Of a stretch of DNA of 64,000 nt, positions 1 through 64,000 are shown piece after piece. Below the pieces are notes generated by a model. The model was not told the DNA's origin. It searched no databases and saw only the letters and a list, made by a program, of their open reading frames with translations. This DNA comes from an uncultured Christensenella sp. (GTDB taxonomy: Bacteria; Bacillota; Clostridia; Christensenellales; Pumilibacteraceae), in the NCBI GenBank assembly GCA_949948895.1, contig CATLHE010000004.1, forward strand, positions 62,001-126,000. Reading direction: 5' to 3'. Position numbers and translations under genes: made by a program. How positions within the stretch are numbered: the stretch's first letter is position 1; every line of letters starts with the position of its first letter.

Positions 1-110
1 TCGTCGAACTTTTTGTTGCGCATCAGCGAAAACAGCGCGCAGACTATTCTGCTTTGAGATCTCGCTTTGCCCGCGTTTGTTTTGCTTGCGTCCGTCAAAC
101 CCTCTCCCAT
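1..110 (-). CDS. TetR/AcrR-type regulator, N-terminal fragment (partial)
   Basis: This reading frame is too short for the ORF track and runs off the left edge of the window. It starts at an ATG 4 nt after the sirtuin stop codon and reads about 36 residues, including SQSRIVCALFSLMRNKKFDD. That segment resembles helix 1 of TetR-family DNA-binding domains, where a 'I..AL..LM..K.F..IT' pattern precedes the helix-turn-helix. The spacing suggests it is the last gene of the dnaB-HAD-gph-sirtuin operon. No good Shine-Dalgarno precedes the ATG, so coupling to the sirtuin gene or an internal start is possible. The helix-turn-helix itself lies outside the window, so the family call is an inference. Confidence 0.5.
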   Translation of the reverse strand, partial: MGEGLTDASKTNAGKARSQSRIVCALFSLMRNKKFD

Positions 111-114
111 AGCT

Positions 115-816
115 TTACAGCAATTGTCCGATACTGCCGTTAAACTGATTTTTGAATCCCTGTATCGGCGTTTTGTTTATTACTATTATATTGTCCGCGC
201 CGCCGCGGAAAAATCCGATAAACCCCGCCGCGGGATACACCACAAGCGACGTGCCGCCCACTATCAAGAGGTCGGCGTTTTCTATCGCGCCTATCGCGCC
301 GTTTACAGTCGATTCGTTGAGCGCTTCGCCGTAAAGCACCACGTCTGGCTTGATCACGCCGCCGCAGTCGCACAGCGGCACATTGGGCGCGCTTTTCATG
401 ATGTCGTCCAAACCGTAACGCTTGCCGCACTTCACGCACCGATTGCGGTGCACCGAGCCGTGAAGCTCGAACACCCGCCTGCTTCCCGCGGCTTGGTGCA
501 GTCCGTCTATGTTTTGCGTGACGATAGCGGACAGCTTGCCTGCGCTCTCCCACTCCGCGAGTTTCTTGTGCGCCGCGTTCGGCTTTGCGTCTCGGCATAT
601 CATTTTGTCGAAGTAAAACCTATAAAACTCGGCGGTATTCTCACGAAAGAACTCTGCGGAAAGAATGGACTCGGGCGGATAACGGTACTTTGTGTTGTAC
701 AGCCCGTCGGTACTGCGGAAATCGGGTATGCCGCTCTCCGTCGATACGCCCGCGCCGCCGAAAAACACTATCCGCTTTGCGCCGTCAATTTTTTCGAGAT
801 ACTCTTCGCGCGTCAT
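115..816 (-). CDS. Sir2-family NAD-dependent protein deacylase (sirtuin)
   Basis: Sirtuins remove acetyl or longer acyl groups from lysines using NAD, in the cytoplasm. The 233-residue protein has the diagnostic order: the NAD-binding GAGVSTESGIPDFRS near residue 21, TQNIDGLH near residue 100, the catalytic histidine in ELHGS, a structural zinc site with CVKC and CDCGG, then VVGTSL-like VVGGTSLVVYP. Length is normal for bacterial CobB-type sirtuins. The start ATG lies inside the 3' end of the upstream HAD phosphatase gene, a 4-bp overlap typical of translational coupling. The zinc ligands are spaced CxxC...CxC, slightly unusual for the second pair. Family assignment is firm; the acyl preference cannot be read from the sequence. 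Confidence 0.93.
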   Translation of the reverse strand: MTREEYLEKIDGAKRIVFFGGAGVSTESGIPDFRSTDGLYNTKYRYPPESILSAEFFRENTAEFYRFYFDKMICRDAKPNAAHKKLAEWESAGKLSAIVTQNIDGLHQAAGSRRVFELHGSVHRNRCVKCGKRYGLDDIMKSAPNVPLCDCGGVIKPDVVLYGEALNESTVNGAIGAIENADLLIVGGTSLVVYPAAGFIGFFRGGADNIIVINKTPIQGFKNQFNGSIGQLL

Positions 817-1520
817 TTTGCGCCGCCCGTTCTTATGGCGTTTATCGCGGCGATCAGTTCTTTCGGGCTGTCGATTATCCTGTCGGGACCGAGCGGTTCG
901 ATTCGCGCTCTGTCACGAAATCCCCAAGTAACGGCGATAACGGGTATGCCGCAATTCTTTGCCGTAGCCACGTCGGTCTCGCCGTCGCCTACAAACACGC
1001 ACTCGCCTGCCGTCACGCCGAGTATTTCAAGCGCGCGCTTTACGCCGTCGGGCGCGGGTTTCGGTCTCACCGTATCCGAAGTACCTACGACCGCGTCCGT
1101 CTCTGGAAAAAATTCAAGCCGCAATTTTTGCGCCGCCGCGTCATACTTATTGGTGACTACCGCCGTCTTTATCCCCGATGTTTTCAGTTCGGTCAGCACG
1201 TCGCGAACGCCGTCGTATAATCGCGTCGCGTCCGCGCTGTGCGCGTCGTAGTATTTTGTAAACGCGCTCAAGCACGCGTCAAACTCGGTCGGATGAACAA
1301 ACCCGTCTTTATCGCATGCCCCTGCGTCGCCGCCTTTTACGTGCGTGATCGCGCGCTCTATCAGCCGCGGCACGCCGTTGCCGACAAACGCTCTCGCCTC
1401 GTTATAAGAAAGCGGCGGAAGCGCCACCGCGCCGAGCGCGTGGTTCACCGCCGTCATCAAGTCGTCAAGCGTGTTTAACAGCGTTCCATCGAGATCGAAG
1501 ATTACTGCGCGTACTTGCAT
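813..1520 (-). CDS. HAD-family phosphatase, phosphoglycolate phosphatase-like
   Basis: The protein (235 residues) starts MQVRAVIFDLDGTLLNT, the HAD motif I with nucleophile Asp and acid/base Asp. Motif II is the threonine in VVTNK, motif III a lysine in RPKPAPDG, and motif IV VFVGDGETD. This arrangement and the alpha-helical cap inserted after motif I match the Gph/PGP branch, which dephosphorylates 2-phosphoglycolate or related small phosphoesters in the cytoplasm. The gene overlaps the sirtuin by 4 bp and its start ATG overlaps the stop of the next HAD gene by one base, so all are co-translated. Substrate is not certain, because HAD hydrolases of this branch are promiscuous. Confidence 0.85.
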   Translation of the reverse strand: MQVRAVIFDLDGTLLNTLDDLMTAVNHALGAVALPPLSYNEARAFVGNGVPRLIERAITHVKGGDAGACDKDGFVHPTEFDACLSAFTKYYDAHSADATRLYDGVRDVLTELKTSGIKTAVVTNKYDAAAQKLRLEFFPETDAVVGTSDTVRPKPAPDGVKRALEILGVTAGECVFVGDGETDVATAKNCGIPVIAVTWGFRDRARIEPLGPDRIIDSPKELIAAINAIRTGGAK

Positions 1521-2197
1521 TATTGCTCCGTTGTATCGAGAATTTCATCGCGGTGCGCCGCCGCGCCGCCCGGCACCCACACGCTCGCTATGCCGAAGCG
1601 GTTTGCGCCTTCTATATCGCTCGTGCGGTCGTCTCCGATCATGACCGACTCGTTCTTTTCCAAACCGTACTTATCGAACAGTCTTCCGAAATACGCGGGG
1701 TCGGGCTTGCGACAGCCGTGCTCGGAGCTTATGAGCATGCCGTCAAACGCGCCGTCGAGCCCGCATTCTTTTATCTCGTCGTAGGTAAATGCCGCTTGAG
1801 CGTTAGACAGAAGGTACACGTTTTTGCCCATTGCTTTAAGCTCGTCCAAAAGCGCGCGCGCACCGTCGAACGGTGTCAGTCGCTCTATCGACGCGCGGCG
1901 GAATATCCTCAGCGCTTCCGTCGCGGCTTCGCGCGACAGCCGTCCGCCCACGCTCCGCGCCATGCTCTCGAACTGCGTCACGCAGTCGCACTCGGGGAAC
2001 AGAAATTTATGCTCCGCGGCGGCGCGCTCGTTAAACAGTTTCCAATACCTATCGAACTCATAGCACAGCCGCTTTTCGTCCGTTTTTATTCCATGCGCTG
2101 CAAAATACTCGCCAACGGGCGTCCATGCCTTTTTGCAGTGTTCGTCGGTCTTGACGTCTATGAGCGTGTTGTATAGATCGAAAATATAATTTTTCAT
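1520..2197 (-). CDS. HAD-IA family hydrolase with FDLYNTL motif
   Basis: The ORF track extends this frame upstream to 2419, but the added residues are arginine-rich shadow of dnaB. A GAGGTG Shine-Dalgarno 4 nt before the ATG at 2197 and the MKNYIFDLYNTLID start fix a 225-residue protein. Motif I is DLYNT, with tyrosine where most HAD phosphatases have the second aspartate; motif II is LLSNA, motif III the lysine of CRKPDP, and motif IV MIGDDRTSD. FDLYGTL-type HAD proteins are common in Clostridia, so the tyrosine looks like a subfamily trait and not a decay. It sits between dnaB and the Gph-like gene in one operon. The substrate is unknown. Confidence 0.8.
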   Translation of the reverse strand: MKNYIFDLYNTLIDVKTDEHCKKAWTPVGEYFAAHGIKTDEKRLCYEFDRYWKLFNERAAAEHKFLFPECDCVTQFESMARSVGGRLSREAATEALRIFRRASIERLTPFDGARALLDELKAMGKNVYLLSNAQAAFTYDEIKECGLDGAFDGMLISSEHGCRKPDPAYFGRLFDKYGLEKNESVMIGDDRTSDIEGANRFGIASVWVPGGAAAHRDEILDTTEQ

Positions 2198-2223
2198 GTT
2201 CACCTCGCGCAAAGCGTTTATGC

Positions 2224-3789
2224 TTATAAATCGTCGCTGAGCGAGTCTACCGCGTCGTCGTCTATATCTGCGGCGGCGGGCTCGTATGCCTCGCCCGCGC
2301 TCTGTTCGGGCGGTTCGTACGGCGCGGGATCGCCATCGTAAAACGACTGCTTGCCGTACGCGCTCGGGGCTTCGGGGTGATGATCGGGGCTCTTGAACGT
2401 GACCGTTGCGGGGTTCCACAATAAGCGCACCGAGCCCGTTTCGCCGTTACGGTGCTTTGCCACGTTGAGGAAAACCGTTTCCGTGCCTTGCGGCGAGTTG
2501 CTCGATGCCGCCGCGTCGTCGGCTTCGGGCTTTTTCGACGCAGAGCGGTCGAGAAAGAACACTATGTCCGCGTCCTGCTCGATAGCGCCCGAGTCGCGCA
2601 GGTCGCTTAGTTGTGGCGTGGGGTCTTTGCGCTTGTCTATGTCGCGGCTCATTTGCGAGAGCAGGAGTATGGGAACGTTGAGCTCTTTCGCCGCGAGTTT
2701 GAGCGAGCGTGTGATCTCCGCTATCTCGCGCACTATGTTATCTATACTCTTGCCGCTATGCATGAGCTGTAAGTAGTCGATCATGACAAAGTCCAAGCCG
2801 TGGCTGTGTTTGAGCTGACGGCACTTACTGAGTATTTCCGCTGGCGTTACGTCGCCCGACTCGTCTATAAACAATTGCGCGTCGCCGAACTTGTTTTGCG
2901 CGCGGTACAGTTTGGACCAATCGTCGGCAGTAACCGCGGCGCGATTGGCGCGCGACATGTCGTAATTACCTACCGAGCACAGCATGCGCTTGGCGAGCTG
3001 AACGCCGCTCATTTCCAGCGAGAACACCGCGACTGAATAACGTTTTTTGTCTTTGCCGTGCGGCGCAGCGAGCGCGGCGTTTACCGCGCAGTTCATGGCA
3101 AAACTCGTTTTACCCTGACCGGGGCGCGCCGCGAGGATTATAAGGTCGCTTCTTTGAAACCCGCCGCCGAGCAGTGAGTCGAGGTACGGAAAGCCCGTAG
3201 TCACGCCCCTGAACGCGTCGCTGTTTTCTTGGCGTTCTTTGAGATCGGCAAGCGCCTGATTGACGAAAGTACGCACGGGTTCGGGCTTGCCGCGCCTGCC
3301 CGTTTCCGCCAGCGCGTACAGCGCACTCTCCGCCATGGTCAGGGCTTTGTCGTCGGGGTCGAGCGCGTACGCCGCGTCCGCCATTTGTTTGGCTACCGCT
3401 ATCATTGCGCGGAGCTTGGCGGTCTTTCGGACTATATTGTAATAGTACGCCGAGTTGCTCACCGACGGAACGGCGTTCACCAGTTCCGAAACGTACTCAA
3501 CGCCGCCGCACATGCCGAGCGTGCCGTTCGCGCTGAGCTGTTCGGTGACGGTGACGAGGTCGACGGGCTTGGTCGCCGCGAACACGCTCGACATCGCCTC
3601 GAATATGAATTTGTGCGAGGGATTGTAAAAATCGTCCGAGTCGAGCTGCGGCAGGTATTCCATTGCCGTCGAGCTGTCGAGGAGCATGCCGCCGAGCAGC
3701 GCGCTCTCCGCTTCGTAGTTATTGGGCGTTTCGCGCGCCGTCACGTTGGGATGGCGCTTTACGCTTTCATCTTGATTGTTGTTTGCCAT
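2224..3789 (-). CDS. dnaB: Replicative DNA helicase DnaB
   Basis: DnaB is the hexameric 5'-3' helicase that unwinds DNA at the replication fork. The 521-residue protein begins MANNNQDES (ATG at 3789; the longer track start at 3879 would overlap the promoter). It shows the N-terminal helical domain (ESALLGGMLLD), the Walker A AARPGQGKTSFA, the Walker B MIDYLQLM, and the RecA-like arginine-finger region with LSDLRDSGAIEQDAD. After the core there is a C-terminal extension of about 60 acidic and proline-rich residues ending DDDAVDSLSDDL, longer than in most DnaB proteins. It leads the operon with the HAD, gph-like and sirtuin genes and has a consensus sigma-A promoter directly upstream. Confidence 0.96.
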   Translation of the reverse strand: MANNNQDESVKRHPNVTARETPNNYEAESALLGGMLLDSSTAMEYLPQLDSDDFYNPSHKFIFEAMSSVFAATKPVDLVTVTEQLSANGTLGMCGGVEYVSELVNAVPSVSNSAYYYNIVRKTAKLRAMIAVAKQMADAAYALDPDDKALTMAESALYALAETGRRGKPEPVRTFVNQALADLKERQENSDAFRGVTTGFPYLDSLLGGGFQRSDLIILAARPGQGKTSFAMNCAVNAALAAPHGKDKKRYSVAVFSLEMSGVQLAKRMLCSVGNYDMSRANRAAVTADDWSKLYRAQNKFGDAQLFIDESGDVTPAEILSKCRQLKHSHGLDFVMIDYLQLMHSGKSIDNIVREIAEITRSLKLAAKELNVPILLLSQMSRDIDKRKDPTPQLSDLRDSGAIEQDADIVFFLDRSASKKPEADDAAASSNSPQGTETVFLNVAKHRNGETGSVRLLWNPATVTFKSPDHHPEAPSAYGKQSFYDGDPAPYEPPEQSAGEAYEPAAADIDDDAVDSLSDDL

Positions 3790-3838
3790 TTTTTTAAGAC
3801 CTATCCGTCGTTGAGAGTGATTGATATTATCTTCCGCT

Positions 3839-3867
3839 ATTATAGTTTGTATTTGTTTGTTTGTCAA
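3839..3867 (-). promoter_or_regulatory. sigma-A promoter of the dnaB operon
   Basis: On the minus strand TTGACA and TATAAT are both perfect and separated by 17 nt. Transcription would begin about 42 nt before the dnaB ATG at 3789. The promoter lies inside the upstream extension of the track ORF, which argues against the longer start. Confidence 0.85.
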
Positions 3868-3898
3868 TAAGCAGTTCACCGTTATCGTAAAGCTTCCG

Positions 3899-4355
3899 TA
3901 GGGCGTGACGACCTCGGCACGCCGCCAACCAAATGTTGGACGGATGTCGTGTATGAACGCGAAGATAATTTGAGGTTACACCCGAATAAAAACATGCACG
4001 TTTATGGGTTGTCGTTTGTTTAACGTTTACGTCATGCGGCGGTTCGCCTAGTTCATTCGCTTACGCTCAGGATGACAAGAAAGCGGTAATTAACTTTCAA
4101 ACAACCGTATGGTGTGACGACCTCGGCACGCCGTTGTTTTTCCTGTTGCATTTATTCGGGTGTAACGTGAAACAATCGCCCACGTAAACACACGATAGTC
4201 GTCCAACATTCGGTTGGTTATAGCGTCGCAGTCGCGCGGCAGACGGGCAACAGGCGGCAAGCCGCCGAAAATGCATGAGCGCAACGCCTTTATTCGGGTG
4301 TAACGTGAAACAATCGCCCACGTAAACACACGACAGTCGTCCAACATTTGGTTGG
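3899..4355. repeat. Hairpin-repeat cluster 1 (A and C units, one B unit)
   Basis: The gap between dnaB and the lipoprotein gene holds no credible gene; the track ORFs at 4090-4347 are translations of repeats. From left: a C-type hairpin (GGCGTG/CACGCC, 3902-3923), an A unit in plus orientation (3925-3989), a B unit in minus orientation (about 4040-4075), a second C-like hairpin near 4108-4130, and two A units in minus orientation (4152-4217 and 4290-4355). The two minus A units share nearly identical 60-bp sequence. The last A unit ends exactly at the stop codon of the lipoprotein gene at 4356. Confidence 0.85.
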
Positions 4356-5309
4356 CTACATGGGGAGGTGCGAATCGTAATCCCTAAACTCCTCGGGATT
4401 ATACGGGAACCTATCGAGCAGAGTGGTCTTAGGCTTTTTGGCGCGCGTTACGAGCATAATAACGCCAAACACGACCCCGCCCGCGGCGAGCGCGACGCCG
4501 TACCAACCGTACGGCACGGGACGGGTGTATGCAAAGCTCATATCCGATTCGGTCGTATCGAAGTACCGCGAAAACACATACTCGGCGTAATCGCCGTCAA
4601 GATCGCGAGAAGTCCCCGACGAGCTCATGCGCTTGGACCCCGTCATTGCATAGTTAAGCTTGAGAAGATCGGGCTCGAACCCTCTAAGGTACGGGAACGC
4701 GTCGACCACCGACGGCAAGTACGTAATGCGCTCGCCGGTATTCTCCTTGTACGAGAACCAACCGTTTTTCAGCCGTTGTATCACCGACGACGACTGATTG
4801 GGCAGGACGGCGTCATACTCGGCGCGTATCCCGTTGAACGGATTGGCGGACTTTTTCACATACTTGCGCACGAACGGATTAGTCTTGTACGACGCCGAAA
4901 AATCCACCGACTCCGCAATATCGCGCAACCTATCGCTTACAAAACTCCCGCCGCCGTTTCCGCCGCTGTCCGCGCCCGCATCCGAAAACGCTATACGATA
5001 ACTAGCCGTGTACGCGTCCGAAGTATATACCGAATCGACTATCTCGCAACCGAACCCCGAGAACAGCTCGAAGAAATACCCGTGAACGTTGTACTTGTCG
5101 CCGTTTGCGTCAGTCGCCGCCGAGGCTTCCATTTTGCGCACGGTATCGAGGTCTATCGACACCGTGTACATATTGTACCGCGTGCCGTTCTCGGTATAAT
5201 CGCGAACGGTAACGCTCGCGCCGCAGCCCGAAAAAGCAAGAGCGCACGCCGCTATCGCGCACACTGTGCCAATACGTTTTATTCGTTTTTTCAGAGCTGC
5301 GGTCGGCAT
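4356..5309 (-). CDS. Lipoprotein of unknown function with C-terminal membrane anchor
   Basis: I do not recognise this 317-residue family. The N-terminus is basic (KKRIKRIG), followed by a hydrophobic stretch and a lipobox-like FSGC near residue 29, so it is probably exported and lipid-anchored. The middle is a mixed polar domain with a glycine-rich linker (GADSGGNGGGS near residue 113). A second hydrophobic helix (WYGVALAAGGVVFGVIMLV) lies about 40 residues from the end and is followed by basic residues, giving a short cytoplasmic tail. A weak AAGGT precedes the start. The stop codon TAG is followed at once by an A-type repeat hairpin. It stands alone between dnaB and pepF. Confidence 0.7.
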   Translation of the reverse strand: MPTAALKKRIKRIGTVCAIAACALAFSGCGASVTVRDYTENGTRYNMYTVSIDLDTVRKMEASAATDANGDKYNVHGYFFELFSGFGCEIVDSVYTSDAYTASYRIAFSDAGADSGGNGGGSFVSDRLRDIAESVDFSASYKTNPFVRKYVKKSANPFNGIRAEYDAVLPNQSSSVIQRLKNGWFSYKENTGERITYLPSVVDAFPYLRGFEPDLLKLNYAMTGSKRMSSSGTSRDLDGDYAEYVFSRYFDTTESDMSFAYTRPVPYGWYGVALAAGGVVFGVIMLVTRAKKPKTTLLDRFPYNPEEFRDYDSHLPM

Positions 5310-5360
5310 ATAATTACCTTGAAATTTGTATTCGAAGCGGAACAGTATTCCGCGCCGCTA

Positions 5361-5446
5361 TTAGTCGGGTGTAACATAAAACAAACAACGCACGCCAACA
5401 CACGACATAAATCCAAGCTGTGCTTGGCGTCAAACATTTGGTTTGG
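5361..5446 (-). repeat. A-type hairpin repeat overlapping the pepF 3' end
   Basis: One A unit in the sense orientation of pepF. It has two hairpins, CCAAGCTGTGCTTGG (5413-5427) and a CAAAC/GTTTG hairpin (5431-5445). The second lies inside the pepF coding region and supplies its last codons and, with one more base, the TGA stop. Confidence 0.8.
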
Positions 5447-7211
5447 TCAGTTGTTTGAGTTCTTGGAGCGAGTCGTTGAACAGTGCGAACGCGTCGTTGT
5501 ACGGTTTTTCGGTCGCGAGATCGACCTCGGTATCGCAGAGTATATCGTACGGTGATTTGTGCCCGCCGGCGCGGAGGAACTTGTTCTTATAGATATCTAC
5601 GTACCCGTCGCGCGTGAGGATATTGCGCGCTATGCTCGTTGCGGCCGTAAGCCCCGTCGCGTACTTATACACGTAGAACGCGTTATAAAAATGCGGGATG
5701 CGCGACCATTCGTACTTGATAAGATCGTCCGACACGGATTCGCCGTAGTATTTCTTATTGAGATCGAGATACAAGCCGTTGAGCGCGTCCACGGTGAGCG
5801 GCTTGCCCTCGAGGTCCATTTTGTGCGCGTAGTACTCGAACTCGGCGAACATGGTCTGACGGAACAGCGTTGTGCGGAAGCGGTCGAGCCGATAGCTCAA
5901 CAGGTACGCGCGCACGCGCTCGTCTTTTACGTTGTTCATGAGATAGTTTTCGAGCAGGGTCTCGTTACAGATCGACGCGACCTCGGCGACGAATATCTGA
6001 TAGTCGGCTTTCTCGAACGGCTGAGTTTCCTGCGAGTAGTACGAGTGCAGGCAGTGCCCGAGCTCGTGCGCGACGGTAAAGATATCGTTGGTCGTTTGCT
6101 GATAGTTCAAGAGCACGTACGGATGCACGCCGTAAGAGCCCCAGCTGTACGCGCCTCCGCGCTTGCCGTCGTTGGGCATTACGTCTATCCAGCCCTCGGT
6201 CATTGCTTTGTTGAGCAGCGCGACATAGTCCGCGCCCATGGGCGCGAGCGCGGTTTTTACGAGCTCGCACGCTTCCTCGTACGGGAGTTTCATTTGCGCG
6301 TTTTCCACAACGGGAACGTACAGGTCGTACATATGCAGGTCTTTGAGCCCGAGCATTTGTTTTCTGAGCGCGATATATTCGTGGAGCGGCGCGAGGTTTT
6401 TATCGACAGCGGCAATGAGGTTTTCGTATACCGAAGTGGGCACGTTGTCGCCGTACATGCCCATTTGCAAACAGTCGCTGTACCCGCGCGCACGCGCGAT
6501 AAAGTTGTCGCTCTTGACACAGCCGGCATAGTTGGCGGCGAGCGTGTTTATATGCGCCGCATACCCCGCGTACAGGTTGGTAAACGCGGCCTTTCGGACT
6601 TTTCTGTCCTCGTCTGCGAGCAGTTCGCCGTACGATTCGTTATTGAGCTCGATCTTTTCGCCGCCGCGCTTTACCGGCTTGAACTTGAGATCGGCGTTCA
6701 TGAGCATGGACGCGACGTTGTCGGGCGTGCCGAGCGCTTCGCCCGCCATGGCGAGTAATCGCTCTTCCTTGTCCGAGAGTATGTGCGCGTTTATGCGCTT
6801 GATCTCTTTGAGCTGGAAGTCGTAGTCCTTGAACTCTGGATCGTTTATATACCCGTCGAGCACGGCGTCGCCGAGCGCGGACAGCTCGCTGCGCATGAAC
6901 GCGCTCGCCGTCATGACTTTGCCCATCAATGCTTCCGTGCGGTTCGCGTACCCGACGGCTTTGCTCTCCGCGAGGTCTTCGTGCGAGAGCATGTGCGAGT
7001 ACAAGTACAGCGTGCCCAGCTTTTGCGATATCTTCGAGTCGAGCCTGAAACACTCGAGCGCTTTATCGCGGTCGCCGAGCGTGCCGCTGTACGCCGCGAG
7101 CTCGGGCAGCATGTCCAAGACCGCGGCAAAATCTTTCTCGAACGCCGCGTCGTCGGCGTATATGTCCGACAGATCCCATTTGTACTTTTGCGGTACTTCC
7201 TTCCTCTTCAT
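5430..7211 (-). CDS. pepF: Oligoendopeptidase F (M3 family metallopeptidase)
   Basis: PepF hydrolyses short oligopeptides in the cytoplasm. The 593-residue protein starts MKRKEVPQKYKWDLSDIY, a standard PepF opening, with an AAGGAG site upstream. The M3 zinc motif AHELGHCLHSYYS lies near residue 385, and the third ligand is expected in FVAEVASICNE about 25 residues later. Length matches the family. The start region is ordinary, but the end is odd: the final residues TKPNV and the stop are written by an A-type repeat hairpin, so the repeat has replaced or extended the native C-terminus. It is apparently monocistronic. Confidence 0.95.
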   Translation of the reverse strand: MKRKEVPQKYKWDLSDIYADDAAFEKDFAAVLDMLPELAAYSGTLGDRDKALECFRLDSKISQKLGTLYLYSHMLSHEDLAESKAVGYANRTEALMGKVMTASAFMRSELSALGDAVLDGYINDPEFKDYDFQLKEIKRINAHILSDKEERLLAMAGEALGTPDNVASMLMNADLKFKPVKRGGEKIELNNESYGELLADEDRKVRKAAFTNLYAGYAAHINTLAANYAGCVKSDNFIARARGYSDCLQMGMYGDNVPTSVYENLIAAVDKNLAPLHEYIALRKQMLGLKDLHMYDLYVPVVENAQMKLPYEEACELVKTALAPMGADYVALLNKAMTEGWIDVMPNDGKRGGAYSWGSYGVHPYVLLNYQQTTNDIFTVAHELGHCLHSYYSQETQPFEKADYQIFVAEVASICNETLLENYLMNNVKDERVRAYLLSYRLDRFRTTLFRQTMFAEFEYYAHKMDLEGKPLTVDALNGLYLDLNKKYYGESVSDDLIKYEWSRIPHFYNAFYVYKYATGLTAATSIARNILTRDGYVDIYKNKFLRAGGHKSPYDILCDTEVDLATEKPYNDAFALFNDSLQELKQLTKPNV

Positions 7212-7248
7212 ATTTTTACTCCTTACCTTATTTGGTAGTTTATTGTTT

Positions 7249-7363
7249 CGTAGCTCCTATAAGTCCATAGGTAGTATTCATGTTTGCGCCACTGTTTACT
7301 TTGTTGCGCGGGACTATGGTTTTCGTGGCTCCTATAAGTCCATAGGTAGTATTCATGTTTGCG
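7249..7363. repeat. Tandem 40-bp direct repeat upstream of pepF
   Basis: Two copies of a 40-bp sequence (7249-7288 and 7324-7363), 75 bp apart and differing at one position, contain CTCCTATAAGTCCATAGG, which can fold as a CCTAT/ATAGG hairpin. They sit 38-152 bp upstream of the pepF start. The track ORF 7223-7474 crosses them and looks like noise. Confidence 0.75.
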
Positions 7364-7393
7364 GTGATAGTTTATAATGATGTTTTTACGTAG

Positions 7394-7652
7394 GGAGCGC
7401 AGACCCCTGCGCTCCGCAAACCAAATGTTTGACGATTGTCGTGTGTTTACAAGGTGATTTGTTTTACGTAACACCCGAATAGGAGCGGTGCATATTTTCT
7501 TTTGTCATTCTGAACGCAGTGAAGAATCTTTGGCGTAGCCGCATGGTTGTCTTGTTAAATAAACGACATCCTATATCGTTCCACACCTTTTCGGGTGCAA
7601 TGCAATATCACAACCCAAGCCCACACACGACAGAAATCCAAACCGTGTTTGG
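7394..7652. repeat. Hairpin-repeat cluster 2 (C, A, B, A units)
   Basis: From left: C hairpin GGAGCGCAG/CTGCGCTCC (7394-7415), A unit plus orientation (7417-7482), B unit with ATTCT/AGAAT and AC/GT stems (7507-7527) and its second hairpin (7532-7540), then an A unit in minus orientation (7588-7652). The last unit touches the TAG stop of the UPF0210 gene. No gene is present in this stretch. Confidence 0.85.
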
Positions 7653-9005
7653 CTAGTTCTTGAACGAATGGATGGGCGCGGGGATCGCGCCGCCGCGATC
7701 GATGAATTTGGACGGGTCGGCGGTGTTTACGCGCATGATCGGCGCGGTGCCGAACAGTCCGCCGAAGTTGACCTCGTCGCCTACCGTTTTGCCGTACACG
7801 GGTATAACGCGGACCGCCGTGGTCTTGCCGTTGATCATGCCTATCGCGCACTCGTCGGCTATCATTGCGGATATGACCGCGGCGGACGTGTCGCCGGGCA
7901 CGGCTATCATGTCCAGCCCGACCGAACACACCGCGGTCATTGCTTCGAGCTTTTCTATATTGATCGCGCCGAGCCGCGCCGCTTCTATCATGCCCGCGTC
8001 CTCGGAAACGGGAATGAACGCGCCGCTCAGTCCCCCGACGCGCGCCGACGCCATGACGCCGCCTTTCTTGACTGCGTCGTTCAAGAGCGCGAGCGCGGCG
8101 GTCGTGCCGCATGCGCCTACGCGTTCCAGCCCGATGCTTTCGAGTATGCGCGCTACGGAATCGCCTACTGCGGGCGTGGGCGCGAGCGACAGGTCGACTA
8201 CGCCTTTATCGAACCCGAGCTCATCCGCCGCCGCCGAGCCGATGAGCTGACCGAGCCGCGTTATCTTGAACGCCGTGCGCTTTATCAGTTCGCAGATCTT
8301 GGTTATGTCGTAGTCGGGGTGTTTGTTTATTTCGTACTCGACTACGCCGGGGCCCGAAACGCCCACATTGACCGCGCACTCGCCCTCGGTCAGACCCGTG
8401 AACGCGCCCGCCATGAACGGGTTGTCGTCAACGGCGTTGCAGAACACGACGAGCTTGCCGCAGCCGAACGAGTCGGTCTTGCGCGTGCGGTACGCGAGGT
8501 CTTTTATCGCTTCGCCCAAAAGCTTGATAGCGTCGAGGTTCATGCCTGCCTTGGTCGACGCTACGTTGACCGATGAGCAGACAATGTCGGTTGTCGACAG
8601 CGCTTCGGGCAGGGTCTTTAAAAACTCCGTTTCTTTCTTGGTCGCGGATTTTTGGACGAGCGCGGAGTACCCGCCTATAAAGTCGACCCCGAGCGTTTTG
8701 CCCGCGCGGTCGAGCGTTTTCGCGAGCCCGATATAATCGCCGCACGCCGCGCCCACTATCGATATCGGCGTGACGGCTATGCGCTTATTGACTATCTTGA
8801 CGCCGTACCGCGTTTCCAGCATGGCGCACACGGGCACGAGCCGTTCCGCGTACTTGGTTATCTTGTCGTACACCGCGGCGTTGCACCGCGCGCTGTCGTC
8901 GCTTATGCAGTCGGTGAGCGACATGGACAGCGTGACCGTTCGCACGTCGAGATGACGGTTGTCGAGCATGTCTATGGTTTCGATTATCTCGTTGTCGGTA
9001 AACAT
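7653..9005 (-). CDS. UPF0210 / PFL-type protein (DUF711 family)
   Basis: The 450-residue protein matches the UPF0210 family, often annotated 'PFL family protein'. Characteristic stretches are RTVTLSMSL near residue 22, the NVGVSGPG region near residue 245, [10 protein letters not shown] and [10 protein letters not shown]. Members are thought to bind small molecules or nucleotides, but no reaction is established. Its ATG overlaps the stop of the ACT-domain gene (TAATG), an arrangement conserved in many Firmicutes, so the two products probably act together. The TAG stop is followed immediately by an A-type hairpin. There are no signal or membrane segments, so it is cytoplasmic. Confidence 0.9.
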
Positions 9006-9274
9006 TACACCCTCTGCATTGCGTTGAACAGGTCTTCGTGCTGAACGTGAACGACAACGCCGAGCTTTTCGGTGGCTTTACATAGCCTGTCCGAAAGCGT
9101 GTCGGGCGGCACGTTCGCGTCCGTTGCGTCCACAAGCATGATCATGACAAAGTTGTCTTGCAAGATCGTTTGCGATATGTCTTCGATGTTGACTTTGAGT
9201 TTGGCAAGCTCCGCCGATACTGCGGCGATTATGCCCGTTTTGTCTTTGCCTATTACCGATACTACTGCTTTCAT
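9005..9274 (-). CDS. ACT-domain protein, UPF0237 family
   Basis: An 89-residue single ACT domain starting [20 protein letters not shown], the normal UPF0237 opening. ACT domains bind amino acids or similar ligands and regulate partners. The stop codon overlaps the start of the UPF0210 gene by one base, which suggests this is the sensor partner of that protein. There is no usable space for a leader: a TATAAT box ends 7 nt before the ATG, so the mRNA is probably leaderless (see findings). The ligand cannot be deduced. Confidence 0.9.
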
Positions 9275-9281
9275 ACTCTCG

Positions 9282-9311
9282 ATTATACCATAACCGCCCG
9301 CGCTAAATCAA
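9282..9311 (-). promoter_or_regulatory. sigma-A promoter of the UPF0237-UPF0210 operon, predicted leaderless
   Basis: The minus strand reads TTGATT, an 18-nt spacer, then TATAAT. The usual start point, about 7 nt downstream of the -10 box, falls within 1-2 nt of the ATG at 9274. Confidence 0.7.
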
Positions 9312-9325
9312 GCCTTTCAAGCCAA

Positions 9326-9818
9326 CCAATCACAGATTGGATTTCTGTCGTGTATTTGCGTGATCGTTAATTTTACATTACACCCGAATAAAGGCGGTGC
9401 ATATTTTCTTTTGTCATTCCGAGCTTGCGAGGAATCTAGGCGAACCGCCGCATAGTTGTCGCGCAAAACCAACGATACCCCATAATGTCCCGCACTTATT
9501 CGGGTGCAATGCTATTCCCACACCAACGCCAACGCACGACATCCGTCCAACATTTGGTTGGCGGGCTTACGCCCTAGATCCTTCGGCTTCGCCTCAGGAT
9601 GACAAGTATCAATAACGGGATTTCAACTCAACGTCATTTTTGATTCAATGAGTTACATGTTGTTTTATGTCATTCCGAGCTTGCGAGGAATCCAGGCGAA
9701 CCGCCGCATAGTTGTCGCGCAAAACCAACGATACCCCATAATGTCCCGCACTTATTCGGGTGCTCCCAATAACAAATCACCAACGCCAACACACGACATC
9801 CGTCCAACATTTGGTTGG
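9326..9818. repeat. Hairpin-repeat cluster 3, with a near-identical 95-bp duplication
   Basis: From left: A plus (9326-9391, hairpin CCAATCACAGATTGG), B plus (9416-9435 with ATTCC/GGAAT stem), A minus (9496-9561), B minus (9578-9600), B plus (9673-9692), A minus (9752-9818). The stretches 9411-9508 and 9668-9764 are almost identical copies of one B-plus-A-end block. No gene is present; the track ORFs here are repeat translations. Confidence 0.85.
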
Positions 9819-9823
9819 CAAAC

Positions 9824-9851
9824 GACAAAGCCCGACGGATATCCGTCGGGC
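9824..9851 (-). terminator. Rho-independent terminator of the Ig-like lipoprotein gene
   Basis: A perfect 22-bp palindrome (GCCCGACGGAT/ATCCGTCGGGC) lies 38 nt after the stop codon and is followed on the minus strand by TTTGTCGTTT. An A-type repeat follows directly. Confidence 0.85.
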
Positions 9852-9888
9852 AATAAGTCTGTTTATCGTCAATTATAAGTATCGAATC

Positions 9889-11676
9889 TTACTCCGCCGC
9901 AGTGAACGAATTGAACACTATGGAAGCGATCGAACCGCTTGCATTGAGCGTAACGGTAACATTGTACGTACCCGCCGCCGTACATGTGGCATTTGCACCG
10001 GGTGTAAGCGTGATTGTCGTGACCGATGCATTGCAAGACATAACGTCGGAGTTGAACCATCCTGCTTGATCCATGGTGCCCGCAGGCGAGGTCTTAACAC
10101 CGAAGCCCGCGGCTCCGAGCACGATATCGGCAGTCGCCGTCAAGTGATCTTTGTCAAACGACGCCGTTCCGAACTTAATACCGGTCCACGTGGGATCACC
10201 GTTATCACCTGCGGGTCCCCAGCCGCCGTGGAATACTACGTCGTATTCCCAAGGGAATTCGACGGTCGCATCGCCCAAACGAGTGATCTCTACCGAATAC
10301 TCAGAATTCTCGGCATTATATTTAAGATCAATCTTATACTGACCGTCGGCTTTGATCGCGATGTTGCTTGTTCCGCCTACTTGCGAAGAAAGGTTGACGC
10401 CGGTTTCGGTGTCTTCTGCAGCGAGAGCGCTTGCGCCGATCTGACCGTTCCACTCTGCGCCTACGGTAAGGATCTGGAATTCCGCGCCGCTGTCGAGGTC
10501 TGCCGTGATCGAGTAATCGTCGCCCGTTTTCGTAAGCAATACGTTAGCGGGGACGTCCTCATGTTTTGCTATGGTATTAAAGCCGGTAAGAACAGGCGTT
10601 TTACCCGTGCCTACAAGATAGAGATCTTTTTCTACCGTGACTTCGCACGAAGCGGTCTTTTCAAAGCTGCCCATACCGTACGTTACGGTAACGGTAGCAG
10701 TGCCGGGCTTAAGCGCCGTGATCTTGCCGTCAACTACGCTGACTATCGCGGGCGCGGAAGACGTCCATTCCACGGCGTCCGTCGTGTTTGCGGGCGTGAC
10801 CGTCGCCGTAAGGGTTTCGGCTTCTCCTACGTGAAGAGCGGTCGTTTCCTTGTTGAGAACTACGGTCTCGGCATGGTTGCCCTCGCCTGCGTCAAGAACC
10901 TTGACGTGGCAGGTCGCGCTCTTGCCGTCGCATTCGACGGTGATGTCCGTCTCGCCTTTGGCGACTGCGGTAATGAGACCCTCGTCGCTTACCGTGGCAA
11001 CCGCCTCGTCGTCGGAATCGAAGTATATGGTATCTTTTTCATCCGCGTTCTCGGGATTGATCGTAACTTCGAGCTGGAACGTTTCCAGATAATCGAACTC
11101 GAGAACGATGGACGTTTTATTGAGCTCTACCGACTCTACGGGCACGGGAAGCGCCGCGACGTCGCCGACTTTTTCGCTCGCTATCGTGTTGCCTTCTTCT
11201 TCGTTGATGGTGAGCGTGATTTTGTACTCGCCGTTCGCTTCGATGCCGAAATTATGCTCGCCGGGATAACCGTCGCCGCTGTTTATGATAGCGTCTTCGT
11301 CGGAGTACAGCGTATTGTCGGCGTTGATCTGTCCGCTCCACGACTGACCGACTTTAACTACTTTAAACGTATCGATCGAATAAAGCTTGACCGTTACTTC
11401 GTATACGTTTTCGGTTTCGGTGTACTTGAATGCGAACGGTGCGAACACTTCCTTTTTGGTCGTTGCGTTTGCATTAAAGAAGTTCGGTTCGCCGTCTTCC
11501 GCCGCATTGTAGTCCGCGTACGCGAAATCGCCCGCAAGATAGTAATCGGACTGGTCGCCCGCTTTGGGTTTATTGTCCCCCCCCCCTTTGTTGCCGCAAG
11601 CCGCAAGACTGCCGCCGCAAAGTCCGAGAGCTACGCAAAGTCCGACTGCGATAACTGCCTTTTTCTTTCCCATCAT
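9889..11676 (-). CDS. Lipoprotein with two bacterial Ig-like (Big2) domains
   Basis: AGGAGG precedes the ATG at 11676 (MMGKKKAVIAV), giving 595 residues. A signal peptide ends in a lipobox LAAC near residue 27, so the protein is exported and lipid-anchored. A polyglycine linker follows. Two Big2-type domains lie near residues 165-250 (VESVELNKTSIVLEF to CHVKV) and 250-340 (VVLNKETTALHVGEAETLTATV to CEVTV). The flanking repeated modules (YYLAGDF..., LYLVGTG...) resemble SusE/SusF-like starch-binding modules, an inference from the ELYLVG and W.GQI patterns. A run of 10 G residues in the linker makes the gene a candidate for phase variation. Confidence 0.8.
   Translation of the reverse strand: MMGKKKAVIAVGLCVALGLCGGSLAACGNKGGGDNKPKAGDQSDYYLAGDFAYADYNAAEDGEPNFFNANATTKKEVFAPFAFKYTETENVYEVTVKLYSIDTFKVVKVGQSWSGQINADNTLYSDEDAIINSGDGYPGEHNFGIEANGEYKITLTINEEEGNTIASEKVGDVAALPVPVESVELNKTSIVLEFDYLETFQLEVTINPENADEKDTIYFDSDDEAVATVSDEGLITAVAKGETDITVECDGKSATCHVKVLDAGEGNHAETVVLNKETTALHVGEAETLTATVTPANTTDAVEWTSSAPAIVSVVDGKITALKPGTATVTVTYGMGSFEKTASCEVTVEKDLYLVGTGKTPVLTGFNTIAKHEDVPANVLLTKTGDDYSITADLDSGAEFQILTVGAEWNGQIGASALAAEDTETGVNLSSQVGGTSNIAIKADGQYKIDLKYNAENSEYSVEITRLGDATVEFPWEYDVVFHGGWGPAGDNGDPTWTGIKFGTASFDKDHLTATADIVLGAAGFGVKTSPAGTMDQAGWFNSDVMSCNASVTTITLTPGANATCTAAGTYNVTVTLNASGSIASIVFNSFTAAE
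11577..11586 (-). repeat. 10-G homopolymer within the lipoprotein gene
   Basis: Ten consecutive G on the coding strand encode the GGG of NKGGGDNK, just after the lipobox. Slippage by one base would truncate the protein shortly after its lipid anchor. Confidence 0.9.
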
Positions 11677-11728
11677 TTTGCCTCCTAGCAAAAATTTTAC
11701 ATTGTAAGATTTTTCTTACGTCGTTTTG

Positions 11729-11757
11729 ATTATACACCGCTTTAAAAACTTTGTCAA
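11729..11757 (-). promoter_or_regulatory. sigma-A promoter of the Ig-like lipoprotein gene
   Basis: TTGACA, 17 nt, TATAAT on the minus strand, about 53 nt upstream of the ATG at 11676. The leader holds a short GTAAGA/TCTTAC hairpin (11704-11719). Confidence 0.85.
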
Positions 11758-11821
11758 CACGATTTTTCAAAATAATCCAAAACTTTCGCTTGTTTATGTC
11801 GTTTTGCAATATGTATCGCTC

Positions 11822-12432
11822 TTATTCAGGTGTAACAAATAATCAGCTTATATGTCAATACACGACAAAAATCCAAGCTATGCTTGGCGGAGCGCAAGGG
11901 TCTGCGCTCCCTACGAATGGGTGACAAGCGATATTGAGTGCAACTGTTGATACAGAATATCCCGCGCATTTTAACCTGTCATCCTGAGGCGAAGCCGAAG
12001 GATCTAGGGCGTAAGCCCGCACCAATCACAGGTTGGATTTATGTCGTGTATTTGCAAAGAGATTTATTTTACGATACACCCGAAAAAGTGCGGGGCATGA
12101 GGTGGGGTATCGTTTGTTTGGCATGACAGCAATGCGGCGGTTCTCCTAGATTCTTCGCTTCGCTCAGAATGACAAGCCAAAGGCTTGGCGATTGTCGTGT
12201 GTGAGCGTGAATAATTGGTTTTGCTCTGCACCCGAATAAAAGCAAAGTGTTTATGGGTTGTTGTTTGTTTGGCGTGACAGCTTTGCGGCGGTTCTCCTAG
12301 ATTCTTCGCCTGCGGCTCAGAATGACAATAAATGATATGCTCCGCTCTTATTCGGGTGATACGTACAACAAATCACCAATGCCGACACACGACAAAAATC
12401 CAATCTGAGATTGGCGTCCAACATTTGGTTGG
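11822..12432. repeat. Hairpin-repeat cluster 4 (five A-type, one C, three B units)
   Basis: The 740-bp gap between the lipoprotein gene and sbcC holds only repeats. From left: A minus (11822-11887), C (11889-11910), B plus (11981-12003 with GGGC/GCCC second hairpin), A plus (12022-12087), B minus (12150-12170), A plus with a CAAGCC/GGCTTG stem (12173-12239), B minus (12301-12323), A minus with two hairpins (12348-12432). The last hairpin touches the TAG stop of sbcC. Confidence 0.85.
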
Positions 12433-15216
12433 CTAGTACTTGATTCGACTACCCGTCGTATCCGTCGCCTCCATCACCTCGACGCACGACGGCATGCGCT
12501 CAATGAGCGCGGACGAGTGCGAGATAACGCCGACGAGACATGACGACGCCAAGCTTTCGAGCGCGGCGTACACCGTATCGATAAGCTCGTCGTCGAGCGT
12601 GCCGAACCCCTCGTCCAAAAAGAAGAACGCGTTGTCGCCGCCCGAAACCGAGCGCGCTATCGCTATCGCCACGGCGAGCGACGCCAAAAACATCTCCCCG
12701 CCCGACAGCGTGTCCGTTTTTCGCGCCTTGCCGTCGTTTAAGAAGTCGGACACCACAAACCCGCCGTCGCGGTCGTAACGCATGGTATACTTGCCGCCCG
12801 AAAGCTCTGCGAGTATACCGCTCGCCGCCGCCGTAAAGTCCTCTATGTATTCCGCGGCGACAAAATCGAGCATCTTCTTGCTCTTGGTTATCTCCGCTAT
12901 TTCCTTATATATATTATACGTCTTGATCGCGCCGTCCATTTGGCTGTCGAGCGACTTTCTCTGTTTGACTTTCTCTTCGAGCACGGCGAACTCGGTCTCC
13001 GCCCGCGCCTTTTCGGTAGCGAGCGCCGCCGCCTTGTCCCGCAACCGCTCCAAGTCCTCTTTTGCCGCAACGTACGCGCCTTCGTCAAACTCGGGCGCTT
13101 CCGACGGACAGGCGCGCCGCGCCGCCTCCAAACCCTCTTCCGCTGCTTTGAGCGTAGCCTCCGCCGCCGCGACGGCAAGCCCCAGATCCTTGCGCTTTTG
13201 CTCCCTGGCACCGGCGAGCTTTTCTATATCGCTCTGTTTTTGCTTTACCGCGCCGAGCTCGCCCGCCGCTTTGCCCCTGTACTCGCCAAGCCGCAAGGCT
13301 AGCTCCGCCGCGCGCGCCGAGCTCTGATCCGCCGCGGTCTCTGCCGCCGCCTTTTCCGCCGCCGCCTTTTCCGCCGCGGGCAACAGACTTTTCTCGGCGT
13401 CTTTCGATCTTTCGTAAGCCGCCGCCAGCTTTTCCGCTCGCGCCAATGCGTCGAGCACGCTCTCGTGCGTCCGCTCTTCCACGCCCGTTTGTTCGAGCGC
13501 TTTTGCCGCCGCGTCCTGCTCCGCCTGAGCCGATTTTACCGCCGCGTCGTACTGCTCGTATTTGAGCTTGGCGTTGTCGGTGAGCTTTTCGAACGTCGTG
13601 TATTTCTTGTCCGCGTCGCGCTTTGCCGCGAGCGCTTCGTCGAGCTCGACCTTTCTCGCCTCGACGTCGCCCGCCGCGCACGCGCCGCCGCGGTACTCGC
13701 CGCCGCACACCGGACACCTGTCGCCCGCGTGCAGCTCCGCCGCGACCGCCGCCGCATACGAATCGACCCGCGCTTTCGTGAGCGCCGCTTCCGCCTTTTC
13801 CGCAGTCGCCGCCGCCTCAGTCGCTTCGCTTTTTGCCGCTTCCAGCTCTTTGCCGAGTCGCTCTATCTTGTCCAGCTCCTCGCCCGCATGCTTCATCGCT
13901 TCCTCGCGCTCCGCATCGGCTTTTGCCGCCGCGCGCTTTACTTCGTTGTATTTATCAAGCTCGGTGCGAAGCGCATAGTACACAGCGTTTATCTCTGACG
14001 CCGCCGCTGTCTCGCGTCCGTCGTCATTCACGACGCGCGCCAAGCGCGCAAGAGCTTCCGTCGTGCGCTCCGCCTTCTCCGCCGCCGTCTTTGCGTCGCA
14101 CAGCGCCGCGCGCAGCTTTTGCCCGTCCGCATCCGCCGTCTCGCGCTTTGCATTCAGTTCGCCGCGAATCTTTTCGAGCGCGCCGCGCTTACGCTCCGCC
14201 GCCGCGCGCTTATCCAAAGCGTCCTTTTCCGCCGCTTCGCACTCGCGGTCGCGCTCGACGAGCACGCTCAGCTCGTTTATCCTCGCGCGGATCTCTTCGA
14301 GCTCGCCGTTATAGTCGGGGACCTGTTCCGCCTCGAAGTCGGTCAACGCCCTGTCCGCCTCGGCTTTTTGGGCTTTGGCGCGTTCCGCGCGCTCCGCGCT
14401 CTCGGCTACCGCGCGCTGTTTTTCGAGCGCGCTCTTGTACGCGTCGCGAACCTTGCCCATTTCCTCGAACTCGTCGCGCTTTCTTTGTATCTCGCGCTCG
14501 CCCGCCGCCGCCTTGGCTTTGAGCGACGCGATCTCGCTCTTTTTGGTCTGTACTTCCGCATCGGTCACATTGCCGAGCGTTTCTATACTTTTCTGTATCG
14601 CCGCCGCGTCCGCGTCCGCCGCTTTCATGCGGTCGTTGGCGCGCGAATACACCTCGCCGAACCGCGTCAGCGAGAATATCTTGCCCACCACTTCCGTCTG
14701 CTTGGCGGGCGTGAGTTTCAAGAACTCGGCATACTCGCCCTGTTCCAAAAGATATACGTTTTTGAACTCCGACGCGGCGAGCCCGACTATCTCCTCGATA
14801 GCCGCCGTCGCTTCCTCGCCCTTTGCTATCGGCGCGCCCGCTTTGTACAGCGTGCACTCGCTGACCGCCGAGCGCTTGATCAACGCGTCCCGTTCGACTG
14901 CGTTTTCTTTATCGGACTTGTCCGCTTTTTCGCCGCGGCATTTGATGGTGCGCTCGACGCGATACACTTCGCCGTTTGCCGAAAAATCGAACGTTACGCT
15001 CGCACTGCTGCGCGACAGGTTGACCACGTCGGCGAGATTGCCCTTGCCGCTCTTGCCGTACAGCGCGAGCATGATGCTGTCGAATATAGTCGTCTTGCCC
15101 GCGCCCGTCTTGCCGCAAATACAAAACAGATTGACGCGTCCGACTGCGTCAAAGTCGAGTTCCTGCGCGTCCGTGAACGAATTGACGCCCTCTATCACAA
15201 GCCGTATCGGTCTCAT
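12433..15216 (-). CDS. sbcC: SbcC, ATPase subunit of the SbcCD nuclease
   Basis: SbcC is an SMC/Rad50-like ATPase that tethers DNA and drives SbcD to cut hairpins and blocked ends. The 927-residue protein has Walker A CGKTGAGKTTIFDSI near residue 36, a Q-loop region (YLLEQGEYAEFLK), two long coiled coils rich in Ala/Glu/Lys, a zinc hook CPVC near residue 500, the signature LSGGEMF, and Walker B FFLDEGFGTLDD. Length is at the short end for the family. It follows sbcD after 62 nt in the same operon. A nuclease against hairpin DNA is interesting in a genome this rich in palindromic repeats. The C-terminus ends RIKY and the TAG stop abuts a repeat hairpin. Confidence 0.95.
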   Translation of the reverse strand: MRPIRLVIEGVNSFTDAQELDFDAVGRVNLFCICGKTGAGKTTIFDSIMLALYGKSGKGNLADVVNLSRSSASVTFDFSANGEVYRVERTIKCRGEKADKSDKENAVERDALIKRSAVSECTLYKAGAPIAKGEEATAAIEEIVGLAASEFKNVYLLEQGEYAEFLKLTPAKQTEVVGKIFSLTRFGEVYSRANDRMKAADADAAAIQKSIETLGNVTDAEVQTKKSEIASLKAKAAAGEREIQRKRDEFEEMGKVRDAYKSALEKQRAVAESAERAERAKAQKAEADRALTDFEAEQVPDYNGELEEIRARINELSVLVERDRECEAAEKDALDKRAAAERKRGALEKIRGELNAKRETADADGQKLRAALCDAKTAAEKAERTTEALARLARVVNDDGRETAAASEINAVYYALRTELDKYNEVKRAAAKADAEREEAMKHAGEELDKIERLGKELEAAKSEATEAAATAEKAEAALTKARVDSYAAAVAAELHAGDRCPVCGGEYRGGACAAGDVEARKVELDEALAAKRDADKKYTTFEKLTDNAKLKYEQYDAAVKSAQAEQDAAAKALEQTGVEERTHESVLDALARAEKLAAAYERSKDAEKSLLPAAEKAAAEKAAAETAADQSSARAAELALRLGEYRGKAAGELGAVKQKQSDIEKLAGAREQKRKDLGLAVAAAEATLKAAEEGLEAARRACPSEAPEFDEGAYVAAKEDLERLRDKAAALATEKARAETEFAVLEEKVKQRKSLDSQMDGAIKTYNIYKEIAEITKSKKMLDFVAAEYIEDFTAAASGILAELSGGKYTMRYDRDGGFVVSDFLNDGKARKTDTLSGGEMFLASLAVAIAIARSVSGGDNAFFFLDEGFGTLDDELIDTVYAALESLASSCLVGVISHSSALIERMPSCVEVMEATDTTGSRIKY

Positions 15217-15278
15217 TTTTTGTCTCCCATAAATCCATGATCGTCTATTCCCGCGGTTGTCCGAAAAGCGCAGACCTG

Positions 15279-16499
15279 TCAGTGCTCCATGTTTTCGCCG
15301 CTGATAATTTCGTGCATAATTTCGCTAAACGCCGCCTTTACTTCCGGCTTGGGCTTGCGGTCGTAGCGGCTTTCGTAGTACGCTTCGAATATCTCGTCGT
15401 CCGACAAATGCGCGCGACGCGTTTTGACCGTATCGCCGCGCACCGTCGCGGTTATGACGAGATCGTTGTACGCGGGATGAGATTTAATTTCCGACGCTTC
15501 TTTTTTGCCGAGCGGCTCGCCGCAGTAGCGCAGCCGCACGTAGTCGTGCTTATAAAGCTCGAGTTTTGCCATGCACTCGTCGTAGTTGTCGGCGTCCGTT
15601 TCGGTCAGTTTCTTGCCCGACGACAGCGGGATCTCCGTGATCTTGCGCGTTTTGGTGTCGACGAGCGTCACCGATTTGTTCCGCGTTTCGTCGTACGCGT
15701 ACTGCAACGGCGAACCGCAATAAACGGCGAGCGGCGTCTTTGTGACCGTATAGCGTTTATGCACGTGCCCAAGCGCGACGTAGTCGGCGGTCTCGGGCAG
15801 AACGGACGCGGGCAATGCCAAAAGTCCGCCCAAGGTATCCGCTTTTTCGTCCTTAGTCAAAAACAAATGCGTGCACAGCATGTTGTACTCGCCGTCGTTA
15901 AAAAAGCCGCACGCCGAAGCGAGCGTGTTTTTCACGCGCTCGACGTACGGGATATTATAGTCCTGCTCGCTCCACCTTGAAAGCCGCGATTCCGACGGGT
16001 ACGGCACGAGCGCGATATTGACGCGCTCTTCGCCTTTGACGACCGTCACGCCGCCCTGCCTTCCGACGAGCTTTATGCGCTGTTTTGAAAGATAGTCCGC
16101 CGCCGCCGCGACCTCGAAAAGCGACGCGGGCGGTACGGGCTCGTCCAAGATCTCCGAGCCGAGCGCGGTATAGTCGAGCTCGCCCGCGAGGACTATGCCC
16201 TGAAGATCGGCGAGCGGTTTCGCCGCGCACAGCCTGCGCTCATCGTCGTGATTGCCGGCAAGCGCGATGACGGCGCGACCGCGCTCCGCAAAAGTGAGCA
16301 TGGCGCGGTAAAACACGCGCTCGGCTTCGGACGGCGGGACCGTAGCGTCGAACACGTCGCCGGCTATGAGTATGACGTCGGCGTTTTCCCTGTCGGCAAT
16401 GCCCGCTATCTCTTTGATAACGTCGCACTGCTCTTCGATCCGCAACGCTTTCCCGAGCCGCTTGCCCAAGTGCAAGTCGGCGGTATGTATTATCTTCAT
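15279..16499 (-). CDS. sbcD: SbcD, nuclease subunit of SbcCD
   Basis: SbcD is the Mre11-like metallophosphoesterase nuclease. The 406-residue protein shows the phosphoesterase series: MKIIHTADLHLG at the start, ILIAGDVFD near residue 45, ALAGNHDD near residue 98, and YVALGHVHKR near residue 245, giving the two-metal (Mn) site. The C-terminal capping domain follows. AAGGA precedes the ATG by 9 nt. It is first in the sbcD-sbcC operon and is transcribed divergently from the dnaD-like gene; the 157-bp gap between the two starts holds the promoters. Confidence 0.96.
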   Translation of the reverse strand: MKIIHTADLHLGKRLGKALRIEEQCDVIKEIAGIADRENADVILIAGDVFDATVPPSEAERVFYRAMLTFAERGRAVIALAGNHDDERRLCAAKPLADLQGIVLAGELDYTALGSEILDEPVPPASLFEVAAAADYLSKQRIKLVGRQGGVTVVKGEERVNIALVPYPSESRLSRWSEQDYNIPYVERVKNTLASACGFFNDGEYNMLCTHLFLTKDEKADTLGGLLALPASVLPETADYVALGHVHKRYTVTKTPLAVYCGSPLQYAYDETRNKSVTLVDTKTRKITEIPLSSGKKLTETDADNYDECMAKLELYKHDYVRLRYCGEPLGKKEASEIKSHPAYNDLVITATVRGDTVKTRRAHLSDDEIFEAYYESRYDRKPKPEVKAAFSEIMHEIISGENMEH

Positions 16500-16539
16500 G
16501 CTACTCTGTCCTTTGAATGCGCTTTTTCATTTCAAACAC

Positions 16540-16568
16540 TTGAAAAAATAAGTGCTACGTGATATATT
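16540..16568 (+). promoter_or_regulatory. Putative promoter of the dnaD-dnaC operon
   Basis: TTGAAA, 17 nt, TATATT (or TATTAT shifted 2 nt) lies about 90 nt upstream of the dnaD-like start. The match is good but not perfect. Confidence 0.5.
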
Positions 16569-16656
16569 ATAGTACAAGCTCGATAAATTTTCAAGCTAAT
16601 TTGGCAATCGGCGGGCTATATTAAGCAATTACGTATTGCCGATACAGAGGAAACAG

Positions 16657-18072
16657 ATGTTCAAGCTCTCGCCCGAAGCGGCGCTCGACGGCTCGGTCAC
16701 CGTCGAAAACAAGTTCATAGTCGAGTATATGCCGTACGCGGACGGCGACTACGTAAAGGTGTATCTTTACGGGCTGTCGCTTGCCGCGAGAAAAGCCGAT
16801 CCCGACGATACTCTCGCTCGGCTCGCAAGGCGCTTGGGGCTTGACTCCGCGACCGTGGACGCGGCTATCGAGTATTGGACGGAGCGCGGGCTTATGGCTA
16901 GGCTTGGCGACGACGTTACATACTACCCGCCGAGCGCGTCGCGCATCAAAATAAAAAACTACGACGTGGACAAGTACGCCGAGTTCAATCGCATGACGCA
17001 GTCGTACATAGACGCGCGGCAGATAACGCCCAACGAGTACAACGAGTACTATGCACTCATGGAAAAGTACGAGCTCGAATGGCAGGCAATGGCGGTGATA
17101 GTCAATTACTGCGTCAAGCTCAAAGGCGGGAACGTTTCGCGGCAGTATATCCTCGCCGTAGCGCGCAATCTCGCCGAGGACGGCTACCGCACTTTCGACG
17201 GCGTTACCGAACGGCTCGAAGAGTACGGCGTGTATTATAACGATATTTGCGAGATACTTTCCGCCATGGGCAAGAAACGCCCCGACCACGAGGCGATAGG
17301 CGTTTACAAAAAATGGCTCAAAGAATACAAGTTCGATAAGTCGGTCATAGCGTTTGTCGCGGGCACTATCAAGCACGGCGGTATAGCGTCGCTCGACGCC
17401 AAGCTGACGGGCTACAAAGACCTCGGGCTTTTCACGTGCGAGCGCATAACGGAATACGAGACGGAGCGTAAAGCGCTTCTCACGCTCGCCAAAAACGTCA
17501 ATCGCGCGCTCGGCGTGTACTACGAAAACGTAGAGCCCGAGATATCGCTTTACATAAAGCCGTGGCTCGCGCTCGGGTTCGACGACAAAGCGATACTAGC
17601 GCTCGCCGATCACTGCATGAAAAACAATCTCAAAACGCTGTCCGATCTCGACGCGGTAGTGCGCGAGTTTTTTGCCGCCGCCGTCGTTACCGAGTCGGAT
17701 ATCCGCGCGCGCATAGACGGCGAAACGCGCTCGGATGCGGAGATAGAACGGCTCATGCAGGAGCTCGGTTTGATCGGCGCGGTCAAGTCGACTTACCGCG
17801 CGTACTATTCGGTCTGGGCGTACAAGTACGCATTGCCCGCCGACGTTATATTTTTGGCCGCGGAAAAAGCCAAGGGCACTGCCAGCCCGTTCGCGTACAT
17901 GAACAGGATTCTCGTCGCGTGGCACGCCGCGGGCGTCAAGACCGTAGACGACGCCAAAGCGCAGTCTTCGGCAATCGCGGAGGTCGCGGCGACGGCGGGC
18001 GGCAAAGACCGCGCGGCAGTTACGGAACGGTACTCGGCGGAAGAGCTCGACGCGATTTTCAACGACGACTAA
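16657..18072 (+). CDS. DnaD-domain replication initiation protein
   Basis: DnaD/DnaB-type proteins of Firmicutes remodel origin DNA and recruit the helicase loader. The ATG at 16657 with GAGG 7 nt upstream is preferred to the TTG at 16636, giving 471 residues. The N-terminal 90 residues form a winged-helix-like part (LARLARRLGLDSATVDAAIEYW). A DnaD-like helical domain follows near residues 110-185 (YNEYYALMEKYELEWQAMAVIVNYC), and a second appears near residues 345-425, ending with FAYMNRILVAWHAAGVKT, which matches the YxxxIL.W...G.KT motif of the DnaD family. It lies 14 nt before the DnaC/DnaI-like gene, so the two are translated together. Confidence 0.85.
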   Translation: MFKLSPEAALDGSVTVENKFIVEYMPYADGDYVKVYLYGLSLAARKADPDDTLARLARRLGLDSATVDAAIEYWTERGLMARLGDDVTYYPPSASRIKIKNYDVDKYAEFNRMTQSYIDARQITPNEYNEYYALMEKYELEWQAMAVIVNYCVKLKGGNVSRQYILAVARNLAEDGYRTFDGVTERLEEYGVYYNDICEILSAMGKKRPDHEAIGVYKKWLKEYKFDKSVIAFVAGTIKHGGIASLDAKLTGYKDLGLFTCERITEYETERKALLTLAKNVNRALGVYYENVEPEISLYIKPWLALGFDDKAILALADHCMKNNLKTLSDLDAVVREFFAAAVVTESDIRARIDGETRSDAEIERLMQELGLIGAVKSTYRAYYSVWAYKYALPADVIFLAAEKAKGTASPFAYMNRILVAWHAAGVKTVDDAKAQSSAIAEVAATAGGKDRAAVTERYSAEELDAIFNDD

Positions 18073-18086
18073 GGGGGCGAGGCGCA

Positions 18087-19004
18087 ATGAACGCTTACGA
18101 CAGAGCGGTAAACGAAATAAAGAATCTGCGGCGCGAAGCGGAAGACCGCGGTCGGCTTATTTTTAAAGCCGCGCTCGATCGCGACGCGAAGCTCGCCGCG
18201 GCGTACAGGGCGTACATCGAGCAAATGCATTTGTTTGCGCGCGGACAGAAAAACGAGTTCAAAAAGGCGGAAGCCGCGCTCAAAAAAGCGATAGCCGACG
18301 CGGGGCTCAAGAGAGAACAGCTCGACCCGCCTCACGCTTGCAAGCTCTGCCGCGATACCGGAAAGGTGGGCGGCGCGTACTGTTCTTGCGTTATAAGCCG
18401 CGTGATCAATTCCGACAGACACAACCTTACTCTCCCCTCTTACGATTTTGATAAGTGCAAAAGCACCGCGCCGAGCGACAAGCTCAAAAAGCGGTACGAG
18501 GAAGCTGAGGCGTATATAAATTCCTATCCCGACGGCAAGCCGTTTTTTGTGCTCTCGGGCACTGCCGGCACGGGCAAGACCGTGCTTGCGTCCGCTATCG
18601 CGTCCAAGCTGATGGCTCGCGGCGCGTCGGCGGTGACGGTGACCGCCGCGGGGTTTGTCAGGCGCGCGCTCGATTACCACACGCAGTTTTCCATACCCGA
18701 TTATACGGACAGGTTCACGCCTATGCTCGACTGCGACGTTCTCGTGATAGACGATCTCGGGACAGAGAGCGTGCTCAAAAACGTGACAAACGAATATCTT
18801 TATATCGTTATCAACGAGAGATGGCAGGCGGGTAAGTATACCGTTATCACGACCAACCTTACCGCGAGCGGGCTGCTCGGCAGGTACGGCGAAAGCATAT
18901 TCTCTAGGATGTGCGACAAGTCGAAAGCGATAAGCAAGAAGCTTGACGGCGACAACGCGCGCTTGGGCATTAAGACCAAGACGGACAAGACCGACAAAAC
19001 ATAG
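18087..19004 (+). CDS. DnaC/DnaI-type helicase loader ATPase
   Basis: This AAA+ ATPase loads DnaB helicase onto single-stranded DNA. The track frame opens at 17562, but the upstream part overlaps the dnaD-like gene; the ATG at 18087 has a GGGGCGAGG stretch before it and gives 305 residues. The N-terminal helical part carries a zinc-type cluster CKLCRDTGKVGGAYCSC near residue 90, as in DnaI. Walker A is LSGTAGTGKTVLA near residue 157, Walker B VLVIDDLGTE near residue 218, and the sensor region TTNLTASGL near residue 252. The C-terminus is basic and lysine-rich (KTKTDKTDKT). Its helicase target, dnaB, is encoded at the left end of the window. Confidence 0.92.
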   Translation: MNAYDRAVNEIKNLRREAEDRGRLIFKAALDRDAKLAAAYRAYIEQMHLFARGQKNEFKKAEAALKKAIADAGLKREQLDPPHACKLCRDTGKVGGAYCSCVISRVINSDRHNLTLPSYDFDKCKSTAPSDKLKKRYEEAEAYINSYPDGKPFFVLSGTAGTGKTVLASAIASKLMARGASAVTVTAAGFVRRALDYHTQFSIPDYTDRFTPMLDCDVLVIDDLGTESVLKNVTNEYLYIVINERWQAGKYTVITTNLTASGLLGRYGESIFSRMCDKSKAISKKLDGDNARLGIKTKTDKTDKT

Positions 19005-19017
19005 TCAGGAGGCGCAC

Positions 19018-19797
19018 ATGGATTTTACGGGCGTAAAAGACATTTCTATTTACGGAACGGACTGCATAGTCGATATCTCGCGCGGCGACGACGCCGCGTT
19101 GAGGTTTGTTTCCGCCAAGGAGAAATACTTCGAACTCAATGTTGACGACAACGGCATGTTTACCGTGCGCCAAAAGGACCGCAATCTTTTCTACAAGATC
19201 ATTCTGCACAAGATCGAGTTTAAGCTGATACTGCCCAAGTGGTTCCGCGGCAAACTGCGGTTCCGTAATAAGAACGGCGGGCTGTACGTGAGCGGCGCGG
19301 ACTTTGCCGACGTGGAGCTTTCCACCGATAACGGCAAGTTCGATCTCAAAGATATCAAGTGCGACAGTTTTCAGCTAAAAATGCGCAACGGCACGGTGCT
19401 CGCCAAAAACCTTAACGCCGCGAACGGCGCGGGGATCAAGTGCACCAACGGCAATATCAAGATCGAGTCGGCGGTCACGTCGGCGCTTAATATCTCGTGC
19501 AATAACGCCGCTATGTCCATTATCGACGTGGAAGCCAAAAAGTTCGAGTGCACTACTTCGAACGGCGCGATCGACGCGAGCGGGATAGTTTCCGACGAGC
19601 TCAAGCTCGAAACGTCCAACGGCAAAATAACCGCCGCGCCGCTCGGCAAGCGCGACGATTATAAGCTTTCGCTCGATACGCGCACGGGCGCGATAACCGT
19701 CGACGGCGTGGCGTACAAGAAGCTCGCTGACGTCGCGGGCATGAAAAAGCTGTTCGCCAAGACTGCCAATGGGGATATAGACGTCCGCTTCTTCTAG
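19018..19797 (+). CDS. DUF4097-type beta-helix protein
   Basis: AGGAGG 6 nt before the ATG at 19018 sets a 259-residue protein. The sequence is a ladder of short beta repeats of the form 'xGxxxxxxxNGxIxxxxxxx' (for example CTTSNGAIDASG, LETSNGKITAAP, DTRTGAITVDG, TANGDIDVRF), the mark of DUF4097 putative adhesin domains. There is no signal peptide or membrane segment, so this copy is probably cytoplasmic or acts with a partner. It follows the DnaC-like gene by 13 nt and may share its transcript. Function is unknown. The TAG stop is followed one base later by an A-type repeat hairpin in the sense orientation. Confidence 0.75.
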   Translation: MDFTGVKDISIYGTDCIVDISRGDDAALRFVSAKEKYFELNVDDNGMFTVRQKDRNLFYKIILHKIEFKLILPKWFRGKLRFRNKNGGLYVSGADFADVELSTDNGKFDLKDIKCDSFQLKMRNGTVLAKNLNAANGAGIKCTNGNIKIESAVTSALNISCNNAAMSIIDVEAKKFECTTSNGAIDASGIVSDELKLETSNGKITAAPLGKRDDYKLSLDTRTGAITVDGVAYKKLADVAGMKKLFAKTANGDIDVRFF

Positions 19798-19798
19798 C

Positions 19799-20245
19799 CC
19801 AAGCACAGCTTGGATTTTTGTCGTGTATTTGCGTATGCGATTTGTTTTACATTGCGCCCGAATAAGAGCGGAGCATATCATTTATTGTCATTCTGAGCCG
19901 CAGGCGAAGAATCTAGGCGATCCGCCGCATATCGTAAACGCCAAACCAATCGCAACCCATAAACTCTTTTAAATTATTCAGGTGTGATATAAAATCAACA
20001 GCCCCGCCCACACACGGCAGACGGCAAGCGTAAGGCTTGCGGGCTTGCGCCCTAGATCATTCGGCTTCGCCTCAGGATGACAAGGGTCGATAGCGGGATA
20101 TTCTGTTTTTTATTTATTCGGGTGTAACGCACAATTACCGATCTCGTTCACACACGACATTCGCCAAGCCTTTGGCTTGTCATCCTGAGCGTTAGCGAAG
20201 GATCTAGGCGAACCGCCGCTTAGAGTAAACACCCGACCAAACGCG
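19799..20245. repeat. Hairpin-repeat cluster 5
   Basis: From left: A plus (19799-19865, starts 1 nt after the DUF4097 stop), B plus (19890-19912 with second hairpin GGCGATCCGCC), A minus variant with GCAAGC/GCTTGC stem (about 19973-20040), B minus (about 20041-20080), A minus (20114-20179), B plus (20182-20203 with GGCGAACCGCC). No gene is present up to yabP at 20386. Confidence 0.85.
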
Positions 20246-20345
20246 GTTGGATAATTACAGATAGTTTATAAGACAGTATCTACTGTCTTTTTATCATTTA
20301 TATATGTGCTAGGTTTGCTGTCGGCATGTCGTGCCGTGGCTCCGA

Positions 20346-20377
20346 TTGACATAATCCCAAAGCGCGCGGCATAAAAT
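20346..20377 (+). promoter_or_regulatory. Putative promoter of yabP-yabQ
   Basis: TTGACA (20346) is followed after 18-20 nt by CATAAAAT, which ends only 8 nt before the yabP ATG. CATAAAAT also resembles a sporulation sigma-E/K -10 box (CATANNNT), so the sigma factor is uncertain. No Shine-Dalgarno fits between. Confidence 0.4.
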
Positions 20378-20385
20378 ATAGCGCT

Positions 20386-20670
20386 ATGAAAGAACAAAAA
20401 ATCGAAAGCTCGACTGTCAAATTCACTTCGCACGCGATCGCGCTTACCGACCGCAAAAAGGCGACGCTCACGGGCGTGGGCAAAGTGGAAAGCTCCAACG
20501 CTACGGAGATAGTGCTTATCACCTGCCTCGGTCGGCTTGTCATCACGGGCGCGGAGCTCAAGATAGAACGATTCGATATGACCGTCGGCGACGTCGCCGT
20601 GACGGGGAATATCGACGCGCTCAAGTACGCCGTAGCCAAGCCGCCGCTCATTAAACGCATATTCAAATAA
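20386..20670 (+). CDS. yabP: YabP/YqfC-family sporulation protein
   Basis: A 94-residue protein in the YabP family, needed in the mother cell for spore coat or cortex formation in Bacillus. The typical core is visible: HAIALTDRKKATLTGVGKVESSNATEIVLITCLGRLVITG, then LKIERFDMTVGDVAVTGNIDALKY. The start has no clear Shine-Dalgarno, and a promoter-like box lies 8 nt upstream, so translation may be leaderless. It is followed 4 nt later by the YabQ-like gene, the standard pair. Its presence suggests that the organism or its recent ancestor could sporulate. Confidence 0.88.
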   Translation: MKEQKIESSTVKFTSHAIALTDRKKATLTGVGKVESSNATEIVLITCLGRLVITGAELKIERFDMTVGDVAVTGNIDALKYAVAKPPLIKRIFK

Positions 20671-20674
20671 CGCC

Positions 20675-20944
20675 GTGATCGAGATATATTCGTTTATATT
20701 TTCGCTCGGGCTGGGTATTGTCGCAAGGCTTTTGTACCTCGGCGCGAGCGCGCTCGCTAAGCGCACGGATTTCCTGCCCGTTACCGTGGTTTTGGACATG
20801 CTTGTCGCGCTTGTCGTGGGCGGCGCGTTTATCGCGTACATAATCTTCTCCGCCGCCGAGCTCGCGCCGTACATGTTTGCCGCGCTCGGAAGCGGTTACG
20901 TCGTCACGCTCGCTTTGACCAAGCGCAAACATAAAAATGCTTGA
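20675..20944 (+). CDS. yabQ: YabQ-like sporulation membrane protein
   Basis: An 89-residue membrane protein beginning at GTG, with a first hydrophobic helix (YSFIFSLGLGIVARLLYLGASALA) and two more near residues 37-60 and 64-82, then a basic tail KRKHKN. Size, topology and position right after yabP match YabQ, which is needed for spore cortex synthesis. Sequence identity to YabQ is hard to judge by eye, so much of the call rests on context. The GTG start is 4 nt after the yabP stop and probably depends on coupling. Confidence 0.7.
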   Translation: MIEIYSFIFSLGLGIVARLLYLGASALAKRTDFLPVTVVLDMLVALVVGGAFIAYIIFSAAELAPYMFAALGSGYVVTLALTKRKHKNA

Positions 20945-20973
20945 TATAATCGGCGTTTATATACCGCCGTTAA

Positions 20974-21304
20974 GTCATGCAAAAAGGGCGTTTTGATAGC
21001 GCCCTTATATGCCTTTTGGTCGAAGTGGCGAGAATGCCGCGGACATGCTACAACCTTTGCGCTTCGCGCAAAGCAAAAAACCGCCTTTCGGCGGCTTACT
21101 TTTAATATGACAAAAATTCTGTCATCCAAAAGGCAGAGAAGTCCGGATTGGGCACTTTTAAGTGCGAGCGCGACGGGAGTTTACACAGACGTAAATGACC
21201 GAGCGCGAGTCACGCAAAAAGGGCGCTTTGATAGCGCCCTTATATGCCTTTTGGTCGAAGTGGCGAGAATGCCGCGGATTCGCGGCGACCTTTGCGCTTC
21301 GCGC
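20974..21304. repeat. Duplicated unit carrying the tRNA-Pro 3' end
   Basis: Two copies of a roughly 96-bp unit (20974-21070 and 21209-21304) lie 235 bp apart. Each holds a GGGCG/CGCCC hairpin with a T run on the minus strand, then TGGTCGAAGTGGCGAGA, which is the last 17 nt of the intact tRNA-Pro (21459-21475), then an ACCTTTGCGCTTCGCGCAA stretch. The rest of a tRNA is not recognisable. Between the copies is another terminator-like hairpin (21075-21098). No gene is visible in 20945-21458. Confidence 0.8.
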
Positions 21305-21428
21305 AAGCGGTTAGCGAACTGCGCGCTAATTCCTTTTCAATATTTATTTATTTGATTTTCTTTTTTTGCTTTCCGCGTCTCGAGCTTTTTTTTTGGCGCG
21401 CTCTCGTCTCGGAACACTTCGCTCAAAG

Positions 21429-21453
21429 CAAAAAACCGCCTTTCGGCGGTTCT
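21429..21453 (-). terminator. Terminator of tRNA-Pro
   Basis: On the minus strand an AACCGCC/GGCGGTT hairpin with GAAA loop runs into TTTTTTG a few bases after the tRNA 3' CCA. Confidence 0.8.
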
Positions 21454-21458
21454 TGCTT

Positions 21459-21534
21459 TGGTCGAAGTGGCGAGACTCGAACTCGCGGCCTCATGGTCCC
21501 TAACCATGCGCGCTACCAACTGCGCTACACCTCG
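21459..21534 (-). tRNA. tRNA-Pro (anticodon AGG)
   Basis: The 76-nt minus-strand sequence folds completely. The acceptor stem is CGAGGTG/CACTTCG with one G.U pair, the D stem GCGC/GCGC, the anticodon stem CATGG/CCATG around loop TTAGGGA, and the T stem GCGAG/CTCGC around TTCGAGT, with encoded CCA. Anticodon AGG reads proline, and C1-G72 with A73 and G37 are the usual tRNA-Pro identity features. A34 is uncommon for bacterial tRNA-Pro and would need inosine editing to read more than CCU. Terminator-like hairpins and two copies of its 3' 17 nt lie downstream. Confidence 0.95.
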
Positions 21535-21768
21535 TGAGATTGCGTCTTATTATAACACCGTATTTTTTGTTTGTCAATCTTTTTCCTACTTCTTTTGTAA
21601 AAGAAGTGGACAAGAAAACTTTGAACATTTTACCTTTCATTCTTATCCATATTACCTCATTTAACAAATGCAACTTTCTACACAGCTTTGTAAAAGTAAT
21701 CGGTAAGAAAACTTCGCGCGTTTGCCTTTCTTATCTTATCGCTTGTTTTTTAGTTTTTCGGCTTACCC

Positions 21769-22077
21769 TCACTCGCCGCGCCACTGATATATACTTAGAT
21801 CCACCACCCCGCCGTCTGAGACCGCGACGCCCTCCTCGATCAGCATTTTTCTTTGCTCGTCGATACCGCCGAACGCGAATCCCGGCGCGAGCCTGCCCGA
21901 TGCGTTTACCACGCGGTGGCAAGGCACGCTCCCGAAGTACGGGTTTACGTGCAAGGCGTTACCCACTGCGCGAGCTGCGCCTATATGCCCCGACATAAGT
22001 GCGATCTGCGCATAAGTCGCGACCTTGCCCTTCGGGATCTTTTTTACCGTTTCGTATACGCTCTCCGCAAAATCCAT
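21769..22077 (-). CDS. MGMT-type alkyltransferase-like protein (Ogt/Atl DNA-binding domain only)
   Basis: A 102-residue protein consisting of only the C-terminal DNA-binding domain of O6-alkylguanine-DNA alkyltransferases: IPKGKVATYAQIA near residue 14, GAARAVGNAL near residue 33 with the arginine finger, and the active-site motif SVPCHRVVNASG near residue 50. Atl proteins replace this cysteine with tryptophan or alanine, whereas here the cysteine is kept, so alkyl transfer is possible. GAGGT lies 6 nt before the ATG. It is the last gene of the long minus-strand operon, starting 4 nt after the DUF3737 gene. Confidence 0.88.
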   Translation of the reverse strand: MDFAESVYETVKKIPKGKVATYAQIALMSGHIGAARAVGNALHVNPYFGSVPCHRVVNASGRLAPGFAFGGIDEQRKMLIEEGVAVSDGGVVDLSIYQWRGE

Positions 22078-22081
22078 GCGC

Positions 22082-22948
22082 TTACCTCGTTTTGTCCGTT
22101 TTCAAAAGCGTCGGATCGATGAGCACCTTGCCTTTGGCTTTTTGCTCGTCGCGTATTATCTCGCCGACTTCGGGCAGGATTATAACGCCCGAGTACGGGT
22201 TTTTGACGCTGTCGACGCGGCTTCTGATCGTCGCTTTTACATGCGATCTTTCAAAAGCGAGGTCGGTCGCTTTCATCGTGCAGTCGATAAGCTTTAAGTT
22301 CTTGCAATAGCAGAGCGGCTGAGTGCCGATGATCTCGCAATTGATAAAAGTCAGGTTCTCGCTGTACCAAGCTAAATACTCGCCTTTGACAACGCTGTTT
22401 TTTACCGTTATGTTTTTGCCGTGCCAAAACGCGTCCTTGGTATCGAGGTTGCAATGATCGAGCTCCACGTTTTTCACGTACTGAAACGAATACTTGCCGC
22501 GAAAATCCAATCGCGTCGCTCTTATGTTTTCGGCGCGCATCAAAAAATACTCGCTCACCGCCGTAGAGTCGCGGAAGTATATATCGCTTGCCGACCACCC
22601 GAACTCGGGCGAAACTATATCGCTCTCCTCAATTGACACGCCGCGGCACTCGCGCACCGCTTTTATGCCGTGCAGCTTGCTTTTCTTGATGGATATATTA
22701 TCGGTATACCACAGCGCGGCACGGCAGTTTTCGGTCATTTCGCAACCGTCGAGCAAGACGCTGTCGTCATGCCACAGCGGATACCTTAGATCGAAAAAAC
22801 AGTCTTTCGCTTCGACCGCTCCGCACTCTTTGAGCGCGCTCTCGCCGTCCTCTTCGCCCTCGAAACGGCAGTTTTCTATTCTGACTTCGTCGAGCCCGTA
22901 CAGCGCGCGCTCTTCCCCGAACCTTTCGCCTTTGTATTCGTAACCCAC
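22082..22948 (-). CDS. DUF3737 right-handed beta-helix protein
   Basis: A 288-residue cytoplasmic protein that matches DUF3737. It is made of about ten short repeats typical of right-handed beta-helices (for example IENCRFEGE, VEAKDCFFDL, VLLDGCEMTEN, ISIKKSKLHG, VELDHCNLD, ITVKNSVVKG, LTFINCEI, LKLIDCTM), then a C-terminal part with GVIILPEVGEIIRDE. The family is widespread in gut Firmicutes, and no function is established; pectate-lyase-like folds often bind or cleave polysaccharides, but no catalytic residues are evident. It is cotranscribed with the PH-like membrane protein upstream (zero gap). Confidence 0.85.
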   Translation of the reverse strand: MGYEYKGERFGEERALYGLDEVRIENCRFEGEEDGESALKECGAVEAKDCFFDLRYPLWHDDSVLLDGCEMTENCRAALWYTDNISIKKSKLHGIKAVRECRGVSIEESDIVSPEFGWSASDIYFRDSTAVSEYFLMRAENIRATRLDFRGKYSFQYVKNVELDHCNLDTKDAFWHGKNITVKNSVVKGEYLAWYSENLTFINCEIIGTQPLCYCKNLKLIDCTMKATDLAFERSHVKATIRSRVDSVKNPYSGVIILPEVGEIIRDEQKAKGKVLIDPTLLKTDKTR

Positions 22949-23434
22949 TTAGTTCTCCTCTTGTTCTCTCGATTTTTCCGTTTGCTCTTTTATGAACTTG
23001 ACGCCCGCCGTCGCGTCGAACAAATGCCGTACCCTGTATTTTTTGGTCCCGCTCTTCGGCGTTTTCGCCGTGACCGTGACTGTGCCCGTCATCAGGTCGC
23101 GCTCGAAAAACGGTATTTTATACTCGACTTTCGTTACGTCCGCAAACGATACGTACTTGCGCTTGTCTTTATTGATAATGACGAGCCGCGTATTAAAGAC
23201 GATAAGCGTGCGCTCGTTATGCAACGACACGATAACGGATATCGCGCCCGCGCACGCTATCATTATTCCCGCGATAAGAGCAAGCACCCACGACAGCGCG
23301 ATAAACCCCATAGCCGCGCCGATCAATACGACCGTTGCCGTTATTCGCGTAATTATCATCACACGCCTATACGCGCGATAATTCGTGGCGTATTGGTATA
23401 CGAGTTTCTCGTCCGTTTCGCGTTTTTCGTCCAT
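22949..23434 (-). CDS. Small membrane protein with PH-like domain
   Basis: AAAGGAG 6 nt before the ATG at 23434 gives a 161-residue protein. A cytoplasmic N-terminus of about 25 charged residues is followed by two hydrophobic helices (IITRITATVVLIGAAMGFIAL and WVLALIAGIMIACAGAISVIVSL). A C-terminal domain follows (ERTLIVFNTRLVIINKDKRKYVSFADVTKVEYK), which resembles bacterial PH domains of the bPH2 type. The call is an inference from pattern. It lies inside the metG operon, 10 nt downstream of the exchanger gene. The function is unknown. Confidence 0.6.
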   Translation of the reverse strand: MDEKRETDEKLVYQYATNYRAYRRVMIITRITATVVLIGAAMGFIALSWVLALIAGIMIACAGAISVIVSLHNERTLIVFNTRLVIINKDKRKYVSFADVTKVEYKIPFFERDLMTGTVTVTAKTPKSGTKKYRVRHLFDATAGVKFIKEQTEKSREQEEN

Positions 23435-23444
23435 GTCGTCTCCT

Positions 23445-24449
23445 TTAAACAATGATTATGCCCGTAGATATCAAAAGGAATATCACATACAGCAACGGCG
23501 TGACCGTGTTTAACGTTTCCACTCCCGCAAACAGCGCGCGGCTTTGCTTGGGTCGATTTTTAAGGATCATCATGACAAGCGTTACGACCGCCGCCGCTAC
23601 GCCGAGGATCAAAAGCCACTGCGATTCGGTGTTCAGCTCGTACACGCTCGTCGCGCCCGGCATAAACGCGAACATATCGGCTACAAACAGTATCATGAAG
23701 TTGAACACGTTTGAACCTATTATGTTGCCCGCCGCGGCGTTGAAGTTTTTGCGGTGGCACAGCGTGACCGAAGAAATGAGTTCGGGCAAGCTTGTAGCAA
23801 CGCCCAAAAACAGCGCGCCCGCAAACGTTTTGCCCAAGTTGAGCTTGTCCGAAACGATATCGGTAAGGTACGTCATGCAAATAGACAGCCCGATCAAAAA
23901 TATCGCGCATACTACAAAGCGCACCGCCGCCTGTTTCAGCGTTATATTATCGTCCGCGCCGCCGCCCTCGCTCTCCGAGGTTTTGGGCGTCTTTTTTATA
24001 AACAGCACGTACAGCACGAGTATAAGCGGAGACACGACCGAGTACCAGCCTATCTGCAAATATCCGCCGAAGTACATAGCGGCGGCGGTCAGCGCATACA
24101 TACCCAAAAGCACGCCTATCGCCGCATAGTAAAACTTGTTGAACTTGGCTTTTTTCAGTCCGCGCGCGAATATCAACAGCATGACGCCGAAAAATGCCAG
24201 ATTAATAAGGTCGGAACCCAAAATGTTGCCTATCACGAGCGCGTTCTCTCTTACTATCCACACCGCCGAAAGCGAAGTGAAAAGCTCGGGCAAGCTCGTT
24301 ACCGCGGCTAGCATGACGCCGCCTATAAACGCGCCCGAAATACTGCTCTTGGAATCGATAACGTCGACGTACTTGCCTATCTTTATCGACAGAAACACTA
24401 CGCCGGCAACGACAGCGAGATAAGCTATGTATACGAACCAATCGGGCAT
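23445..24449 (-). CDS. Sodium/calcium exchanger family (CaCA) transporter
   Basis: A 334-residue polytopic membrane protein of the CaCA superfamily. Two homologous halves each carry the alpha repeat with acidic ion-binding residues: GGVMLAAVTSLPELFTSLS near residue 43 and GALFLGVATSLPELISSVT near residue 209, followed by GNILGSDLINLAF and GNIIGSNVFNFMI. About ten hydrophobic helices are present. These proteins exchange cations such as Ca2+ for Na+ or H+ across the membrane. The ATG overlaps the stop of the radical SAM gene (TGATG). The exact ion cannot be read from the sequence. Confidence 0.93.
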   Translation of the reverse strand: MPDWFVYIAYLAVVAGVVFLSIKIGKYVDVIDSKSSISGAFIGGVMLAAVTSLPELFTSLSAVWIVRENALVIGNILGSDLINLAFFGVMLLIFARGLKKAKFNKFYYAAIGVLLGMYALTAAAMYFGGYLQIGWYSVVSPLILVLYVLFIKKTPKTSESEGGGADDNITLKQAAVRFVVCAIFLIGLSICMTYLTDIVSDKLNLGKTFAGALFLGVATSLPELISSVTLCHRKNFNAAAGNIIGSNVFNFMILFVADMFAFMPGATSVYELNTESQWLLILGVAAAVVTLVMMILKNRPKQSRALFAGVETLNTVTPLLYVIFLLISTGIIIV

Positions 24450-25087
24450 CAGTTGTTTTCCTCCGTCGTGATACGGTCGTTATAATTATCGGAAACATAC
24501 TCGCGCACTCTGAGCGGCACGCCGAGACTTTTCGCAAGCGCGCGGCACTTTTCCACCGCCGCCGCGCCTATAACGTCCACGACGCTGACCGTCGTGTCTA
24601 TCCCCGCTTTTTTACAGTCCGATACAAACTCCAAGACCGCGCCGAACGCGCGTTCGCCGTAGCGCGAGTTTGTGACGGCGGTGTAATTTTTTGCGTCGCA
24701 ATGATTGAGCGATACCGATACTTTATCTATGCACGGCGCGAGCTCGGGCGCTATATTCCGCCCCGCCGAAAGACTGCCGAGACCGTTGGTGTTCAGCCTT
24801 GTGGTAAGTCCCATGCTCTTGACCCTTTTGGCGCACTCGCACAATACGCCGAGCGCTTCCGTCGGCTCGCCGAACCCGCAAAACACGACTTCGCGCGTCG
24901 TATGCCGCTCTTCGAGCGCGGCGTACATTTTTATCACCTCGTCCGCCGTCGCGTCTCTGTCGAGCCGCAAGTTCACGCCCGCCACGCCGTCGCCCGTATT
25001 ACGTATGCAAAATCCGCATGCGTTTTGGCAGCGGTTGGTGAGATTCACGTAAGCCGTGCCGTCGAGAATGTAAACAAAATTGTTCAT
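24449..25087 (-). CDS. TatD-associated radical SAM protein
   Basis: A 212-residue protein with the radical SAM cluster CQNACGFC (CxxxCxxC) near residue 20, the glycine-rich VFCGFGEPT near residue 68, and TRLNTNG near residue 96. It binds a 4Fe-4S cluster and S-adenosylmethionine. Small radical SAM proteins of this type are recurrently encoded next to tatD in Firmicutes, as here, where the two genes overlap by 4 bp. That link is conserved but unexplained; a shared role in tRNA or DNA metabolism is only inference. The downstream exchanger gene overlaps its stop. Confidence 0.9.
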   Translation of the reverse strand: MNNFVYILDGTAYVNLTNRCQNACGFCIRNTGDGVAGVNLRLDRDATADEVIKMYAALEERHTTREVVFCGFGEPTEALGVLCECAKRVKSMGLTTRLNTNGLGSLSAGRNIAPELAPCIDKVSVSLNHCDAKNYTAVTNSRYGERAFGAVLEFVSDCKKAGIDTTVSVVDVIGAAAVEKCRALAKSLGVPLRVREYVSDNYNDRITTEENN

Positions 25088-25857
25088 TGCTTTTTCATCT
25101 TAAAGAACAGCCTCTCGGCGTTCTCTGCCGTTATCCTTTCTATTTCTTCCGCAGAAAGTCCGCGAAGTTCCGCGAGCTTATCGCGAACGAGCGCGACGTT
25201 TTTGGGGTAATTGATCTCGCCCAGCTTTTGCGCGGGTGACAGGTACGGCGCGTCCGTCTCTATCAAAAGTCGGTCGAGCGGCACGCGCGACGCGACGTCC
25301 GCGAGCACTCTCGCGTTATGGTAAGTCAGCTTGCCGCCGAAAGAGATATACAGTCCTTTTTTGAGACAGATCTCGGCGCTCTCCCACGAGCCCGAATAGC
25401 AGTGCATGACGCCGCTTTGGGGAAACTCGCGCGCGCGCAAAAATTCGATAAAGTCGCCCGTCGCTTCCCGCGAATGGAATATTATCGGCAGTCCTACTTC
25501 GACTGCGAGATCGTACTGCTTGACGAGCGCAACGATCTGCGCGTCGCGGTCGTACGTTTCGTGATGATAGTCAAGACCTATCTCGCCTATCGCGACCACC
25601 TTGTCGTGGCGCGACAGTGTTTTAAACTCGTCCAAAAGTTCGTCGGTCACAATTTCGGGATAGTACGGATGAACGCCGACCGAAGCGTACACACCGTCGA
25701 ATTTTTCGGCGGCTGCGACCGCGTCGCGCGACGACTTGCCGTCGCACCCTACGCATACCAGCGCTTTGAGCCCGTCCTTTTTCATGTCGGCGGCTATGCC
25801 CGCGCCGCCGTCGCCGTACTGCTCGTCGGTTATGTGCGCATGCGAGTCTATCAACAT
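25084..25857 (-). CDS. tatD: TatD-family metal-dependent hydrolase
   Basis: A 257-residue TatD/YcfH-type protein: MLIDSHAHITDEQY supplies the first two metal histidines, IGEIGLDYH near residue 90 the bridging glutamate, IFHSREA near residue 128, MHCYSG near residue 152, and LIETDAPYL near residue 203 the final aspartate. TatD proteins act as Mg-dependent 3'-5' exonucleases on DNA and RNA, possibly in repair or quality control, in the cytoplasm. Its start overlaps the 3' end of metG by 7 bp, the usual metG-tatD order of Firmicutes. Confidence 0.95.
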   Translation of the reverse strand: MLIDSHAHITDEQYGDGGAGIAADMKKDGLKALVCVGCDGKSSRDAVAAAEKFDGVYASVGVHPYYPEIVTDELLDEFKTLSRHDKVVAIGEIGLDYHHETYDRDAQIVALVKQYDLAVEVGLPIIFHSREATGDFIEFLRAREFPQSGVMHCYSGSWESAEICLKKGLYISFGGKLTYHNARVLADVASRVPLDRLLIETDAPYLSPAQKLGEINYPKNVALVRDKLAELRGLSAEEIERITAENAERLFFKMKKQ

Positions 25858-27821
25858 ATTTTATCACCCGCTTCGCCGAGCGGCTCTATGAGTCGCGGCA
25901 CGTCGTCCGCGCCGGACGAGCACAACAGCATGCCTTCGGAAACTATCCCGCACAGTTTGGCGGGCTTGAGATTGTACACGAGCGCGGCGTTCTTGCCTAC
26001 GAGCTCGTCGGGCGCGTACGCGTTTGCTATACCCGATACTATCGTGCGGCGGCGAGTGCCGTCGAACACAGTGAGCTTTAACAGCTTTTTGGATTTTTCC
26101 ACTTTCTCGCAAGCTTCTATCTTGCACACGCGAAGGTCGGTCTTGAAAAACTCGTCGATGGATACTTCCGCCGCGGGCGCGTCCTCTTTTTCGGGTTTTT
26201 TGTCCGCCGCCGCGCCACTCTTGTTTTTATCCGCTTTGCCATTGAGCTCGGCGGCTATCTTTTCTAGCTCCACAAGCTCCTTTTTTATATCGAGGCGGTT
26301 GAGTATCGGCTCGATCTCGCCCGTAGCGTACTTTTTGACCGCGCCGAACCTGCACGCCGAGAAATCGTCGGGCACCTGGATATTGAGTCCGCCCTCGAAT
26401 ATGCGGCGCGGGTACTTGGTGAGAAAGGGCAGTAAAAGGTTAGCCGTCACGCGTATGCCCTCGAGCAGTGCGTACATAACGTCGTTGAGCCTTTCGGTAT
26501 CGCCCGTCTTTTTGAGCTCCCACGGTTTGTTTGCATCTATATATTTATTGGCGAGGTCGATAACGCCGAATATCTTTTCCAAGGCTTTGCCGATGAGCGG
26601 CTTGTCCATATCGGCGCGAACGCCCTCGATAAGCCCGTCCACTGCGGCGGCAAACGCTGCGTCGCGCTCGTCTTTCGTCTTGGGCGCGGTCACTTTTCCG
26701 TCGAAATACTGTTTGCTCATGGCGAGCGTGCGGCGGACGAGGTTGCCGAGATCGTTGACTATATCGTTGTTTATCGTGGACAACAGCGACTCGTTTGTAT
26801 ACGAAAGATCATCGCCGAACGGCATGGCTCTCAGCAAGTAGTACCTGAGCGAATCGACGCCGTAACGGTCGGTAAGGATAAACGGGTCGACCACGTTGCC
26901 TTTGGACTTACTCATTTTGTCGCCGTCGAACATTATCCAGCCGTGACCGTACACGCGCTTGGGGAGCGGGAGCTCCAATGCCATGAGTATCGCCGGCCAC
27001 ACTATCGAGTGGAAACGCACGATCTCTTTTGCCATTACGTGCATATCGCACGGCCAATACTTATCGAAGTTTCCGTTTGTCTTGCCGCCGTAGCCGAGCG
27101 CGGTTATATAATTGGGCAGCGCGTCTATCCACACGTATATCACGTGCTTGGGGTCGAAGGGCACTTTTATTCCCCAATCGAATGACGAACGCGTGACCGC
27201 AAGGTCGCTGAGACCCTTGTCTATAAAGTTATTGACCATTTCTTTCACGCGCGAATCGGGCTGTAAGAAATCGGTCTCGGTAAGCAGTTTTTTCACTCTG
27301 TCGGCGTACTTGCTCAAACGGAAGAAATAACATTCTTCCTTGGCGTCCTTGACTTCCCTGCCGCAGTCGGGGCACTTGCCGTCCACGAGCTGACTCTCCG
27401 TCCAAAAGCTCTCGCACGGCGCGCAGTACTTGCCGACGTACTCGGACTTATAGATATCGCCCTTTTCGTAGAGCTTGGTGAATATGTCGGCTATCGCTTT
27501 TTCGTGCGCTTCGTCCGTCGTGCGTATAAACCCGTCGTTGCTTATGTCCATGCGCGTCCAAAGCGTTTTTATTCTGTCAGCCAATCCGTCGACGAAATCT
27601 TTGGGCTTGACGCCTTTTGCGGCGGCGGCTTCCTGAACTTTTTGTCCGTGCTCGTCGGTGCCCGTAAGATAGAACACGTCGTAGCCGTCCATGCGCTTGA
27701 ACCTTGCTATCGCGTCACAGCATACCGTGGTATAGCAATGCCCTATATGCAGAGCTCCGCTCGCGTAATATATGGGCGTGGTGATATAAAACGTCTTTTT
27801 GTTTTCTTTTTTGGTTGCCAT
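25851..27821 (-). CDS. metG: Methionyl-tRNA synthetase
   Basis: MetRS charges tRNA-Met. The track frame opens at 27863, but GAGAGG before the ATG at 27821 (MATKKENKKTFYITTPIYY) gives a 656-residue protein. Motifs are in order: the HIGH-type ASGALHIGHCYT near residue 22, a zinc knuckle CAPC...CPDC near residues 130-150, the KMSKS motif DKMSKSKGN near residue 300, the anticodon-binding helical domain, and a C-terminal tRNA-binding (EMAPII-like) domain from about residue 550, ending in GMLLCSS. An alanine- and lysine-rich linker joins the last two. It lies 19 nt downstream of the ABC exporter gene, an unusual partner, and overlaps tatD. Confidence 0.97.
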   Translation of the reverse strand: MATKKENKKTFYITTPIYYASGALHIGHCYTTVCCDAIARFKRMDGYDVFYLTGTDEHGQKVQEAAAAKGVKPKDFVDGLADRIKTLWTRMDISNDGFIRTTDEAHEKAIADIFTKLYEKGDIYKSEYVGKYCAPCESFWTESQLVDGKCPDCGREVKDAKEECYFFRLSKYADRVKKLLTETDFLQPDSRVKEMVNNFIDKGLSDLAVTRSSFDWGIKVPFDPKHVIYVWIDALPNYITALGYGGKTNGNFDKYWPCDMHVMAKEIVRFHSIVWPAILMALELPLPKRVYGHGWIMFDGDKMSKSKGNVVDPFILTDRYGVDSLRYYLLRAMPFGDDLSYTNESLLSTINNDIVNDLGNLVRRTLAMSKQYFDGKVTAPKTKDERDAAFAAAVDGLIEGVRADMDKPLIGKALEKIFGVIDLANKYIDANKPWELKKTGDTERLNDVMYALLEGIRVTANLLLPFLTKYPRRIFEGGLNIQVPDDFSACRFGAVKKYATGEIEPILNRLDIKKELVELEKIAAELNGKADKNKSGAAADKKPEKEDAPAAEVSIDEFFKTDLRVCKIEACEKVEKSKKLLKLTVFDGTRRRTIVSGIANAYAPDELVGKNAALVYNLKPAKLCGIVSEGMLLCSSGADDVPRLIEPLGEAGDKIC

Positions 27822-27840
27822 ATTGTAAAACCTCTCGTAA

Positions 27841-30489
27841 TTATTCGGACCTGAGCGCCGCAACGGGATCGCGCTTGCTAGCGGAAAGCGCGGGGAGCAT
27901 GCCCGCGACCAGCGTCAACAGCACCGATATGCCTATCAAAAGGATCACGTGCCACCAAGCGACGGACACGAGGTTGGTAGTTACCATGCCTTCCGATATC
28001 GATATGAATATCGCCGACAGCGGGAAGGACAGTATGAGCGTGACGAGCACGCCGATTATTCCCGCCGCCAATCCGATTATAACCGTTTCGGCGTTGAACA
28101 CTCGCATGATGTCCAATTTTCTCGCGCCGACCGCGCGAAGCACGCCTATCTCTTTGGTGCGCTCCACTACCGACGCGTAGGTGATTATGCCTATCATGAC
28201 CGACGACACCACGAGCGATATTGCGGCAAACGCGATAAGCACGTACGTCATTATGTCTATCATTTGCCCGACGGCTTGGGTCACCATTTCCGCCGCGTCG
28301 AGAATGATTATTTTGTCCGCTTTGTCCTTGCCGCGGTTATACCGTTCGAGATACGCTTTCATATCGTCTTTGGTATCGAAGTTTTTGGGATAGAAGTTGA
28401 GCGTTGTGGGAATGTCGCTCGCGCCCACCGTTTGCAATGCGAACCCGTAGAGGTCGTCGGCGGTAAACGTGATGCCCAGGCGCGTGGAAAGTTCTTGGTT
28501 CAAAAACGACACCGCCAAAGCGAACGGCACGCCGCCTATGTTCACGGGGTACTCGCCCATGGGCGTGGGGATCTTTATCGAGTCGACCATGCAAACCGCG
28601 CGATTTTCGGTCTGCGCCTTGCCCACATTGCTCTTTTGCGCGTCCGCTATGAACTCCGCGTCGAGCGCAGGCGTGTACACGAGCCCGCTCGAGTACAGCG
28701 ACAGCGCCGAGCTTTCTTTTATGCGCATGACGCCCACTACTGTCAGCTCCTTGTTGCGAGGATCCTCGTACAGTGCGCGTTTTTGTTCTTGCGTCGCGCT
28801 CGAAAACGCGAACTGCGAGTAGAACGTGCTGTCTTCGGCTTTGGTGTACCAAGCGTCGTTGGAAACGAGTTTGAGCTTTTGCCCGATGAGATCGTCGAAA
28901 GTCGCGTCGTCGAGATCGTCGGGGGCTTTCAAGCCGATATCCAAAAGCGTGGAGAGATTGATCGAGTTGTCGTTGCCCACGACTACCGCGAGCTCGTTTG
29001 CCGCCGTCGGGTAATTGCCCCATATATCGTACTGCGACAGTACGTACTCGCTGTTGTTCATAAGCTGCTGAACGTGCGACGACGTGCCCAAAAGACTGTT
29101 AGAACCGAGCTCCACCCGCGTATAGTTGATACCGCCGCCGCCGTCGTCGAGGTTGGCGCTTAGTATGACGCGTTCCATACTGTACCCGCGCGTGACGTCA
29201 ATGACGTGCTTTTGCATTTCTTCGGTCGATATGTAATCGAGGTAGTCTTTTGTGATCTTGTTGTAATGGTTGGTCATGCCCGAGCTCGTTTTTATATGGA
29301 GCTTTGTGCCGTCGGGGTATTTTTCGAGCTTGGCTTGCGAGCCCGCGCCGTTCATAGTCGCGTCTACGTCGACGGTCATTTGCGCGACCGTGACCGGATA
29401 GCTCGCGAGCATTTGCGTTTCCATATTGTCTACATACGCAGTAAACCCGTTGCTGAGCGCGAGCACGAGCGCGACGCCGATTATGCCGATAGAGCCCGCG
29501 ATGGATGTTGCTATCGTTCTGCCTTTTTTTGTTATGAGGTTGCGCGACGAAAGCCCGAGCGCCGTAAGAAAGCTCATGGACGTGTGTTTCATTGCGGCTT
29601 TGTTGGCTTTGGTTATTCGGCGCTGCGCTTTTTTGTGCGCTTTTTCCTGTTGTTTCTTTTCCGCGGCGGTTTGCTCTGCCGCTTCGCTTTGCGCTTTCGT
29701 TTCTTCGGTTTTCTCGGGCTCCGCTCCGCTCTCACCGAATCCTTCTTCGCTATTTTGCTCCGCGGCGGTATTGTCGGGTTCCGATCCCGTAGTTGCCGCG
29801 AGCTCGCTTTCGGTCACGGGCGCGGTGTCGCCCACGACTTCGCCGTCGAGCATGGAAATAGTGCGCGTCGCGTAGGTCTTGGCGAGCTCGGCATTGTGCG
29901 TTACCATGATGACGAGACGGTCTTTAGCTATCTCTTCGAGAATATCCATTACCTGCACCGAGGTCTGGCTGTCGAGCGCGCCCGTCGGTTCGTCGGCGAG
30001 GATTATGTCGGGATTATTCACGATAGCGCGAGCGATGGCGACCCGTTGCATTTGTCCGCCCGACATTTGGTTGGGGCGTTTTTTGAGTTCTTTGCCGAGC
30101 CCTACGCGCTCCAAGGCTTCCTTGGCGCGCCTTGTGCGTTCCGATTTTTTTACGCCCGTCAGCGTGAGCGCGAGCTCGACGTTGCCGAGCACCGTGAGGT
30201 GCGGAATGAGGTTGTATGATTGGAATACGAAACCGATACTGCGGTTGCGGTATGCGTCCCAGTCCGCCGCTTTGAAATATTTGGTCGATCGCCCGTTTAT
30301 GACGAGATCGCCGTCGGTGTAACAGTCGAGCCCGCCTATGATATTAAGCAGAGTCGTTTTGCCGCAGCCCGATTGACCGAGCACGGCTACGAGCTCGTTC
30401 TCGCGGAACGCGAGAGACACGCCTTTCAGGGCTCGGACTTTTTGATCGCCGACCGCGTAATCCTTTACTATGTTATGTAATTCGAGCAT
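27841..30489 (-). CDS. ABC exporter, fused ATPase and MacB/FtsX-type permease
   Basis: The 882-residue protein has an N-terminal ABC ATPase: Walker A LGQSGCGKTTLLNI near residue 37, signature MSGGQMQRVA near residue 144, Walker B IILADEPTGALDS near residue 160, H-loop VTHN. A charged, Glu/Ala/Lys-rich linker of about 70 residues follows. The permease part has one membrane helix near residue 325, a large external domain, and three C-terminal helices with an FtsX/MacB domain (ERTKEIGVLRAVGARKLDIMRV). Such proteins move peptides or antibiotics outward, or drive envelope lipoprotein machinery. It leads the metG operon; a near-perfect inverted repeat just after the -10 box suggests repression. Confidence 0.92.
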   Translation of the reverse strand: MLELHNIVKDYAVGDQKVRALKGVSLAFRENELVAVLGQSGCGKTTLLNIIGGLDCYTDGDLVINGRSTKYFKAADWDAYRNRSIGFVFQSYNLIPHLTVLGNVELALTLTGVKKSERTRRAKEALERVGLGKELKKRPNQMSGGQMQRVAIARAIVNNPDIILADEPTGALDSQTSVQVMDILEEIAKDRLVIMVTHNAELAKTYATRTISMLDGEVVGDTAPVTESELAATTGSEPDNTAAEQNSEEGFGESGAEPEKTEETKAQSEAAEQTAAEKKQQEKAHKKAQRRITKANKAAMKHTSMSFLTALGLSSRNLITKKGRTIATSIAGSIGIIGVALVLALSNGFTAYVDNMETQMLASYPVTVAQMTVDVDATMNGAGSQAKLEKYPDGTKLHIKTSSGMTNHYNKITKDYLDYISTEEMQKHVIDVTRGYSMERVILSANLDDGGGGINYTRVELGSNSLLGTSSHVQQLMNNSEYVLSQYDIWGNYPTAANELAVVVGNDNSINLSTLLDIGLKAPDDLDDATFDDLIGQKLKLVSNDAWYTKAEDSTFYSQFAFSSATQEQKRALYEDPRNKELTVVGVMRIKESSALSLYSSGLVYTPALDAEFIADAQKSNVGKAQTENRAVCMVDSIKIPTPMGEYPVNIGGVPFALAVSFLNQELSTRLGITFTADDLYGFALQTVGASDIPTTLNFYPKNFDTKDDMKAYLERYNRGKDKADKIIILDAAEMVTQAVGQMIDIMTYVLIAFAAISLVVSSVMIGIITYASVVERTKEIGVLRAVGARKLDIMRVFNAETVIIGLAAGIIGVLVTLILSFPLSAIFISISEGMVTTNLVSVAWWHVILLIGISVLLTLVAGMLPALSASKRDPVAALRSE

Positions 30490-30500
30490 AACGCCTCCAT

Positions 30501-30520
30501 ACGTTCGTTAAAACGAATGT
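30501..30520 (-). promoter_or_regulatory. Putative operator of the ABC exporter operon
   Basis: On the minus strand ACATTCGTT-TT-AACGAACGT is an inverted repeat with 9-bp arms and one mismatch. It lies between the -10 box and the Shine-Dalgarno of the ABC gene, a typical repressor position (TetR-like size). Confidence 0.6.
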
Positions 30521-30525
30521 GATAT

Positions 30526-30555
30526 ATTATACTATATTTCATTCGGCTTTGTAAA
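30526..30555 (-). promoter_or_regulatory. sigma-A promoter of the ABC-metG operon
   Basis: TTTACA, 18 nt, TATAAT on the minus strand, about 37 nt upstream of the ABC gene start; the inverted repeat at 30501-30520 overlaps the expected start point. Confidence 0.75.
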
Positions 30556-30613
30556 GAATAACGCCACGCCTTGTCAAAATCTAACCTAAATCTAATTTGG
30601 CGATTTTGTTGCG

Positions 30614-30642
30614 TTTACGTATATTTGTCATCTGTTTATACA
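30614..30642 (+). promoter_or_regulatory. Putative promoter of the CGK-repeat small protein
   Basis: TTTACG, 17 nt, TATACA on the plus strand, 31 nt upstream of the AUG. A moderate match. Confidence 0.45.
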
Positions 30643-30673
30643 AAACTAAACGTGATTTTCAAAGGAGATCGAT

Positions 30674-31090
30674 ATGGGTATCAAACAGAGATTCAAAGGG
30701 ATTTGGTCCAAGCTTCGCAAAAAGACGGGGCGCATGGAAGCGGCGGACGATATTGTCAAAACGCCGACAGATAGCGAGATTTCGGCCGAGGAAGTCGTAG
30801 AGCGCGAGGTGTTCCCCAAGCCCAAGACCGCTTGCGGCAAATCCAAAGCCGAGGCTGCGCGCGTCGCAGTCAAGGTCGCGCCGAGGACCGCCGCGCGCAA
30901 GCGCGCCGATGCGGAAATAGCCGACGATCCGTCGCAGCCCGCAAAAAAGCAGTGCGGTAAGTCCAAGCCCGCAAAACGAATTTGCGGCGGGGCGTGCGGT
31001 AAGGGCAAGAAGAACGGGACAAGACCGACCAATCCCGATTACGAGATGATCGATCCCGACGGCAATACCTGCGATTCTTCCCAATCTTAA
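30674..31090 (+). CDS. Small basic protein with repeated CGK motifs, unknown function
   Basis: I do not recognise this 138-residue protein. AAAGGAG 6 nt before the ATG supports the start. The first 20 residues are strongly basic (MGIKQRFKGIWSKLRKKTG), the middle is mixed and acidic, and the rest is lysine-rich with a repeated Cys-Gly-Lys pattern (ACGKSK, QCGKSK, GACGKGK). No signal peptide or membrane helix is seen, so it is cytoplasmic. The CGK pattern could bind metal or nucleic acid, but this is speculation. It lies divergent from the ABC operon and has its own promoter. Confidence 0.6.
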   Translation: MGIKQRFKGIWSKLRKKTGRMEAADDIVKTPTDSEISAEEVVEREVFPKPKTACGKSKAEAARVAVKVAPRTAARKRADAEIADDPSQPAKKQCGKSKPAKRICGGACGKGKKNGTRPTNPDYEMIDPDGNTCDSSQS

Positions 31091-31192
31091 TTTTTAACTG
31101 CCGTATATGGGCTGTCGCGATTCGTTAAGGGTTACACTCGGCTACGAATTTGCTATTGAAAAATATCCTTATCGCGGCTTTTAATTGCCAAC

Positions 31193-31701
31193 CCAACCAA
31201 ATGTTGGACGTATGTCGTGCCAAGCACAGCTTGGATATTTGTCGTGTATGGGCATGGGTGATTTGTTTTAGGTTACGCCCGAATAATGGCGGTACAAAAT
31301 ACAGCGGCGGGCAAGAGTCTGCCCGCCCTACGGTTGCGTTGCGTTATTATTCGGGTGTACCGTCATTTTTCGATAGAGTACACACACGACAGACGCCAAG
31401 CCTTTGGCTTGTCATTCTGAGCCGTAGGCGAAGAATCTAGGCGATCCGCCGCATAGTTGTTTTATTAAATAAACAACAACCTATATCGTTTCACACCTTT
31501 TCGGGTGCAACCTCAAATCATCTTCGCGCCAACACTCGACATACGTCCAACATTTGGTTGGCGGGCTTACGCCCTGGATCCTTCGGCTTCGCCTCAGGAT
31601 GACACATGTTTATACGTAGGATATTCTATATGATATTGGTCGGGTGCAAAAACAAACAATCACCCACGCAAACACACGATATATATCCGATCTGTGATTG
31701 G
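31193..31701. repeat. Hairpin-repeat cluster 6
   Basis: The 634-bp gap holds only repeats. From left: A plus with two hairpins (31193-31286), C variant GGCGGGCA/TGCCCGCC (31306-31327), A minus (31347-31411), B plus (31414-31436), A minus (31498-31561), B minus (31578-31600), A minus with the wobble-containing hairpin CCGATCTGTGATTGG (31637-31701). The track ORF 31150-31440 is repeat translation. Confidence 0.85.
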
Positions 31702-31724
31702 CGCTAAGCTTTTGATTTATTATT

Positions 31725-31970
31725 ATGAAGCGAATACCTTTAAGCGTGATCGAGCTGTGCGACGAGGACGGCAAGATCACGCCGCTATACGTAGTAAAGG
31801 ACGGCAAACGCTACGCCGTCGATAAGGTCATGTCGTCCATGCGCCACGCGCCGCAGGTCGAATGCGTTTCGCCTACGCGCTACGACTGTATGATAGAAGG
31901 CCGCAAAAAGACAATATACCGTGACGCATATCCGTCCCAAAAATGGTTTTCGGTAATGCGGTATGATTAA
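31725..31970 (+). CDS. Conserved-looking hypothetical protein, 81 residues
   Basis: I do not recognise the family, but the composition looks coding: MKRIPLSVIELCDEDGKITPLYVVKDGKRYAVDKVM, then GRKKTIYRDAYPSQKWFSVMRYD. It resembles small Clostridial proteins built around a beta sheet with a DGKxYxVDxV core, an inference only. There is no signal peptide. No Shine-Dalgarno is visible before the ATG, and it starts 23 nt after an A-type repeat that runs on the opposite strand, so expression is uncertain. Confidence 0.5.
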   Translation: MKRIPLSVIELCDEDGKITPLYVVKDGKRYAVDKVMSSMRHAPQVECVSPTRYDCMIEGRKKTIYRDAYPSQKWFSVMRYD

Positions 31971-32033
31971 GAAACCGCGCATTTCGTCACGGCGCAAATT
32001 ATAAACGCCCGCGAACGAGTCCTATACAACTTA

Positions 32034-32058
32034 AAAACGAGCCCGACATCCGTCGGAC
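32034..32058 (-). terminator. Terminator of the small membrane protein gene
   Basis: On the minus strand GTCCGAC-GGAT-GTCGGGC (one G.U pair) is followed by TCGTTTTTAAG, about 20 nt after the stop at 32078. Confidence 0.7.
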
Positions 32059-32077
32059 CCGCTTTTGGCGTTATTGA

Positions 32078-32461
32078 CTATTCGGTTTTATCTTCGGGCG
32101 CGGGCGCGTCGCTTTCCGTCGGCGCGCTCTTTTCGCTCTCGGTTTCCATCGGTTCGGTTTTGTCGTGCGCGTCGTTTTCTGCCGTATCGGTCGGGGGCTC
32201 GCTACCCGTTTCTTCCGCCGCCGTAGCTGGCGTATACGGCGGGATGCGCTTGGCTTTTCCTTTTTTGTAGTAATATACAAGGAAAGCTATTCCGCCGATA
32301 AAAAACACCAATAGGATAAACAAATTCCACAGCACGTATTCGCGCTTAGATATATCGAGGTACGCGAGTTTGAGCAGACAGAATAACGCGAACGCGTACT
32401 GGACCGCGACTACTATTATTATCGCCACGACAATGGGCGTTTGCAATGCGCTTAAAAACAT
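32078..32461 (-). CDS. Small membrane protein, PLDc_N-like, with acidic tail
   Basis: A 127-residue protein with two N-terminal hydrophobic helices (PIVVAIIIVVAVQYAFALFCLL and YVLWNLFILLVFFIGGIAFLVYYY), joined by LAYLDISKREYVLW. This matches the phospholipase-D N-terminal membrane module seen in many small Firmicute proteins. It is followed by a basic KKGKAKR and a 50-residue acidic Pro/Glu/Thr tail. The function is unknown. The gene has a perfect promoter whose -10 box ends 7 nt before the ATG, with no downstream Met in the first 100 codons, so a leaderless mRNA is predicted. Confidence 0.7.
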   Translation of the reverse strand: MFLSALQTPIVVAIIIVVAVQYAFALFCLLKLAYLDISKREYVLWNLFILLVFFIGGIAFLVYYYKKGKAKRIPPYTPATAAEETGSEPPTDTAENDAHDKTEPMETESEKSAPTESDAPAPEDKTE

Positions 32462-32467
32462 ACCGTG

Positions 32468-32496
32468 ATTATACCGCTTTTAATATTAGTTGTCAA
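32468..32496 (-). promoter_or_regulatory. Perfect sigma-A promoter at the start codon (leaderless)
   Basis: TTGACA, 17 nt, TATAAT on the minus strand. Only 6 nt (CACGGT) separate the -10 box from the ATG at 32461, so the start point should coincide with the A of the start codon. Confidence 0.8.
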
Positions 32497-32514
32497 GCAC
32501 TGTGCGCCGCCGCA

Positions 32515-34596
32515 TCATACATATAACAGTAGATCGCCGTACGTCGGGAACGGCCAAAGCGCTTTGGGAACTTCCGTCTCGAGCCTGTCGCAGTAAGTGC
32601 GAAGCTCCTGCATGGCGGTGAACATCTCGTCGTGACAGCGGCGCGCCTCGCCGAGCAGATCGGTCTCGTTCTTGACGGCGAGCTGAATGTCGGACAGTTT
32701 TTGCTCCGCCTCATACGCGCGGTCTACGAGCATCGCAACCGTTTTGAGCTGTTCGGTCTGCGCCTTAGCTTCCACTTTGAGTGCGGTCAGTTTTTGGATG
32801 TTATCCGCGAGCCGCGTCGTGAACTCGATAGCGGCGGGCAGTATCTGCCTGACCGTAATCTCGCACATGGTCAACGCTTCGATATTGATGACCTTGCAAT
32901 AGTTTTCGAGCAGTATATCGCGGCGCGCGCGCACCTCTTCCGCCGTGTATATCTTGAGCCGCTCAAAAAGCTCCACGTTCTCCTTGCGGTCGTAATACGA
33001 CAGCGCTTCGGGCGTGCCCGAAAGATTGAGTAGCCCGCGGCGCGCGGCTTCGTCGCGCCATGCGTCGGCATAGTTGTCGCCGTTGAACACGATGCGTCTG
33101 TGCGCGAGATATTCGCGTTTGATAAGCTCGAGAGCCGATTTTTTGAAGTCCTTGGCTTTTTCGAGCTCGTCGGCGAAAGTGTTTAAAGTGTCCGCCACGG
33201 CGGCGTTTATCATCACGTTGGGGCATGCGATATTTACGGACGAACCGAGCGAGCGGAACTCGAACTTATTGCCCGTAAACGCGAACGGCGAAGTGCGGTT
33301 GCGGTCGGTCGTGTCCTCGTAAATGACGGGCACGCTCTCCGCGCCCGTAGACAGTCTGCGCTTGACGTGGTTGCTGTATTCCTTGCCCGCCGCGAGCGTT
33401 TCCATAAGATCGGTTATCTCGTCGCCGAGGAACATGGATATTATGGACGGCGGGGCTTCGTGAGCGCCGAGACGGTGGTCGTTGCCCGCCGTCGCGACCG
33501 AAAGGCGCAGAAGATCCTGATGATCGTCCACCGCTTTTATCACGGCAGTGAGGAACAGCATGAATTGAAGATTGTTTTTCAGGTCCTTACCGGGCTCCAA
33601 CAGGTTTTCGCCGTCGGAAGTGCTTATCGACCAGTTGTTATGCTTGCCCGACCCGTTTACGCCCGCAAACGGCTTTTCGTGCAACAGGCACGCCAAGCCG
33701 TGCTTGCTCGCCAGCTTGTTCATAAGCGTCATGGTGAGCTGATTGTGGTCGGTCGCGATATTGACCGTCGAGTACACGGGCGCGAGCTCGTGCTGACCGG
33801 GCGCGACTTCGTTGTGCCGCGTTTTGGCGACAACGCCGAGCTTCCAAAGCTCTTTGTCGAGGTCTTCCATATATTCGAGGACTCTGTCCTTGATACTGCC
33901 GAAGTAATGGTCTTCTAGCTCCTGACCCTTGGGCGGTTTCGCGCCGAACAGCGTTCTTCCCGTCACCACGAGGTCGGGGCGCTTTTTGTAAAGCTCCAAA
34001 GGTATCAAAAAGTATTCCTGCTCGGGTCCGACCGAAGGTATCACGCGCTCGGTCGTTTTTCCGAACAGTTTGAGCACGCGGCACGCCGCGCGGCTGAGCG
34101 CCGCCATCGATCGCAATAACGGCGTCTTTTTATCGAGCACTTGACCGGAATACGCCAAAAACGCAGTCGGTATGTACAGAACGCTCTCTCTCACGAACGC
34201 ATAGCTCGTAGGATCCCACGCCGTGTATCCGCGCGCCTCGAACGTTGAGCGAAGCCCGCCCGAAGGAAAGCTCGACGCGTCCGGCTCGCCTTTTATAAGT
34301 TCTTTGCCCGAAAACTTCATGATAGCCGTGCCGCCCTCCGCGGGGTGGATAAAGCTGTCGTGCTTTTCGGCGGTAATGCCCGTCATCGGTTGGAACCAAT
34401 GCGTATAGTGCGTCGCGCCTTTTTCTATCGCCCAGTCCTTCATGGCGTTTGCCACGACGTCGGCGATGTCGGACGATATTGGCTCGCCGCTCTTGATGGT
34501 GCTTTGCAGTGCGTTGAACACGTCGCGCGGCAGCCGCTCGCGCATGACTTTCTCGTTGAACACCATCGATCCGAATAGTTCGGGAATATTAGACAT
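32515..34596 (-). CDS. glnN: Type III glutamine synthetase
   Basis: GSIII makes glutamine from glutamate, ammonia and ATP in the cytoplasm as a dodecamer. The 693-residue length and the sequence mark type III: the HYTHWFQPMTGITAEKHDSF motif near residue 60, SVGPEQEYF near residue 168, EVAPGQHELAP near residue 262, VNGSGKHNNWSIST near residue 308 and GNDHRLGAHEAPPSIIS near residue 360. AAGGAGG 6 nt upstream fixes the start. A long leader of about 375 nt with nested inverted repeats precedes it, starting from a strong sigma-A promoter, which suggests RNA-based regulation. The C-terminal 120 residues are helical. Confidence 0.96.
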   Translation of the reverse strand: MSNIPELFGSMVFNEKVMRERLPRDVFNALQSTIKSGEPISSDIADVVANAMKDWAIEKGATHYTHWFQPMTGITAEKHDSFIHPAEGGTAIMKFSGKELIKGEPDASSFPSGGLRSTFEARGYTAWDPTSYAFVRESVLYIPTAFLAYSGQVLDKKTPLLRSMAALSRAACRVLKLFGKTTERVIPSVGPEQEYFLIPLELYKKRPDLVVTGRTLFGAKPPKGQELEDHYFGSIKDRVLEYMEDLDKELWKLGVVAKTRHNEVAPGQHELAPVYSTVNIATDHNQLTMTLMNKLASKHGLACLLHEKPFAGVNGSGKHNNWSISTSDGENLLEPGKDLKNNLQFMLFLTAVIKAVDDHQDLLRLSVATAGNDHRLGAHEAPPSIISMFLGDEITDLMETLAAGKEYSNHVKRRLSTGAESVPVIYEDTTDRNRTSPFAFTGNKFEFRSLGSSVNIACPNVMINAAVADTLNTFADELEKAKDFKKSALELIKREYLAHRRIVFNGDNYADAWRDEAARRGLLNLSGTPEALSYYDRKENVELFERLKIYTAEEVRARRDILLENYCKVINIEALTMCEITVRQILPAAIEFTTRLADNIQKLTALKVEAKAQTEQLKTVAMLVDRAYEAEQKLSDIQLAVKNETDLLGEARRCHDEMFTAMQELRTYCDRLETEVPKALWPFPTYGDLLLYV

Positions 34597-34973
34597 ACCG
34601 TCCTCCTTAATATAAATGCCGCGATCGCTCGCGGACTTTTCCTTAGGCAGTAGCGGGCGTATTTGCTCCGCCCGAGAGCGACTCTTTTAGCCCGATACTG
34701 CGTTAAACTCGCTCATAGTAGCGCAGAGGCTACAATTTCGCTCGTTTGCCTTGTCTCGGATTAAAATAGTTTGTTCTCGGGTGCAAGCAGTTTTAACGCA
34801 TTAGAGGCAAGCAGTACAAGGAAAAGCTGTGAAGGGCGTGCTTGCGGTACGTACAAACAGCTTTGACGCTGTAATGCGCCGCCTATAATGCGTTAAAACC
34901 GAAGCTAATATGACCGCTACTGCCTACCTTATAGCCCCCGACGCTTGGGGCGTCCGCCGTATTCCGCCGAGGT
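34597..34973 (-). promoter_or_regulatory. Long structured 5' leader of glutamine synthetase
   Basis: The predicted transcript leader of about 375 nt contains a 12-bp inverted repeat (AGGCAGTAGCGG at 34645-34656 and its complement at 34914-34925) enclosing about 257 nt, and inside it a perfect 14-bp inverted repeat (GTTTTAACGCATTA at 34791-34804 and complement at about 34888-34901). Inside that, GCAAGCA and TGCTTGC interleave with AAAAGCTGT and ACAGCTTT, which is a pseudoknot topology. A CCGCGA-GCGA-TCGCGG hairpin lies just before the Shine-Dalgarno. No known riboswitch consensus is recognised. It could instead be a small mobile element. Confidence 0.5.
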
Positions 34974-34980
34974 CGATTAA

Positions 34981-35010
34981 ATTATACAACCGCCGCCGCG
35001 CGCTTGTCAA
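34981..35010 (-). promoter_or_regulatory. sigma-A promoter of glnN
   Basis: TTGACA, 18 nt (very G+C-rich), TATAAT on the minus strand. The start point falls near 34974, giving the long leader described above. Confidence 0.8.
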
Positions 35011-35052
35011 TCACTTTAAACATTCGCACTGTATAAATTTGCCGTCAAATAT

Positions 35053-35086
35053 ACAACGGCGCGAGGGAACTCCCGCACGCCGTTGT
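35053..35086 (-). terminator. Hairpin downstream of tex
   Basis: ACAACGGCG/CGCCGTTGT with an inner GGGA/TCCC pair forms a strong hairpin 45 nt after the tex stop, followed on the minus strand by ATATTTG. The T run is weak, so termination is likely but not certain. Confidence 0.6.
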
Positions 35087-35130
35087 GCATAACTTCCTAT
35101 TCGTATATATGCCGCATAACGGCTGTCGCT

Positions 35131-37818
35131 CTACTTGTTGAACTTGCCCGCAAGCGCCGCGAGTTTTTGCTCCATCGTCATGTTCTCGGTGGAAACTTCC
35201 TCGTCGCGGTCGCGGTCGTGATAGTCGCGCGCGGGGCGGTCGCCGCGGTCGCGATCGAACCGTCTTTCTCTGCGCTCGTATCTGTCGCCCCTGTCGAACC
35301 GCTCGCCGCGGTTATTGCCGCCGTGCTTTTCTTCCGTAACGGCGTCCGCCGCGGGCGCTTTGTCTTCCGCTGTCGCGTATTGGCGTCCGAACTTGCGCTC
35401 GCCGTAATCGCGCTTGGGTCTTTCGTCGCGGCGCTCTCTGCGCGGGAACTCCGCTCTCTCGCCGTCGCGGCGTTCGCCGCGCGCTTTGTTTTCTGCGTTA
35501 TCGGCGTTGCCTTTTGCCGCGCGTTCCTCGCGTTCTTTCTTGCGTTTTTCCCACTCGGCTTTCTTTTCGGCGCGCTCTTGCTTTTGCTTTTCCCATTCCG
35601 CTTTTTTCTCGGCGCGTTCCTGACGCTGTTTCTCGTACTCGGCTTTCTTGCTCTCTCGCAGTGCGGGGTCTATACATGTAAGCGCGATACGGTGCCGCTC
35701 CTTGTCCACGGAAAGCACCCACACGTTGAGCTTATCTCCTACTTTGAGCACTTCCGACGGGTGGCGCACGTAGTTATCGGATATTTCCGATATGTGCAAC
35801 AGTCCGTCCTGATGCACCGAGATATCGACGAATGCGCCGAAGTCGGTCACGTTTCTTACGACGCCCGTCACCTGCATGCCTTCCTTAAGATCGTTGAGGT
35901 CCATGAGGTCGGAGCGCAGTACGGGCGGGGGCAGTTCGTCGCGAACGTCTCTGCCCGGCTTCATGAGCTCTTCGGCTATATCGTTGAGGGTGGGAACGCC
36001 CACGCCTATCTCGGTCGCGACGCTCTCCTCGCCTTCCGACGCTATCTTTTGTTTGAGCCCGCTCAGCTTGAACGCTTTGACGTCGTCCGAAGTATAGCCG
36101 AACTTGTCCAAAAGTTTTTGCGCGGCGGCGTACGATTCGGGGTGGACTGCGGTGCTGTCCAATACGTCCTCGCCGCCCTGTATGCGCAGGAAACCCGCGC
36201 ACTGCTCAAACGCTTTCGCGCCGAGCTTGGGAACTTTCAAGAGTTCTTTTCTCGATCTGAACGGCTTGTTCGAGCGGTACTCGACAATGCTCTTTGCCGT
36301 GCCGAGGTTGAGTCCCGACACGTACGACAACAGCGAGTACGACGCGGTATTGAGATCGACGCCGACGCTGTTTACGCAGTCCTCTACCGCCGCGGTGAGC
36401 GACGACGTGAGACGTTTTTGCGGCATGTCGTGCTGATACTGCCCGACGCCGAGCGAACGCACGTCTACTTTTATGAGCTCCGCGAGCGGGTCCAAAAGCC
36501 TGCGCGCTATCGAGATAGCGCTTCTTATGGTAAGGTCGAGCTCGGGGAATTCCTCCGCGCCCAGCTTGCCCGCCGAGTATACCGACGCGCCCGCTTCCGA
36601 AACGACCGCGTATGTGACCGGTCTGTCGAGTTCTTTTATTAGTTCCGCGACGAATATCTCCGATTCTTTGGACGCGGTGCCGTTGCCTATCGCGATGCAG
36701 TCTACCTTGTACTCGTCGATGAGTTTTTTAAGCGTTTCTTTCGCCGCTTCTATCTTCTTTTGCGGCGGCGTCGGGTACACGACGGAGCTGGCTAGGAACT
36801 TGCCGCTCTCGTCGATGATTGCGATCTTGCAGCCCGTTCTGTACGCGGGGTCGAGCCCGAGTATCACTTTGCCTTTGAGCGGCGGTTGCAACAGTAACGG
36901 TTTGAGGTTGCACTCGAACGTTTTTATCGCCTGCTCGGACGCGCGGTCAAACAGTTCCGCGCGCACTTCGCGCTCTATGCTCGGCGCGATAAGGCGTTTA
37001 TAGCTGTCCTCTATCGTGCGGTCGATAAGCGCGTCAAACGCCGAACGGCGCTTTTTTGCGGCGGCGATAACGCCCAAGGCTTTCGCCTCGTCTACGGTTA
37101 CGCTCGCTTTCAGACAGCCTTCTTTTTCGCCGCGATTGACCGCGAGCACGCGGTGGCTGGGCACGGTCGCTACGAGCTCGTCGAACTTGAAATACGTTTC
37201 GTATACTTTTTTCTTTTCCGCGTCGGTGCAGCTCTCGTCGAGCGCGGCAACCAAATGACCTTCGGCAAGCGCCGAGTCGCGCAGAGTTTTGCGTATAGCC
37301 GCGTCGTCGGAAATGCGCTCCGCGATAATATCGCACGCGCCGTCGATGGCGGCTTTGGCGTCGGGAACGCCTTTTTCCGCGTCGATATACGGCGCGGTCA
37401 GTTCGGTTTCGTCATACGCGCTAAGCTCCTGCGCCTCGATGATGTCCGCGAGCGGTTCGAGCCCGCGTGAGATAGCGACGGATGCGCGCGTTTTTTTCTT
37501 TTGCTTGAACGGGCGGTATATGTCCTCCGCCTCGGTCAGGGTTTTGGCTTTATCGAGGGCTTGCGCTAGCTCGTCCGTCCATTTTTCCTGCGCTTCGATC
37601 GCGGCGCGGATCTCTTCCTTGCGTTTGACGAGGCCTTTGAGGTACTCGTAGCGCTCGGACAGTTCGCGAATGACTTGATCGTCCGTCGCGCCGTGCATTT
37701 CTTTGCGGTAGCGCGCGATAAACGGCACCGAGTCGCCCTGATCGAGCAGATCGACGATGTTGGAGCAATGCTCTTCCTTGAGCGAGAACTCTTCGGCAAG
37801 CTGTTTCTTTATATCCAT
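35131..37818 (-). CDS. tex: Tex, S1-domain RNA-binding transcription accessory protein
   Basis: Tex is a nucleic-acid binding protein conserved in bacteria and related to eukaryotic Spt6. GGGAGA before the ATG at 37818 (MDIKKQLAEEFSL) gives 895 residues. The core covers the HTH-like and YqgF-like parts (VILGLDPAYRTGCKIAIID near residue 310), helix-hairpin-helix motifs (LNLGTAKSIVEYR, LLKVPKLGAKAFEQC), and an S1 domain near residues 650-720 (GMQVTGVVRNVTDFGAFVDI). A long extra tail of about 170 residues follows, with three repeats of the E[YW]EKx(K/Q)xERAEKKA type and then Arg/Asp/Gly-rich stretches with RGERFDRGDRYERRERRFDR. The tail resembles RGG-type RNA-binding disorder. Confidence 0.95.
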   Translation of the reverse strand: MDIKKQLAEEFSLKEEHCSNIVDLLDQGDSVPFIARYRKEMHGATDDQVIRELSERYEYLKGLVKRKEEIRAAIEAQEKWTDELAQALDKAKTLTEAEDIYRPFKQKKKTRASVAISRGLEPLADIIEAQELSAYDETELTAPYIDAEKGVPDAKAAIDGACDIIAERISDDAAIRKTLRDSALAEGHLVAALDESCTDAEKKKVYETYFKFDELVATVPSHRVLAVNRGEKEGCLKASVTVDEAKALGVIAAAKKRRSAFDALIDRTIEDSYKRLIAPSIEREVRAELFDRASEQAIKTFECNLKPLLLQPPLKGKVILGLDPAYRTGCKIAIIDESGKFLASSVVYPTPPQKKIEAAKETLKKLIDEYKVDCIAIGNGTASKESEIFVAELIKELDRPVTYAVVSEAGASVYSAGKLGAEEFPELDLTIRSAISIARRLLDPLAELIKVDVRSLGVGQYQHDMPQKRLTSSLTAAVEDCVNSVGVDLNTASYSLLSYVSGLNLGTAKSIVEYRSNKPFRSRKELLKVPKLGAKAFEQCAGFLRIQGGEDVLDSTAVHPESYAAAQKLLDKFGYTSDDVKAFKLSGLKQKIASEGEESVATEIGVGVPTLNDIAEELMKPGRDVRDELPPPVLRSDLMDLNDLKEGMQVTGVVRNVTDFGAFVDISVHQDGLLHISEISDNYVRHPSEVLKVGDKLNVWVLSVDKERHRIALTCIDPALRESKKAEYEKQRQERAEKKAEWEKQKQERAEKKAEWEKRKKEREERAAKGNADNAENKARGERRDGERAEFPRRERRDERPKRDYGERKFGRQYATAEDKAPAADAVTEEKHGGNNRGERFDRGDRYERRERRFDRDRGDRPARDYHDRDRDEEVSTENMTMEQKLAALAGKFNK

Positions 37819-37929
37819 GAATTTCTCCCGACGGACGGCGGAACGCCCGCCTGTCCGAACATAAAAGTGCTTTATTATTCTACAACACCCGCGACCGAAA
37901 AGCAATCGTTTTATCGACTATTTCCCAAA

Positions 37930-38300
37930 CCAAACACGGTTTGGATTTCTGTCGTGTGTTTACGTGGGCGATTTGTTTTACGTTTCACCCGAATAAAGGC
38001 GGAGCTTATTGTCTCCCATTCGTAGGGAGCGCAGACCCTTGCGCTCCGCCAAGCACAGCTTGGATTTCTGTCGTGTGTTGGCTTTGATTGTTAATTTTAT
38101 ATTACACCCGACCAAACACGGTTTGGATTTATGTCGTGTATTTACATGAGTTGTTTGTTTTAGGTTACACCCGAATAATTGCGGTGCATATTGTCACCTT
38201 TTCGGGTATAACCTCAAATCATCTTCGCGCCCACACACGACAAACGCCAAGCCTTTGGCTTGTCATTCTGAGCCACAGGCGAAGAATCTTTGGCGTAGCC
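37930..38300. repeat. Hairpin-repeat cluster 7 with tandem A units
   Basis: From left: A plus (37930-37996), C GGAGCGCAG/TGCGCTCC (38026-38046), A plus (38049-38112), A plus (38112-38178), A minus (38199-38262), B plus (38265-38287). The second and third A units share a boundary, one ending CACCCGA where the next CCAAAC begins, so A units can be tandem. No gene lies between tex and ferritin apart from the terminator at 38359. Confidence 0.85.
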
Positions 38301-38358
38301 GCAGAACGGTAAACTAAACCACTCGTCACGCATTTCGTTCGCGATATTTAAAAAATGC

Positions 38359-38388
38359 ACAAAACAAAAACGCTCCGTTCGGAGCGTT
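38359..38388 (-). terminator. Terminator of ferritin gene
   Basis: AACGCTCCG-AA-CGGAGCGTT hairpin followed on the minus strand by TTTTTGTTTTG, 26 nt after the stop at 38414. Confidence 0.9.
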
Positions 38389-38413
38389 AATGCTTGATAA
38401 TGTTTGATTCAAA

Positions 38414-38932
38414 TTACATAGCGGGTCCGGTCGCGGACGGCGTGTACACGCGGGCGGCAAGCTCTTGATTGAGCGCGTAAAGCCCTTTTGCGTCGTGTCC
38501 GAACATCTTGAATTTTTTGATCTGATCTTCGGCGTTCTTTTCTTCCTCGCCCTGTTCTTTGATAAACCAGTCCAAGAACTGCATGGTCTTAAAGTCTTTT
38601 ATCTCGAAAGCGCGCGCATAAATATTGTTTATGAGCGAAGTCACGTACTGCTCGTGCTCGAAGCCCGCGTTGAGCGGGTCGATGGCGGCGGCGAATTTTT
38701 TATCGGGCTTGTCTATCTTGTCGAACGTGACGCGTATCCCGTTGTCGATAAGATAGCGGCGCATCATCATCGCGTGGTCGCGCTCTTCCTGCGCCTGTAT
38801 CTCGTACCAATGCGCGAAACCGTCCAAGCCTTCGTCCGCATAATAATTGGCAAAGTCGAGATACAGATACGCCGAGTACAGTTCTTTATTCACTTGTTCG
38901 TTGATGAGTTTTGCTATTTGCTTGTCTAACAT
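38414..38932 (-). CDS. ftn: Ferritin, iron storage protein
   Basis: A 172-residue ferritin of the bacterial Ftn type. Ligands of the diiron ferroxidase site are visible: Glu in NKELYSAYLYLDFA near residue 17, EERDHA near residue 49 with Glu and His, Glu in GFEHEQ near residue 92, and KEQGEEEKNAEDQI near residue 125. Ferritins oxidise Fe2+ and store iron in a 24-mer cytoplasmic shell. GGAGG before the ATG and a TTGATT-17-TACAAT promoter support the start. The C-terminus ends in a short glycine/proline tail. It lies divergent from the TIR-STAND gene with 187 bp between. Confidence 0.96.
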   Translation of the reverse strand: MLDKQIAKLINEQVNKELYSAYLYLDFANYYADEGLDGFAHWYEIQAQEERDHAMMMRRYLIDNGIRVTFDKIDKPDKKFAAAIDPLNAGFEHEQYVTSLINNIYARAFEIKDFKTMQFLDWFIKEQGEEEKNAEDQIKKFKMFGHDAKGLYALNQELAARVYTPSATGPAM

Positions 38933-38962
38933 GTCAGACCTCCGTATTTTGTTATCCCGATC

Positions 38963-38991
38963 ATTGTATCACTAAACGCTTAAAAAATCAA
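38963..38991 (-). promoter_or_regulatory. sigma-A promoter of ferritin
   Basis: TTGATT, 17 nt, TACAAT on the minus strand, about 31 nt upstream of the ferritin ATG. No obvious Fur box overlaps it. Confidence 0.65.
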
Positions 38992-39048
38992 TCGAAAATC
39001 GAACGTACATGATATCACAAATCAATTTATTAAAGTTCTCGACTTGTA

Positions 39049-39077
39049 TTGAAATATCCCGCGAAGTTTGATATAAT
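39049..39077 (+). promoter_or_regulatory. sigma-A promoter of the TIR-STAND gene
   Basis: TTGAAA, 17 nt, TATAAT on the plus strand, about 43 nt upstream of the ATG. It means the gene is expressed by the housekeeping sigma factor. Confidence 0.75.
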
Positions 39078-39119
39078 CGATAAAGGCGTTGCGTCAATAC
39101 GACAAAGGAAAAAGAATTT

Positions 39120-41873
39120 ATGTATTTGGCTTTTATTGCATATCACGGCACGGTGGGAGAAGAAGGCACGGAACGGATAGCGCAGGCAATATGTCAGACT
39201 TTTACTCAGTTCGGGCATTCGCACCTTCCCTACTGCGGACCGTGTACGGACGAGCATACTTTTGAAAAACACATGACGGACGTCATTCCGTATTCGCAAC
39301 TGTTTTTGCTTGTCGTCAATGATTTTTGCCCGCAACAAAACGGGCAGATAGACCAACGCAAAGTGGACGGCGGCGCGGGGTATCTCTGCGAAGAAATCAA
39401 ATCGTTCCGTAATCTCGTAAAACGCAACACCCGAAACGTTAAAGACTTTGCCGTTTATTACTGCGGCAACAAGCGGAAAAACTACGGCGAAATAGTTTCT
39501 TACGTAAGAAACCTGTTGCGCCCGCTTGATCCCGACGACACGCTGTACACAGGCAACAATTACTACATAACCGACTTAAAAGATCTGTCGGCTTGGGTAA
39601 AAACGCGGAACAGATCGACGGAAACAAACAGTATTTTTTCCGACGAGTATGCGCCGTTCGAGCCGTTGGAAGAAAAAGTAAAGGACTTGGTCGAAAACAA
39701 AAAGCGCGGCGGAATGCTCATAGAAATGAAGCGCGGAATGGGCAAGACCCGATTTATAAACCACGTCAAAAAAGACTTGTACCCCCAAAGCGCCGTAGCC
39801 ATACACTTTACGAGAGATCAAGGCTATGTCTCTCTCGGCAAGTTCCGCTCGGATTTCGTATCTCAGCTCAAAGAACATTTGGGCGGCGCCGAAGAACCCG
39901 TATTTTTGGACGACTACGGCGAACTCAACAGAACAAACTTCGCGCGCTTTCTAAACGATTTCAAAAAGTCGGCGTTCCCCGACAAAACGCTTGTCGTATG
40001 CCTCGACTCCGTCGACGACGGCAAGTCCGCAAACGGCAAAACTTCCGTTTTGGATCTGTTCGGCGATCTGTCCTTATTCGACGAGAATATAGTATTCTTA
40101 TTCACGGCAAAGATCCCCGAGGACGGCGGCGACTACTCGCATATAATGAAGGAGTTTTTGTCCGCGTTCGGCGGCGAACGCATAACGGTAGACGAGAACA
40201 ATATGCAGTATTTACAGTTTTTGTACTTGTATTACAGCAATCACATTTTGGCAAAGTTCAGCCCTGTGCAGGTAAAACAAATAAACCCGCGCTTCCTTTT
40301 CGAAGCGGTCAAGCCCAAGGACATGCTGTCTTTTTCCATCTTGTTCAGAGTGGTCAATCTTTATCTTTCCACGACGCAGGAGGAAGACCCCAAAATAATA
40401 GCGTCAATAGAAGAAGCGCTTAAATTCTACTACGATTTTTTGCGCGAACACTCTAGCCAAACACACCAATACGACGATTTTATCACCGCGCTCATCATAC
40501 TTGCCCTATCCGACAGACCGCTGAACAAAGAGCAGTTGGACGCGGTCTCCGCGCAGTTGCTCTGTAAAAACGTTTCCGACGCGTTCCTCAAAAACACGTC
40601 GGCGCTGTCGATATTGGTGAACACGATATACAGCCGCGACAAAGCTCCGCTATACGAGATTCGCCACGAAAAGATAAAAGAAATGATAGAGCACGACGAG
40701 GAAACTTTCCGTATCCGCTCGTCGCTTTTGGATAATATCGGTTTCAAGCTTGGCGCACTCCGTTCAAGCGACCTTTCGCTATTGGACTTTGTAAAAGATA
40801 ATGAGAGCGTTATTTATCTCTTTAAAGGATATTTGCGGTATTCGGACGACGCGCAACAGATACGGGATCATTTCGAGACAATGGCTTGCCGATTATCGCA
40901 CCTTGATTGGGGCGACAAAATGGCGCTTATTTCCCGTGAGCAGGACTTACTTTCGTTTATAGTAAACTCCGAACATTTTGAAAATTTACAGCCGCTTACG
41001 CAAGCGAAATATTTGACACGTATCGCGATAGACGAGATGGTATTGCATTGGAGCTTCGATTCGCGCATGCACTTCGAAAAAGCATTGACGCTCTGGCAGT
41101 ATATCGGCGAAGAGAATCTGTCGGACGGCGAGCTGTACAACTACTTCGATTTTCTGACGGCTTACGGGAATTGCGTTACGCGCTTCGAAGACGAATATAA
41201 GAGCGTACAAATTTTTGAAAAAGCGGTCGAGGTAAGCCGCAAGCTCAAAGCAAAAAACCTAATACCGCTGAGGGATTTTACAAACAATTTATTAGCTTAC
41301 GGCAACGTGCTGACCATTGTCAAGCAGGACTACGACGGCGATAAAAAAGCGATAGACGAGGCGCGCGAACTGTTGGAGAACTCGTTGGACCCGATGGACC
41401 TCGGGCAACGCGGTTGGCTGCATCAACGCATTTCATATTGGAACGAGTGCCAAGGCAATACCGCTTTGGCGCGCCAGGGCTTAAAAGACGCGATGGACGC
41501 GTACGAATACGCCTTTACAAAAGCGCCCGACAGTTTCTATTTCGGCAATCTCATCGTGGCTACCGGCGCGCACCTCAATGCGCTCAGCTATGAAAAGCCG
41601 TTTGAGGAACTCGCGGAATACATGCGCGAAAAAGAAGAGAATTTGTTTATTATGGCAAAGAAGATCGATTTCTTTTCCTACATGGAAGAAGCGATCTTCT
41701 ACCGCCTCATCGGCGATATATACGCGCACTACGACCGCAAAAACGACGCTTTGATACAATACAACAAAGCGCTCTCGCTACTGCGCTCCGCCGAGCACGA
41801 CACGGGCGTGGTAGACTCTATGTCCAAGTACCAAGCGCTTATATCGGACAAAATAAATAAACTGTGTGAATAG
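39120..41873 (+). CDS. TIR-like STAND NTPase with helical-repeat C-terminus, candidate anti-phage gene
   Basis: The 917-residue protein has three parts. Residues 1-165 look like a TIR fold: MYLAFIAYHG at the start, PYSQLFLLVVNDFC near residue 58, and an AGYLCEEIKSF near residue 88, whose glutamate sits where TIR NADases have their catalytic one. Residues about 185-460 form a STAND-type NTPase, with Walker A MKRGMGKTRF near residue 205, Walker B LVVCLDSVDD near residue 295 and a sensor-like NIVFLFTAKIPED near residue 325. From about 480 the sequence is helical and repeat-like (FEKAVEVSRKLKAKN, LARQGLKDAMDAYEYA, ALIQYNKALSLL), typical of TPR sensor domains. By analogy with Avs and NLR-like bacterial immune proteins, TPRs sense, STAND oligomerises, TIR consumes NAD. 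That mechanism is inference. Confidence 0.75.
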   Translation: MYLAFIAYHGTVGEEGTERIAQAICQTFTQFGHSHLPYCGPCTDEHTFEKHMTDVIPYSQLFLLVVNDFCPQQNGQIDQRKVDGGAGYLCEEIKSFRNLVKRNTRNVKDFAVYYCGNKRKNYGEIVSYVRNLLRPLDPDDTLYTGNNYYITDLKDLSAWVKTRNRSTETNSIFSDEYAPFEPLEEKVKDLVENKKRGGMLIEMKRGMGKTRFINHVKKDLYPQSAVAIHFTRDQGYVSLGKFRSDFVSQLKEHLGGAEEPVFLDDYGELNRTNFARFLNDFKKSAFPDKTLVVCLDSVDDGKSANGKTSVLDLFGDLSLFDENIVFLFTAKIPEDGGDYSHIMKEFLSAFGGERITVDENNMQYLQFLYLYYSNHILAKFSPVQVKQINPRFLFEAVKPKDMLSFSILFRVVNLYLSTTQEEDPKIIASIEEALKFYYDFLREHSSQTHQYDDFITALIILALSDRPLNKEQLDAVSAQLLCKNVSDAFLKNTSALSILVNTIYSRDKAPLYEIRHEKIKEMIEHDEETFRIRSSLLDNIGFKLGALRSSDLSLLDFVKDNESVIYLFKGYLRYSDDAQQIRDHFETMACRLSHLDWGDKMALISREQDLLSFIVNSEHFENLQPLTQAKYLTRIAIDEMVLHWSFDSRMHFEKALTLWQYIGEENLSDGELYNYFDFLTAYGNCVTRFEDEYKSVQIFEKAVEVSRKLKAKNLIPLRDFTNNLLAYGNVLTIVKQDYDGDKKAIDEARELLENSLDPMDLGQRGWLHQRISYWNECQGNTALARQGLKDAMDAYEYAFTKAPDSFYFGNLIVATGAHLNALSYEKPFEELAEYMREKEENLFIMAKKIDFFSYMEEAIFYRLIGDIYAHYDRKNDALIQYNKALSLLRSAEHDTGVVDSMSKYQALISDKINKLCE

Positions 41874-41951
41874 AATCGATTTTACCTAAAATCGGTACGC
41901 GCCAAAACACGCGCTTGCCGTTGTTTTACTTAGAATCAAAGAGGTCATTGT

Positions 41952-42800
41952 CTATAATAACGGCGCATTTCCGTCAACTGTTTCGAAAACGCTTAGCGAA
42001 TTATTATCTATAAAACCAAGCTCATCCAAGACCGATATCATCTCCGCAACGCTCTCGTACTCTTTTCCCGACAACATGAAACCGCGAGCGTCACCGTCGG
42101 CTTCGGGGTACATGACAATCTCCGCACTCATATTTTGATCGTTACAAACAAACAGTTGCTCTATCGTCGCGCTTTCGTTTAACAGCTTTTTGATTTTGTC
42201 TATATGATATTTTATCGGTTCGTATTTTGCCGTTTTTACATTATGCGTAATTATATCCGTGAACACAACAGGCTCTTTTAATTTCTTTATCGATGGTTTT
42301 TCGCTCTCTTCCGTTATATAAGTCGTTAAAATGTTTGTACCTTTAAAAATTTGAATATCGATCGTATCGAATTTATTCAATGCTTGCGCCCTTTTGCTAA
42401 ATACGTCGTTACGCAAAGACTGCGTATTAAACTCATAAAAACTACGCTTTTTGCCGTTTACTTTACCGGTGATTTTCAGGGCGATTAACGAGCGGTTTCT
42501 TACGTCTCCTTTAAGGTACCTTTTTATCTCGCTGACCGTCGGTTGATAAACGGTGACGGAAATGATTAGGTTGGCGCATATCTTGCGGTAAATAACGATA
42601 GCGTCCACAAAAGCCCCTATCAAATAAATCGGGCATATTAAAAGCCCGAAGCAAAAATAATAGACTCCGCCGTTCTCGACCATTATCGGAACGCACACAA
42701 AAAATATCGCCGTGCCAATGATCGAAAACGTGAATATCACAACATTCAACGATATTCGAGATAACGCGGCGTTCCTCGCCGCGATTTTATTTACCGACAT
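41952..42800 (-). CDS. Two-helix membrane protein of unknown function, convergent with the TIR-STAND gene
   Basis: GGGGAG 4 nt before the ATG at 42800 (MSVNKIAARNAALSR) gives 282 residues. Two hydrophobic helices lie near residues 16-38 (VVIFTFSIIGTAIFFVCVPIMV) and 44-68 (YYFCFGLLICPIYLIGAFVDAIVIYR), followed by a cytoplasmic domain with beta and alpha segments (VTVYQPTVSEIKRYL, LIALKITGKVNGKKRSFY, EPIKYHIDKIKKLL). I recognise no family. It has its own TTGCAC-17-TAGAAT promoter and ends 78 bp after the TIR-STAND gene, tail to tail. A link to that gene is possible but unproved. Confidence 0.65.
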   Translation of the reverse strand: MSVNKIAARNAALSRISLNVVIFTFSIIGTAIFFVCVPIMVENGGVYYFCFGLLICPIYLIGAFVDAIVIYRKICANLIISVTVYQPTVSEIKRYLKGDVRNRSLIALKITGKVNGKKRSFYEFNTQSLRNDVFSKRAQALNKFDTIDIQIFKGTNILTTYITEESEKPSIKKLKEPVVFTDIITHNVKTAKYEPIKYHIDKIKKLLNESATIEQLFVCNDQNMSAEIVMYPEADGDARGFMLSGKEYESVAEMISVLDELGFIDNNSLSVFETVDGNAPLL

Positions 42801-42848
42801 TTCACTCCCCATAAAACAATAAGTATAGTGCTCTATGCATGCAAAGTC

Positions 42849-42877
42849 ATTCTATCACAAAACATTGTAAAGTGCAA
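42849..42877 (-). promoter_or_regulatory. Promoter of the two-helix membrane protein
   Basis: TTGCAC, 17 nt, TAGAAT on the minus strand, about 49 nt upstream of the ATG at 42800. Confidence 0.6.
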
Positions 42878-42956
42878 CATTCAAGTTTATTTGAATCGTT
42901 TGACCGCGAGTTTGTGCGCATCTTGCCCGATGGTTTATTACCATCAACCTTAAATT

Positions 42957-42990
42957 GAAAAAGAGCTTACACGCAGTAAACTCTTTTATT
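42957..42990 (-). terminator. Terminator of tmRNA
   Basis: AAAAGAGTTTAC/GTAAGCTCTTTT hairpin followed by TTCAATTT on the minus strand, about 95 nt after the tmRNA 3' end. Confidence 0.75.
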
Positions 42991-43083
42991 CCGACATTGC
43001 TTATTCCAAATTCGCTCTCATGCGCGGCTAAAACTTTCGCCTTGCGTTCTTAAAACGCGACAATGGATGCAACGTCACGTTGC

Positions 43084-43474
43084 TGGTGGAGATGAGGGGA
43101 GTTGAACCCCTTTCCGACACGGATATGCGGGGACTTCTACAAGTTTAGTCTATTGCTCGAAGTCCGCGCGCACACCGCAACAAACAAAGGTATACGCGCG
43201 CAAGGTCTTTTTACTCGGTATGGTTCGACCATTCCCGCGCCGAGTTGCCCGCCGTTACTTTAAGCCCGCGCTCCCGCCGACGGGTAGCGGGTGCGGACTC
43301 TCGCGGAACTTACGCCGCGAATGCCATTGCGGGAGCCGCAACCGGAGCTGCGAACTTCACCACTTTGGCGTTTTCCTTTTTGTTGGCAATTAAAGCCTTT
43401 TGCGTTTTTAGGTAGCCGACCCTACCACTTGCTTTCCTTCGCAAGCCCCGTGCCGTCGAAGCCTTTACATCCCC
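43084..43474 (-). ncRNA. ssrA: tmRNA
   Basis: tmRNA rescues ribosomes stalled on broken messages and tags the incomplete protein for proteolysis. The 3' end (minus strand) is GGGGTTCAACTCCCC followed by TCATCTCCACCA, a T-arm-like end with encoded CCA. The 5' end is GGGGATGTAAAGG then TTCGACGG, the usual opening, which pairs with the 3' acceptor (one G.U). The tag frame is read from GCC at about 43369 and gives AKVVKFAAPVAAPAMAFAA then TAA at 43310-43312. It ends in AFAA instead of the common ALAA. Length of about 391 nt is normal. Its protein partner smpB is at 59.7 kb. Confidence 0.95.
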
Positions 43475-43687
43475 AAACGGTTTTTTCGCGCCGCGGTCTC
43501 GCCTTCGCCGCGAAGCGCTTATATCGATATTATACGCTACCCGCCGTCGTTTTGCAAGCGTTTAACGGATTTCCTCCGCTGTCATTTATGCTTAGAACAT
43601 GGTTTTTTGCCGAATCGTATACAAAAACGCGCCTCGGCCGTAAACCAAGACGCGTTTTTTATTATACCGTTTATTTTACCTAATAGA

Positions 43688-45562
43688 TCATTCGGCGCTC
43701 TTTTTTGCTATATATTCCGTCGCGATCTCTTTTGCTCGCGCGAGCGTCGGCGCCATGCCGTCTGCGAGCAACATACCGTTGAACTCGGGCGCGTCATATT
43801 TATCGCCGAGTATTTCTTTCGTTGAGTCATGAATACCCGTCATCACCCACATTCCGTATCCGTACGGCACGTACATTGCGGGAACGCCCATAAACGCCTG
43901 TATGAGCATGCGCGCCTGTTCTATATCGTCAGTTGCGCCCGCTTGCACATAGTCTTGCGCCGTCCGTCCGAAATAATTGACCTGCATATCCATAAGCAAC
44001 GACGACAGATAACCTTCATACATATTTATCATAGAGTATTCCGCATACAGTCCCGCCGCCGTATCGCCTTCTTCTTCCGCTATATTATTGAGCACTGCGA
44101 GCGCGGTGTACTGCGCCCAGCCCTCGGAAAACGCCGTGCAGCCCGTCACTGCGGAAATAAGTTTGGTTCCGTTCTCTTTGGCGTTTACATACGCATACAG
44201 GTGTCCGGGATAACCTTCGTGCGCCATAAGCGGCAACAGTCCGGTACTGCCCTGCTCGAGCAAGTATCCGTTGAGCGTAATATGCTCGGTCGCGCCGAGG
44301 TCGTCGAGCGGCGTAGACATATAGTAAGCCAGAGTGCTGCTGCGCTCCGCTTCCGTCGGGTTCATATACTTGAAACCTATGTCGGGTTCGGTCTTTAGGT
44401 CGGGCACTATCTTTTTTGCCGCGACCTTGAGATAGTCGAGCACTTCCTGCGGCGTTTCCAGCCCCAAAAGCTCTTTTTCGCCTTCCATGTAAGCGCTAAA
44501 CTCCGTAAATTCCTCGGGCGCGGATTGCTCGAGCGCCGCCGCCTTTTCGATGATCGCGTCTTCCCGATCGAGCGCTGTCATATATACGGCAAACAATTCG
44601 TCATACAGTCCGTCGAGTTCTACGCCGCGCTCGCCCGTTTTCTGCGCAAACATCCACTCATAGTACGCCTTTCCCACTTCGCCGTACGCGCCGAGATAAC
44701 TCACGTCGCAATCGACTACATTACCCGTAAACTCGTCGAGCCCCGCCGCCAGCGTTCTCACGCCCGTCATGAAACCGTTATCGAGCGCCGCTTTCATTTG
44801 ATTCTTATACTTTGTTTTGACCGTATCGCTGAGGAAACTCGCGTTTTCGATCTTGTTCGCGGCAACGTCGTATAAATAGTAATTGCTTCCTTGAGCTTTT
44901 ACCGCGTCGAGATAATCAATCATGGCGTTTACCGTGCAATCGTAAAGCGGAAATCCCGCGTCTATGCGAGCCTGCGCATAATCGAGATATGTAATAAACG
45001 CGTCGTCCGTAGTATTAGTCACTGCGATCAGATCTTTGACGTCCCGTTCCGAGCGCAGCTCGAAGTTTTCGAACGTGGTCGCAAACGAAGACACATATCC
45101 GCCTTCGTCGCTTATATAATCGCCGCCGATAAGATCGAATTCACGAGCGTAGCCTGAGCCGTAATAATCGATATACGTATCGAGCACGTTTTCCATGGAG
45201 CGGTAAGTCGAAGCGTCCGCATTGGAAAGTTTATCAAAGTCTATCGTTTCAAGCATAGACTTGTATGCGCCGAACGCGCCGAGCACGTCCGAAGCGTCGG
45301 AATCGCTTATTTGGGAAAAAGAATACCAGCTCGGCTCGCCGTACCGCGTGTAACCGAACGACCTGCCAGGCGTGACAGAGAACGCGTTCCAACCGAAAAT
45401 GTCGTCACCCATAAGCGCAAGCGCGAAATCATCGGCAAGCGCGTTCAGTCTTTGCGACGGAGACTGCTCCTTATTGCCGCACCCGACAACCCCAAACATC
45501 GCGCATCCGACTGCGGCTACCGCGCCCATTCCCGCAAGAGCGGTTTTCATTCGTTTTTTCAT
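43688..45562 (-). CDS. DUF885 family lipoprotein, putative metallopeptidase
   Basis: GGAGG 7 nt before the ATG at 45562 gives 624 residues starting MKKRMKTALAGMGAVAAVG. A lipobox-like VVGC near residue 28 (GVVGCGNKEQSP) marks a lipid-anchored surface protein. The zinc motif HEGYPGHLYAYV near residue 490 is the DUF885 form of HExxH, and ISAVTGCTAFSEGWAQYT about 30 residues later carries the third ligand. The family is related to M32-type carboxypeptidases; the substrate is unknown. The gene follows tmRNA and precedes ZIP but has its own TTGACA-led promoter. Confidence 0.9.
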   Translation of the reverse strand: MKKRMKTALAGMGAVAAVGCAMFGVVGCGNKEQSPSQRLNALADDFALALMGDDIFGWNAFSVTPGRSFGYTRYGEPSWYSFSQISDSDASDVLGAFGAYKSMLETIDFDKLSNADASTYRSMENVLDTYIDYYGSGYAREFDLIGGDYISDEGGYVSSFATTFENFELRSERDVKDLIAVTNTTDDAFITYLDYAQARIDAGFPLYDCTVNAMIDYLDAVKAQGSNYYLYDVAANKIENASFLSDTVKTKYKNQMKAALDNGFMTGVRTLAAGLDEFTGNVVDCDVSYLGAYGEVGKAYYEWMFAQKTGERGVELDGLYDELFAVYMTALDREDAIIEKAAALEQSAPEEFTEFSAYMEGEKELLGLETPQEVLDYLKVAAKKIVPDLKTEPDIGFKYMNPTEAERSSTLAYYMSTPLDDLGATEHITLNGYLLEQGSTGLLPLMAHEGYPGHLYAYVNAKENGTKLISAVTGCTAFSEGWAQYTALAVLNNIAEEEGDTAAGLYAEYSMINMYEGYLSSLLMDMQVNYFGRTAQDYVQAGATDDIEQARMLIQAFMGVPAMYVPYGYGMWVMTGIHDSTKEILGDKYDAPEFNGMLLADGMAPTLARAKEIATEYIAKKSAE

Positions 45563-45622
45563 GATTTTGCCTCCAAAATGAGAATATGTATACTTATTAT
45601 GATTTTTTGTCAATGCCTGACG

Positions 45623-46492
45623 TTAAAACATCACAAGCAAGAACCCGACGAGCACACCGACAAACAGCGCCAGCGCTGGCAGTTTACTCTTCCACATGAG
45701 TATCGCTTCGGGCAAAAGCTCGCCGAATACTACATACAGCATCGCCCCGCTCGCAAACCCGAGCGACAGCGTGAGCATTATTCTGTTGATACCGCCGAGC
45801 GCATAACCTATGACCGCGCCGATGACCGTCGGCAAGCCGCTGAGCGCGGTAAGCGATACGGCTTTGGGCTTGCTCATTCCCCCCGCTATAAGCGGCACGG
45901 ACACCGCCATGCCTTCGGGAATGTTGTGTAGCCCTATGACTATTGCGAGAATGAACCCGCTACCCGAAAATATATTCGCGACCATATCGGGCGCAGTCGC
46001 GTACGACGCGCCTATCACCATGCCCTCGGGCAGGTTATGTAACGCGATTGCCGACATCATGACAAGCCCGGCGACAAACAGATTGCGACGCGACGGCGTC
46101 GTCGATTTGTGCGTTTCGTAGTGATTGGAGTGTATCAGTTCGTCGAGGTCGTCCGCCGTTGCCGGGTGGTCTTTGTCGATATGTACTACTTCGCGATCGG
46201 TGCGCTTATCTATTAAAAAGTTCAGCGCGTACACAACCGCATAACCGACTATCACGGCGAGCACGACTATCGCCGGAGTGTACGGCGGGAGCGCGCCCTC
46301 GTTCATCAGATCGATAGGCTCGCGCATAAGATCGAAGCACACGACGGCGAGCATTATCCCCGCGGCAAACGACAGTAAAAGGCTTACGACCTTATTGGAC
46401 TCGCGGCGCATGACCGCGCCCACAAGCCCGCCTATTCCCGTGCCGAATACACCCGAAATAAATGTTATGATAATGATCGCGAGGTAATCCAT
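45623..46492 (-). CDS. ZIP-family divalent metal transporter
   Basis: A 289-residue membrane protein with eight hydrophobic segments and the two ZIP signatures, MSAIALHNLPEGMVIGASY near residue 155 and IVIGLHNIPEGMAVSVP near residue 190, whose His, Asn and Glu residues line the metal site. A histidine- and acid-rich cytoplasmic loop (HIDKDHPATADDLDELIHSNHYETHKS) lies between helices 3 and 4, as usual. ZIP proteins import Zn2+, Mn2+ or Fe2+. The substrate cannot be read from sequence. It lies upstream of the DUF885 lipoprotein on the same strand, 60 bp apart. Confidence 0.94.
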   Translation of the reverse strand: MDYLAIIIITFISGVFGTGIGGLVGAVMRRESNKVVSLLLSFAAGIMLAVVCFDLMREPIDLMNEGALPPYTPAIVVLAVIVGYAVVYALNFLIDKRTDREVVHIDKDHPATADDLDELIHSNHYETHKSTTPSRRNLFVAGLVMMSAIALHNLPEGMVIGASYATAPDMVANIFSGSGFILAIVIGLHNIPEGMAVSVPLIAGGMSKPKAVSLTALSGLPTVIGAVIGYALGGINRIMLTLSLGFASGAMLYVVFGELLPEAILMWKSKLPALALFVGVLVGFLLVMF

Positions 46493-46819
46493 AAATAGCT
46501 TACCTATTATATATCATTTGCACATTTGTGCGCAACTATTTTATATGCAAACTGTTTTATCTTACAATTATATATAATTTGTTGTTTTTCTGTTAGCATT
46601 ATTTATTTCTTCTATTTTCAATACTCGTCTGTAAAAATATTGATTTTTGTTATTTTTTTTCGCTCATATTTTTCAACAACAGTTTGTCTTTATCGATTTT
46701 TTCTTTATCGATGACATCCGTGAACACTATAATCTCCCGCATCACGGCAGTTTAATTTTTGTCCGAAATTTGCGATTTTTTTACATTTTAGCTAGTAGAA
46801 AGTTAAAAATTCCGCGATT

Positions 46820-47497
46820 TTACGAGTTTTCTTCGCCGCCGTCGGTGCAATCGGGGCAAGGCAGCTTGCCCGTCGCCGAACAGTCGCGGCAGTAAACCGT
46901 TCCCATAGAGCAATTTATACAAGTTGTTTTTCCGTCCGTACATAATATGCAGTCTTGCTCGCCGCTACCCATGCACAGCGTACACAGTTCTTCGCCTCTG
47001 CCGTTACACGAATAGCAATCGCGGTCGCCTATTCCGAAGCAACTCGTGCAAATTGTATCGCCCATACCGCTGCAATAAATGCATCTTTTGTATTTGTAAC
47101 TGCCGGTTATATAGTCGTATTCGTATCTTTTTCCCAGCCCGGAGCAGTAATTGCATCTTTTTCTTCCGCCGGTGCAAAGCGGGCAGTCGGTTTTACCTCT
47201 TCCGAGGCAGCTCATGCACATGCTGTTGCCGTCGCCGTCGCAAAGAAAGCATTCGACCGAGCCCAACCCCAAGCATTTGGTACAAAGCAGCTCATACAGT
47301 CCGCCGCATTCATCGCACAAATAAATGCCGCGCCCGTCACAAGACGAACAGCTTATGTTGTGCGTGTCGTAGCATGTTTGACATACGAAATGCACTCTTG
47401 CCATTTGCCCGCCGCAACCGCAAAACAGCATGACGACCGTTGCGAGCATAACCGCTACACACAATAAACGATTTTTATTTGTGGCACGTGCTTTCAT
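46820..47497 (-). CDS. Exported cysteine-rich protein with about 16 CxxC knuckles
   Basis: A GGGAGGG site precedes the ATG at 47497. The 225-residue protein has a basic N-terminus, a hydrophobic signal (LLCVAVMLATVVMLFCGC) ending in CGC near residue 27, and probably a lipid anchor. The whole remainder is made of CxxCxGxGxxxC-like units of about 10 residues, similar to the DnaJ zinc-finger repeat (CSSCDGRGIYLC, CTKCLGLGSVEC, CMSCLGRGKTDC, CTSCFGIGDRDC, CYSCNGRGEELC). I count 16 CxxC pairs. DnaJ proteins have four; an exported array this long is unusual. Metal binding is likely. A promoter lies 172 nt upstream. Confidence 0.8.
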   Translation of the reverse strand: MKARATNKNRLLCVAVMLATVVMLFCGCGGQMARVHFVCQTCYDTHNISCSSCDGRGIYLCDECGGLYELLCTKCLGLGSVECFLCDGDGNSMCMSCLGRGKTDCPLCTGGRKRCNYCSGLGKRYEYDYITGSYKYKRCIYCSGMGDTICTSCFGIGDRDCYSCNGRGEELCTLCMGSGEQDCILCTDGKTTCINCSMGTVYCRDCSATGKLPCPDCTDGGEENS

Positions 47498-47668
47498 TTT
47501 TGCCCTCCCTATGAAAAAGCCGTTTAGTTCGGCGCCGCGCTCATACCGAGCCGACTTTCACACAAAACGCTCAAACCCTGTCGCACCGTGATGATCGAAT
47601 AGACGTCAAATGTAACGATGATATCTACGGAAAACTCCCGTTTGAGTTCTCGGCTCGAAGTTAATATA

Positions 47669-47697
47669 ATTATATCATACTGCACGTATAAATGCAA
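47669..47697 (-). promoter_or_regulatory. sigma-A promoter of the CxxC-array lipoprotein gene
   Basis: TTGCAT, 17 nt, TATAAT on the minus strand, with a predicted leader of about 165 nt that holds nothing I recognise. Confidence 0.65.
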
Positions 47698-47713
47698 GTT
47701 GTTTATAAAATGT

Positions 47714-48045
47714 CAAACATTTGGTTTGCGGAGCGATGCCAACCAAATGTTGGACCAAACACGGTTTGGATGTTTGTCGTGTATTTACTTTTTTGTTTGT
47801 TTTACGTTTCACCCGAAAAGCGCCGGACATGATGTGGGGTATCGTTTGTTTGGCGTGACAACAATGCGGCGGTTCGCCTAGATTCCTCGCGAGCTCGGAA
47901 TGACAATAGGCGGTAGTGAACGTTCAAGCAATCGTAGGGGGCGACGCCCTCGTCGCCCCGCTGTATTTTGTAACGCCTTTATTCGGGTGCAATATCAAAC
48001 AAATCACTGGCGAAAACACACGACAAACATCCAAGCTGTGCTTGG
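47714..48045. repeat. Hairpin-repeat cluster 8
   Basis: From left: A plus with three hairpins in a row (CAAAC/GTTTG at 47714, CCAACCAAATGTTGG at 47739, CCAAACACGGTTTGG at 47755; to 47820), B minus (47882-47901 with ATTCC/GGAAT), C variant GGGGCGACG/CGTCGCCCC (47938-47959), A minus (47979-48045). The last unit ends 4 bases before the stop of the RadC-like gene. No gene lies here. Confidence 0.85.
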
Positions 48046-48049
48046 TTGG

Positions 48050-49255
48050 TTAGTCGGTATTATTGGATTTTTCGTTTGTTGCGTAGTCCATGATCGCTTT
48101 TTTGGCTAGTTTTTCGCAAATATCGGGCGACGACGCGACTGCGGAAAGCGGCGTGAACGTAAACACGCCGTCGCCCTTGCCGAACGCTCCGCCCGACAGC
48201 GAGTAATATCCGAACTCGTTGAATATGAGACAGTCCAAAAGTCGCGCATCCATATTTTCCAATATTTCCGCCAATACGTCCACGCTCTCGATATAATCGA
48301 ACGCCGAAAAGAATAATTCGTATTCCCGCCTGCCCACTATCACATACGCCGCATCATGCGCGTAAACCGCGCCGACTATCCGTTTCGCATCGACCACGGC
48401 ATCGCCCGAATACACTTCGTGCGCGATGAGTCGGGCATGCTTATCCAAGTACGCGACGTGCGTGCCTCGCGCACCGTCGCCGAACAGTATCATGCCGAGA
48501 TAATTAACGACGGCGACGCGATCGGCAAGCCGAACTTCGCTCGCACCGTGCCATATGTTTACGTCGGATATCGCCTCGATGACTTTTACTGCGAGCTCGG
48601 TGACGTTTTTCACGCCGGCAAGCGCAGTCGGCGTGTCGCGCAATACCTGTGCAAGCGTCGCACGCTCGAGTATCTCATGCGCGGCGGCTTTTGTGTCTTT
48701 TCGCGGAATCACATACGACAGCGCGGTTTCCATTATCTCGACGTCGCTCATCGCATCGAGATATTTATCTTTGCTTACGGCAGTGCGTAATCTTTTTCTA
48801 TGCCCTTCATGCGGATTGAGTTTGCTTTCGGCAGGTGGTTCGGACATACTCGACCGATCTGTGGTACGCTTATCGTCGGGCGTTGCTTTATCCGTCGTTT
48901 GTTTATCGGATTTGCTGCCGCGCTTTTTTTCGTATTTATCGCGAGCGGCATGACGCACGCTCGCATCATTGATCACGCGACCTGCCGTTCCGCCTGCGAT
49001 CTCGCTCATGCTGCGCTTATATTCGGAAAGCGCGTCTTGCGCCGATTTGTCGGGCGCGGTCTCGGTCGCAGCTTCGTCAAGTATCGCGTCGGTAAATTTG
49101 CTTATCCGCCGTGCGCGCCGCTTTTCGGCATCTTCGCGGTACAGCGCGTCATTGTTTTCCTTACTCACGCCGTTCCCGACGCTCGATACGTCTTCGCGTT
49201 TTTCGCCATTACCAAAAGACACCCGCGGATCGTCTATTCCGCTACCGTCTGCCAT
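48050..49255 (-). CDS. RadC-like protein with degenerate JAB domain and charged N-terminal extension
   Basis: The 401-residue protein has about 165 charged, low-complexity residues first (many Glu, Lys, Arg and Asp), then a RadC-like helical module: HEGHRKRLRTAVSKDKYLDAMSDVEIMETALSYVIPRKDTK near residue 167, followed by a helix-hairpin-helix-like LAGVKNVTELAVKVIEAI. The C-terminal JAB (MPN) domain is recognisable in outline, but the zinc motif HxHPSG is absent; residues like VYAHDAAYVIVGRREYELF occupy its place. RadC proteins have no clear role. It is probably a non-catalytic relative. The start lacks a strong Shine-Dalgarno. The stop lies next to a repeat hairpin. Confidence 0.75.
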   Translation of the reverse strand: MADGSGIDDPRVSFGNGEKREDVSSVGNGVSKENNDALYREDAEKRRARRISKFTDAILDEAATETAPDKSAQDALSEYKRSMSEIAGGTAGRVINDASVRHAARDKYEKKRGSKSDKQTTDKATPDDKRTTDRSSMSEPPAESKLNPHEGHRKRLRTAVSKDKYLDAMSDVEIMETALSYVIPRKDTKAAAHEILERATLAQVLRDTPTALAGVKNVTELAVKVIEAISDVNIWHGASEVRLADRVAVVNYLGMILFGDGARGTHVAYLDKHARLIAHEVYSGDAVVDAKRIVGAVYAHDAAYVIVGRREYELFFSAFDYIESVDVLAEILENMDARLLDCLIFNEFGYYSLSGGAFGKGDGVFTFTPLSAVASSPDICEKLAKKAIMDYATNEKSNNTD

Positions 49256-49492
49256 TTCTTAAAATCCCTATTATAGTATTCGCGGCACGGCGCCTATCGC
49301 TTTCACGACCTGCCGCCCGCCGATATTCGATATCGATAATATATCATGCGCCTATGAAAATAGCAACATTTTTTTAGATTGCACTTTATTCACATCGATA
49401 AAAAACAAGCTATCGCTTTGATTTGATTTTTTTGACGTTCGCCGCGATATATCATCTCGACAAAGAAAATCATGTCCGATAAAAAATATGTC

Positions 49493-49590
49493 GAATCTTG
49501 ATTTACTAAACCGACGGTTTAGTTATACGTGCGGGTATCCGAATCTTTGTGCTCCTCATGTAAAATTTCGAGAGAGCGCGTCGGACTTTT
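49493..49590 (+). repeat. Palindromic element copy 1
   Basis: Starts with TCTTGATTTACTAAACCGAC and GGTTTAGTTATACGTGCGGG, then a diverged tail with GTATC, GAATCTTT and GTAAAATT in the same order as copy 2. See findings. Confidence 0.7.
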
Positions 49591-49971
49591 AGTCGAATTT
49601 TTGCGATACTTGTTAATATCGCTCCGTCATTGATACGCCGTACCGCTATTTAATGAATATACTTAGCAAAACACGCCGCACTTTCGTGCAATATCGGTCG
49701 TTCTAATATAATATACTAATTCGGATCTACTCGATCATGCACACGAGCTTTTGGGCGCAAGAGCACGAAACGATATATCGGCTTCAATAACGCGCGGGCT
49801 ATGTTTTATCTTTGATCTCATATACTTATCTATTATTACGGAACGCGCTTTGTAATTTACAGCGGATGTATGCGGTCGGTTAGGTTAACGAGAACCATTC
49901 TCTGTGCGGTGTCGCGTTTTGCCATATTTCTTTCCGCCGACCAAAAATAGCCACTCAAAACTTTTTTGCTC

Positions 49972-50070
49972 AAATCTTGATTTACTAAACCGACGGTTTA
50001 GCGGCACGTTAGGGTATCTGAAACTTTCGCTCTTTTAGGTAAAATTCTGTCTCAGAGCGTCTGAATACGG
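49972..50070 (+). repeat. Palindromic element copy 2
   Basis: TCTTGATTTACTAAACCGAC, GGTTTAGCGGCACGTTAGGG, then TATCTGAAAC and GTAAAATTC. About 479 bp after copy 1. Confidence 0.7.
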
Positions 50071-50550
50071 CGCAAAATCGGTCGATCACGACGGCTCTTG
50101 CCGCGAAAATCGGAGTAAGCAGACTTTCCATATTCTCGGTTAAGTTGCTTTTATGCATTGACCAAACGCTTGATCATCACAAATACTTACACACAAACGA
50201 CAAGCCCCAACGCATACTTAGGGCAGTAATACTACGCGTTTTCATATAAAATGATAAACGCTTATATAGAATACAGCGCTGAGGCAATATCAACCCAAAA
50301 CGACTCTCGGCATTTATATCAATACCGCTTTTCGTTTTCGACACGCCCGATCGCCGCTATCCAACCGTACTTTTAATGTTTACCTACCGTTGTTCAGACA
50401 TTATATAGGCGGCAGATATCATCATATTTCGACATTATATTGATTATTATATTATAAATATATGCATACTATTTTACAATAAAACCGTTACTGCAAGCGG
50501 AGTTTAAGGGCTTGTAAAAGTGGCAATAATCGTCGGCACGGAGGTAAAAA

Positions 50551-51807
50551 ATGAATCCTTTTTACGAAAAATCATGCAAGATAGAAAAATGCTTTGACGA
50601 TTGGAAAAAGCTTTATCCTACGGCATACGACAAGCACGACACCGATGCATATACCAAGGTGCGCACTATTCTTATGACGGGCACCGAGTTTGAACAACAA
50701 TGGTTCATGCATCAACTCGCCCGTCATACTGCGGACAATAACGCTCGACGCGACGTGGCATTGCTTCGAGGGCTCGAACAGCAACAGCAAAAGCGGCTTT
50801 CCTACTTGAAGCCCAAAGACGAAACGGTGCTGGAAACTACCATCGCTTACGAGCAGCTCGCAGTCGATCTTACCGCCATACTCGCGCAAACGGAAAAAAA
50901 TAAATACGTTAAAGCCGCACTCGATTTTGCATTGCTCGAAGACTTCGATCATCTTTATAGGTTCAGCGACCTGCTCGAGATGGAACACGGCATTTCGGGC
51001 GAAAAGCTCGTCGGCAGTTATACCGAGATAATGCCCGGGCGTCCGACGATCGCCGAGCATCGCCATCCTTTCGATAATGTTCGTCGCCCCATACCGTCGT
51101 CGGCATCGCTCGCGACCAAACTGCATACAATGACGATCACCGCGGCGGAACAGCAGACCATGAACTTCTATATGAATCTCGGCACGTACTATCCGTCGTC
51201 CGATCTCGGCCGTAAGCTTTTCCTTGAGATAGGCATGGTCGAAGAAGAACACGTTACGCAGTACGAGTCGCTAATGGACCCCACGGCGACATGGTTCGAG
51301 TGCCTTCTCATGCACGAGTACGCGGAATGCTATTTGTATTATTCCGCAATGAACGAAGAGTCGAACGACGCGATCAAAAAGATTTGGACCATGCATTTCG
51401 AGCAAGAGCTCGCACACTTGCACTATGCCGCGGAACTTCTCAAAAAGTACGAGAAAAAAGAATGGGCGCAGGTAATACCCGACGCCGAGTTCCCGCCGCT
51501 CCTCGCGTTTAACGATAACTGCGAGAAGAATAAACACTATATACGCAACATTCTGAAAAACACCGTCAATAATACTTCGGTAATGGAAGACTACGCCGAC
51601 GTCAACAGCATACCCGACGACTACCAATACTTTAAATACAATACCGCCATTAATAAAACCCATACGTCTGTTGCCAGCCACAAAGTAATAGACAGCTATA
51701 TAGCGGAGTTTGGAGAAGACTACCGATTTACCGTTGCCGAGCATCCCGTTAAACCCTTGCGCGACCGCAAAACCGACAATGTAGATCTCGCGCGCAAAAA
51801 GTCTTGA
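50551..51807 (+). CDS. Ferritin-like diiron protein, 418 residues
   Basis: I recognise the ferritin-like superfamily from repeated helices with metal-binding Glu/His patterns: EFEQQWFMHQLARH near residue 48, AYEQLAVDLTAI near residue 101, EEEHVTQYE near residue 231, and HEYAECYLYYSAM and HFEQELAHLHYA after residue 250. The helix count suggests two four-helix bundles in one chain. No signal peptide is present. GGAGG lies 7 nt before the ATG. Its exact family is unknown. It stands alone, followed by a 650-bp gap with the parS sites, and lies next to one copy of the palindromic element. A role in iron handling or rubrerythrin-like peroxide defence is inference. Confidence 0.65.
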   Translation: MNPFYEKSCKIEKCFDDWKKLYPTAYDKHDTDAYTKVRTILMTGTEFEQQWFMHQLARHTADNNARRDVALLRGLEQQQQKRLSYLKPKDETVLETTIAYEQLAVDLTAILAQTEKNKYVKAALDFALLEDFDHLYRFSDLLEMEHGISGEKLVGSYTEIMPGRPTIAEHRHPFDNVRRPIPSSASLATKLHTMTITAAEQQTMNFYMNLGTYYPSSDLGRKLFLEIGMVEEEHVTQYESLMDPTATWFECLLMHEYAECYLYYSAMNEESNDAIKKIWTMHFEQELAHLHYAAELLKKYEKKEWAQVIPDAEFPPLLAFNDNCEKNKHYIRNILKNTVNNTSVMEDYADVNSIPDDYQYFKYNTAINKTHTSVASHKVIDSYIAEFGEDYRFTVAEHPVKPLRDRKTDNVDLARKKS

Positions 51808-52018
51808 CGCCGAGCATATCCATTTACCACTAAGAATCATCGGAGCTAAAAAGCAGTTTCGACGCAAAAGCATTTGTCGGCGCACTAAATCAAAACGCTG
51901 TACCACGCGAGTATAAACGGCTGAAATACTTCGATTACGAGTAGAACATTACCGACAGGTTGGAGTGCCGCAGCAAACGGACAGTTTTCTTATCGGCAAA
52001 CAAACAGTCGCAATCTAC

Positions 52019-52065
52019 GCGGGTTCGAATAACATTTGCCTAAGCAGGCGGAAGTCGAACCCGCG
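52019..52065. repeat. Nested inverted repeat in the ferritin-like/parB gap
   Basis: GCGGGTTCGA and TCGAACCCGC frame an inner GCCT/AGGC hairpin, with asymmetric internal loops. It is not a tRNA. There is no T run, so it is not an obvious terminator. Confidence 0.6.
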
Positions 52066-52153
52066 GGGCAATAGGCGTCTAGCGTCGTCTAGCGTCGATA
52101 AAAAGATAGACGCATAACGGGAGCAATTTGTTTTAAAATGCTTATATCTATTT

Positions 52154-52186
52154 AAAAGCGACTGCATTTGCGGTCGCTTTTATCTT
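52154..52186 (+). terminator. Terminator-like hairpin
   Basis: AAAAGCGAC/GTCGCTTTT hairpin with a TATCTTG tail; on the other strand the A-run becomes a T-run, so it could work in both directions. It lies about 350 nt after the ferritin-like gene. Confidence 0.7.
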
Positions 52187-52333
52187 GTATAAACTCTTGT
52201 TGATAACTGTAAGCATAGCTAATCGTATACGCTTAAAAGCAAATACATCTTAAATATCACGTTTTTAGCGAGGCGATTTAATATAAAATATACCCATATA
52301 CGCCGTGCGCTTTAAATAATCGCAACTTTTTAT

Positions 52334-52349
52334 TGTTCCACGTGAAACA
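52334..52349 (+). promoter_or_regulatory. parS site 1
   Basis: TGTTCCACGTGAAACA, a near-perfect match to the bacterial parS consensus TGTTNCACGTGNAACA. ParB spreads from such sites. Confidence 0.92.
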
Positions 52350-52372
52350 TTTTAGTCTCGGGTATATCCGAT

Positions 52373-52388
52373 TGTTCCACGTGAAACA
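52373..52388 (+). promoter_or_regulatory. parS site 2
   Basis: TGTTCCACGTGAAACA, identical to site 1 in sequence and orientation, 39 bp away. Confidence 0.92.
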
Positions 52389-52409
52389 ATTGATTTTGAG
52401 GCAAAAAAA

Positions 52410-52425
52410 TGTTCCACGTGAAACA
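52410..52425 (+). promoter_or_regulatory. parS site 3
   Basis: TGTTCCACGTGAAACA, identical in sequence and orientation, 37 bp after site 2 and 126 bp before the parB ATG. Confidence 0.92.
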
Positions 52426-52461
52426 TTTATCGCAACACCACCGCGCAAAAGCCGCTTTTGC

Positions 52462-52490
52462 TTGACAAAAAAGCATACGCCATATATAAT
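52462..52490 (+). promoter_or_regulatory. Perfect sigma-A promoter of parB
   Basis: TTGACA, 17 nt, TATAAT. It lies between parS site 3 and the ATG at 52536, inside the upstream extension of the track ORF (52458), and shows that the longer start is wrong. Confidence 0.85.
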
Positions 52491-52535
52491 AGCCTAGACA
52501 ACATCGCTTGTCTAATACATATTACGGAGTACGAC

Positions 52536-53414
52536 ATGGCACCGATCAGAAAAGGCGGACTTGGGAAAGGGCTCGGCGCATTGCTGAGCGATATCGAGGA
52601 AGAGAGCATTATAAGCTCGGAAGCTCCCGGGGAAATGTTACTAGCAAATATCGATCCAAACGTAGACCAGCCGCGTAAAAGCTTTGAAGACGGCGCGCTC
52701 ACCGCGCTCACCGAAAGTATCAAGCGTCACGGCGTTATAACGCCTCTTATAGTTACTCCCAAGCCCGACGGTCGCTATATGATAATCGCGGGCGAGCGGA
52801 GATACCGTGCGGCTACTGCAGCCGGTTTGGTTTCCGTGCCCGTAGTAGTGCGTGAGTGCACAGACGTCGAAATAGACGAGCTTTCTCTTATAGAAAATAT
52901 TCAGCGCGAGGATTTGAACCCGATAGAAGTAGCGCGCGCTATACGCAAGCTTATGGACGATTACGGCTATACGCAAGAACGTGCGGCGGAACGTATCGGT
53001 AAAGCACGCCCCACGGTAGCCAATCTTTTGAGACTTATCGAGCTTTCCGAACCCGTACAAGACTTGGTAGCGCGCGGTAGACTGTCCGCAGGGCATGCGC
53101 GCTGTCTGGGAGTCGTGTCCGATCCTACTCTACAGGCAGAGCTTGCCGAAAAAGGTTGCGACGACAAGATGAGCGTCAGAGAGTTTGAAAAACTCGTCAA
53201 AACCACGCTCAATCCCAAGAAAAAGACCGAGGCTCCCGTACAGAGCTTGGAGCTTAAAGATTTTGTTGTGCGCATGCAACGCACGCTCAAAACCAAAGTC
53301 TCACTGCTCGGCAACGACAACAAGGGCAGGATATTCATTGATTACTATACGCGCGACGATCTCGCGCGACTCGAGGAAATGCTCAGTTGTCTCGAAGAAA
53401 AGTTCGGGCAATAA
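52536..53414 (+). CDS. parB: ParB/Spo0J chromosome-partitioning protein
   Basis: The start ATG at 52536 (MAPIRKGGLGKGLGALLSD, with CGGAG upstream) gives 292 residues. It has the ParB N-terminal box GERRYRAATAAG near residue 87, the CTP-binding and NIQREDLNPIEVARA stretch near residue 118, and the helix-turn-helix YTQERAAERIGKARPTVANLL near residue 149, then the C-terminal dimerisation domain. ParB loads at parS, clamps DNA and recruits SMC; three parS sites sit directly upstream. In most Firmicutes parA (soj) precedes parB, but here no parA is adjacent and the gene has its own perfect promoter. Confidence 0.97.
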   Translation: MAPIRKGGLGKGLGALLSDIEEESIISSEAPGEMLLANIDPNVDQPRKSFEDGALTALTESIKRHGVITPLIVTPKPDGRYMIIAGERRYRAATAAGLVSVPVVVRECTDVEIDELSLIENIQREDLNPIEVARAIRKLMDDYGYTQERAAERIGKARPTVANLLRLIELSEPVQDLVARGRLSAGHARCLGVVSDPTLQAELAEKGCDDKMSVREFEKLVKTTLNPKKKTEAPVQSLELKDFVVRMQRTLKTKVSLLGNDNKGRIFIDYYTRDDLARLEEMLSCLEEKFGQ

Positions 53415-53438
53415 TAAATAGTAATTAATTAAACGGCT

Positions 53439-53479
53439 AAGCGCACTATTCCTTGCAAGCGAGGCAAGTGCGCTTTTTG
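53439..53479 (+). terminator. Terminator of parB
   Basis: AAGCGCACT/AGTGCGCTT hairpin followed by TTTGATTTAC, 25 nt after the parB stop. Confidence 0.85.
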
Positions 53480-53480
53480 A

Positions 53481-53509
53481 TTTACTTTTTCGATTACAAA
53501 TTGTATAAT
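53481..53509 (+). promoter_or_regulatory. Promoter of the ABM-domain gene
   Basis: TTTACT, 17 nt, TATAAT, about 34 nt before the ATG at 53543. Confidence 0.6.
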
Positions 53510-53542
53510 AGCAGATAAATAAACAGTGATTTCAGGTGAAAT

Positions 53543-53836
53543 ATGGGTTTAACAATAAATATCTACTATACGGGTAAAAACGGCAACGCAAAAAAATTTG
53601 CAGAAGAAATGCAGTCTAGCGGTATTGTCGATAAAATCAAAAGTAACAGCGGCAATCTTAAATATGAATATTTTTATCCCGCAAACGATATGGAAACAGT
53701 GCTTTTGATCGATAAGTGGGAAAATCAAAGCGCGCTTGATGCGCACCACAAAAGCGATTTAATGAAACAGATAGCCGGTCTTCGCAACAAATATAAACTT
53801 AAAATGAGAGTTGAAAAATTTACCGAAATAGAATGA
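53543..53836 (+). CDS. ABM-superfamily monooxygenase-like protein
   Basis: A 97-residue protein with the fold and motif pattern of antibiotic biosynthesis monooxygenase (YgiN-like) domains: MGLTINIYYTGKNGNAKKFAEEM at the start, then a YEYFYPANDMETVLLIDKWENQSALDAHHKS segment, whose W..... AL..H is the family signature. Such proteins act on quinones or haem-like substrates as dimers; many members have no known substrate. An AGGTGA site precedes the ATG. It is monocistronic between parB and the alpha/beta-hydrolase operon. Confidence 0.88.
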   Translation: MGLTINIYYTGKNGNAKKFAEEMQSSGIVDKIKSNSGNLKYEYFYPANDMETVLLIDKWENQSALDAHHKSDLMKQIAGLRNKYKLKMRVEKFTEIE

Positions 53837-54141
53837 AACGGTAAATCAAATTACAATTCGTTCGGCAATTAAAAATGGGGATTTTTAAAATCTCTCGCTT
53901 TTTTAAGTCTCTATGGAAATTACCAGTTAAACGCACCGCTTTTTTAAAGCCCGTCGCGGTTTTCTTAACTGCCAAGCTTTATTTGCAAGATAATACATAT
54001 CACGTTTTCGCTTACGGCTCAACAACCTCGCTCGACGACACAAAACAACGAAATTCTTTATAATGCGATTTGTTACGAGCATATTAAACAATATCCGAAC
54101 ATTAATATGAATCGGCGACAAGCGGGTCGGGCGGCAAATAC

Positions 54142-54170
54142 TTGACAAGCGCGATAAAAAATTATATAAT
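54142..54170 (+). promoter_or_regulatory. Perfect sigma-A promoter of the lepB-degV-rsmG operon
   Basis: TTGACA, 17 nt, TATAAT, 31 nt upstream of the TTG start at 54201. The upstream stretch 53837-54141 holds nothing I can assign. Confidence 0.85.
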
Positions 54171-54200
54171 ACGCATAATTTTATCTTTGGAGAGATCCTA

Positions 54201-55778
54201 TTGGATATATCGAGTCCAAGCAGTCTATGGCGGGATTACGACGCCGCGGCGTTGCCGCTCAACGAGACCGAGCTGTCTAAAAAGACGGACGGCGATTTGA
54301 CTGTTCGCGAATATTACTACGACGGGCTCACTACCGGCGACGGGCGAGTACGTGCATTCGTTCGCATTTACGAACCCAAAGTTTCAAAGGGCGTAATACT
54401 GTACATGCCCGACGTCTTTAACGAAGCCGTAAAAGACGACGTCGCGGAAAGCATGATATCGCACGGTTTTGCCGTAGCGATACTCGACTATACCGGAAAA
54501 TCCGAATCGCAACCGCGCTACACGCTTTACCCCCAATCGCTTAAAGCATGCAACTGTTTGAATCAAACCAAATTTGTCGCCGCGCGCGAAGTAAACAACA
54601 GCCGTTGGTATATATGGACTTGCATGGCGCGAAGAGCAGTGCTTCTTTTAAAAACGCTTTATCCGGACAGTTCTGTATTCGCGCTCGGCAAAGAGCTCGG
54701 CGGAAGCACCGTTTACAAGCTTTCGGCTTTTGAAGATGGGCCCGCGGCATGCGCGACTCTGCTCAATATCATTCCCGACGTGACGGGCGAAGGAAAAACG
54801 GCAATAAACTATCGCGCCGCGCTCGAAAACAATTCTTACGCGCCCATATCGCGTAAACCTATGTTTATAGCCGTTTGCTCTAATACAGACGACGGAATGC
54901 TCGACAAAATGTCCGAGCTCGCACAGTCCACAGCATCGCTCAAATGCTTCCGTATTGTCAAGCGCTCGGGCGGCGACGGAATCCGTTTGGTATTTGACCA
55001 GCTCGATAACTATTTTACGCGTATAGCGCAAGGCGAGTCTGTAAACCCGCCGCACGTTAAGCTTACAGCCGTCAATTCCGAAAATAAGTTATATTTTAAT
55101 ATCGTTATTAAAGACGAGAACGAAGAAAACGAAAAACTCGACCTTTGCGCGGCATTTTGCATAGAGAACCCTACTAACCGTAATTGGACCAATATCAAAG
55201 CGTCGGGCATAGGAGACGGCGAATATATAGCGCGCGTTGACGTACTGCAAAGCGATAAGCCCGTCTACGCATTCACCGATCTGACCGACAAAGACGGAAA
55301 CGTATATTCTTCGCCGATCACGACTATAATACCCAAAAATTTGGGGATATCCGCTCAGCCTACCGTAAAACGCAGACTCATATACAGCGGCGAAATGGGT
55401 ACGGACGTTTGGACGTCCACCTGCGGCGGCGAAATAATGATGAAGCACGGACCTTATGGTATAGACGGGATCTCGAGCGAGAACAACTCGCTTATCACGT
55501 ATAAAGCGGGCGATCTCTTGTACCGCGCCGATCACGATTCGTTACTTCAAATTTTGATCAGCGGAAAAAGCAAAAAAGTAGAGCTCACGGTAAGCGACGG
55601 CGATGAAAAATACACATGCGACATCAACCTGGCTTCGCCAGATGACTGGACCAAACTGACGCTTGCTCCGACCGATTTCAAAAGCGCAAACGGATCTTTA
55701 TCCGATTGGTCGCGCGTAGTTATGATCAAGTTTGTCGGCGACGACGAGTTTCTGATAAGCTCTGCGCTGTGGGTCTGA
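54201..55778 (+). CDS. Alpha/beta-hydrolase-like protein with altered nucleophile elbow and C-terminal beta domain
   Basis: The 525-residue protein uses a TTG start (54201) with GGAGA upstream, which is the only one that fits the promoter. Residues about 60-270 follow the alpha/beta-hydrolase layout: VRAFVRIYEPKVSKGVILYMPDV near residue 50, FAVAILDYTGKSESQPRY near residue 91, and an elbow ALGKELGGSTV near residue 160. Here GxSxG is GKELG, so the serine is a glutamate and normal esterase activity is doubtful. The C-terminus has a beta-rich module that ends LISSALWV, reminiscent of carbohydrate-binding jelly rolls. It lies 1 nt before lepB, so they are co-translated. The role is unknown. Confidence 0.7.
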   Translation: MDISSPSSLWRDYDAAALPLNETELSKKTDGDLTVREYYYDGLTTGDGRVRAFVRIYEPKVSKGVILYMPDVFNEAVKDDVAESMISHGFAVAILDYTGKSESQPRYTLYPQSLKACNCLNQTKFVAAREVNNSRWYIWTCMARRAVLLLKTLYPDSSVFALGKELGGSTVYKLSAFEDGPAACATLLNIIPDVTGEGKTAINYRAALENNSYAPISRKPMFIAVCSNTDDGMLDKMSELAQSTASLKCFRIVKRSGGDGIRLVFDQLDNYFTRIAQGESVNPPHVKLTAVNSENKLYFNIVIKDENEENEKLDLCAAFCIENPTNRNWTNIKASGIGDGEYIARVDVLQSDKPVYAFTDLTDKDGNVYSSPITTIIPKNLGISAQPTVKRRLIYSGEMGTDVWTSTCGGEIMMKHGPYGIDGISSENNSLITYKAGDLLYRADHDSLLQILISGKSKKVELTVSDGDEKYTCDINLASPDDWTKLTLAPTDFKSANGSLSDWSRVVMIKFVGDDEFLISSALWV

Positions 55779-55779
55779 T

Positions 55780-56475
55780 ATGGACGAAGAACTCGCTAAA
55801 GGCGAACTGCTGTTAAACGACCGAAAAAACAGCAAGCTCATACCGATAATTACCACTTTTATGGCGATAATACTCGTCGGATTAGCGCTGTTTTATTATC
55901 TTTTCGGTTGCGCCGTCGTGGACGGGCACAGTATGGAAAACAGTTTGCAAGACGATCAGCGCGCTGTCCTGCTTACGCGCGGATACGATATCGATCGCGG
56001 CGACATAGTGACACTCAATCACCCGAAAGAAAAAGACGCCATGCTTATAAAACGCGTGATCGGGCTCGGCGGCGACAAACTGTTGTTTGTTGTTACCGAA
56101 AACGGTCAGGAAGTCGATCTGTACCGCGCCGGACCGAACGACAAACATTTCAGTCTGGTAGAAGAACCGTATATAAAAGAACGCATGCGAAGCGGCGAGA
56201 GATTCGATTACGGAATAGTCAAGCTTACACCGTATGCCCACAGAGAAAAGATCGAATCCGCGATTTTCGGTACTGCGGAAGCTCAATATTATATCTATAG
56301 ATCATTTACGGTACCGAAAGACAGTATTTTCTTTTTGGGAGACAATCGCAACAATTCAACCGATTCGCGGTATTACGGACCGAGCAGTATAGATAAGATA
56401 ACGGGTAAATGCATAAAAATAGTCGATAAAAACAGTGCGCTCGAAGGTTTTATGAATTTGATGTTCGGACTTTGA
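55780..56475 (+). CDS. lepB: Signal peptidase I
   Basis: A 231-residue membrane serine protease that removes signal peptides outside the membrane. One N-terminal helix (LIPIITTFMAIILVGLALFYYLFGC) precedes the catalytic Ser in VDGHSMENSL near residue 50, the catalytic Lys in AMLIKRVIGLGGD near residue 92, and the C-terminal FFLGDNRNNSTDSRYYG near residue 187. An insertion of about 55 residues between the last two is larger than in SipS-type enzymes. The gene starts 2 nt after the upstream stop and is followed by degV after 28 nt. It should process the many exported proteins in this window. Confidence 0.95.
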   Translation: MDEELAKGELLLNDRKNSKLIPIITTFMAIILVGLALFYYLFGCAVVDGHSMENSLQDDQRAVLLTRGYDIDRGDIVTLNHPKEKDAMLIKRVIGLGGDKLLFVVTENGQEVDLYRAGPNDKHFSLVEEPYIKERMRSGERFDYGIVKLTPYAHREKIESAIFGTAEAQYYIYRSFTVPKDSIFFLGDNRNNSTDSRYYGPSSIDKITGKCIKIVDKNSALEGFMNLMFGL

Positions 56476-56503
56476 TACCGACTTTACCTAAAGGAGAACT
56501 ATA

Positions 56504-57361
56504 ATGAAACAGGTAGCGATAACAACGGACAGCGCGTCAGACCTTAACGAACTGTTCAAAGCGCGCGATATCGGCGAGTTTTCGCTGTACGTGATGCTTG
56601 GCGACGATCAATATCTGGACGACGTAGATATAAAACCGACACAGATATTCGACTATTACGATAAAAACAAAGTATTACCCAAGACCGCCGCGCGTTCTAT
56701 AGAAGACTTTTACGAATATTTCAAAAGTTTTACCGATGCCGGACAGGAAGTGGTGCATATAGCTATATCGTCTCAGATTTCTTCCACATACGAATATGCT
56801 CACACTGCCGCCCAAAGACTTCAAGGCGTGTATGTAGTCGACGGACTGTCCTTGTCGTCGGGAACGGGGCTTCTCGCGCTCACAGCCGCCGATTTACGCG
56901 ACGAAGGCAACGACGCCGAAACAATAGCAAAAACGCTCGAAAAACGAAAATCGTCCGTTCAAGCGTCGTTTATGATAAACACGCTCGAGTTTTTGTATAA
57001 GGGCGGCAGGTGCAGCGGTCTCAGCGCATTCTTCGGAAAAATGCTTTCAATAAAACCGTCGCTCCAGCTCATCGACGGAAAAATAACGGTCGCCCGCAAA
57101 TACATGGGCAGTTTTGAAAAAAACATACTCAAATACGTGGACGCGACGCTTCAAAAGTACGACGCACCCGACAAGAAATACATATTTATAACTCATACTT
57201 TCGCCGACCCGACGGTTGTCGCCGCAGTAAGAAAAAAACTTTTAGATTACGGCTTTGCCGACGAAAACATACATGAAACGATTGCGGGATCTACCATAAC
57301 AAGCCATTGCGGAAAAAGCACGCTCGGCATTCTGTATATCAATGACGGAGAAAAAGCATAA
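56504..57361 (+). CDS. DegV-family lipid-binding protein
   Basis: A 285-residue DegV protein: ITTDSASDLN near residue 6, the SISSQISSTYE-like IAISSQISSTYEYA near residue 85, and VVDGLSLSSGTGLLALTA near residue 106. DegV-type proteins (FakB in Gram-positives) bind fatty acids and feed them to the kinase FakA for phosphorylation. No fakA is present in the window. It is directly followed by rsmG, whose ATG begins the base after this stop. An AAGGAG site precedes the start. Confidence 0.94.
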   Translation: MKQVAITTDSASDLNELFKARDIGEFSLYVMLGDDQYLDDVDIKPTQIFDYYDKNKVLPKTAARSIEDFYEYFKSFTDAGQEVVHIAISSQISSTYEYAHTAAQRLQGVYVVDGLSLSSGTGLLALTAADLRDEGNDAETIAKTLEKRKSSVQASFMINTLEFLYKGGRCSGLSAFFGKMLSIKPSLQLIDGKITVARKYMGSFEKNILKYVDATLQKYDAPDKKYIFITHTFADPTVVAAVRKKLLDYGFADENIHETIAGSTITSHCGKSTLGILYINDGEKA

Positions 57362-58030
57362 ATGGCAAACAAAAACGAATTTGCTCCGTCAATGCTCGAG
57401 AGTTCGAACGGCAGACGGATATTCAATCAATTCCTACATGCGGAATTCGAAAACGCCGACGATCTTATACAAATATTCGATAAACTCACTTCGATGTACT
57501 TCGAAGTAAACTCGGTGATCAACATTTCGGCTCTTCGCACTGTAGACGACGTTTATATCAAGCACTATCTCGACAGCCTCGCGCCGCATAAGCATTTTAG
57601 TCAAGGAACGATCTGCGACGTCGGCTGCGGCGGCGGGTTTCCCACAATACCGCTCGCTATTGTGTCCGATGATACAGTCACCGGAGTAGAGAGCGTAGGA
57701 AAAAAACTCCTTCTTATCCACAGAAGCGTAAGCGAACTACACCTCAAAAACTTAAAGTCCAATTATGCGAGGTCCGAAGACCTTATCAAGCTCGGACGCA
57801 AGTACGATAACGTATGCGCAAGAGCTCTTGCCGATACCGATAAAGCGCTCGGCTTTTGCGCGCCGCTCGCAAAAAGCGGCGGACGGATAATTCTCTATAA
57901 ATCCCAAACGGATAAAGCTGCGGCTCCCGAAACACTGTCAAAACAAAAAGTAAAGCTTTTGGATACTGTCGATTATGTTCTTTACGGTACTGATATAAAC
58001 CGCAGATTATATATCTACGAAAAACAATAA
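57362..58030 (+). CDS. rsmG: 16S rRNA methyltransferase RsmG
   Basis: A 222-residue SAM-dependent enzyme that methylates N7 of G527 in 16S rRNA. The SAM motif DVGCGGGFPTIPLAIV lies near residue 82; VESVGKKLLLIHRSVSEL and ARALADTDKALGFCAPLAKSGGRII complete the fold. In many Firmicutes rsmG sits next to parAB and mnmE near the origin, and here both are within 6 kb. The gene is the last of its operon and has no Shine-Dalgarno of its own; it starts directly at the degV stop. Loss of RsmG is known to cause low-level streptomycin resistance in other bacteria. Confidence 0.95.
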   Translation: MANKNEFAPSMLESSNGRRIFNQFLHAEFENADDLIQIFDKLTSMYFEVNSVINISALRTVDDVYIKHYLDSLAPHKHFSQGTICDVGCGGGFPTIPLAIVSDDTVTGVESVGKKLLLIHRSVSELHLKNLKSNYARSEDLIKLGRKYDNVCARALADTDKALGFCAPLAKSGGRIILYKSQTDKAAAPETLSKQKVKLLDTVDYVLYGTDINRRLYIYEKQ

Positions 58031-58345
58031 AATCCACTTGACCGTATGTGTTGTGTTTAATATATATTTTATATAATAGATACAGTATTAAGGTTAGTGT
58101 AAATGTGTATAAGGCGGTCGCACTACGATATGCGGAATAATTATAGTATCTGACCACAATCGGTAGTGAGAAAAGTTTAACAGAAACAACGTAAAAAAAG
58201 TGTATACGCCGTGTAAAAAGGTTTAAAACTTGAAAGTAATGAACACGGCGACGAATGAGCCGCCTAAGAATCAACGGAAAAAGATCGAAAAAACTCGGCA
58301 GAAGTCGGAAAAAGTCGGTATTTATGAACCGAATGTAGATAAACA
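58031..58345. other. Gap between rsmG and mnmE
   Basis: A 315-bp A+T-rich stretch. It includes a TTGTGT-17-TAATAG promoter-like pair near 58050-58080. I see no gene, no hairpin repeat and no clear terminator. mnmE must be expressed from a promoter here, but the position is uncertain. Confidence 0.5.
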
Positions 58346-59695
58346 ATGAACAAAACCACAAACAACAACAGAATAATAGCGGCGCTTGCTACGCCATACG
58401 GTAAATCGGCTGTAGCGGCGATCAGAATAAGCGGAAACGGCTGTATAAAAGCGGTTGAGCGGTTTTTGTCGCGCGGTCTTGAAACAGGAAAATTGGCGTA
58501 CAACGTTTTTGCGTTCGGCAGTTTCAAAGAAAACCTTATGGCGGCGTGTTTTAAAGCGCCTCGATCGTATACAGGCGAGGACACAGTAGAACTGTATCCT
58601 CACGGAAATCCCGTAATTTGCGATGAGATAATAAAAGTATTAGTCGAGCATGGCGGCATGGCGCTTGCCGAGCGCGGCGAGTTTACCAAGCGCGCATTTT
58701 TGAACGGTAAACTCGACCTCATGCAGTGCGAAGCGTTGGCGGACATAATAGACGCGGAGACCGAGCAACAGCTTTGTTATGGAAACGACAGATACGACGG
58801 GCATTTTACGGAGTTGAAACGTGCCGAACAAACTCTAAAAAATGCGTTATCCACAGTGGAAGCGGTGTTACATTATTCCGACGAGCTGGAAAACGAGGAA
58901 AAGGAAGAAAACGTTTCGACTGAAGTATACGACGCGATCGACGCGGTAATAACAAGATTGAAGAAAGAGATAGACGGGTATTCCGGCGGTCGAATAATAA
59001 ACGACGGTATGCGCATTGCGCTTATCGGCGCGCCAAACGTGGGGAAATCAACTATTCTTAACGCTTTGACGGGCGCAGACCGTGCGATTGTAACGCCGAT
59101 TGCGGGCACAACGAGAGATACGGTCGACGGCGAGTATGTGTATAAAGGGCGCAAGTTCATAGTGACCGATACGGCGGGCTTGACCGAAACGAGCGATATT
59201 GTCGAAGGACTAGGAGTGGAACGCGCAAAAAAAGCCGCGCTCGACGCCGACGCCGTGGTATTTGTTGCGGCAAATGATAATACCGAGTTCAAAGATACGG
59301 TAATTTCCGACCGCGCGGTGCGAATATATGTAATAAATAAACGCGACGACAAAAAAGATTGCGGCGAACATTACGAAAACGCACAAGATAAGAACGATCG
59401 ACTTGAAATAAGCGCCAAAAACGGCATAAATATCACGGCGCTCAAGCAAAAGCTTTACGACAGTTATCCTAAACAATATGGCGAGATATGCAATCACCGT
59501 CAGTACGGATGCGCCGTTCGTTGTCTGGAAGCGTGTATCGCCGCAAGAAACGAGGGTAAAAAAGCGCAGGGATTGGAAATAGTAGCCGCCGCGCTGTATG
59601 AGGCGTACTCGGCAATGTGCGAGCTATACGGCGAGGGCGACGCCGACGAAAACGTTATAACCGCCGTGTTCGAGCGGTTTTGCGTAGGAAAATAG
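58346..59695 (+). CDS. mnmE: tRNA modification GTPase MnmE
   Basis: MnmE with MnmG adds carboxymethylaminomethyl groups to U34 of certain tRNAs. The 449-residue protein starts MNKTTNNNRIIAALATPYGKSAVAAIRISG, has the tetrahydrofolate-binding N-terminal domain, the G domain with GAPNVGKSTILNAL near residue 223, the switch motif DTAGLTE near residue 270, NKRD near residue 331, and the C-terminal catalytic FCVGK. No Shine-Dalgarno is obvious. mnmG, usually next door, is not in this window. smpB starts 9 nt later, so the two are probably cotranscribed. Confidence 0.97.
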   Translation: MNKTTNNNRIIAALATPYGKSAVAAIRISGNGCIKAVERFLSRGLETGKLAYNVFAFGSFKENLMAACFKAPRSYTGEDTVELYPHGNPVICDEIIKVLVEHGGMALAERGEFTKRAFLNGKLDLMQCEALADIIDAETEQQLCYGNDRYDGHFTELKRAEQTLKNALSTVEAVLHYSDELENEEKEENVSTEVYDAIDAVITRLKKEIDGYSGGRIINDGMRIALIGAPNVGKSTILNALTGADRAIVTPIAGTTRDTVDGEYVYKGRKFIVTDTAGLTETSDIVEGLGVERAKKAALDADAVVFVAANDNTEFKDTVISDRAVRIYVINKRDDKKDCGEHYENAQDKNDRLEISAKNGINITALKQKLYDSYPKQYGEICNHRQYGCAVRCLEACIAARNEGKKAQGLEIVAAALYEAYSAMCELYGEGDADENVITAVFERFCVGK

Positions 59696-59704
59696 GGTAT
59701 ATAT

Positions 59705-60190
59705 ATGAAAAGCAAAGTAGAAAGAAAAAAACAAAAAGCGTCTAAGCCGACCGAAAAAACGGTCGCCGTCAATAAGAAAGCGGCGTTCGATTATTTTTTC
59801 GTGGAAACGTTTGAAGCGGGCATTGCTCTTTGCGGCGCGGAAGTCAAATCGGTCAAAAACGGCGACGTCAATCTGCGCGACAGCTTTTGCCATGTGGAAA
59901 ACGGCAACTTGGAGCTTAAAAACTGCCGTATCGCGCCGTATAAAAACGTAGGAGCGTTCGCGCCCGAGCCCGACAGATCGAGACGCTTGTTATTGCACAA
60001 AACGGAACTTAAACGGTTGACGGGCAAGGCGGCGGAAAAAGGCTTTACCATAGTGCCCGTAAAAATGTACTTTAAAGGCAGGTTCGTAAAAGTCGAGATC
60101 GCGCTTGCCAAAGGAAAAAAGAATTACGAGAAAAAACAGGTGATAAAAGAACGCGATATCAAGCGCACCGCCGAGCGCGAAATGTTGTAA
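59705..60190 (+). CDS. smpB: SsrA-binding protein SmpB
   Basis: SmpB binds tmRNA and delivers it to stalled ribosomes. The 161-residue protein has the family core AAFDYFFVETFEAGIALCGAEVKSVKNGDVNLRDSFCHVENGNLELKNC near residues 27-75, the HKTELKRLTGKAAEKGFTIVPVKMYFKGRFVKVEIALAKGKK central stretch, and a basic tail ending RDIKRTAEREML, which probes the mRNA channel. An unusual extra basic N-terminus (KSKVERKKQKASK) precedes the core. It follows mnmE by 9 nt. Its RNA partner ssrA lies at 43.1-43.5 kb, in the opposite orientation. Confidence 0.97.
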   Translation: MKSKVERKKQKASKPTEKTVAVNKKAAFDYFFVETFEAGIALCGAEVKSVKNGDVNLRDSFCHVENGNLELKNCRIAPYKNVGAFAPEPDRSRRLLLHKTELKRLTGKAAEKGFTIVPVKMYFKGRFVKVEIALAKGKKNYEKKQVIKERDIKRTAEREML

Positions 60191-60217
60191 GGCAAAATAA
60201 TCGCAAAATAGTTAGAG

Positions 60218-60252
60218 CAAAAAAACGACGCGAAAAGACCGCGCCGTTTTTT
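60218..60252 (+). terminator. Terminator of mnmE-smpB
   Basis: AAAAAACGaCGCG/CGCGcCGTTTTTT hairpin followed by GTTGC, 28 nt after the smpB stop. Confidence 0.85.
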
Positions 60253-60302
60253 GTTGCTTTTGAGTTATTATCTCATGACCGTATGGCGCGCCGTGAGACT
60301 GG

Positions 60303-60390
60303 ATTTAAACGCAAGAAAAAAAGATTGATATACCCGAACGTGTAACTAAACCGTCGGTTTAGTAAATCAAGATTTTTGCAGTTATTTTTA
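60303..60390 (-). repeat. Palindromic element copy 3
   Basis: On the minus strand it reads ATCTTGATTTACTAAACCGA, then CGGTTTAGTTACACGTTCGGG and TATATCAATCTTT. It is the third copy of the element found twice at 49.5-50.1 kb. It lies after the smpB terminator. Confidence 0.7.
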
Positions 60391-60517
60391 TCGCTCATTT
60401 ATTTTTGCGCATAAGCAAAAATAATAAATAAATATTGTAAAACGGTATAAACCGAAAAAAAGTGCAAAAACTAAATCTGTACCCGCAACGGGTGCGAAAA
60501 ACAAGGAGGGGAAGAAA

Positions 60518-60664
60518 ATGAACAGCAAAAAGAATGCTACGGCTAAGACCGCTGCGGCAAAGACGACTCGCGCATGCAGCTCCAAAAAGTCCAATGCGAC
60601 TTCGGCGAGCTCGAAAAAGACGACCGCTCGCGCTACGTCTGCCAAAAAGACGACTGTCAAATAA
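60518..60664 (+). CDS. Small Lys/Ala/Thr-rich basic protein, histone H1-like
   Basis: This 48-residue gene is not in the ORF track. AAGGAGGGG 4-12 nt upstream of the ATG at 60518 and a good terminator at 60688-60720 show that it is real. The protein has 11 lysines and many Ala/Thr/Ser (MNSKKNATAKTAAAKTTR, then repeats of SSKK and AKKTT) and a single Cys. Its composition resembles the tails of bacterial H1-like DNA-binding proteins. It is probably a nucleoid or RNA-binding peptide, an inference from composition. It stands alone between smpB and the phosphoesterase gene. Confidence 0.75.
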   Translation: MNSKKNATAKTAAAKTTRACSSKKSNATSASSKKTTARATSAKKTTVK

Positions 60665-60687
60665 CTTTTAACTTTCTCTACATTAAG

Positions 60688-60720
60688 ATCCGCAAACGCA
60701 AAAGCGAATGCGGATTTTTT
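60688..60720 (+). terminator. Terminator of the small basic protein gene
   Basis: ATCCGCA/TGCGGAT hairpin followed by TTTTTATT, 23 nt after the stop. Confidence 0.85.
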
Positions 60721-60747
60721 ATTCGGTTTTCGTCAACACAAAACATA

Positions 60748-60776
60748 TTGACAATACCAAAATATTGTGTTATGTT
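60748..60776 (+). promoter_or_regulatory. Promoter of the phosphoesterase lipoprotein gene
   Basis: TTGACA, 17 nt, TATGTT, about 41 nt upstream of the ATG at 60817. Confidence 0.65.
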
Positions 60777-60816
60777 ACCGATAAGCTTTATGCGTAATAA
60801 ATGAAGAGAGGGTAAC

Positions 60817-63315
60817 ATGAAAACTTTTAAAATCGGGAAAAAGTTTTTTGCTATTTTTCTTGCGGTCATTTTATCGTGCTTTTTGATCTTTCAGTTTGTT
60901 GCTTGTGCATCAAAAGATAAAGGCGATCAAAATGATACGGATATCACTAAGCCCGTGGACCCGCCGCCCGACGATAACGACGATAACGACGATAATACGG
61001 GCGAAGACGGTGGCGACGGTGAAGAAGACGGCGATAAAGACGACGGTAATGGCGACGACGATAAAGACGATGACAACGACGGCGACGATAAAGACGACGA
61101 GACAATCAAGCCGACGCTATCGTATGTATTTTCCGGCGGCAATGCCGAAGAGGCGGGTTATGCCGAGGGTAAGGTTACGCTGAGTTCTGCCGAAGCGGGC
61201 GAATACTTATTGTATTGGGCGGACGATACGGCGGCGCTTACCGGTTATTACGAGGTGTGCGCTCTCGACGCGTCGGACGGCAATGCGGAATACGATTTCG
61301 GTTATCATGTAGCGATACCGGTCGGTGCGACCAAACTTATAGTTACACAAGCCGAAGAAAAGTCAGTCGAAAAAGCGATCGCCGTTTTTGATATACCAAC
61401 GGATAAACGGATTGATGCGAGAAGTAAACTGTATTCGTTCGGATCGTATTCCGACATACATATTGATAAGCAAAAAACATATAAAAAATCGACCGAGAAT
61501 TGGGCGCAGGCATTGAATTATGCCGCAAAGAAAAACGCCGATTTTATAGTCACGTCGGGCGATACGATTACCAATGCCGAGGGACCCGCCGAGGAATGGG
61601 ATATATACAGGAACACGATCGCTGCATCCGATTTTAACGGCCCTATATGGGAATCGAACGGCAATCACGATCTTCGAGGTTACGACAATTATAAGGAGTT
61701 TGCTACGAGCGGCAATTATGCTTTTGTGCGTGCGACGGGAACGGACAGCTCCCTTGCCAATTACGAGAACAACAAGCCGTACTATTATGTGGAAGAAAAA
61801 GCCACGGGTGACGTGTTTATTTTTATGGCGCTCGAAAACGGATATCACGCAAGAGATTATGATGAATTTTCGGCGGCGCAGATGACATGGCTGGAGGGGC
61901 TGTTGGATACGTATTGCGGCATAGGCGTAAACGTATATATAATAGAACACTCGCCGATTGAAGGGTTCGGCGCAGGCGATAGAATGTCAAACCCGTATTA
62001 CCGTTCCATGCTGAATACGTCTTTTGTTACCACGCGTCGATTTAAGAGTCTGTTGGAGCAGTATAAAGACGTTGTGTGGATGTCGGGGCATACGCATATC
62101 GATTTCTCACTCGATTACAATTATTCAAACGAAAACGGTACGGCGTGCCACATGATACACAATCCGTCGGTAGCGTCCACCACCGTCGCAGACAGTAGCG
62201 ACAGCGGACTTGACTACAAATATTTTGCGTACAATTCGCAGGGATATTACGTAGAGGCGTACGGCGATCGCATAGTTTATTACGGTGTCGATCTGAGCGC
62301 CGAGCTCATTTATCCCGAGTATTGCTACGTTATGCAGGGCGGAAGAAACGTAGCGCCTGTCGCTAAAAATTCGGAGCCGCAAGCTACCGCAAATGCGCTC
62401 GCAGATAAAAGTTTGCAAGAAGCAATGTCGGAAGCAAAGGTAAAGCTGAATTCAGCTAAGAGTTTTGCATCGTTCGATCAGTATCAGGCGCTTAAAAAAC
62501 TGTATAATATGTACAGTCTTAACGCGCCCGCCGACGACGGCGCGGCGGTCGTTGCGCTCGACGGAGCGTATACTGCGCTCGAAGAAATAATAAACGGCGT
62601 GGACGGCGGAACGTTCTTTTTTACCAATACGAGATCGTGGTCGAGCGTATATTGTTATGCCATAGCGGAAGACGGCAAAAGCAACAGAGGCAAGCCGGGC
62701 GCAAAAATGGTTTGGGTGGCAAAAAACGACTACGGTCAGGATATTTATGCCATACGTTTCGACGGTTACGGCAAGTACGAAAAACTCGTTTTCAATAACG
62801 GGAGCGGCGAAGAGACGGTCGAGATCGATATAAGCGCGAACGAGAAAAACGCGTTCTATATAAAAGACGGAACAAAAACAGACGGAAAGTACGGCAATAT
62901 CGGCACGTACGGTTATGCTTGCGAGACTCGGCTGTATCGCGAGTGCGAGCGGTATCAGCTGTGCTATTACAGTAAGTATAACGGCGGAGACAAACTGCTT
63001 CATTCCTGGAACACGATTGACACGCCTTTCAAGGAAAAAGGCGACGGAACGTTTGAACTTACGCTCGATCTCATCACAGACGACAGCCTGTCGTTTTGCA
63101 TATACAATTATGCGACGGGGCAGTACCGTTGCGTCGCGGCGAGCGAGAGCGTTACGTATACGGACGGCGGAACGGCGAACAAAAATCTCGCGGCGGCGAG
63201 CGGAGCGAGAGGAAAGAGCATCACAATAAACGGCGCAAAAAGCGGCAGTACCGTAAAAATAGTCTTCGATCCCGCGGCAAGCAGCGTCAGCTTGACTTTT
63301 GCCGATATTCGGTAA
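60817..63315 (+). CDS. Lipoprotein metallophosphoesterase with Asp-rich linker and starch-binding-like module
   Basis: The 832-residue protein has a signal and lipobox-like VAC near residue 30, then about 55 residues of almost pure Asp/Gly/Asn/Glu (DDNDDNDDN, EEDGDKDDG), which could bind calcium or act as a spacer. The calcineurin-like domain follows: SYSDIHIDK near residue 212, IVTSGDTITN near residue 247, ESNGNHDLRG near residue 281, and VWMSGHTHIDFS near residue 424. After residue 600, NTRSWSSVYCYAIAEDGKSNRGKPGAKM and YEKLVFNNGSGEETVEI match CBM26-type starch-binding modules. It is probably a surface phosphatase attached to polysaccharide. Confidence 0.85.
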   Translation: MKTFKIGKKFFAIFLAVILSCFLIFQFVACASKDKGDQNDTDITKPVDPPPDDNDDNDDNTGEDGGDGEEDGDKDDGNGDDDKDDDNDGDDKDDETIKPTLSYVFSGGNAEEAGYAEGKVTLSSAEAGEYLLYWADDTAALTGYYEVCALDASDGNAEYDFGYHVAIPVGATKLIVTQAEEKSVEKAIAVFDIPTDKRIDARSKLYSFGSYSDIHIDKQKTYKKSTENWAQALNYAAKKNADFIVTSGDTITNAEGPAEEWDIYRNTIAASDFNGPIWESNGNHDLRGYDNYKEFATSGNYAFVRATGTDSSLANYENNKPYYYVEEKATGDVFIFMALENGYHARDYDEFSAAQMTWLEGLLDTYCGIGVNVYIIEHSPIEGFGAGDRMSNPYYRSMLNTSFVTTRRFKSLLEQYKDVVWMSGHTHIDFSLDYNYSNENGTACHMIHNPSVASTTVADSSDSGLDYKYFAYNSQGYYVEAYGDRIVYYGVDLSAELIYPEYCYVMQGGRNVAPVAKNSEPQATANALADKSLQEAMSEAKVKLNSAKSFASFDQYQALKKLYNMYSLNAPADDGAAVVALDGAYTALEEIINGVDGGTFFFTNTRSWSSVYCYAIAEDGKSNRGKPGAKMVWVAKNDYGQDIYAIRFDGYGKYEKLVFNNGSGEETVEIDISANEKNAFYIKDGTKTDGKYGNIGTYGYACETRLYRECERYQLCYYSKYNGGDKLLHSWNTIDTPFKEKGDGTFELTLDLITDDSLSFCIYNYATGQYRCVAASESVTYTDGGTANKNLAAASGARGKSITINGAKSGSTVKIVFDPAASSVSLTFADIR

Positions 63316-63356
63316 AACAAAGCAATAAAATTAATAAGAGAGAAATCCAAACCGTT

Positions 63357-64000
63357 TTATTCGGGTGAAGCGTAATATTATCAATAACATAAATACACGA
63401 CAAAAACAATCTGTGATTGCAAACCGTGTTTGGTCGGGTGTAACGTAATATTATCAATAACGTAAATACACGACATGAATCCAAGCTGTGATTGGTCGGG
63501 TGTAACAAAAAACAAATCATGGGCGTAAACACACGACAAAAACAATCTGTGATTGCAAGTTGTGCTTGGCGGAGCGCAGAGGTCTGCGCTCCCTACGAGA
63601 GGGCGGCGTTTGGTTTGGCGCGTCATGTATGCGGCGGTTCGCCTAGATTCCTCGCGTTTCTCGAAATGACAAGCCAAAGGCTTGGCGTCTGTCGTGTGCG
63701 GGCGTTATGGGTAATTGTGCTCTGCACCCGAAAAAAGCAAAACAGAATATCTCGCTATCGTTTCCTGTCATCCTGAGGCGAAGCCGAAGGATTTAGGGCG
63801 TAAGCCCGCCAACCAAATGTTGGACGTTTGTCGTGTGTTGGCGCGAAGATGATTTGAGGTTACACCCGAATAAGAGCAGCACACGTTAGTGAGTTATCGT
63901 TTGTTCGACAATGCAACCATGCGGCGGTTCGCCTGGATTCTTCGCCGATGGATCAGAATGACAAGCCAAAGGCTTGGAGTCTGTCGTGTGTCGGCGTTAT
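63357..64000. repeat. Hairpin-repeat cluster 9, tandem A units and B/C units
   Basis: Three tandem A units in minus orientation (about 63357-63433, 63434-63495, 63495-63568), C (63571-63592), B minus (about 63646-63668), A plus (about 63672-63732), B plus (63770-63792), A plus (63809-63874), B minus (63942-63964), and the start of another A plus at the right end (63972). The tandem units have lost part of the stem pairing (CCAAGCTGTGATTGG). No gene is seen in this stretch. Confidence 0.8.

Follow-up and report, generated by a model that had tools for sequence, protein, structure and literature searches.

The gene considered here encodes a 595-aa lipoprotein on the minus strand of the window, by which we mean the whole 64-kb stretch of DNA that was analysed. 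The features of the gene and of the region upstream of it are as follows.

9889..11676, minus strand: lipoprotein gene, 595 aa, two Big_2 domains, beta-sandwich chain, ON frame in the assembly (open reading frame and translation, Pfam, AlphaFold2, Foldseek)
10282..10527, minus strand: SusF/SusE-like stretch, residues 384-465 (PF16411, E 5.8e-5, 23.9 bits, below the cut-off of 27.5)
10651..10863, minus strand: best Big_2 domain, residues 272-342 (Pfam PF02368)
11577..11586, minus strand: G10 tract, coding-sequence nucleotides 91-100, Gly31-Gly33 and first base of Asp34
11596..11607, minus strand: lipobox LAAC (L24-A-A-C27), Cys27 at 11598-11596 (translation); L24, A26 and C27 invariant in 8 aligned orthologues
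11676-11599, minus strand: signal peptide (translation)
11681..11686, minus strand: Shine-Dalgarno sequence AGGAGG, preceding ATG 11676 / ATG 11673 (sequence)
11729..11757, minus strand: sigma-A promoter TTGACA-17-TATAAT, no G-tract (consensus scan)

The N-terminal signal MMGKKKAVIAVGLCVALGLCGGSLAAC contains the lipobox and Cys27 is invariant in 8 orthologues, as is the case for substrates of signal peptidase II. The protein has two Big_2 Ig-like domains (E 8.6e-23, Pfam) and an AlphaFold2 model with a mean pLDDT of 75.8 predicts a chain of beta-sandwich domains. Residues 1-34 were modelled as unstructured and the tract therefore encodes a tether. Foldseek matched the model to SusF and to Big_2-CBM56, amid many further Ig-like chains. 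Because of these matches and the sub-threshold Pfam match to SusF/SusE, a glycan-binding role for this lipoprotein is likely.

Upstream of the gene, an inverted repeat (GTAAGA-TTTT-TCTTAC) at window positions 11704-11719 lies downstream of the lipoprotein's promoter and ahead of the start codon and is a possible operator. Further upstream, window positions 11870-12420 hold REP-like interspersed sequences that are rich in 'gtcatcctgag...ggatct' and 'ttcggtcgagatgat'. The same REP-like sequences occur at many loci of the related genome G010 (L257, L264, L274, L276, and L291), and many of the G010 copies end directly in G8-G10. An Rfam search of window positions 9300-12500 gave no match.

Window positions 11577-11586 contain ten C on the plus strand, which corresponds to G10 on the coding (minus) strand. 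A run count showed this to be the sole G or C run longer than 6 in the 64 kb; the other runs were G4 (62) and G5 (5), with no longer run of G, and C4 (53), C5 (4), and C6 (1). The coding strand reads AAA-GGG-GGG-GGG-GAC, giving Lys30-Gly31-Gly32-Gly33-Asp34, and the first tract-coded glycine is four residues past the lipobox cysteine (LAAC27-GNK-GGG-D). An earlier sequence-only reading of this DNA had described a ten-G homopolymer that codes only for Gly-Gly-Gly next to the anchor of a surface Ig-like protein, and had proposed that slippage would switch the protein off. The homopolymer and its position beside the anchor of such a protein were both confirmed. Nine of its bases code for Gly31-33, and the tenth G opens the Asp codon. 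The proposed loss of the protein was borne out by translation. A G10 tract yielded 595 aa, whereas G9 yielded 93 aa and G11 yielded 35 aa, both without any domain; slips of any size not divisible by 3 truncate the protein. Thus, two properties of contingency loci, a pure G-tract of at least 8 and, in translation, a change of expression with tract length, are found at 11577-11586. Using Markov models of the window (order 1-4), the expected number of runs of at least ten G was 0.00003-0.007 per window and 0.001-0.2 per genome. The lipoprotein's own genome contains 4 such runs and a chance origin of the G10 run is therefore unlikely.

We also compared the tract with the corresponding region of seven congeneric orthologues that are 31-45% identical to the lipoprotein over the alignment. 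The pure tract was absent in all seven. The nearest orthologue (G011) has a glycine linker in mixed codons (GGC GGC GGT GGC GGC GGT GGC), and short polar or glycine tethers follow the cysteine in orthologues. The sequence-only reading had named a tract of invariant length that is interrupted in relatives as evidence against its proposal, and half of this was seen, in that the congeners either have the stretch interrupted by GGC and GGT codons (G011) or lack it. Because the orthologues are only 31-45% identical, this absence points to a lineage-specific tract and does not refute a switch; at such distances it says nothing about variation inside the species. A scan of genome contigs with P0001 found no further genome of this species.

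The tract is not alone in its genome (G000), which contains ten G-tracts of at least 8. Eight of these are at least 9 long (0.01-1.1 expected from the Markov models), a surplus over composition that is again characteristic of contingency loci, and 4 are at least 10 long. Apart from the tract in the lipoprotein gene, they are as follows.

C1:427437: G10, 3' end of a DeoR-type regulator gene
C4:3640: G9, inside a 1155-aa lipoprotein gene
C4:52897-52905 (L342, tract at 2502-2510): G9, near the start of an octopine-dehydrogenase-like gene
C5:75322: G12, intergenic
C5:88361 (promoter C5:88353-88378): G12, in a TTGACA...TATACT spacer of 14 bp
C5:94173 (promoter C5:94158-94187): G9, in a TTGACA...TACAAT spacer of 18 bp, upstream of an ABC transporter gene
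C7:31355-31362 (L337): G8, at the Shine-Dalgarno position of a small gene
C12:10883: G8, inside a GH16 lipoprotein gene
C12:16626: G9, upstream of another lipoprotein gene

The small gene behind the G8 at C7:31355-31362 presumably resembles those of BhlA/UviB-type holins. A tRNA was suspected beside the G12 promoter tract and none was found there.

Two of these tracts (C5:88361 and C5:94173) lie between the -35 and -10 boxes of a promoter, and the occurrence of such tracts across the family outweighs the window tract as a finding. The pattern TTGAC-N-G9-N-TANNNT gave 187 matches, a number that includes overlapping alternatives, in 39 of 74 family genomes versus 1 match in a backward control. 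In a class-wide sample it was present in 14 of 392 genomes, several of them from the same family and order. The spacer tracts are G9-G15 and are usually near the -10 box. As a comparison, we used the TTGACA/TATAAT promoters listed for G010 and G017, with the few that carry tracts removed. In these tract-free promoters, the spacer was 17 in 117 of 147 and 18 in 25 of 147. Family promoters with the same hexamers and a tract had spacings from 14 to 22, with 7 of 23 at 17-18, and the difference in scatter was highly significant (Levene P 6e-9, Fisher P 4e-13). This scatter is what drift of tract length between -35 and -10 would produce. A C-tract version of the pattern gave 5 matches versus 187 for G. 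We initially took this strand bias as proof of selection and have withdrawn it, because tract-free spacers already hold more G than C runs (10 versus 0 for runs of at least 4) and the bias is partly explained by spacers being generally G-rich.

Tracts of at least 9 G are common in the genus, the family, and part of the order, and G9-G15 are abundant in the genus and family. Counts of tracts of at least 8 were 58 in G010, 32 in G017, and 31 in G006, the last including some at contig ends that are suspect. Poly-G or G/C-rich runs at contig ends were also seen at G050:C12:3-57, G006:C77:6-63, and G004:C10:2-33; contig-end runs are probably sequencing or assembly artefacts that inflate the tract counts of some drafts. 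Mismatch-repair loss as a cause of the long tracts was ruled out, with MutL over its cut-off in 63 of 74 family genomes, including that of the lipoprotein.

The sister species G006 and G010 allowed us to compare tracts at the same sites. Pairing gave 16 pairs, the last two of which were set aside as not clearly orthologous. The remaining 14 have a flank identity of 72-99% and 6 of them differ in length. One is an orthologous lipoprotein pair with a MAAC/LAAC lipobox and the tract about 19 residues beyond it; G006 has G9 and is ON (836+ codons), and G010 has G10 and is OFF. The pair L320/L329 also differs in state, owing to an indel adjoining the tract.

Tracts in the lipobox region were found in a Big_3 lipoprotein (G010 L275), in an SBP_bac_5 lipoprotein directly before LVAC (G017 L354), and in a lipoprotein of another genus (G023 L115). 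There are 4 independent cases among 122 tracts versus about 0.7 expected (P about 0.005 in a test that was devised post hoc). Across the family, a lipobox-plus-tract pattern barely exceeded its backward control and few of the matches were true lipoproteins; thus, lipobox placement recurs but is not dominant. Pfam assigned other tract genes to LytTR response regulators, GHKL histidine kinases, GH16 and GH3 enzymes, BspA-type LRR and InlB-repeat proteins, ABC transporters, a cytosine methylase, an epimerase, and a LacI regulator. The G11 of G017 L361 (C6, tract 2908-2918) follows the first 48 or so codons of an open frame that weakly matches the C-5 cytosine DNA methylase family and may encode a phase-variable methylase. 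Tracts were also found where switching is not obvious, namely at gene 3' ends, in REP-like repeats, and in intergenic DNA.

In LytTR-GHKL operons of G006 and G010, the regulator gene has the tract at its end, and the tract stops 5-12 nt before the kinase start codon. The junctions with G9-G11 are as follows.

G010: L259, L262, L270, L281, L283, L328
G006: L294, L296, L297, L299, L307, L331

Since they end 5-12 nt before the kinase start, these tracts may double as a Shine-Dalgarno sequence, and perhaps they switch the C-terminus of the regulator or translational coupling. The LytTR regulators at L267, L292, and L322 have tracts in their promoters instead.

The main alternative to a switch is neutral slippage, according to which short G runs expand by drift wherever a change in length matters little, as in linkers, gene ends, and intergenic DNA, and are mutable without being kept as switches. 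This would fit a lineage-specific tract in a tether predicted to be disordered, at a site where orthologues already have glycine codons. It would also fit the many G010 tracts at 3' ends or in repeats, and the G-rich promoter spacers could seed expansion. However, a frame shift in this gene destroys the protein, so a tract of mutable length would carry a cost if OFF cells were neither tolerated nor favoured. In addition, tracts persist at orthologous sites with flank identity down to 72%, and the genes concerned are mainly those of surface proteins and regulators. We regard neutral slippage as less likely than a switch. A second alternative is that the run is real and its length was miscalled in the assembly, as is frequent with homopolymers. 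Carefully measured G-tract lengths in Bifidobacterium breve deviated from the database sequence (PMC9187656) and some poly-G runs at contig ends in related assemblies look artefactual. However, the window tract is contig-internal, its called length keeps the 595-aa frame that matches full-length orthologues, and a length error would not create a tract; we give this explanation very little weight. Finally, that the tract is a mere glycine linker with accidental codons and no switch is highly improbable even though residues 1-34 are modelled as disordered and orthologues also have short polar or glycine tethers after the cysteine, given that GGG makes up about 12% of glycine codons in the window's genes (P about 0.002 for GGG-GGG-GGG at this usage) and 0 of the 56 remaining glycine codons in the lipoprotein gene, and that the nearest orthologue builds its linker without GGG.

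We consider the best explanation, with a probability of roughly 65%, to be that the tract, which lies in the tether of a surface lipoprotein that probably binds glycans, is a hypermutable poly-G contingency site and a member of a poly-G set of the genus and family. Slipped-strand mispairing in replication would add or remove G's. The assembled G10 and lengths that differ from it by multiples of 3 would be in frame and ON. G9 and G11 would be OFF because only the lipid anchor, the tether, and a short tail would be made. The poly-G set to which the tract would belong occurs in lipoproteins, secreted enzymes, and regulators, and most recognisably in sigma-A promoter spacers. The sequence-only reading had called the tract a candidate for phase variation. 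The tract itself, the truncating slips, the surplus in the genome and family, the ON and OFF states of sister species, and the scatter of promoter spacing support this idea, and switching in vivo is the part that we infer. The length of the tract, in a range (at least 8) that switches expression in Campylobacter jejuni (PMC6321876), along with the sister-species pairs and the promoter data, suggests that slippage could occur at a high rate in vivo, that switching would be reversible, and that it may be selected for. Rates may be modest because MutL is present. On a larger scale, we see about even odds that a poly-G phasome of genome scale operates in this family of Christensenella-like gut Clostridia, in which up to about 60 tracts per genome would stochastically set sigma-A spacing, lipoprotein display, and the balance of LytTR/GHKL (agr-like) two-component systems, with the window lipoprotein as one member.

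This kind of switch is already known, and homopolymeric tracts are a recognised kind of phase variation in general (PMC2831843). The C. jejuni phasome (PMC6321876) likewise has a genome-wide surplus of G-tracts (of at least 7), surface-related coding regions, and frame-dependent ON and OFF states. Unlike in C. jejuni, the tracts described here are from an uncultured Clostridia lineage, many are in sigma-A spacers, and their switching is predicted from sequence. In B. breve, a gut commensal in which a G-tract switch was demonstrated, an intragenic G-tract also decides whether a surface structure is made (PMC9187656). However, the gene encodes a sortase pilus subunit and not a lipoprotein, and the study both measured its length variants and modulated them in mice; promoter-spacer tracts are mentioned there too (PMC9187656). 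The vaa adhesin gene of Mycoplasma hominis similarly has a homopolymer near its 5' end and is ON with 8 A and OFF with 7 or 9, but the tract is poly-A and the switching frequency was measured (PMC524362). The promoter-spacer tracts of the family resemble porA of Neisseria meningitidis, where transcription is set by how many G lie between -35 and -10 (PMC3899988). Unlike porA, the window tract is in coding sequence and the lipoprotein's own 17-bp spacer has no tract. Among the papers searched, none dealt with poly-G phase variation in Christensenellales. Judged by a housekeeping peptidase, the closest relatives with a name are uncultured Christensenella/Clostridiales assemblies.

The best evidence for phase variation by slippage comes from host-adapted pathogens, along with a few commensals including B. 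breve. In an uncultured gut lineage, the presence of dozens of poly-G tracts in each genome, located at the anchors of lipoproteins, in promoter spacers, and in two-component operons, suggests widespread stochastic switching of surface and regulatory functions, and metagenomic reads that already exist allow tract variation to be read off directly. These data are also a warning that some genes that look disrupted in assemblies of this kind may be in an OFF state. The octopine-dehydrogenase gene of the lipoprotein's genome reads MNITIVGGGT* at its G9 tract, and the next frame stays open for the remainder of the gene (346 codons), which includes the Octopine_DH domain. Its orthologues encode the GGGN motif in GGC or GGT codons and in frame. 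It seems that the assembly either captured the gene in an OFF state or miscalled the tract by one base.

Follow-up and report, generated by a model that had tools for sequence, protein, structure and literature searches.

An exported array of sixteen CxxC units is probably an eight-rung antiparallel hairpin of the DnaJ/BSD2 kind

What would a protein made almost entirely of CxxC units look like outside the cell, and what holds it together? The question is raised by a gene at 46820..47497 (minus strand) of a 64,000-nucleotide stretch of an uncultured Christensenella sp. assembly (GCA_949948895.1, contig CATLHE010000004.1), hereafter the window. The gene is single-copy in its genome. Its ORF has an ATG start and a translation of 225 aa, and a good ribosome-binding site lies 5' of it (AGGGAGGGCAAAAATG / AGGGAGGG; 47502-47510, minus strand). 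Farther upstream lies a weak promoter-like site (47663..47692, minus strand), a consensus match only (9/12), and upstream of both gene and site is an imperfect 18-bp inverted repeat (47712-47755; 89 per cent), possibly a terminator or a repeat remnant. The Rfam matches in the window are a tmRNA and one tRNA only; upstream of the array gene neither a riboswitch nor another RNA element was found.

The protein begins with a lipoprotein-type signal peptide (residues 1-27, ending in LATVVMLFCG; 47417..47497, minus strand; a PS00013-like match), followed by the lipobox cysteine, Cys28 (47414..47416, minus strand), the presumed site of lipid attachment; the mature protein then has 1+32 Cys. The window lipobox, LFCGC, matches the PS00013-like pattern, departs from the stricter LxxC form (F at -3) and is the weakest of the set, which comprises the window protein and four relatives described below. 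The lipobox of these relatives takes the stricter form (ALCGC in three, LLVGC in G012). The two marks of a bacterial lipoprotein, a signal peptide and a lipobox ending in Cys, are thus present, weakly in the window itself. Every relative starts with a lipoprotein signal, so the array protein presumably carries a lipid anchor at Cys28. The export proposed in the sequence-only reading of this DNA is upheld, by a weak signal in the window and the stricter lipoboxes of the four relatives.

That reading had also counted about 16 CxxC units, and the mature protein contains exactly 16, spaced 10-11 aa apart save for one step of 24 aa; 2000 composition-keeping shuffles of the mature protein gave a mean of 5.3 CxxC and a maximum of 12. 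By their spacing, the units fall into arm 1 (units 1-8, residues 39-122, 47132..47383, minus strand) and arm 2 (units 9-16, residues 139-221, 46835..47083, minus strand). Between units 8 and 9 lies a central loop (KRYEYDYITGSYKYKR; residues 123-138, 47084..47131, minus strand), a predicted hairpin turn that occupies the exact centre in all relatives. The description of the mature part as wholly CxxCxGxG repeats needs qualifying: the repeats are there, but a 10-aa N-terminal linker, the 16-aa loop and a 4-aa tail are not repeat, and the first and second glycine positions are each G in 11/16 units. CxxCxGxG is the consensus, from which single units depart. A recent tandem duplication of DNA was rejected as the source of the units, as adjacent units are no more alike in DNA than others (47 per cent identity, vs 45 per cent for any two).

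Neither Pfam nor NCBIfam has a family that matches the window protein at cut-off. The nearest Pfam family is BSD2_CRD (PF25436), whose 26.8 bits (E = 6.3e-6) fall below the cut-off of 27, and BSD2 is also the closest solved chain by sequence. In the Pfam scan neither the DnaJ central domain (PF00684) nor a J-domain was found: the protein consists of a signal peptide and the array, and lacks the N-terminal J-domain that defines type I J-proteins. The CxxCxGxG motif, its 2+2 fold and its two-motif forms in anti-TRAP and phage DNA polymerases are already known. In the DnaJ domain, four CXXC motifs on an antiparallel sheet bind two Zn (PMC4428491). The window array shares with that domain CxxCxGxG units in equal arms around a central loop, and the ladder predicted below would share with it Cys4 zinc sites on an antiparallel sheet, of which DnaJ has two. 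It differs in having eight units per arm rather than two, which is the symmetry of the 2+2 DnaJ/BSD2 module with four times the units; the DnaJ domain, moreover, lies inside a cytoplasmic chaperone with a J-domain, and its units are less regularly spaced.

The plastid proteins BSD2, ZnJ2 and PSA2 resemble the window array in being stand-alone cysteine-rich domains without a J-domain (6ekb, PF25436). ZnJ2 binds Zn (PMC5818400), and PSA2, a DnaJ-like zinc-finger protein of the thylakoid lumen (PMC4806229), lies outside the usual reducing compartment, a likeness to an exported array. Unlike the window protein, all three have 2+2 units and no lipid anchor, and they belong to plants and algae. The smallest form of the motif is found in anti-TRAP (RtpA; 2bx9, 3ld0), with two CxxCxGxG motifs and zinc dependence (PMC2896485), which has one zinc site, however, and is a cytoplasmic regulator that forms trimers and dodecamers. 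HMO-2011-type phage DNA polymerases likewise carry the motif outside a J-protein, as a CXXCXGXG partial DnaJ domain (PMC9038755), but with two motifs only and inside the polymerase. A metallothionein, being short and disordered with clustered CxC/CxxC and no fixed geometry, is disfavoured on inspection by the fixed 11-aa period and equal arms.

Close relatives of the array occur in 5 of 20 genomes of the genus, including the window's own, and nowhere else in the family, of which 74 genomes were covered; GTDB genomes, when scanned, yielded the same four relatives and no others. They are about 40 per cent identical to the window protein. The earlier proposal had hung on conservation of the cysteines, and this is borne out: between the window protein and G013, a homologue 40 per cent identical overall, the array cysteines are identical at 32/32 positions, vs just 15/96 of the other unit positions. 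In the window protein and all relatives, a single longer step (20-28 aa vs the usual 10-12) lies exactly at the centre, with arms of 8+8 units in the window, G013 and G004, 6+6 in G011 and 5+5 in G012. The mature cysteine totals of the window protein and its relatives (33, 33, 25 and 21) equal 1+4n. As judged from these sequences, the mature family members have no spare thiol, because each has exactly one lipid-bearing Cys and four Cys per unit pair. A phage origin of the window gene was rejected: IMG/VR contains no close relative of the window array protein, and the matches are weak, array-to-array only and to three unannotated huge phages.

The genes around the array had suggested a link to zinc uptake, through a ZIP transporter and a DUF885 lipoprotein. 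If the array were a zinc reservoir, it would keep some eight zinc ions on the cell surface for transfer to the neighbouring ZIP importer; its 32 cysteines suffice for eight Cys4 sites, and the ZIP gene is on the same strand at a distance of 330 bp. The neighbours, however, are not conserved in the relatives. ZIP is a core gene of the genus (14/20 genomes, about 80 per cent identity), whereas the array is confined to five genomes; the two sit on different contigs in G004, G011 and G013 and adjoin each other only in the window genome. In no other genome of the genus is ZIP near the array, DUF885 or the RadC-like gene of the window, and in no relative does DUF885 adjoin ZIP or the array. An operon or functional link of ZIP/DUF885 to the array was rejected on this ground. 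In the window genome, which is 94.5 per cent complete and could hold such genes in its unassembled part, we found no FUR-family (Zur) gene and no DsbA or VKOR family member. Because no relative has ZIP next to the array, and because none of these families was found, we regard the ZIP neighbour as coincidental. The same absences weaken the zinc-sensing and disulfide readings, and zinc-dependent expression of the Zur type is left without support. Tight zinc binding by DnaJ-type Cys4 sites also fits structure better than buffering (PMC4428491), and a reservoir for ZIP is in our judgement unlikely.

The other locations of the gene are varied. In two relatives, G013 and G011, it is found 2.5-4.5 kb downstream of a gene for tRNA-Val(CAC) (L008 6566-6640; L010 6623-6697), among genes mostly without Pfam matches, in what looks like a site of accessory genes, and in G012 it adjoins rpoA. 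Since ZIP and DUF885 do not travel with the array and its loci vary, the array gene is accessory, present at several genomic places.

A wider search used a pattern of three CxxCxG units in 11-aa register, which does not favour symmetric arrays. Among 396 genomes of the order, arrays beyond the family were found in G112, as a lipoprotein with a 5+5 array, and in G044, as a secreted protein with spacings mirrored about the centre (11, 11, 13, 15 and 15, 15, 11, 11). Among 291 genomes of the class, G630 has a 4+4 array by inspection, if the degenerate unit CTAYGC is counted. IMG/VR yielded a few hundred stretches matching the three-unit pattern, from which we took 112 non-redundant complete ORFs with at least six units as a phage test set. 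The number of units is even in 109/112 of these arrays, and of the 106 in which one gap exceeds all others, 102 have that gap exactly at the centre (15.5 expected), although the arrays share ancestry and these are not 102 independent events. With stricter thinning, the longest gap is central in 83/87 (20000 gap shuffles: mean 12.8, maximum 27). Phage arms of 3, 4, 5, 6 and 7 units (3+3 to 7+7) are all found, and a Halobaculum array of 18 units has 15-aa gaps at steps 7 and 11, mirrored about step 9. As far as these sequences go, the equal-arms rule is general, holding for several arm lengths, two types of phage protein, more than one bacterial family, and archaea.

This regularity also bears on the thiol chemistry that the sequence-only reading had offered as a role. 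An extracytoplasmic thiol-disulfide enzyme or redox sensor, with CxxC pairs cycling between dithiol and disulfide, can appeal to the weak thiol-reductase activity reported for the DnaJ domain (PMC4428491) and to the disulfide isomerase role proposed for lumenal PSA2 (PMC4806229). Yet neither DsbA nor VKOR, as a possible driver, was found in the window genome, the cysteine arithmetic leaves no thiol to spare, and independent redox pairs, unlike metal sites, give no reason for equal arms, mirrored spacings or a 1+4n cysteine count. We consider this explanation improbable. What stands of the earlier interpretation, then, is the export, the motif, the number of units and the conserved cysteines; the zinc-uptake link is not supported, the thiol chemistry is improbable, and the main point, equal arms around a central loop, had been missed.

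If the units do form metal sites, they could pair in more than one way. Pairing of neighbours (i with i+1) or in parallel (i with i+8) would give separate knuckles and no single hairpin, and parallel pairing by itself also predicts equal arms. Neighbour pairing within an arm is excluded, because odd arms (3+3, 5+5, 7+7) exist. Parallel pairing needs a crossover of arm length, but the turn is short even in a 7+7 array (a 15-aa step, L119), and the bulges of Halobaculum are placed by mirror symmetry, not by translation. In the AF2 model of a 4+4 phage array (37 sequences, mean pLDDT 82.9), the strand pairs (3-12/102-112, 21-23/91-93, 32-34/80-82 and 43-45/69-71) keep constant midpoint sums (114.5, 114, 114 and 114), which also speaks against a parallel arrangement; the longest pair is made by the two flanks, one ahead of unit 1 and the other following unit 8. 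For the window protein itself, AF2 gave a pLDDT of 30 (4 sequences). Mutual-information coupling between the arms of phage arrays shows a non-significant trend (p about 0.13). We give pairing in parallel or between neighbours very little credence. In the DnaJ structure 1exk, the outer two motifs reportedly pair with each other, as do the inner two.

Foldseek ranks BSD2 first among the best matches of the phage-array model (6ekb, E = 1.1e-3, prob 0.95), with BSD2 8ilb_I at prob 1.00 (rmsd 3.7 over 56 columns), and also lists DnaJ domains, and anti-TRAP at rmsd 1.6-1.8; the E-values are modest and the global TM-scores low. An array profile search of the PDB listed DnaJ (1exk, 6.7e-8, the best match), BSD2 (1.5e-6), EMB2737 and anti-TRAP, and we identified no PDB precedent with more than four units. 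Together, the array sequences and the model argue well for antiparallel pairing in the class, from which we infer it for the window protein.

CxxC-knuckle Cys4 sites accept Fe as well as Zn, as in rubredoxin, and the bacteria are presumably anaerobic, but a rod acting as a short surface chain of iron redox sites is hardly credible, given that all solved relatives of the motif found here are zinc-type proteins and that no adjacent redox partner was found.

The preferred reading is that the window protein is a surface lipoprotein whose mature part forms a single antiparallel hairpin of the DnaJ/BSD2 kind, a metal ladder, and we consider this likely. The chain would run out through units 1-8, turn in the 16-residue loop and return through units 9-16, so that unit i would face unit 17-i and the four cysteines of each facing pair would make one tetrahedral metal site, with eight such Cys4 sites stacked along the rod. 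We hold the architecture itself, one antiparallel rod with eight Cys4 sites, to be highly probable from the spacing of the units and the model of the phage array. Its simplest reading is the DnaJ/BSD2 hairpin with eight rungs instead of two: the 2+2 cysteine-rich fold would be lengthened by adding paired units, and rod length would change by gain or loss of facing pairs, as 8+8, 6+6 and 5+5 in the genus suggest. Metal binding is very likely. By analogy with the known proteins the metal is most likely zinc, and its role is probably structural; we hold both of these assignments lightly. The metal would be mainly a staple, which would let an 11-residue repeat without a hydrophobic core stand on the cell surface as a stiff rod. 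Between the cysteines the side chains vary, and these might bind a polypeptide or partner outside the cell, in the manner of DnaJ and BSD2; that the rod surface binds polypeptides is a tentative suggestion from this analogy, about which we are more doubtful than confident. Zinc storage, redox chemistry and iron-loaded sites are possible as other uses of the same rod.

More broadly, we think it fairly probable that the CxxCxGxG domain is an extendable antiparallel rod, stapled by metal, with anything from 1+1 to 9+9 or more rungs, and not a fixed 2+2 module, that its length changes solely by facing pairs in phages, haloarchaea and bacteria, and that in the window organism the rod now stands alone at the cell surface. 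The open-access literature that we searched contains no description of long equal-armed CxxC arrays, although one may exist elsewhere; as far as searched, long equal-armed ladders would represent an architecture previously known just in its shortest forms. If this is true, a zinc domain that has long passed for a fixed, four-motif part of chaperones turns out to be a ruler-like repeat fold, and the equal-arms sequence rule predicts structure and metal content from sequence alone. Structure predictions would become readable for many phage and archaeal proteins now called 'unknown', surface lipoproteins like the window protein would be explained, and stiff rods that need no hydrophobic core could be designed. 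There would also be an evolutionary puzzle, in that two distant points in one gene would have to gain or lose units in step.

Several of the loci encountered have features of their own. The phage proteins with predicted ladders (L062, L078, L119, L163 and about 200 other IMG/VR loci) are of two types, of about 260-330 aa and about 450-560 aa, the larger having a common N-terminal region followed by a C-terminal ladder. PHROGs and Pfam give them no function, and PF00684 makes a weak, sub-threshold match to one phage array. In G044 (L006/L012), the secreted protein has 1457 aa, with an N-terminal 5+5 ladder whose tip carries an extra CQLC...CVC pair. The haloarchaeal proteins with an 18-unit (9+9) ladder and mirrored bulges are plasmid-encoded (L181, Halobaculum halobium; L394; L395; L180), and the Halobaculum gene always lies between those for a GMC oxidoreductase and an 'alpha-1 4-glucan-protein synthase'. 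In Halobacterium NRC-1 pNRC200 (L180), the ladder is unannotated and directly follows an ISH6 transposase, and its start looks cut off.

In the window, a 917-aa protein (39120-41873, plus strand) matches AAA_16 and a TPR sensor weakly, and its N-terminal region is maybe a signalling domain. It could be an NTPase of the STAND type, but none of the PADLOC defence models matches it. The RadC-like JAB protein (48050-49255, minus strand) scores below family cut-offs and has a long, charged and probably disordered N-terminal half. Close to the array locus lies the tmRNA gene (43084-43474, minus strand), with the tag ANKKENAKVVKFAAPVAAPAMAFAA.
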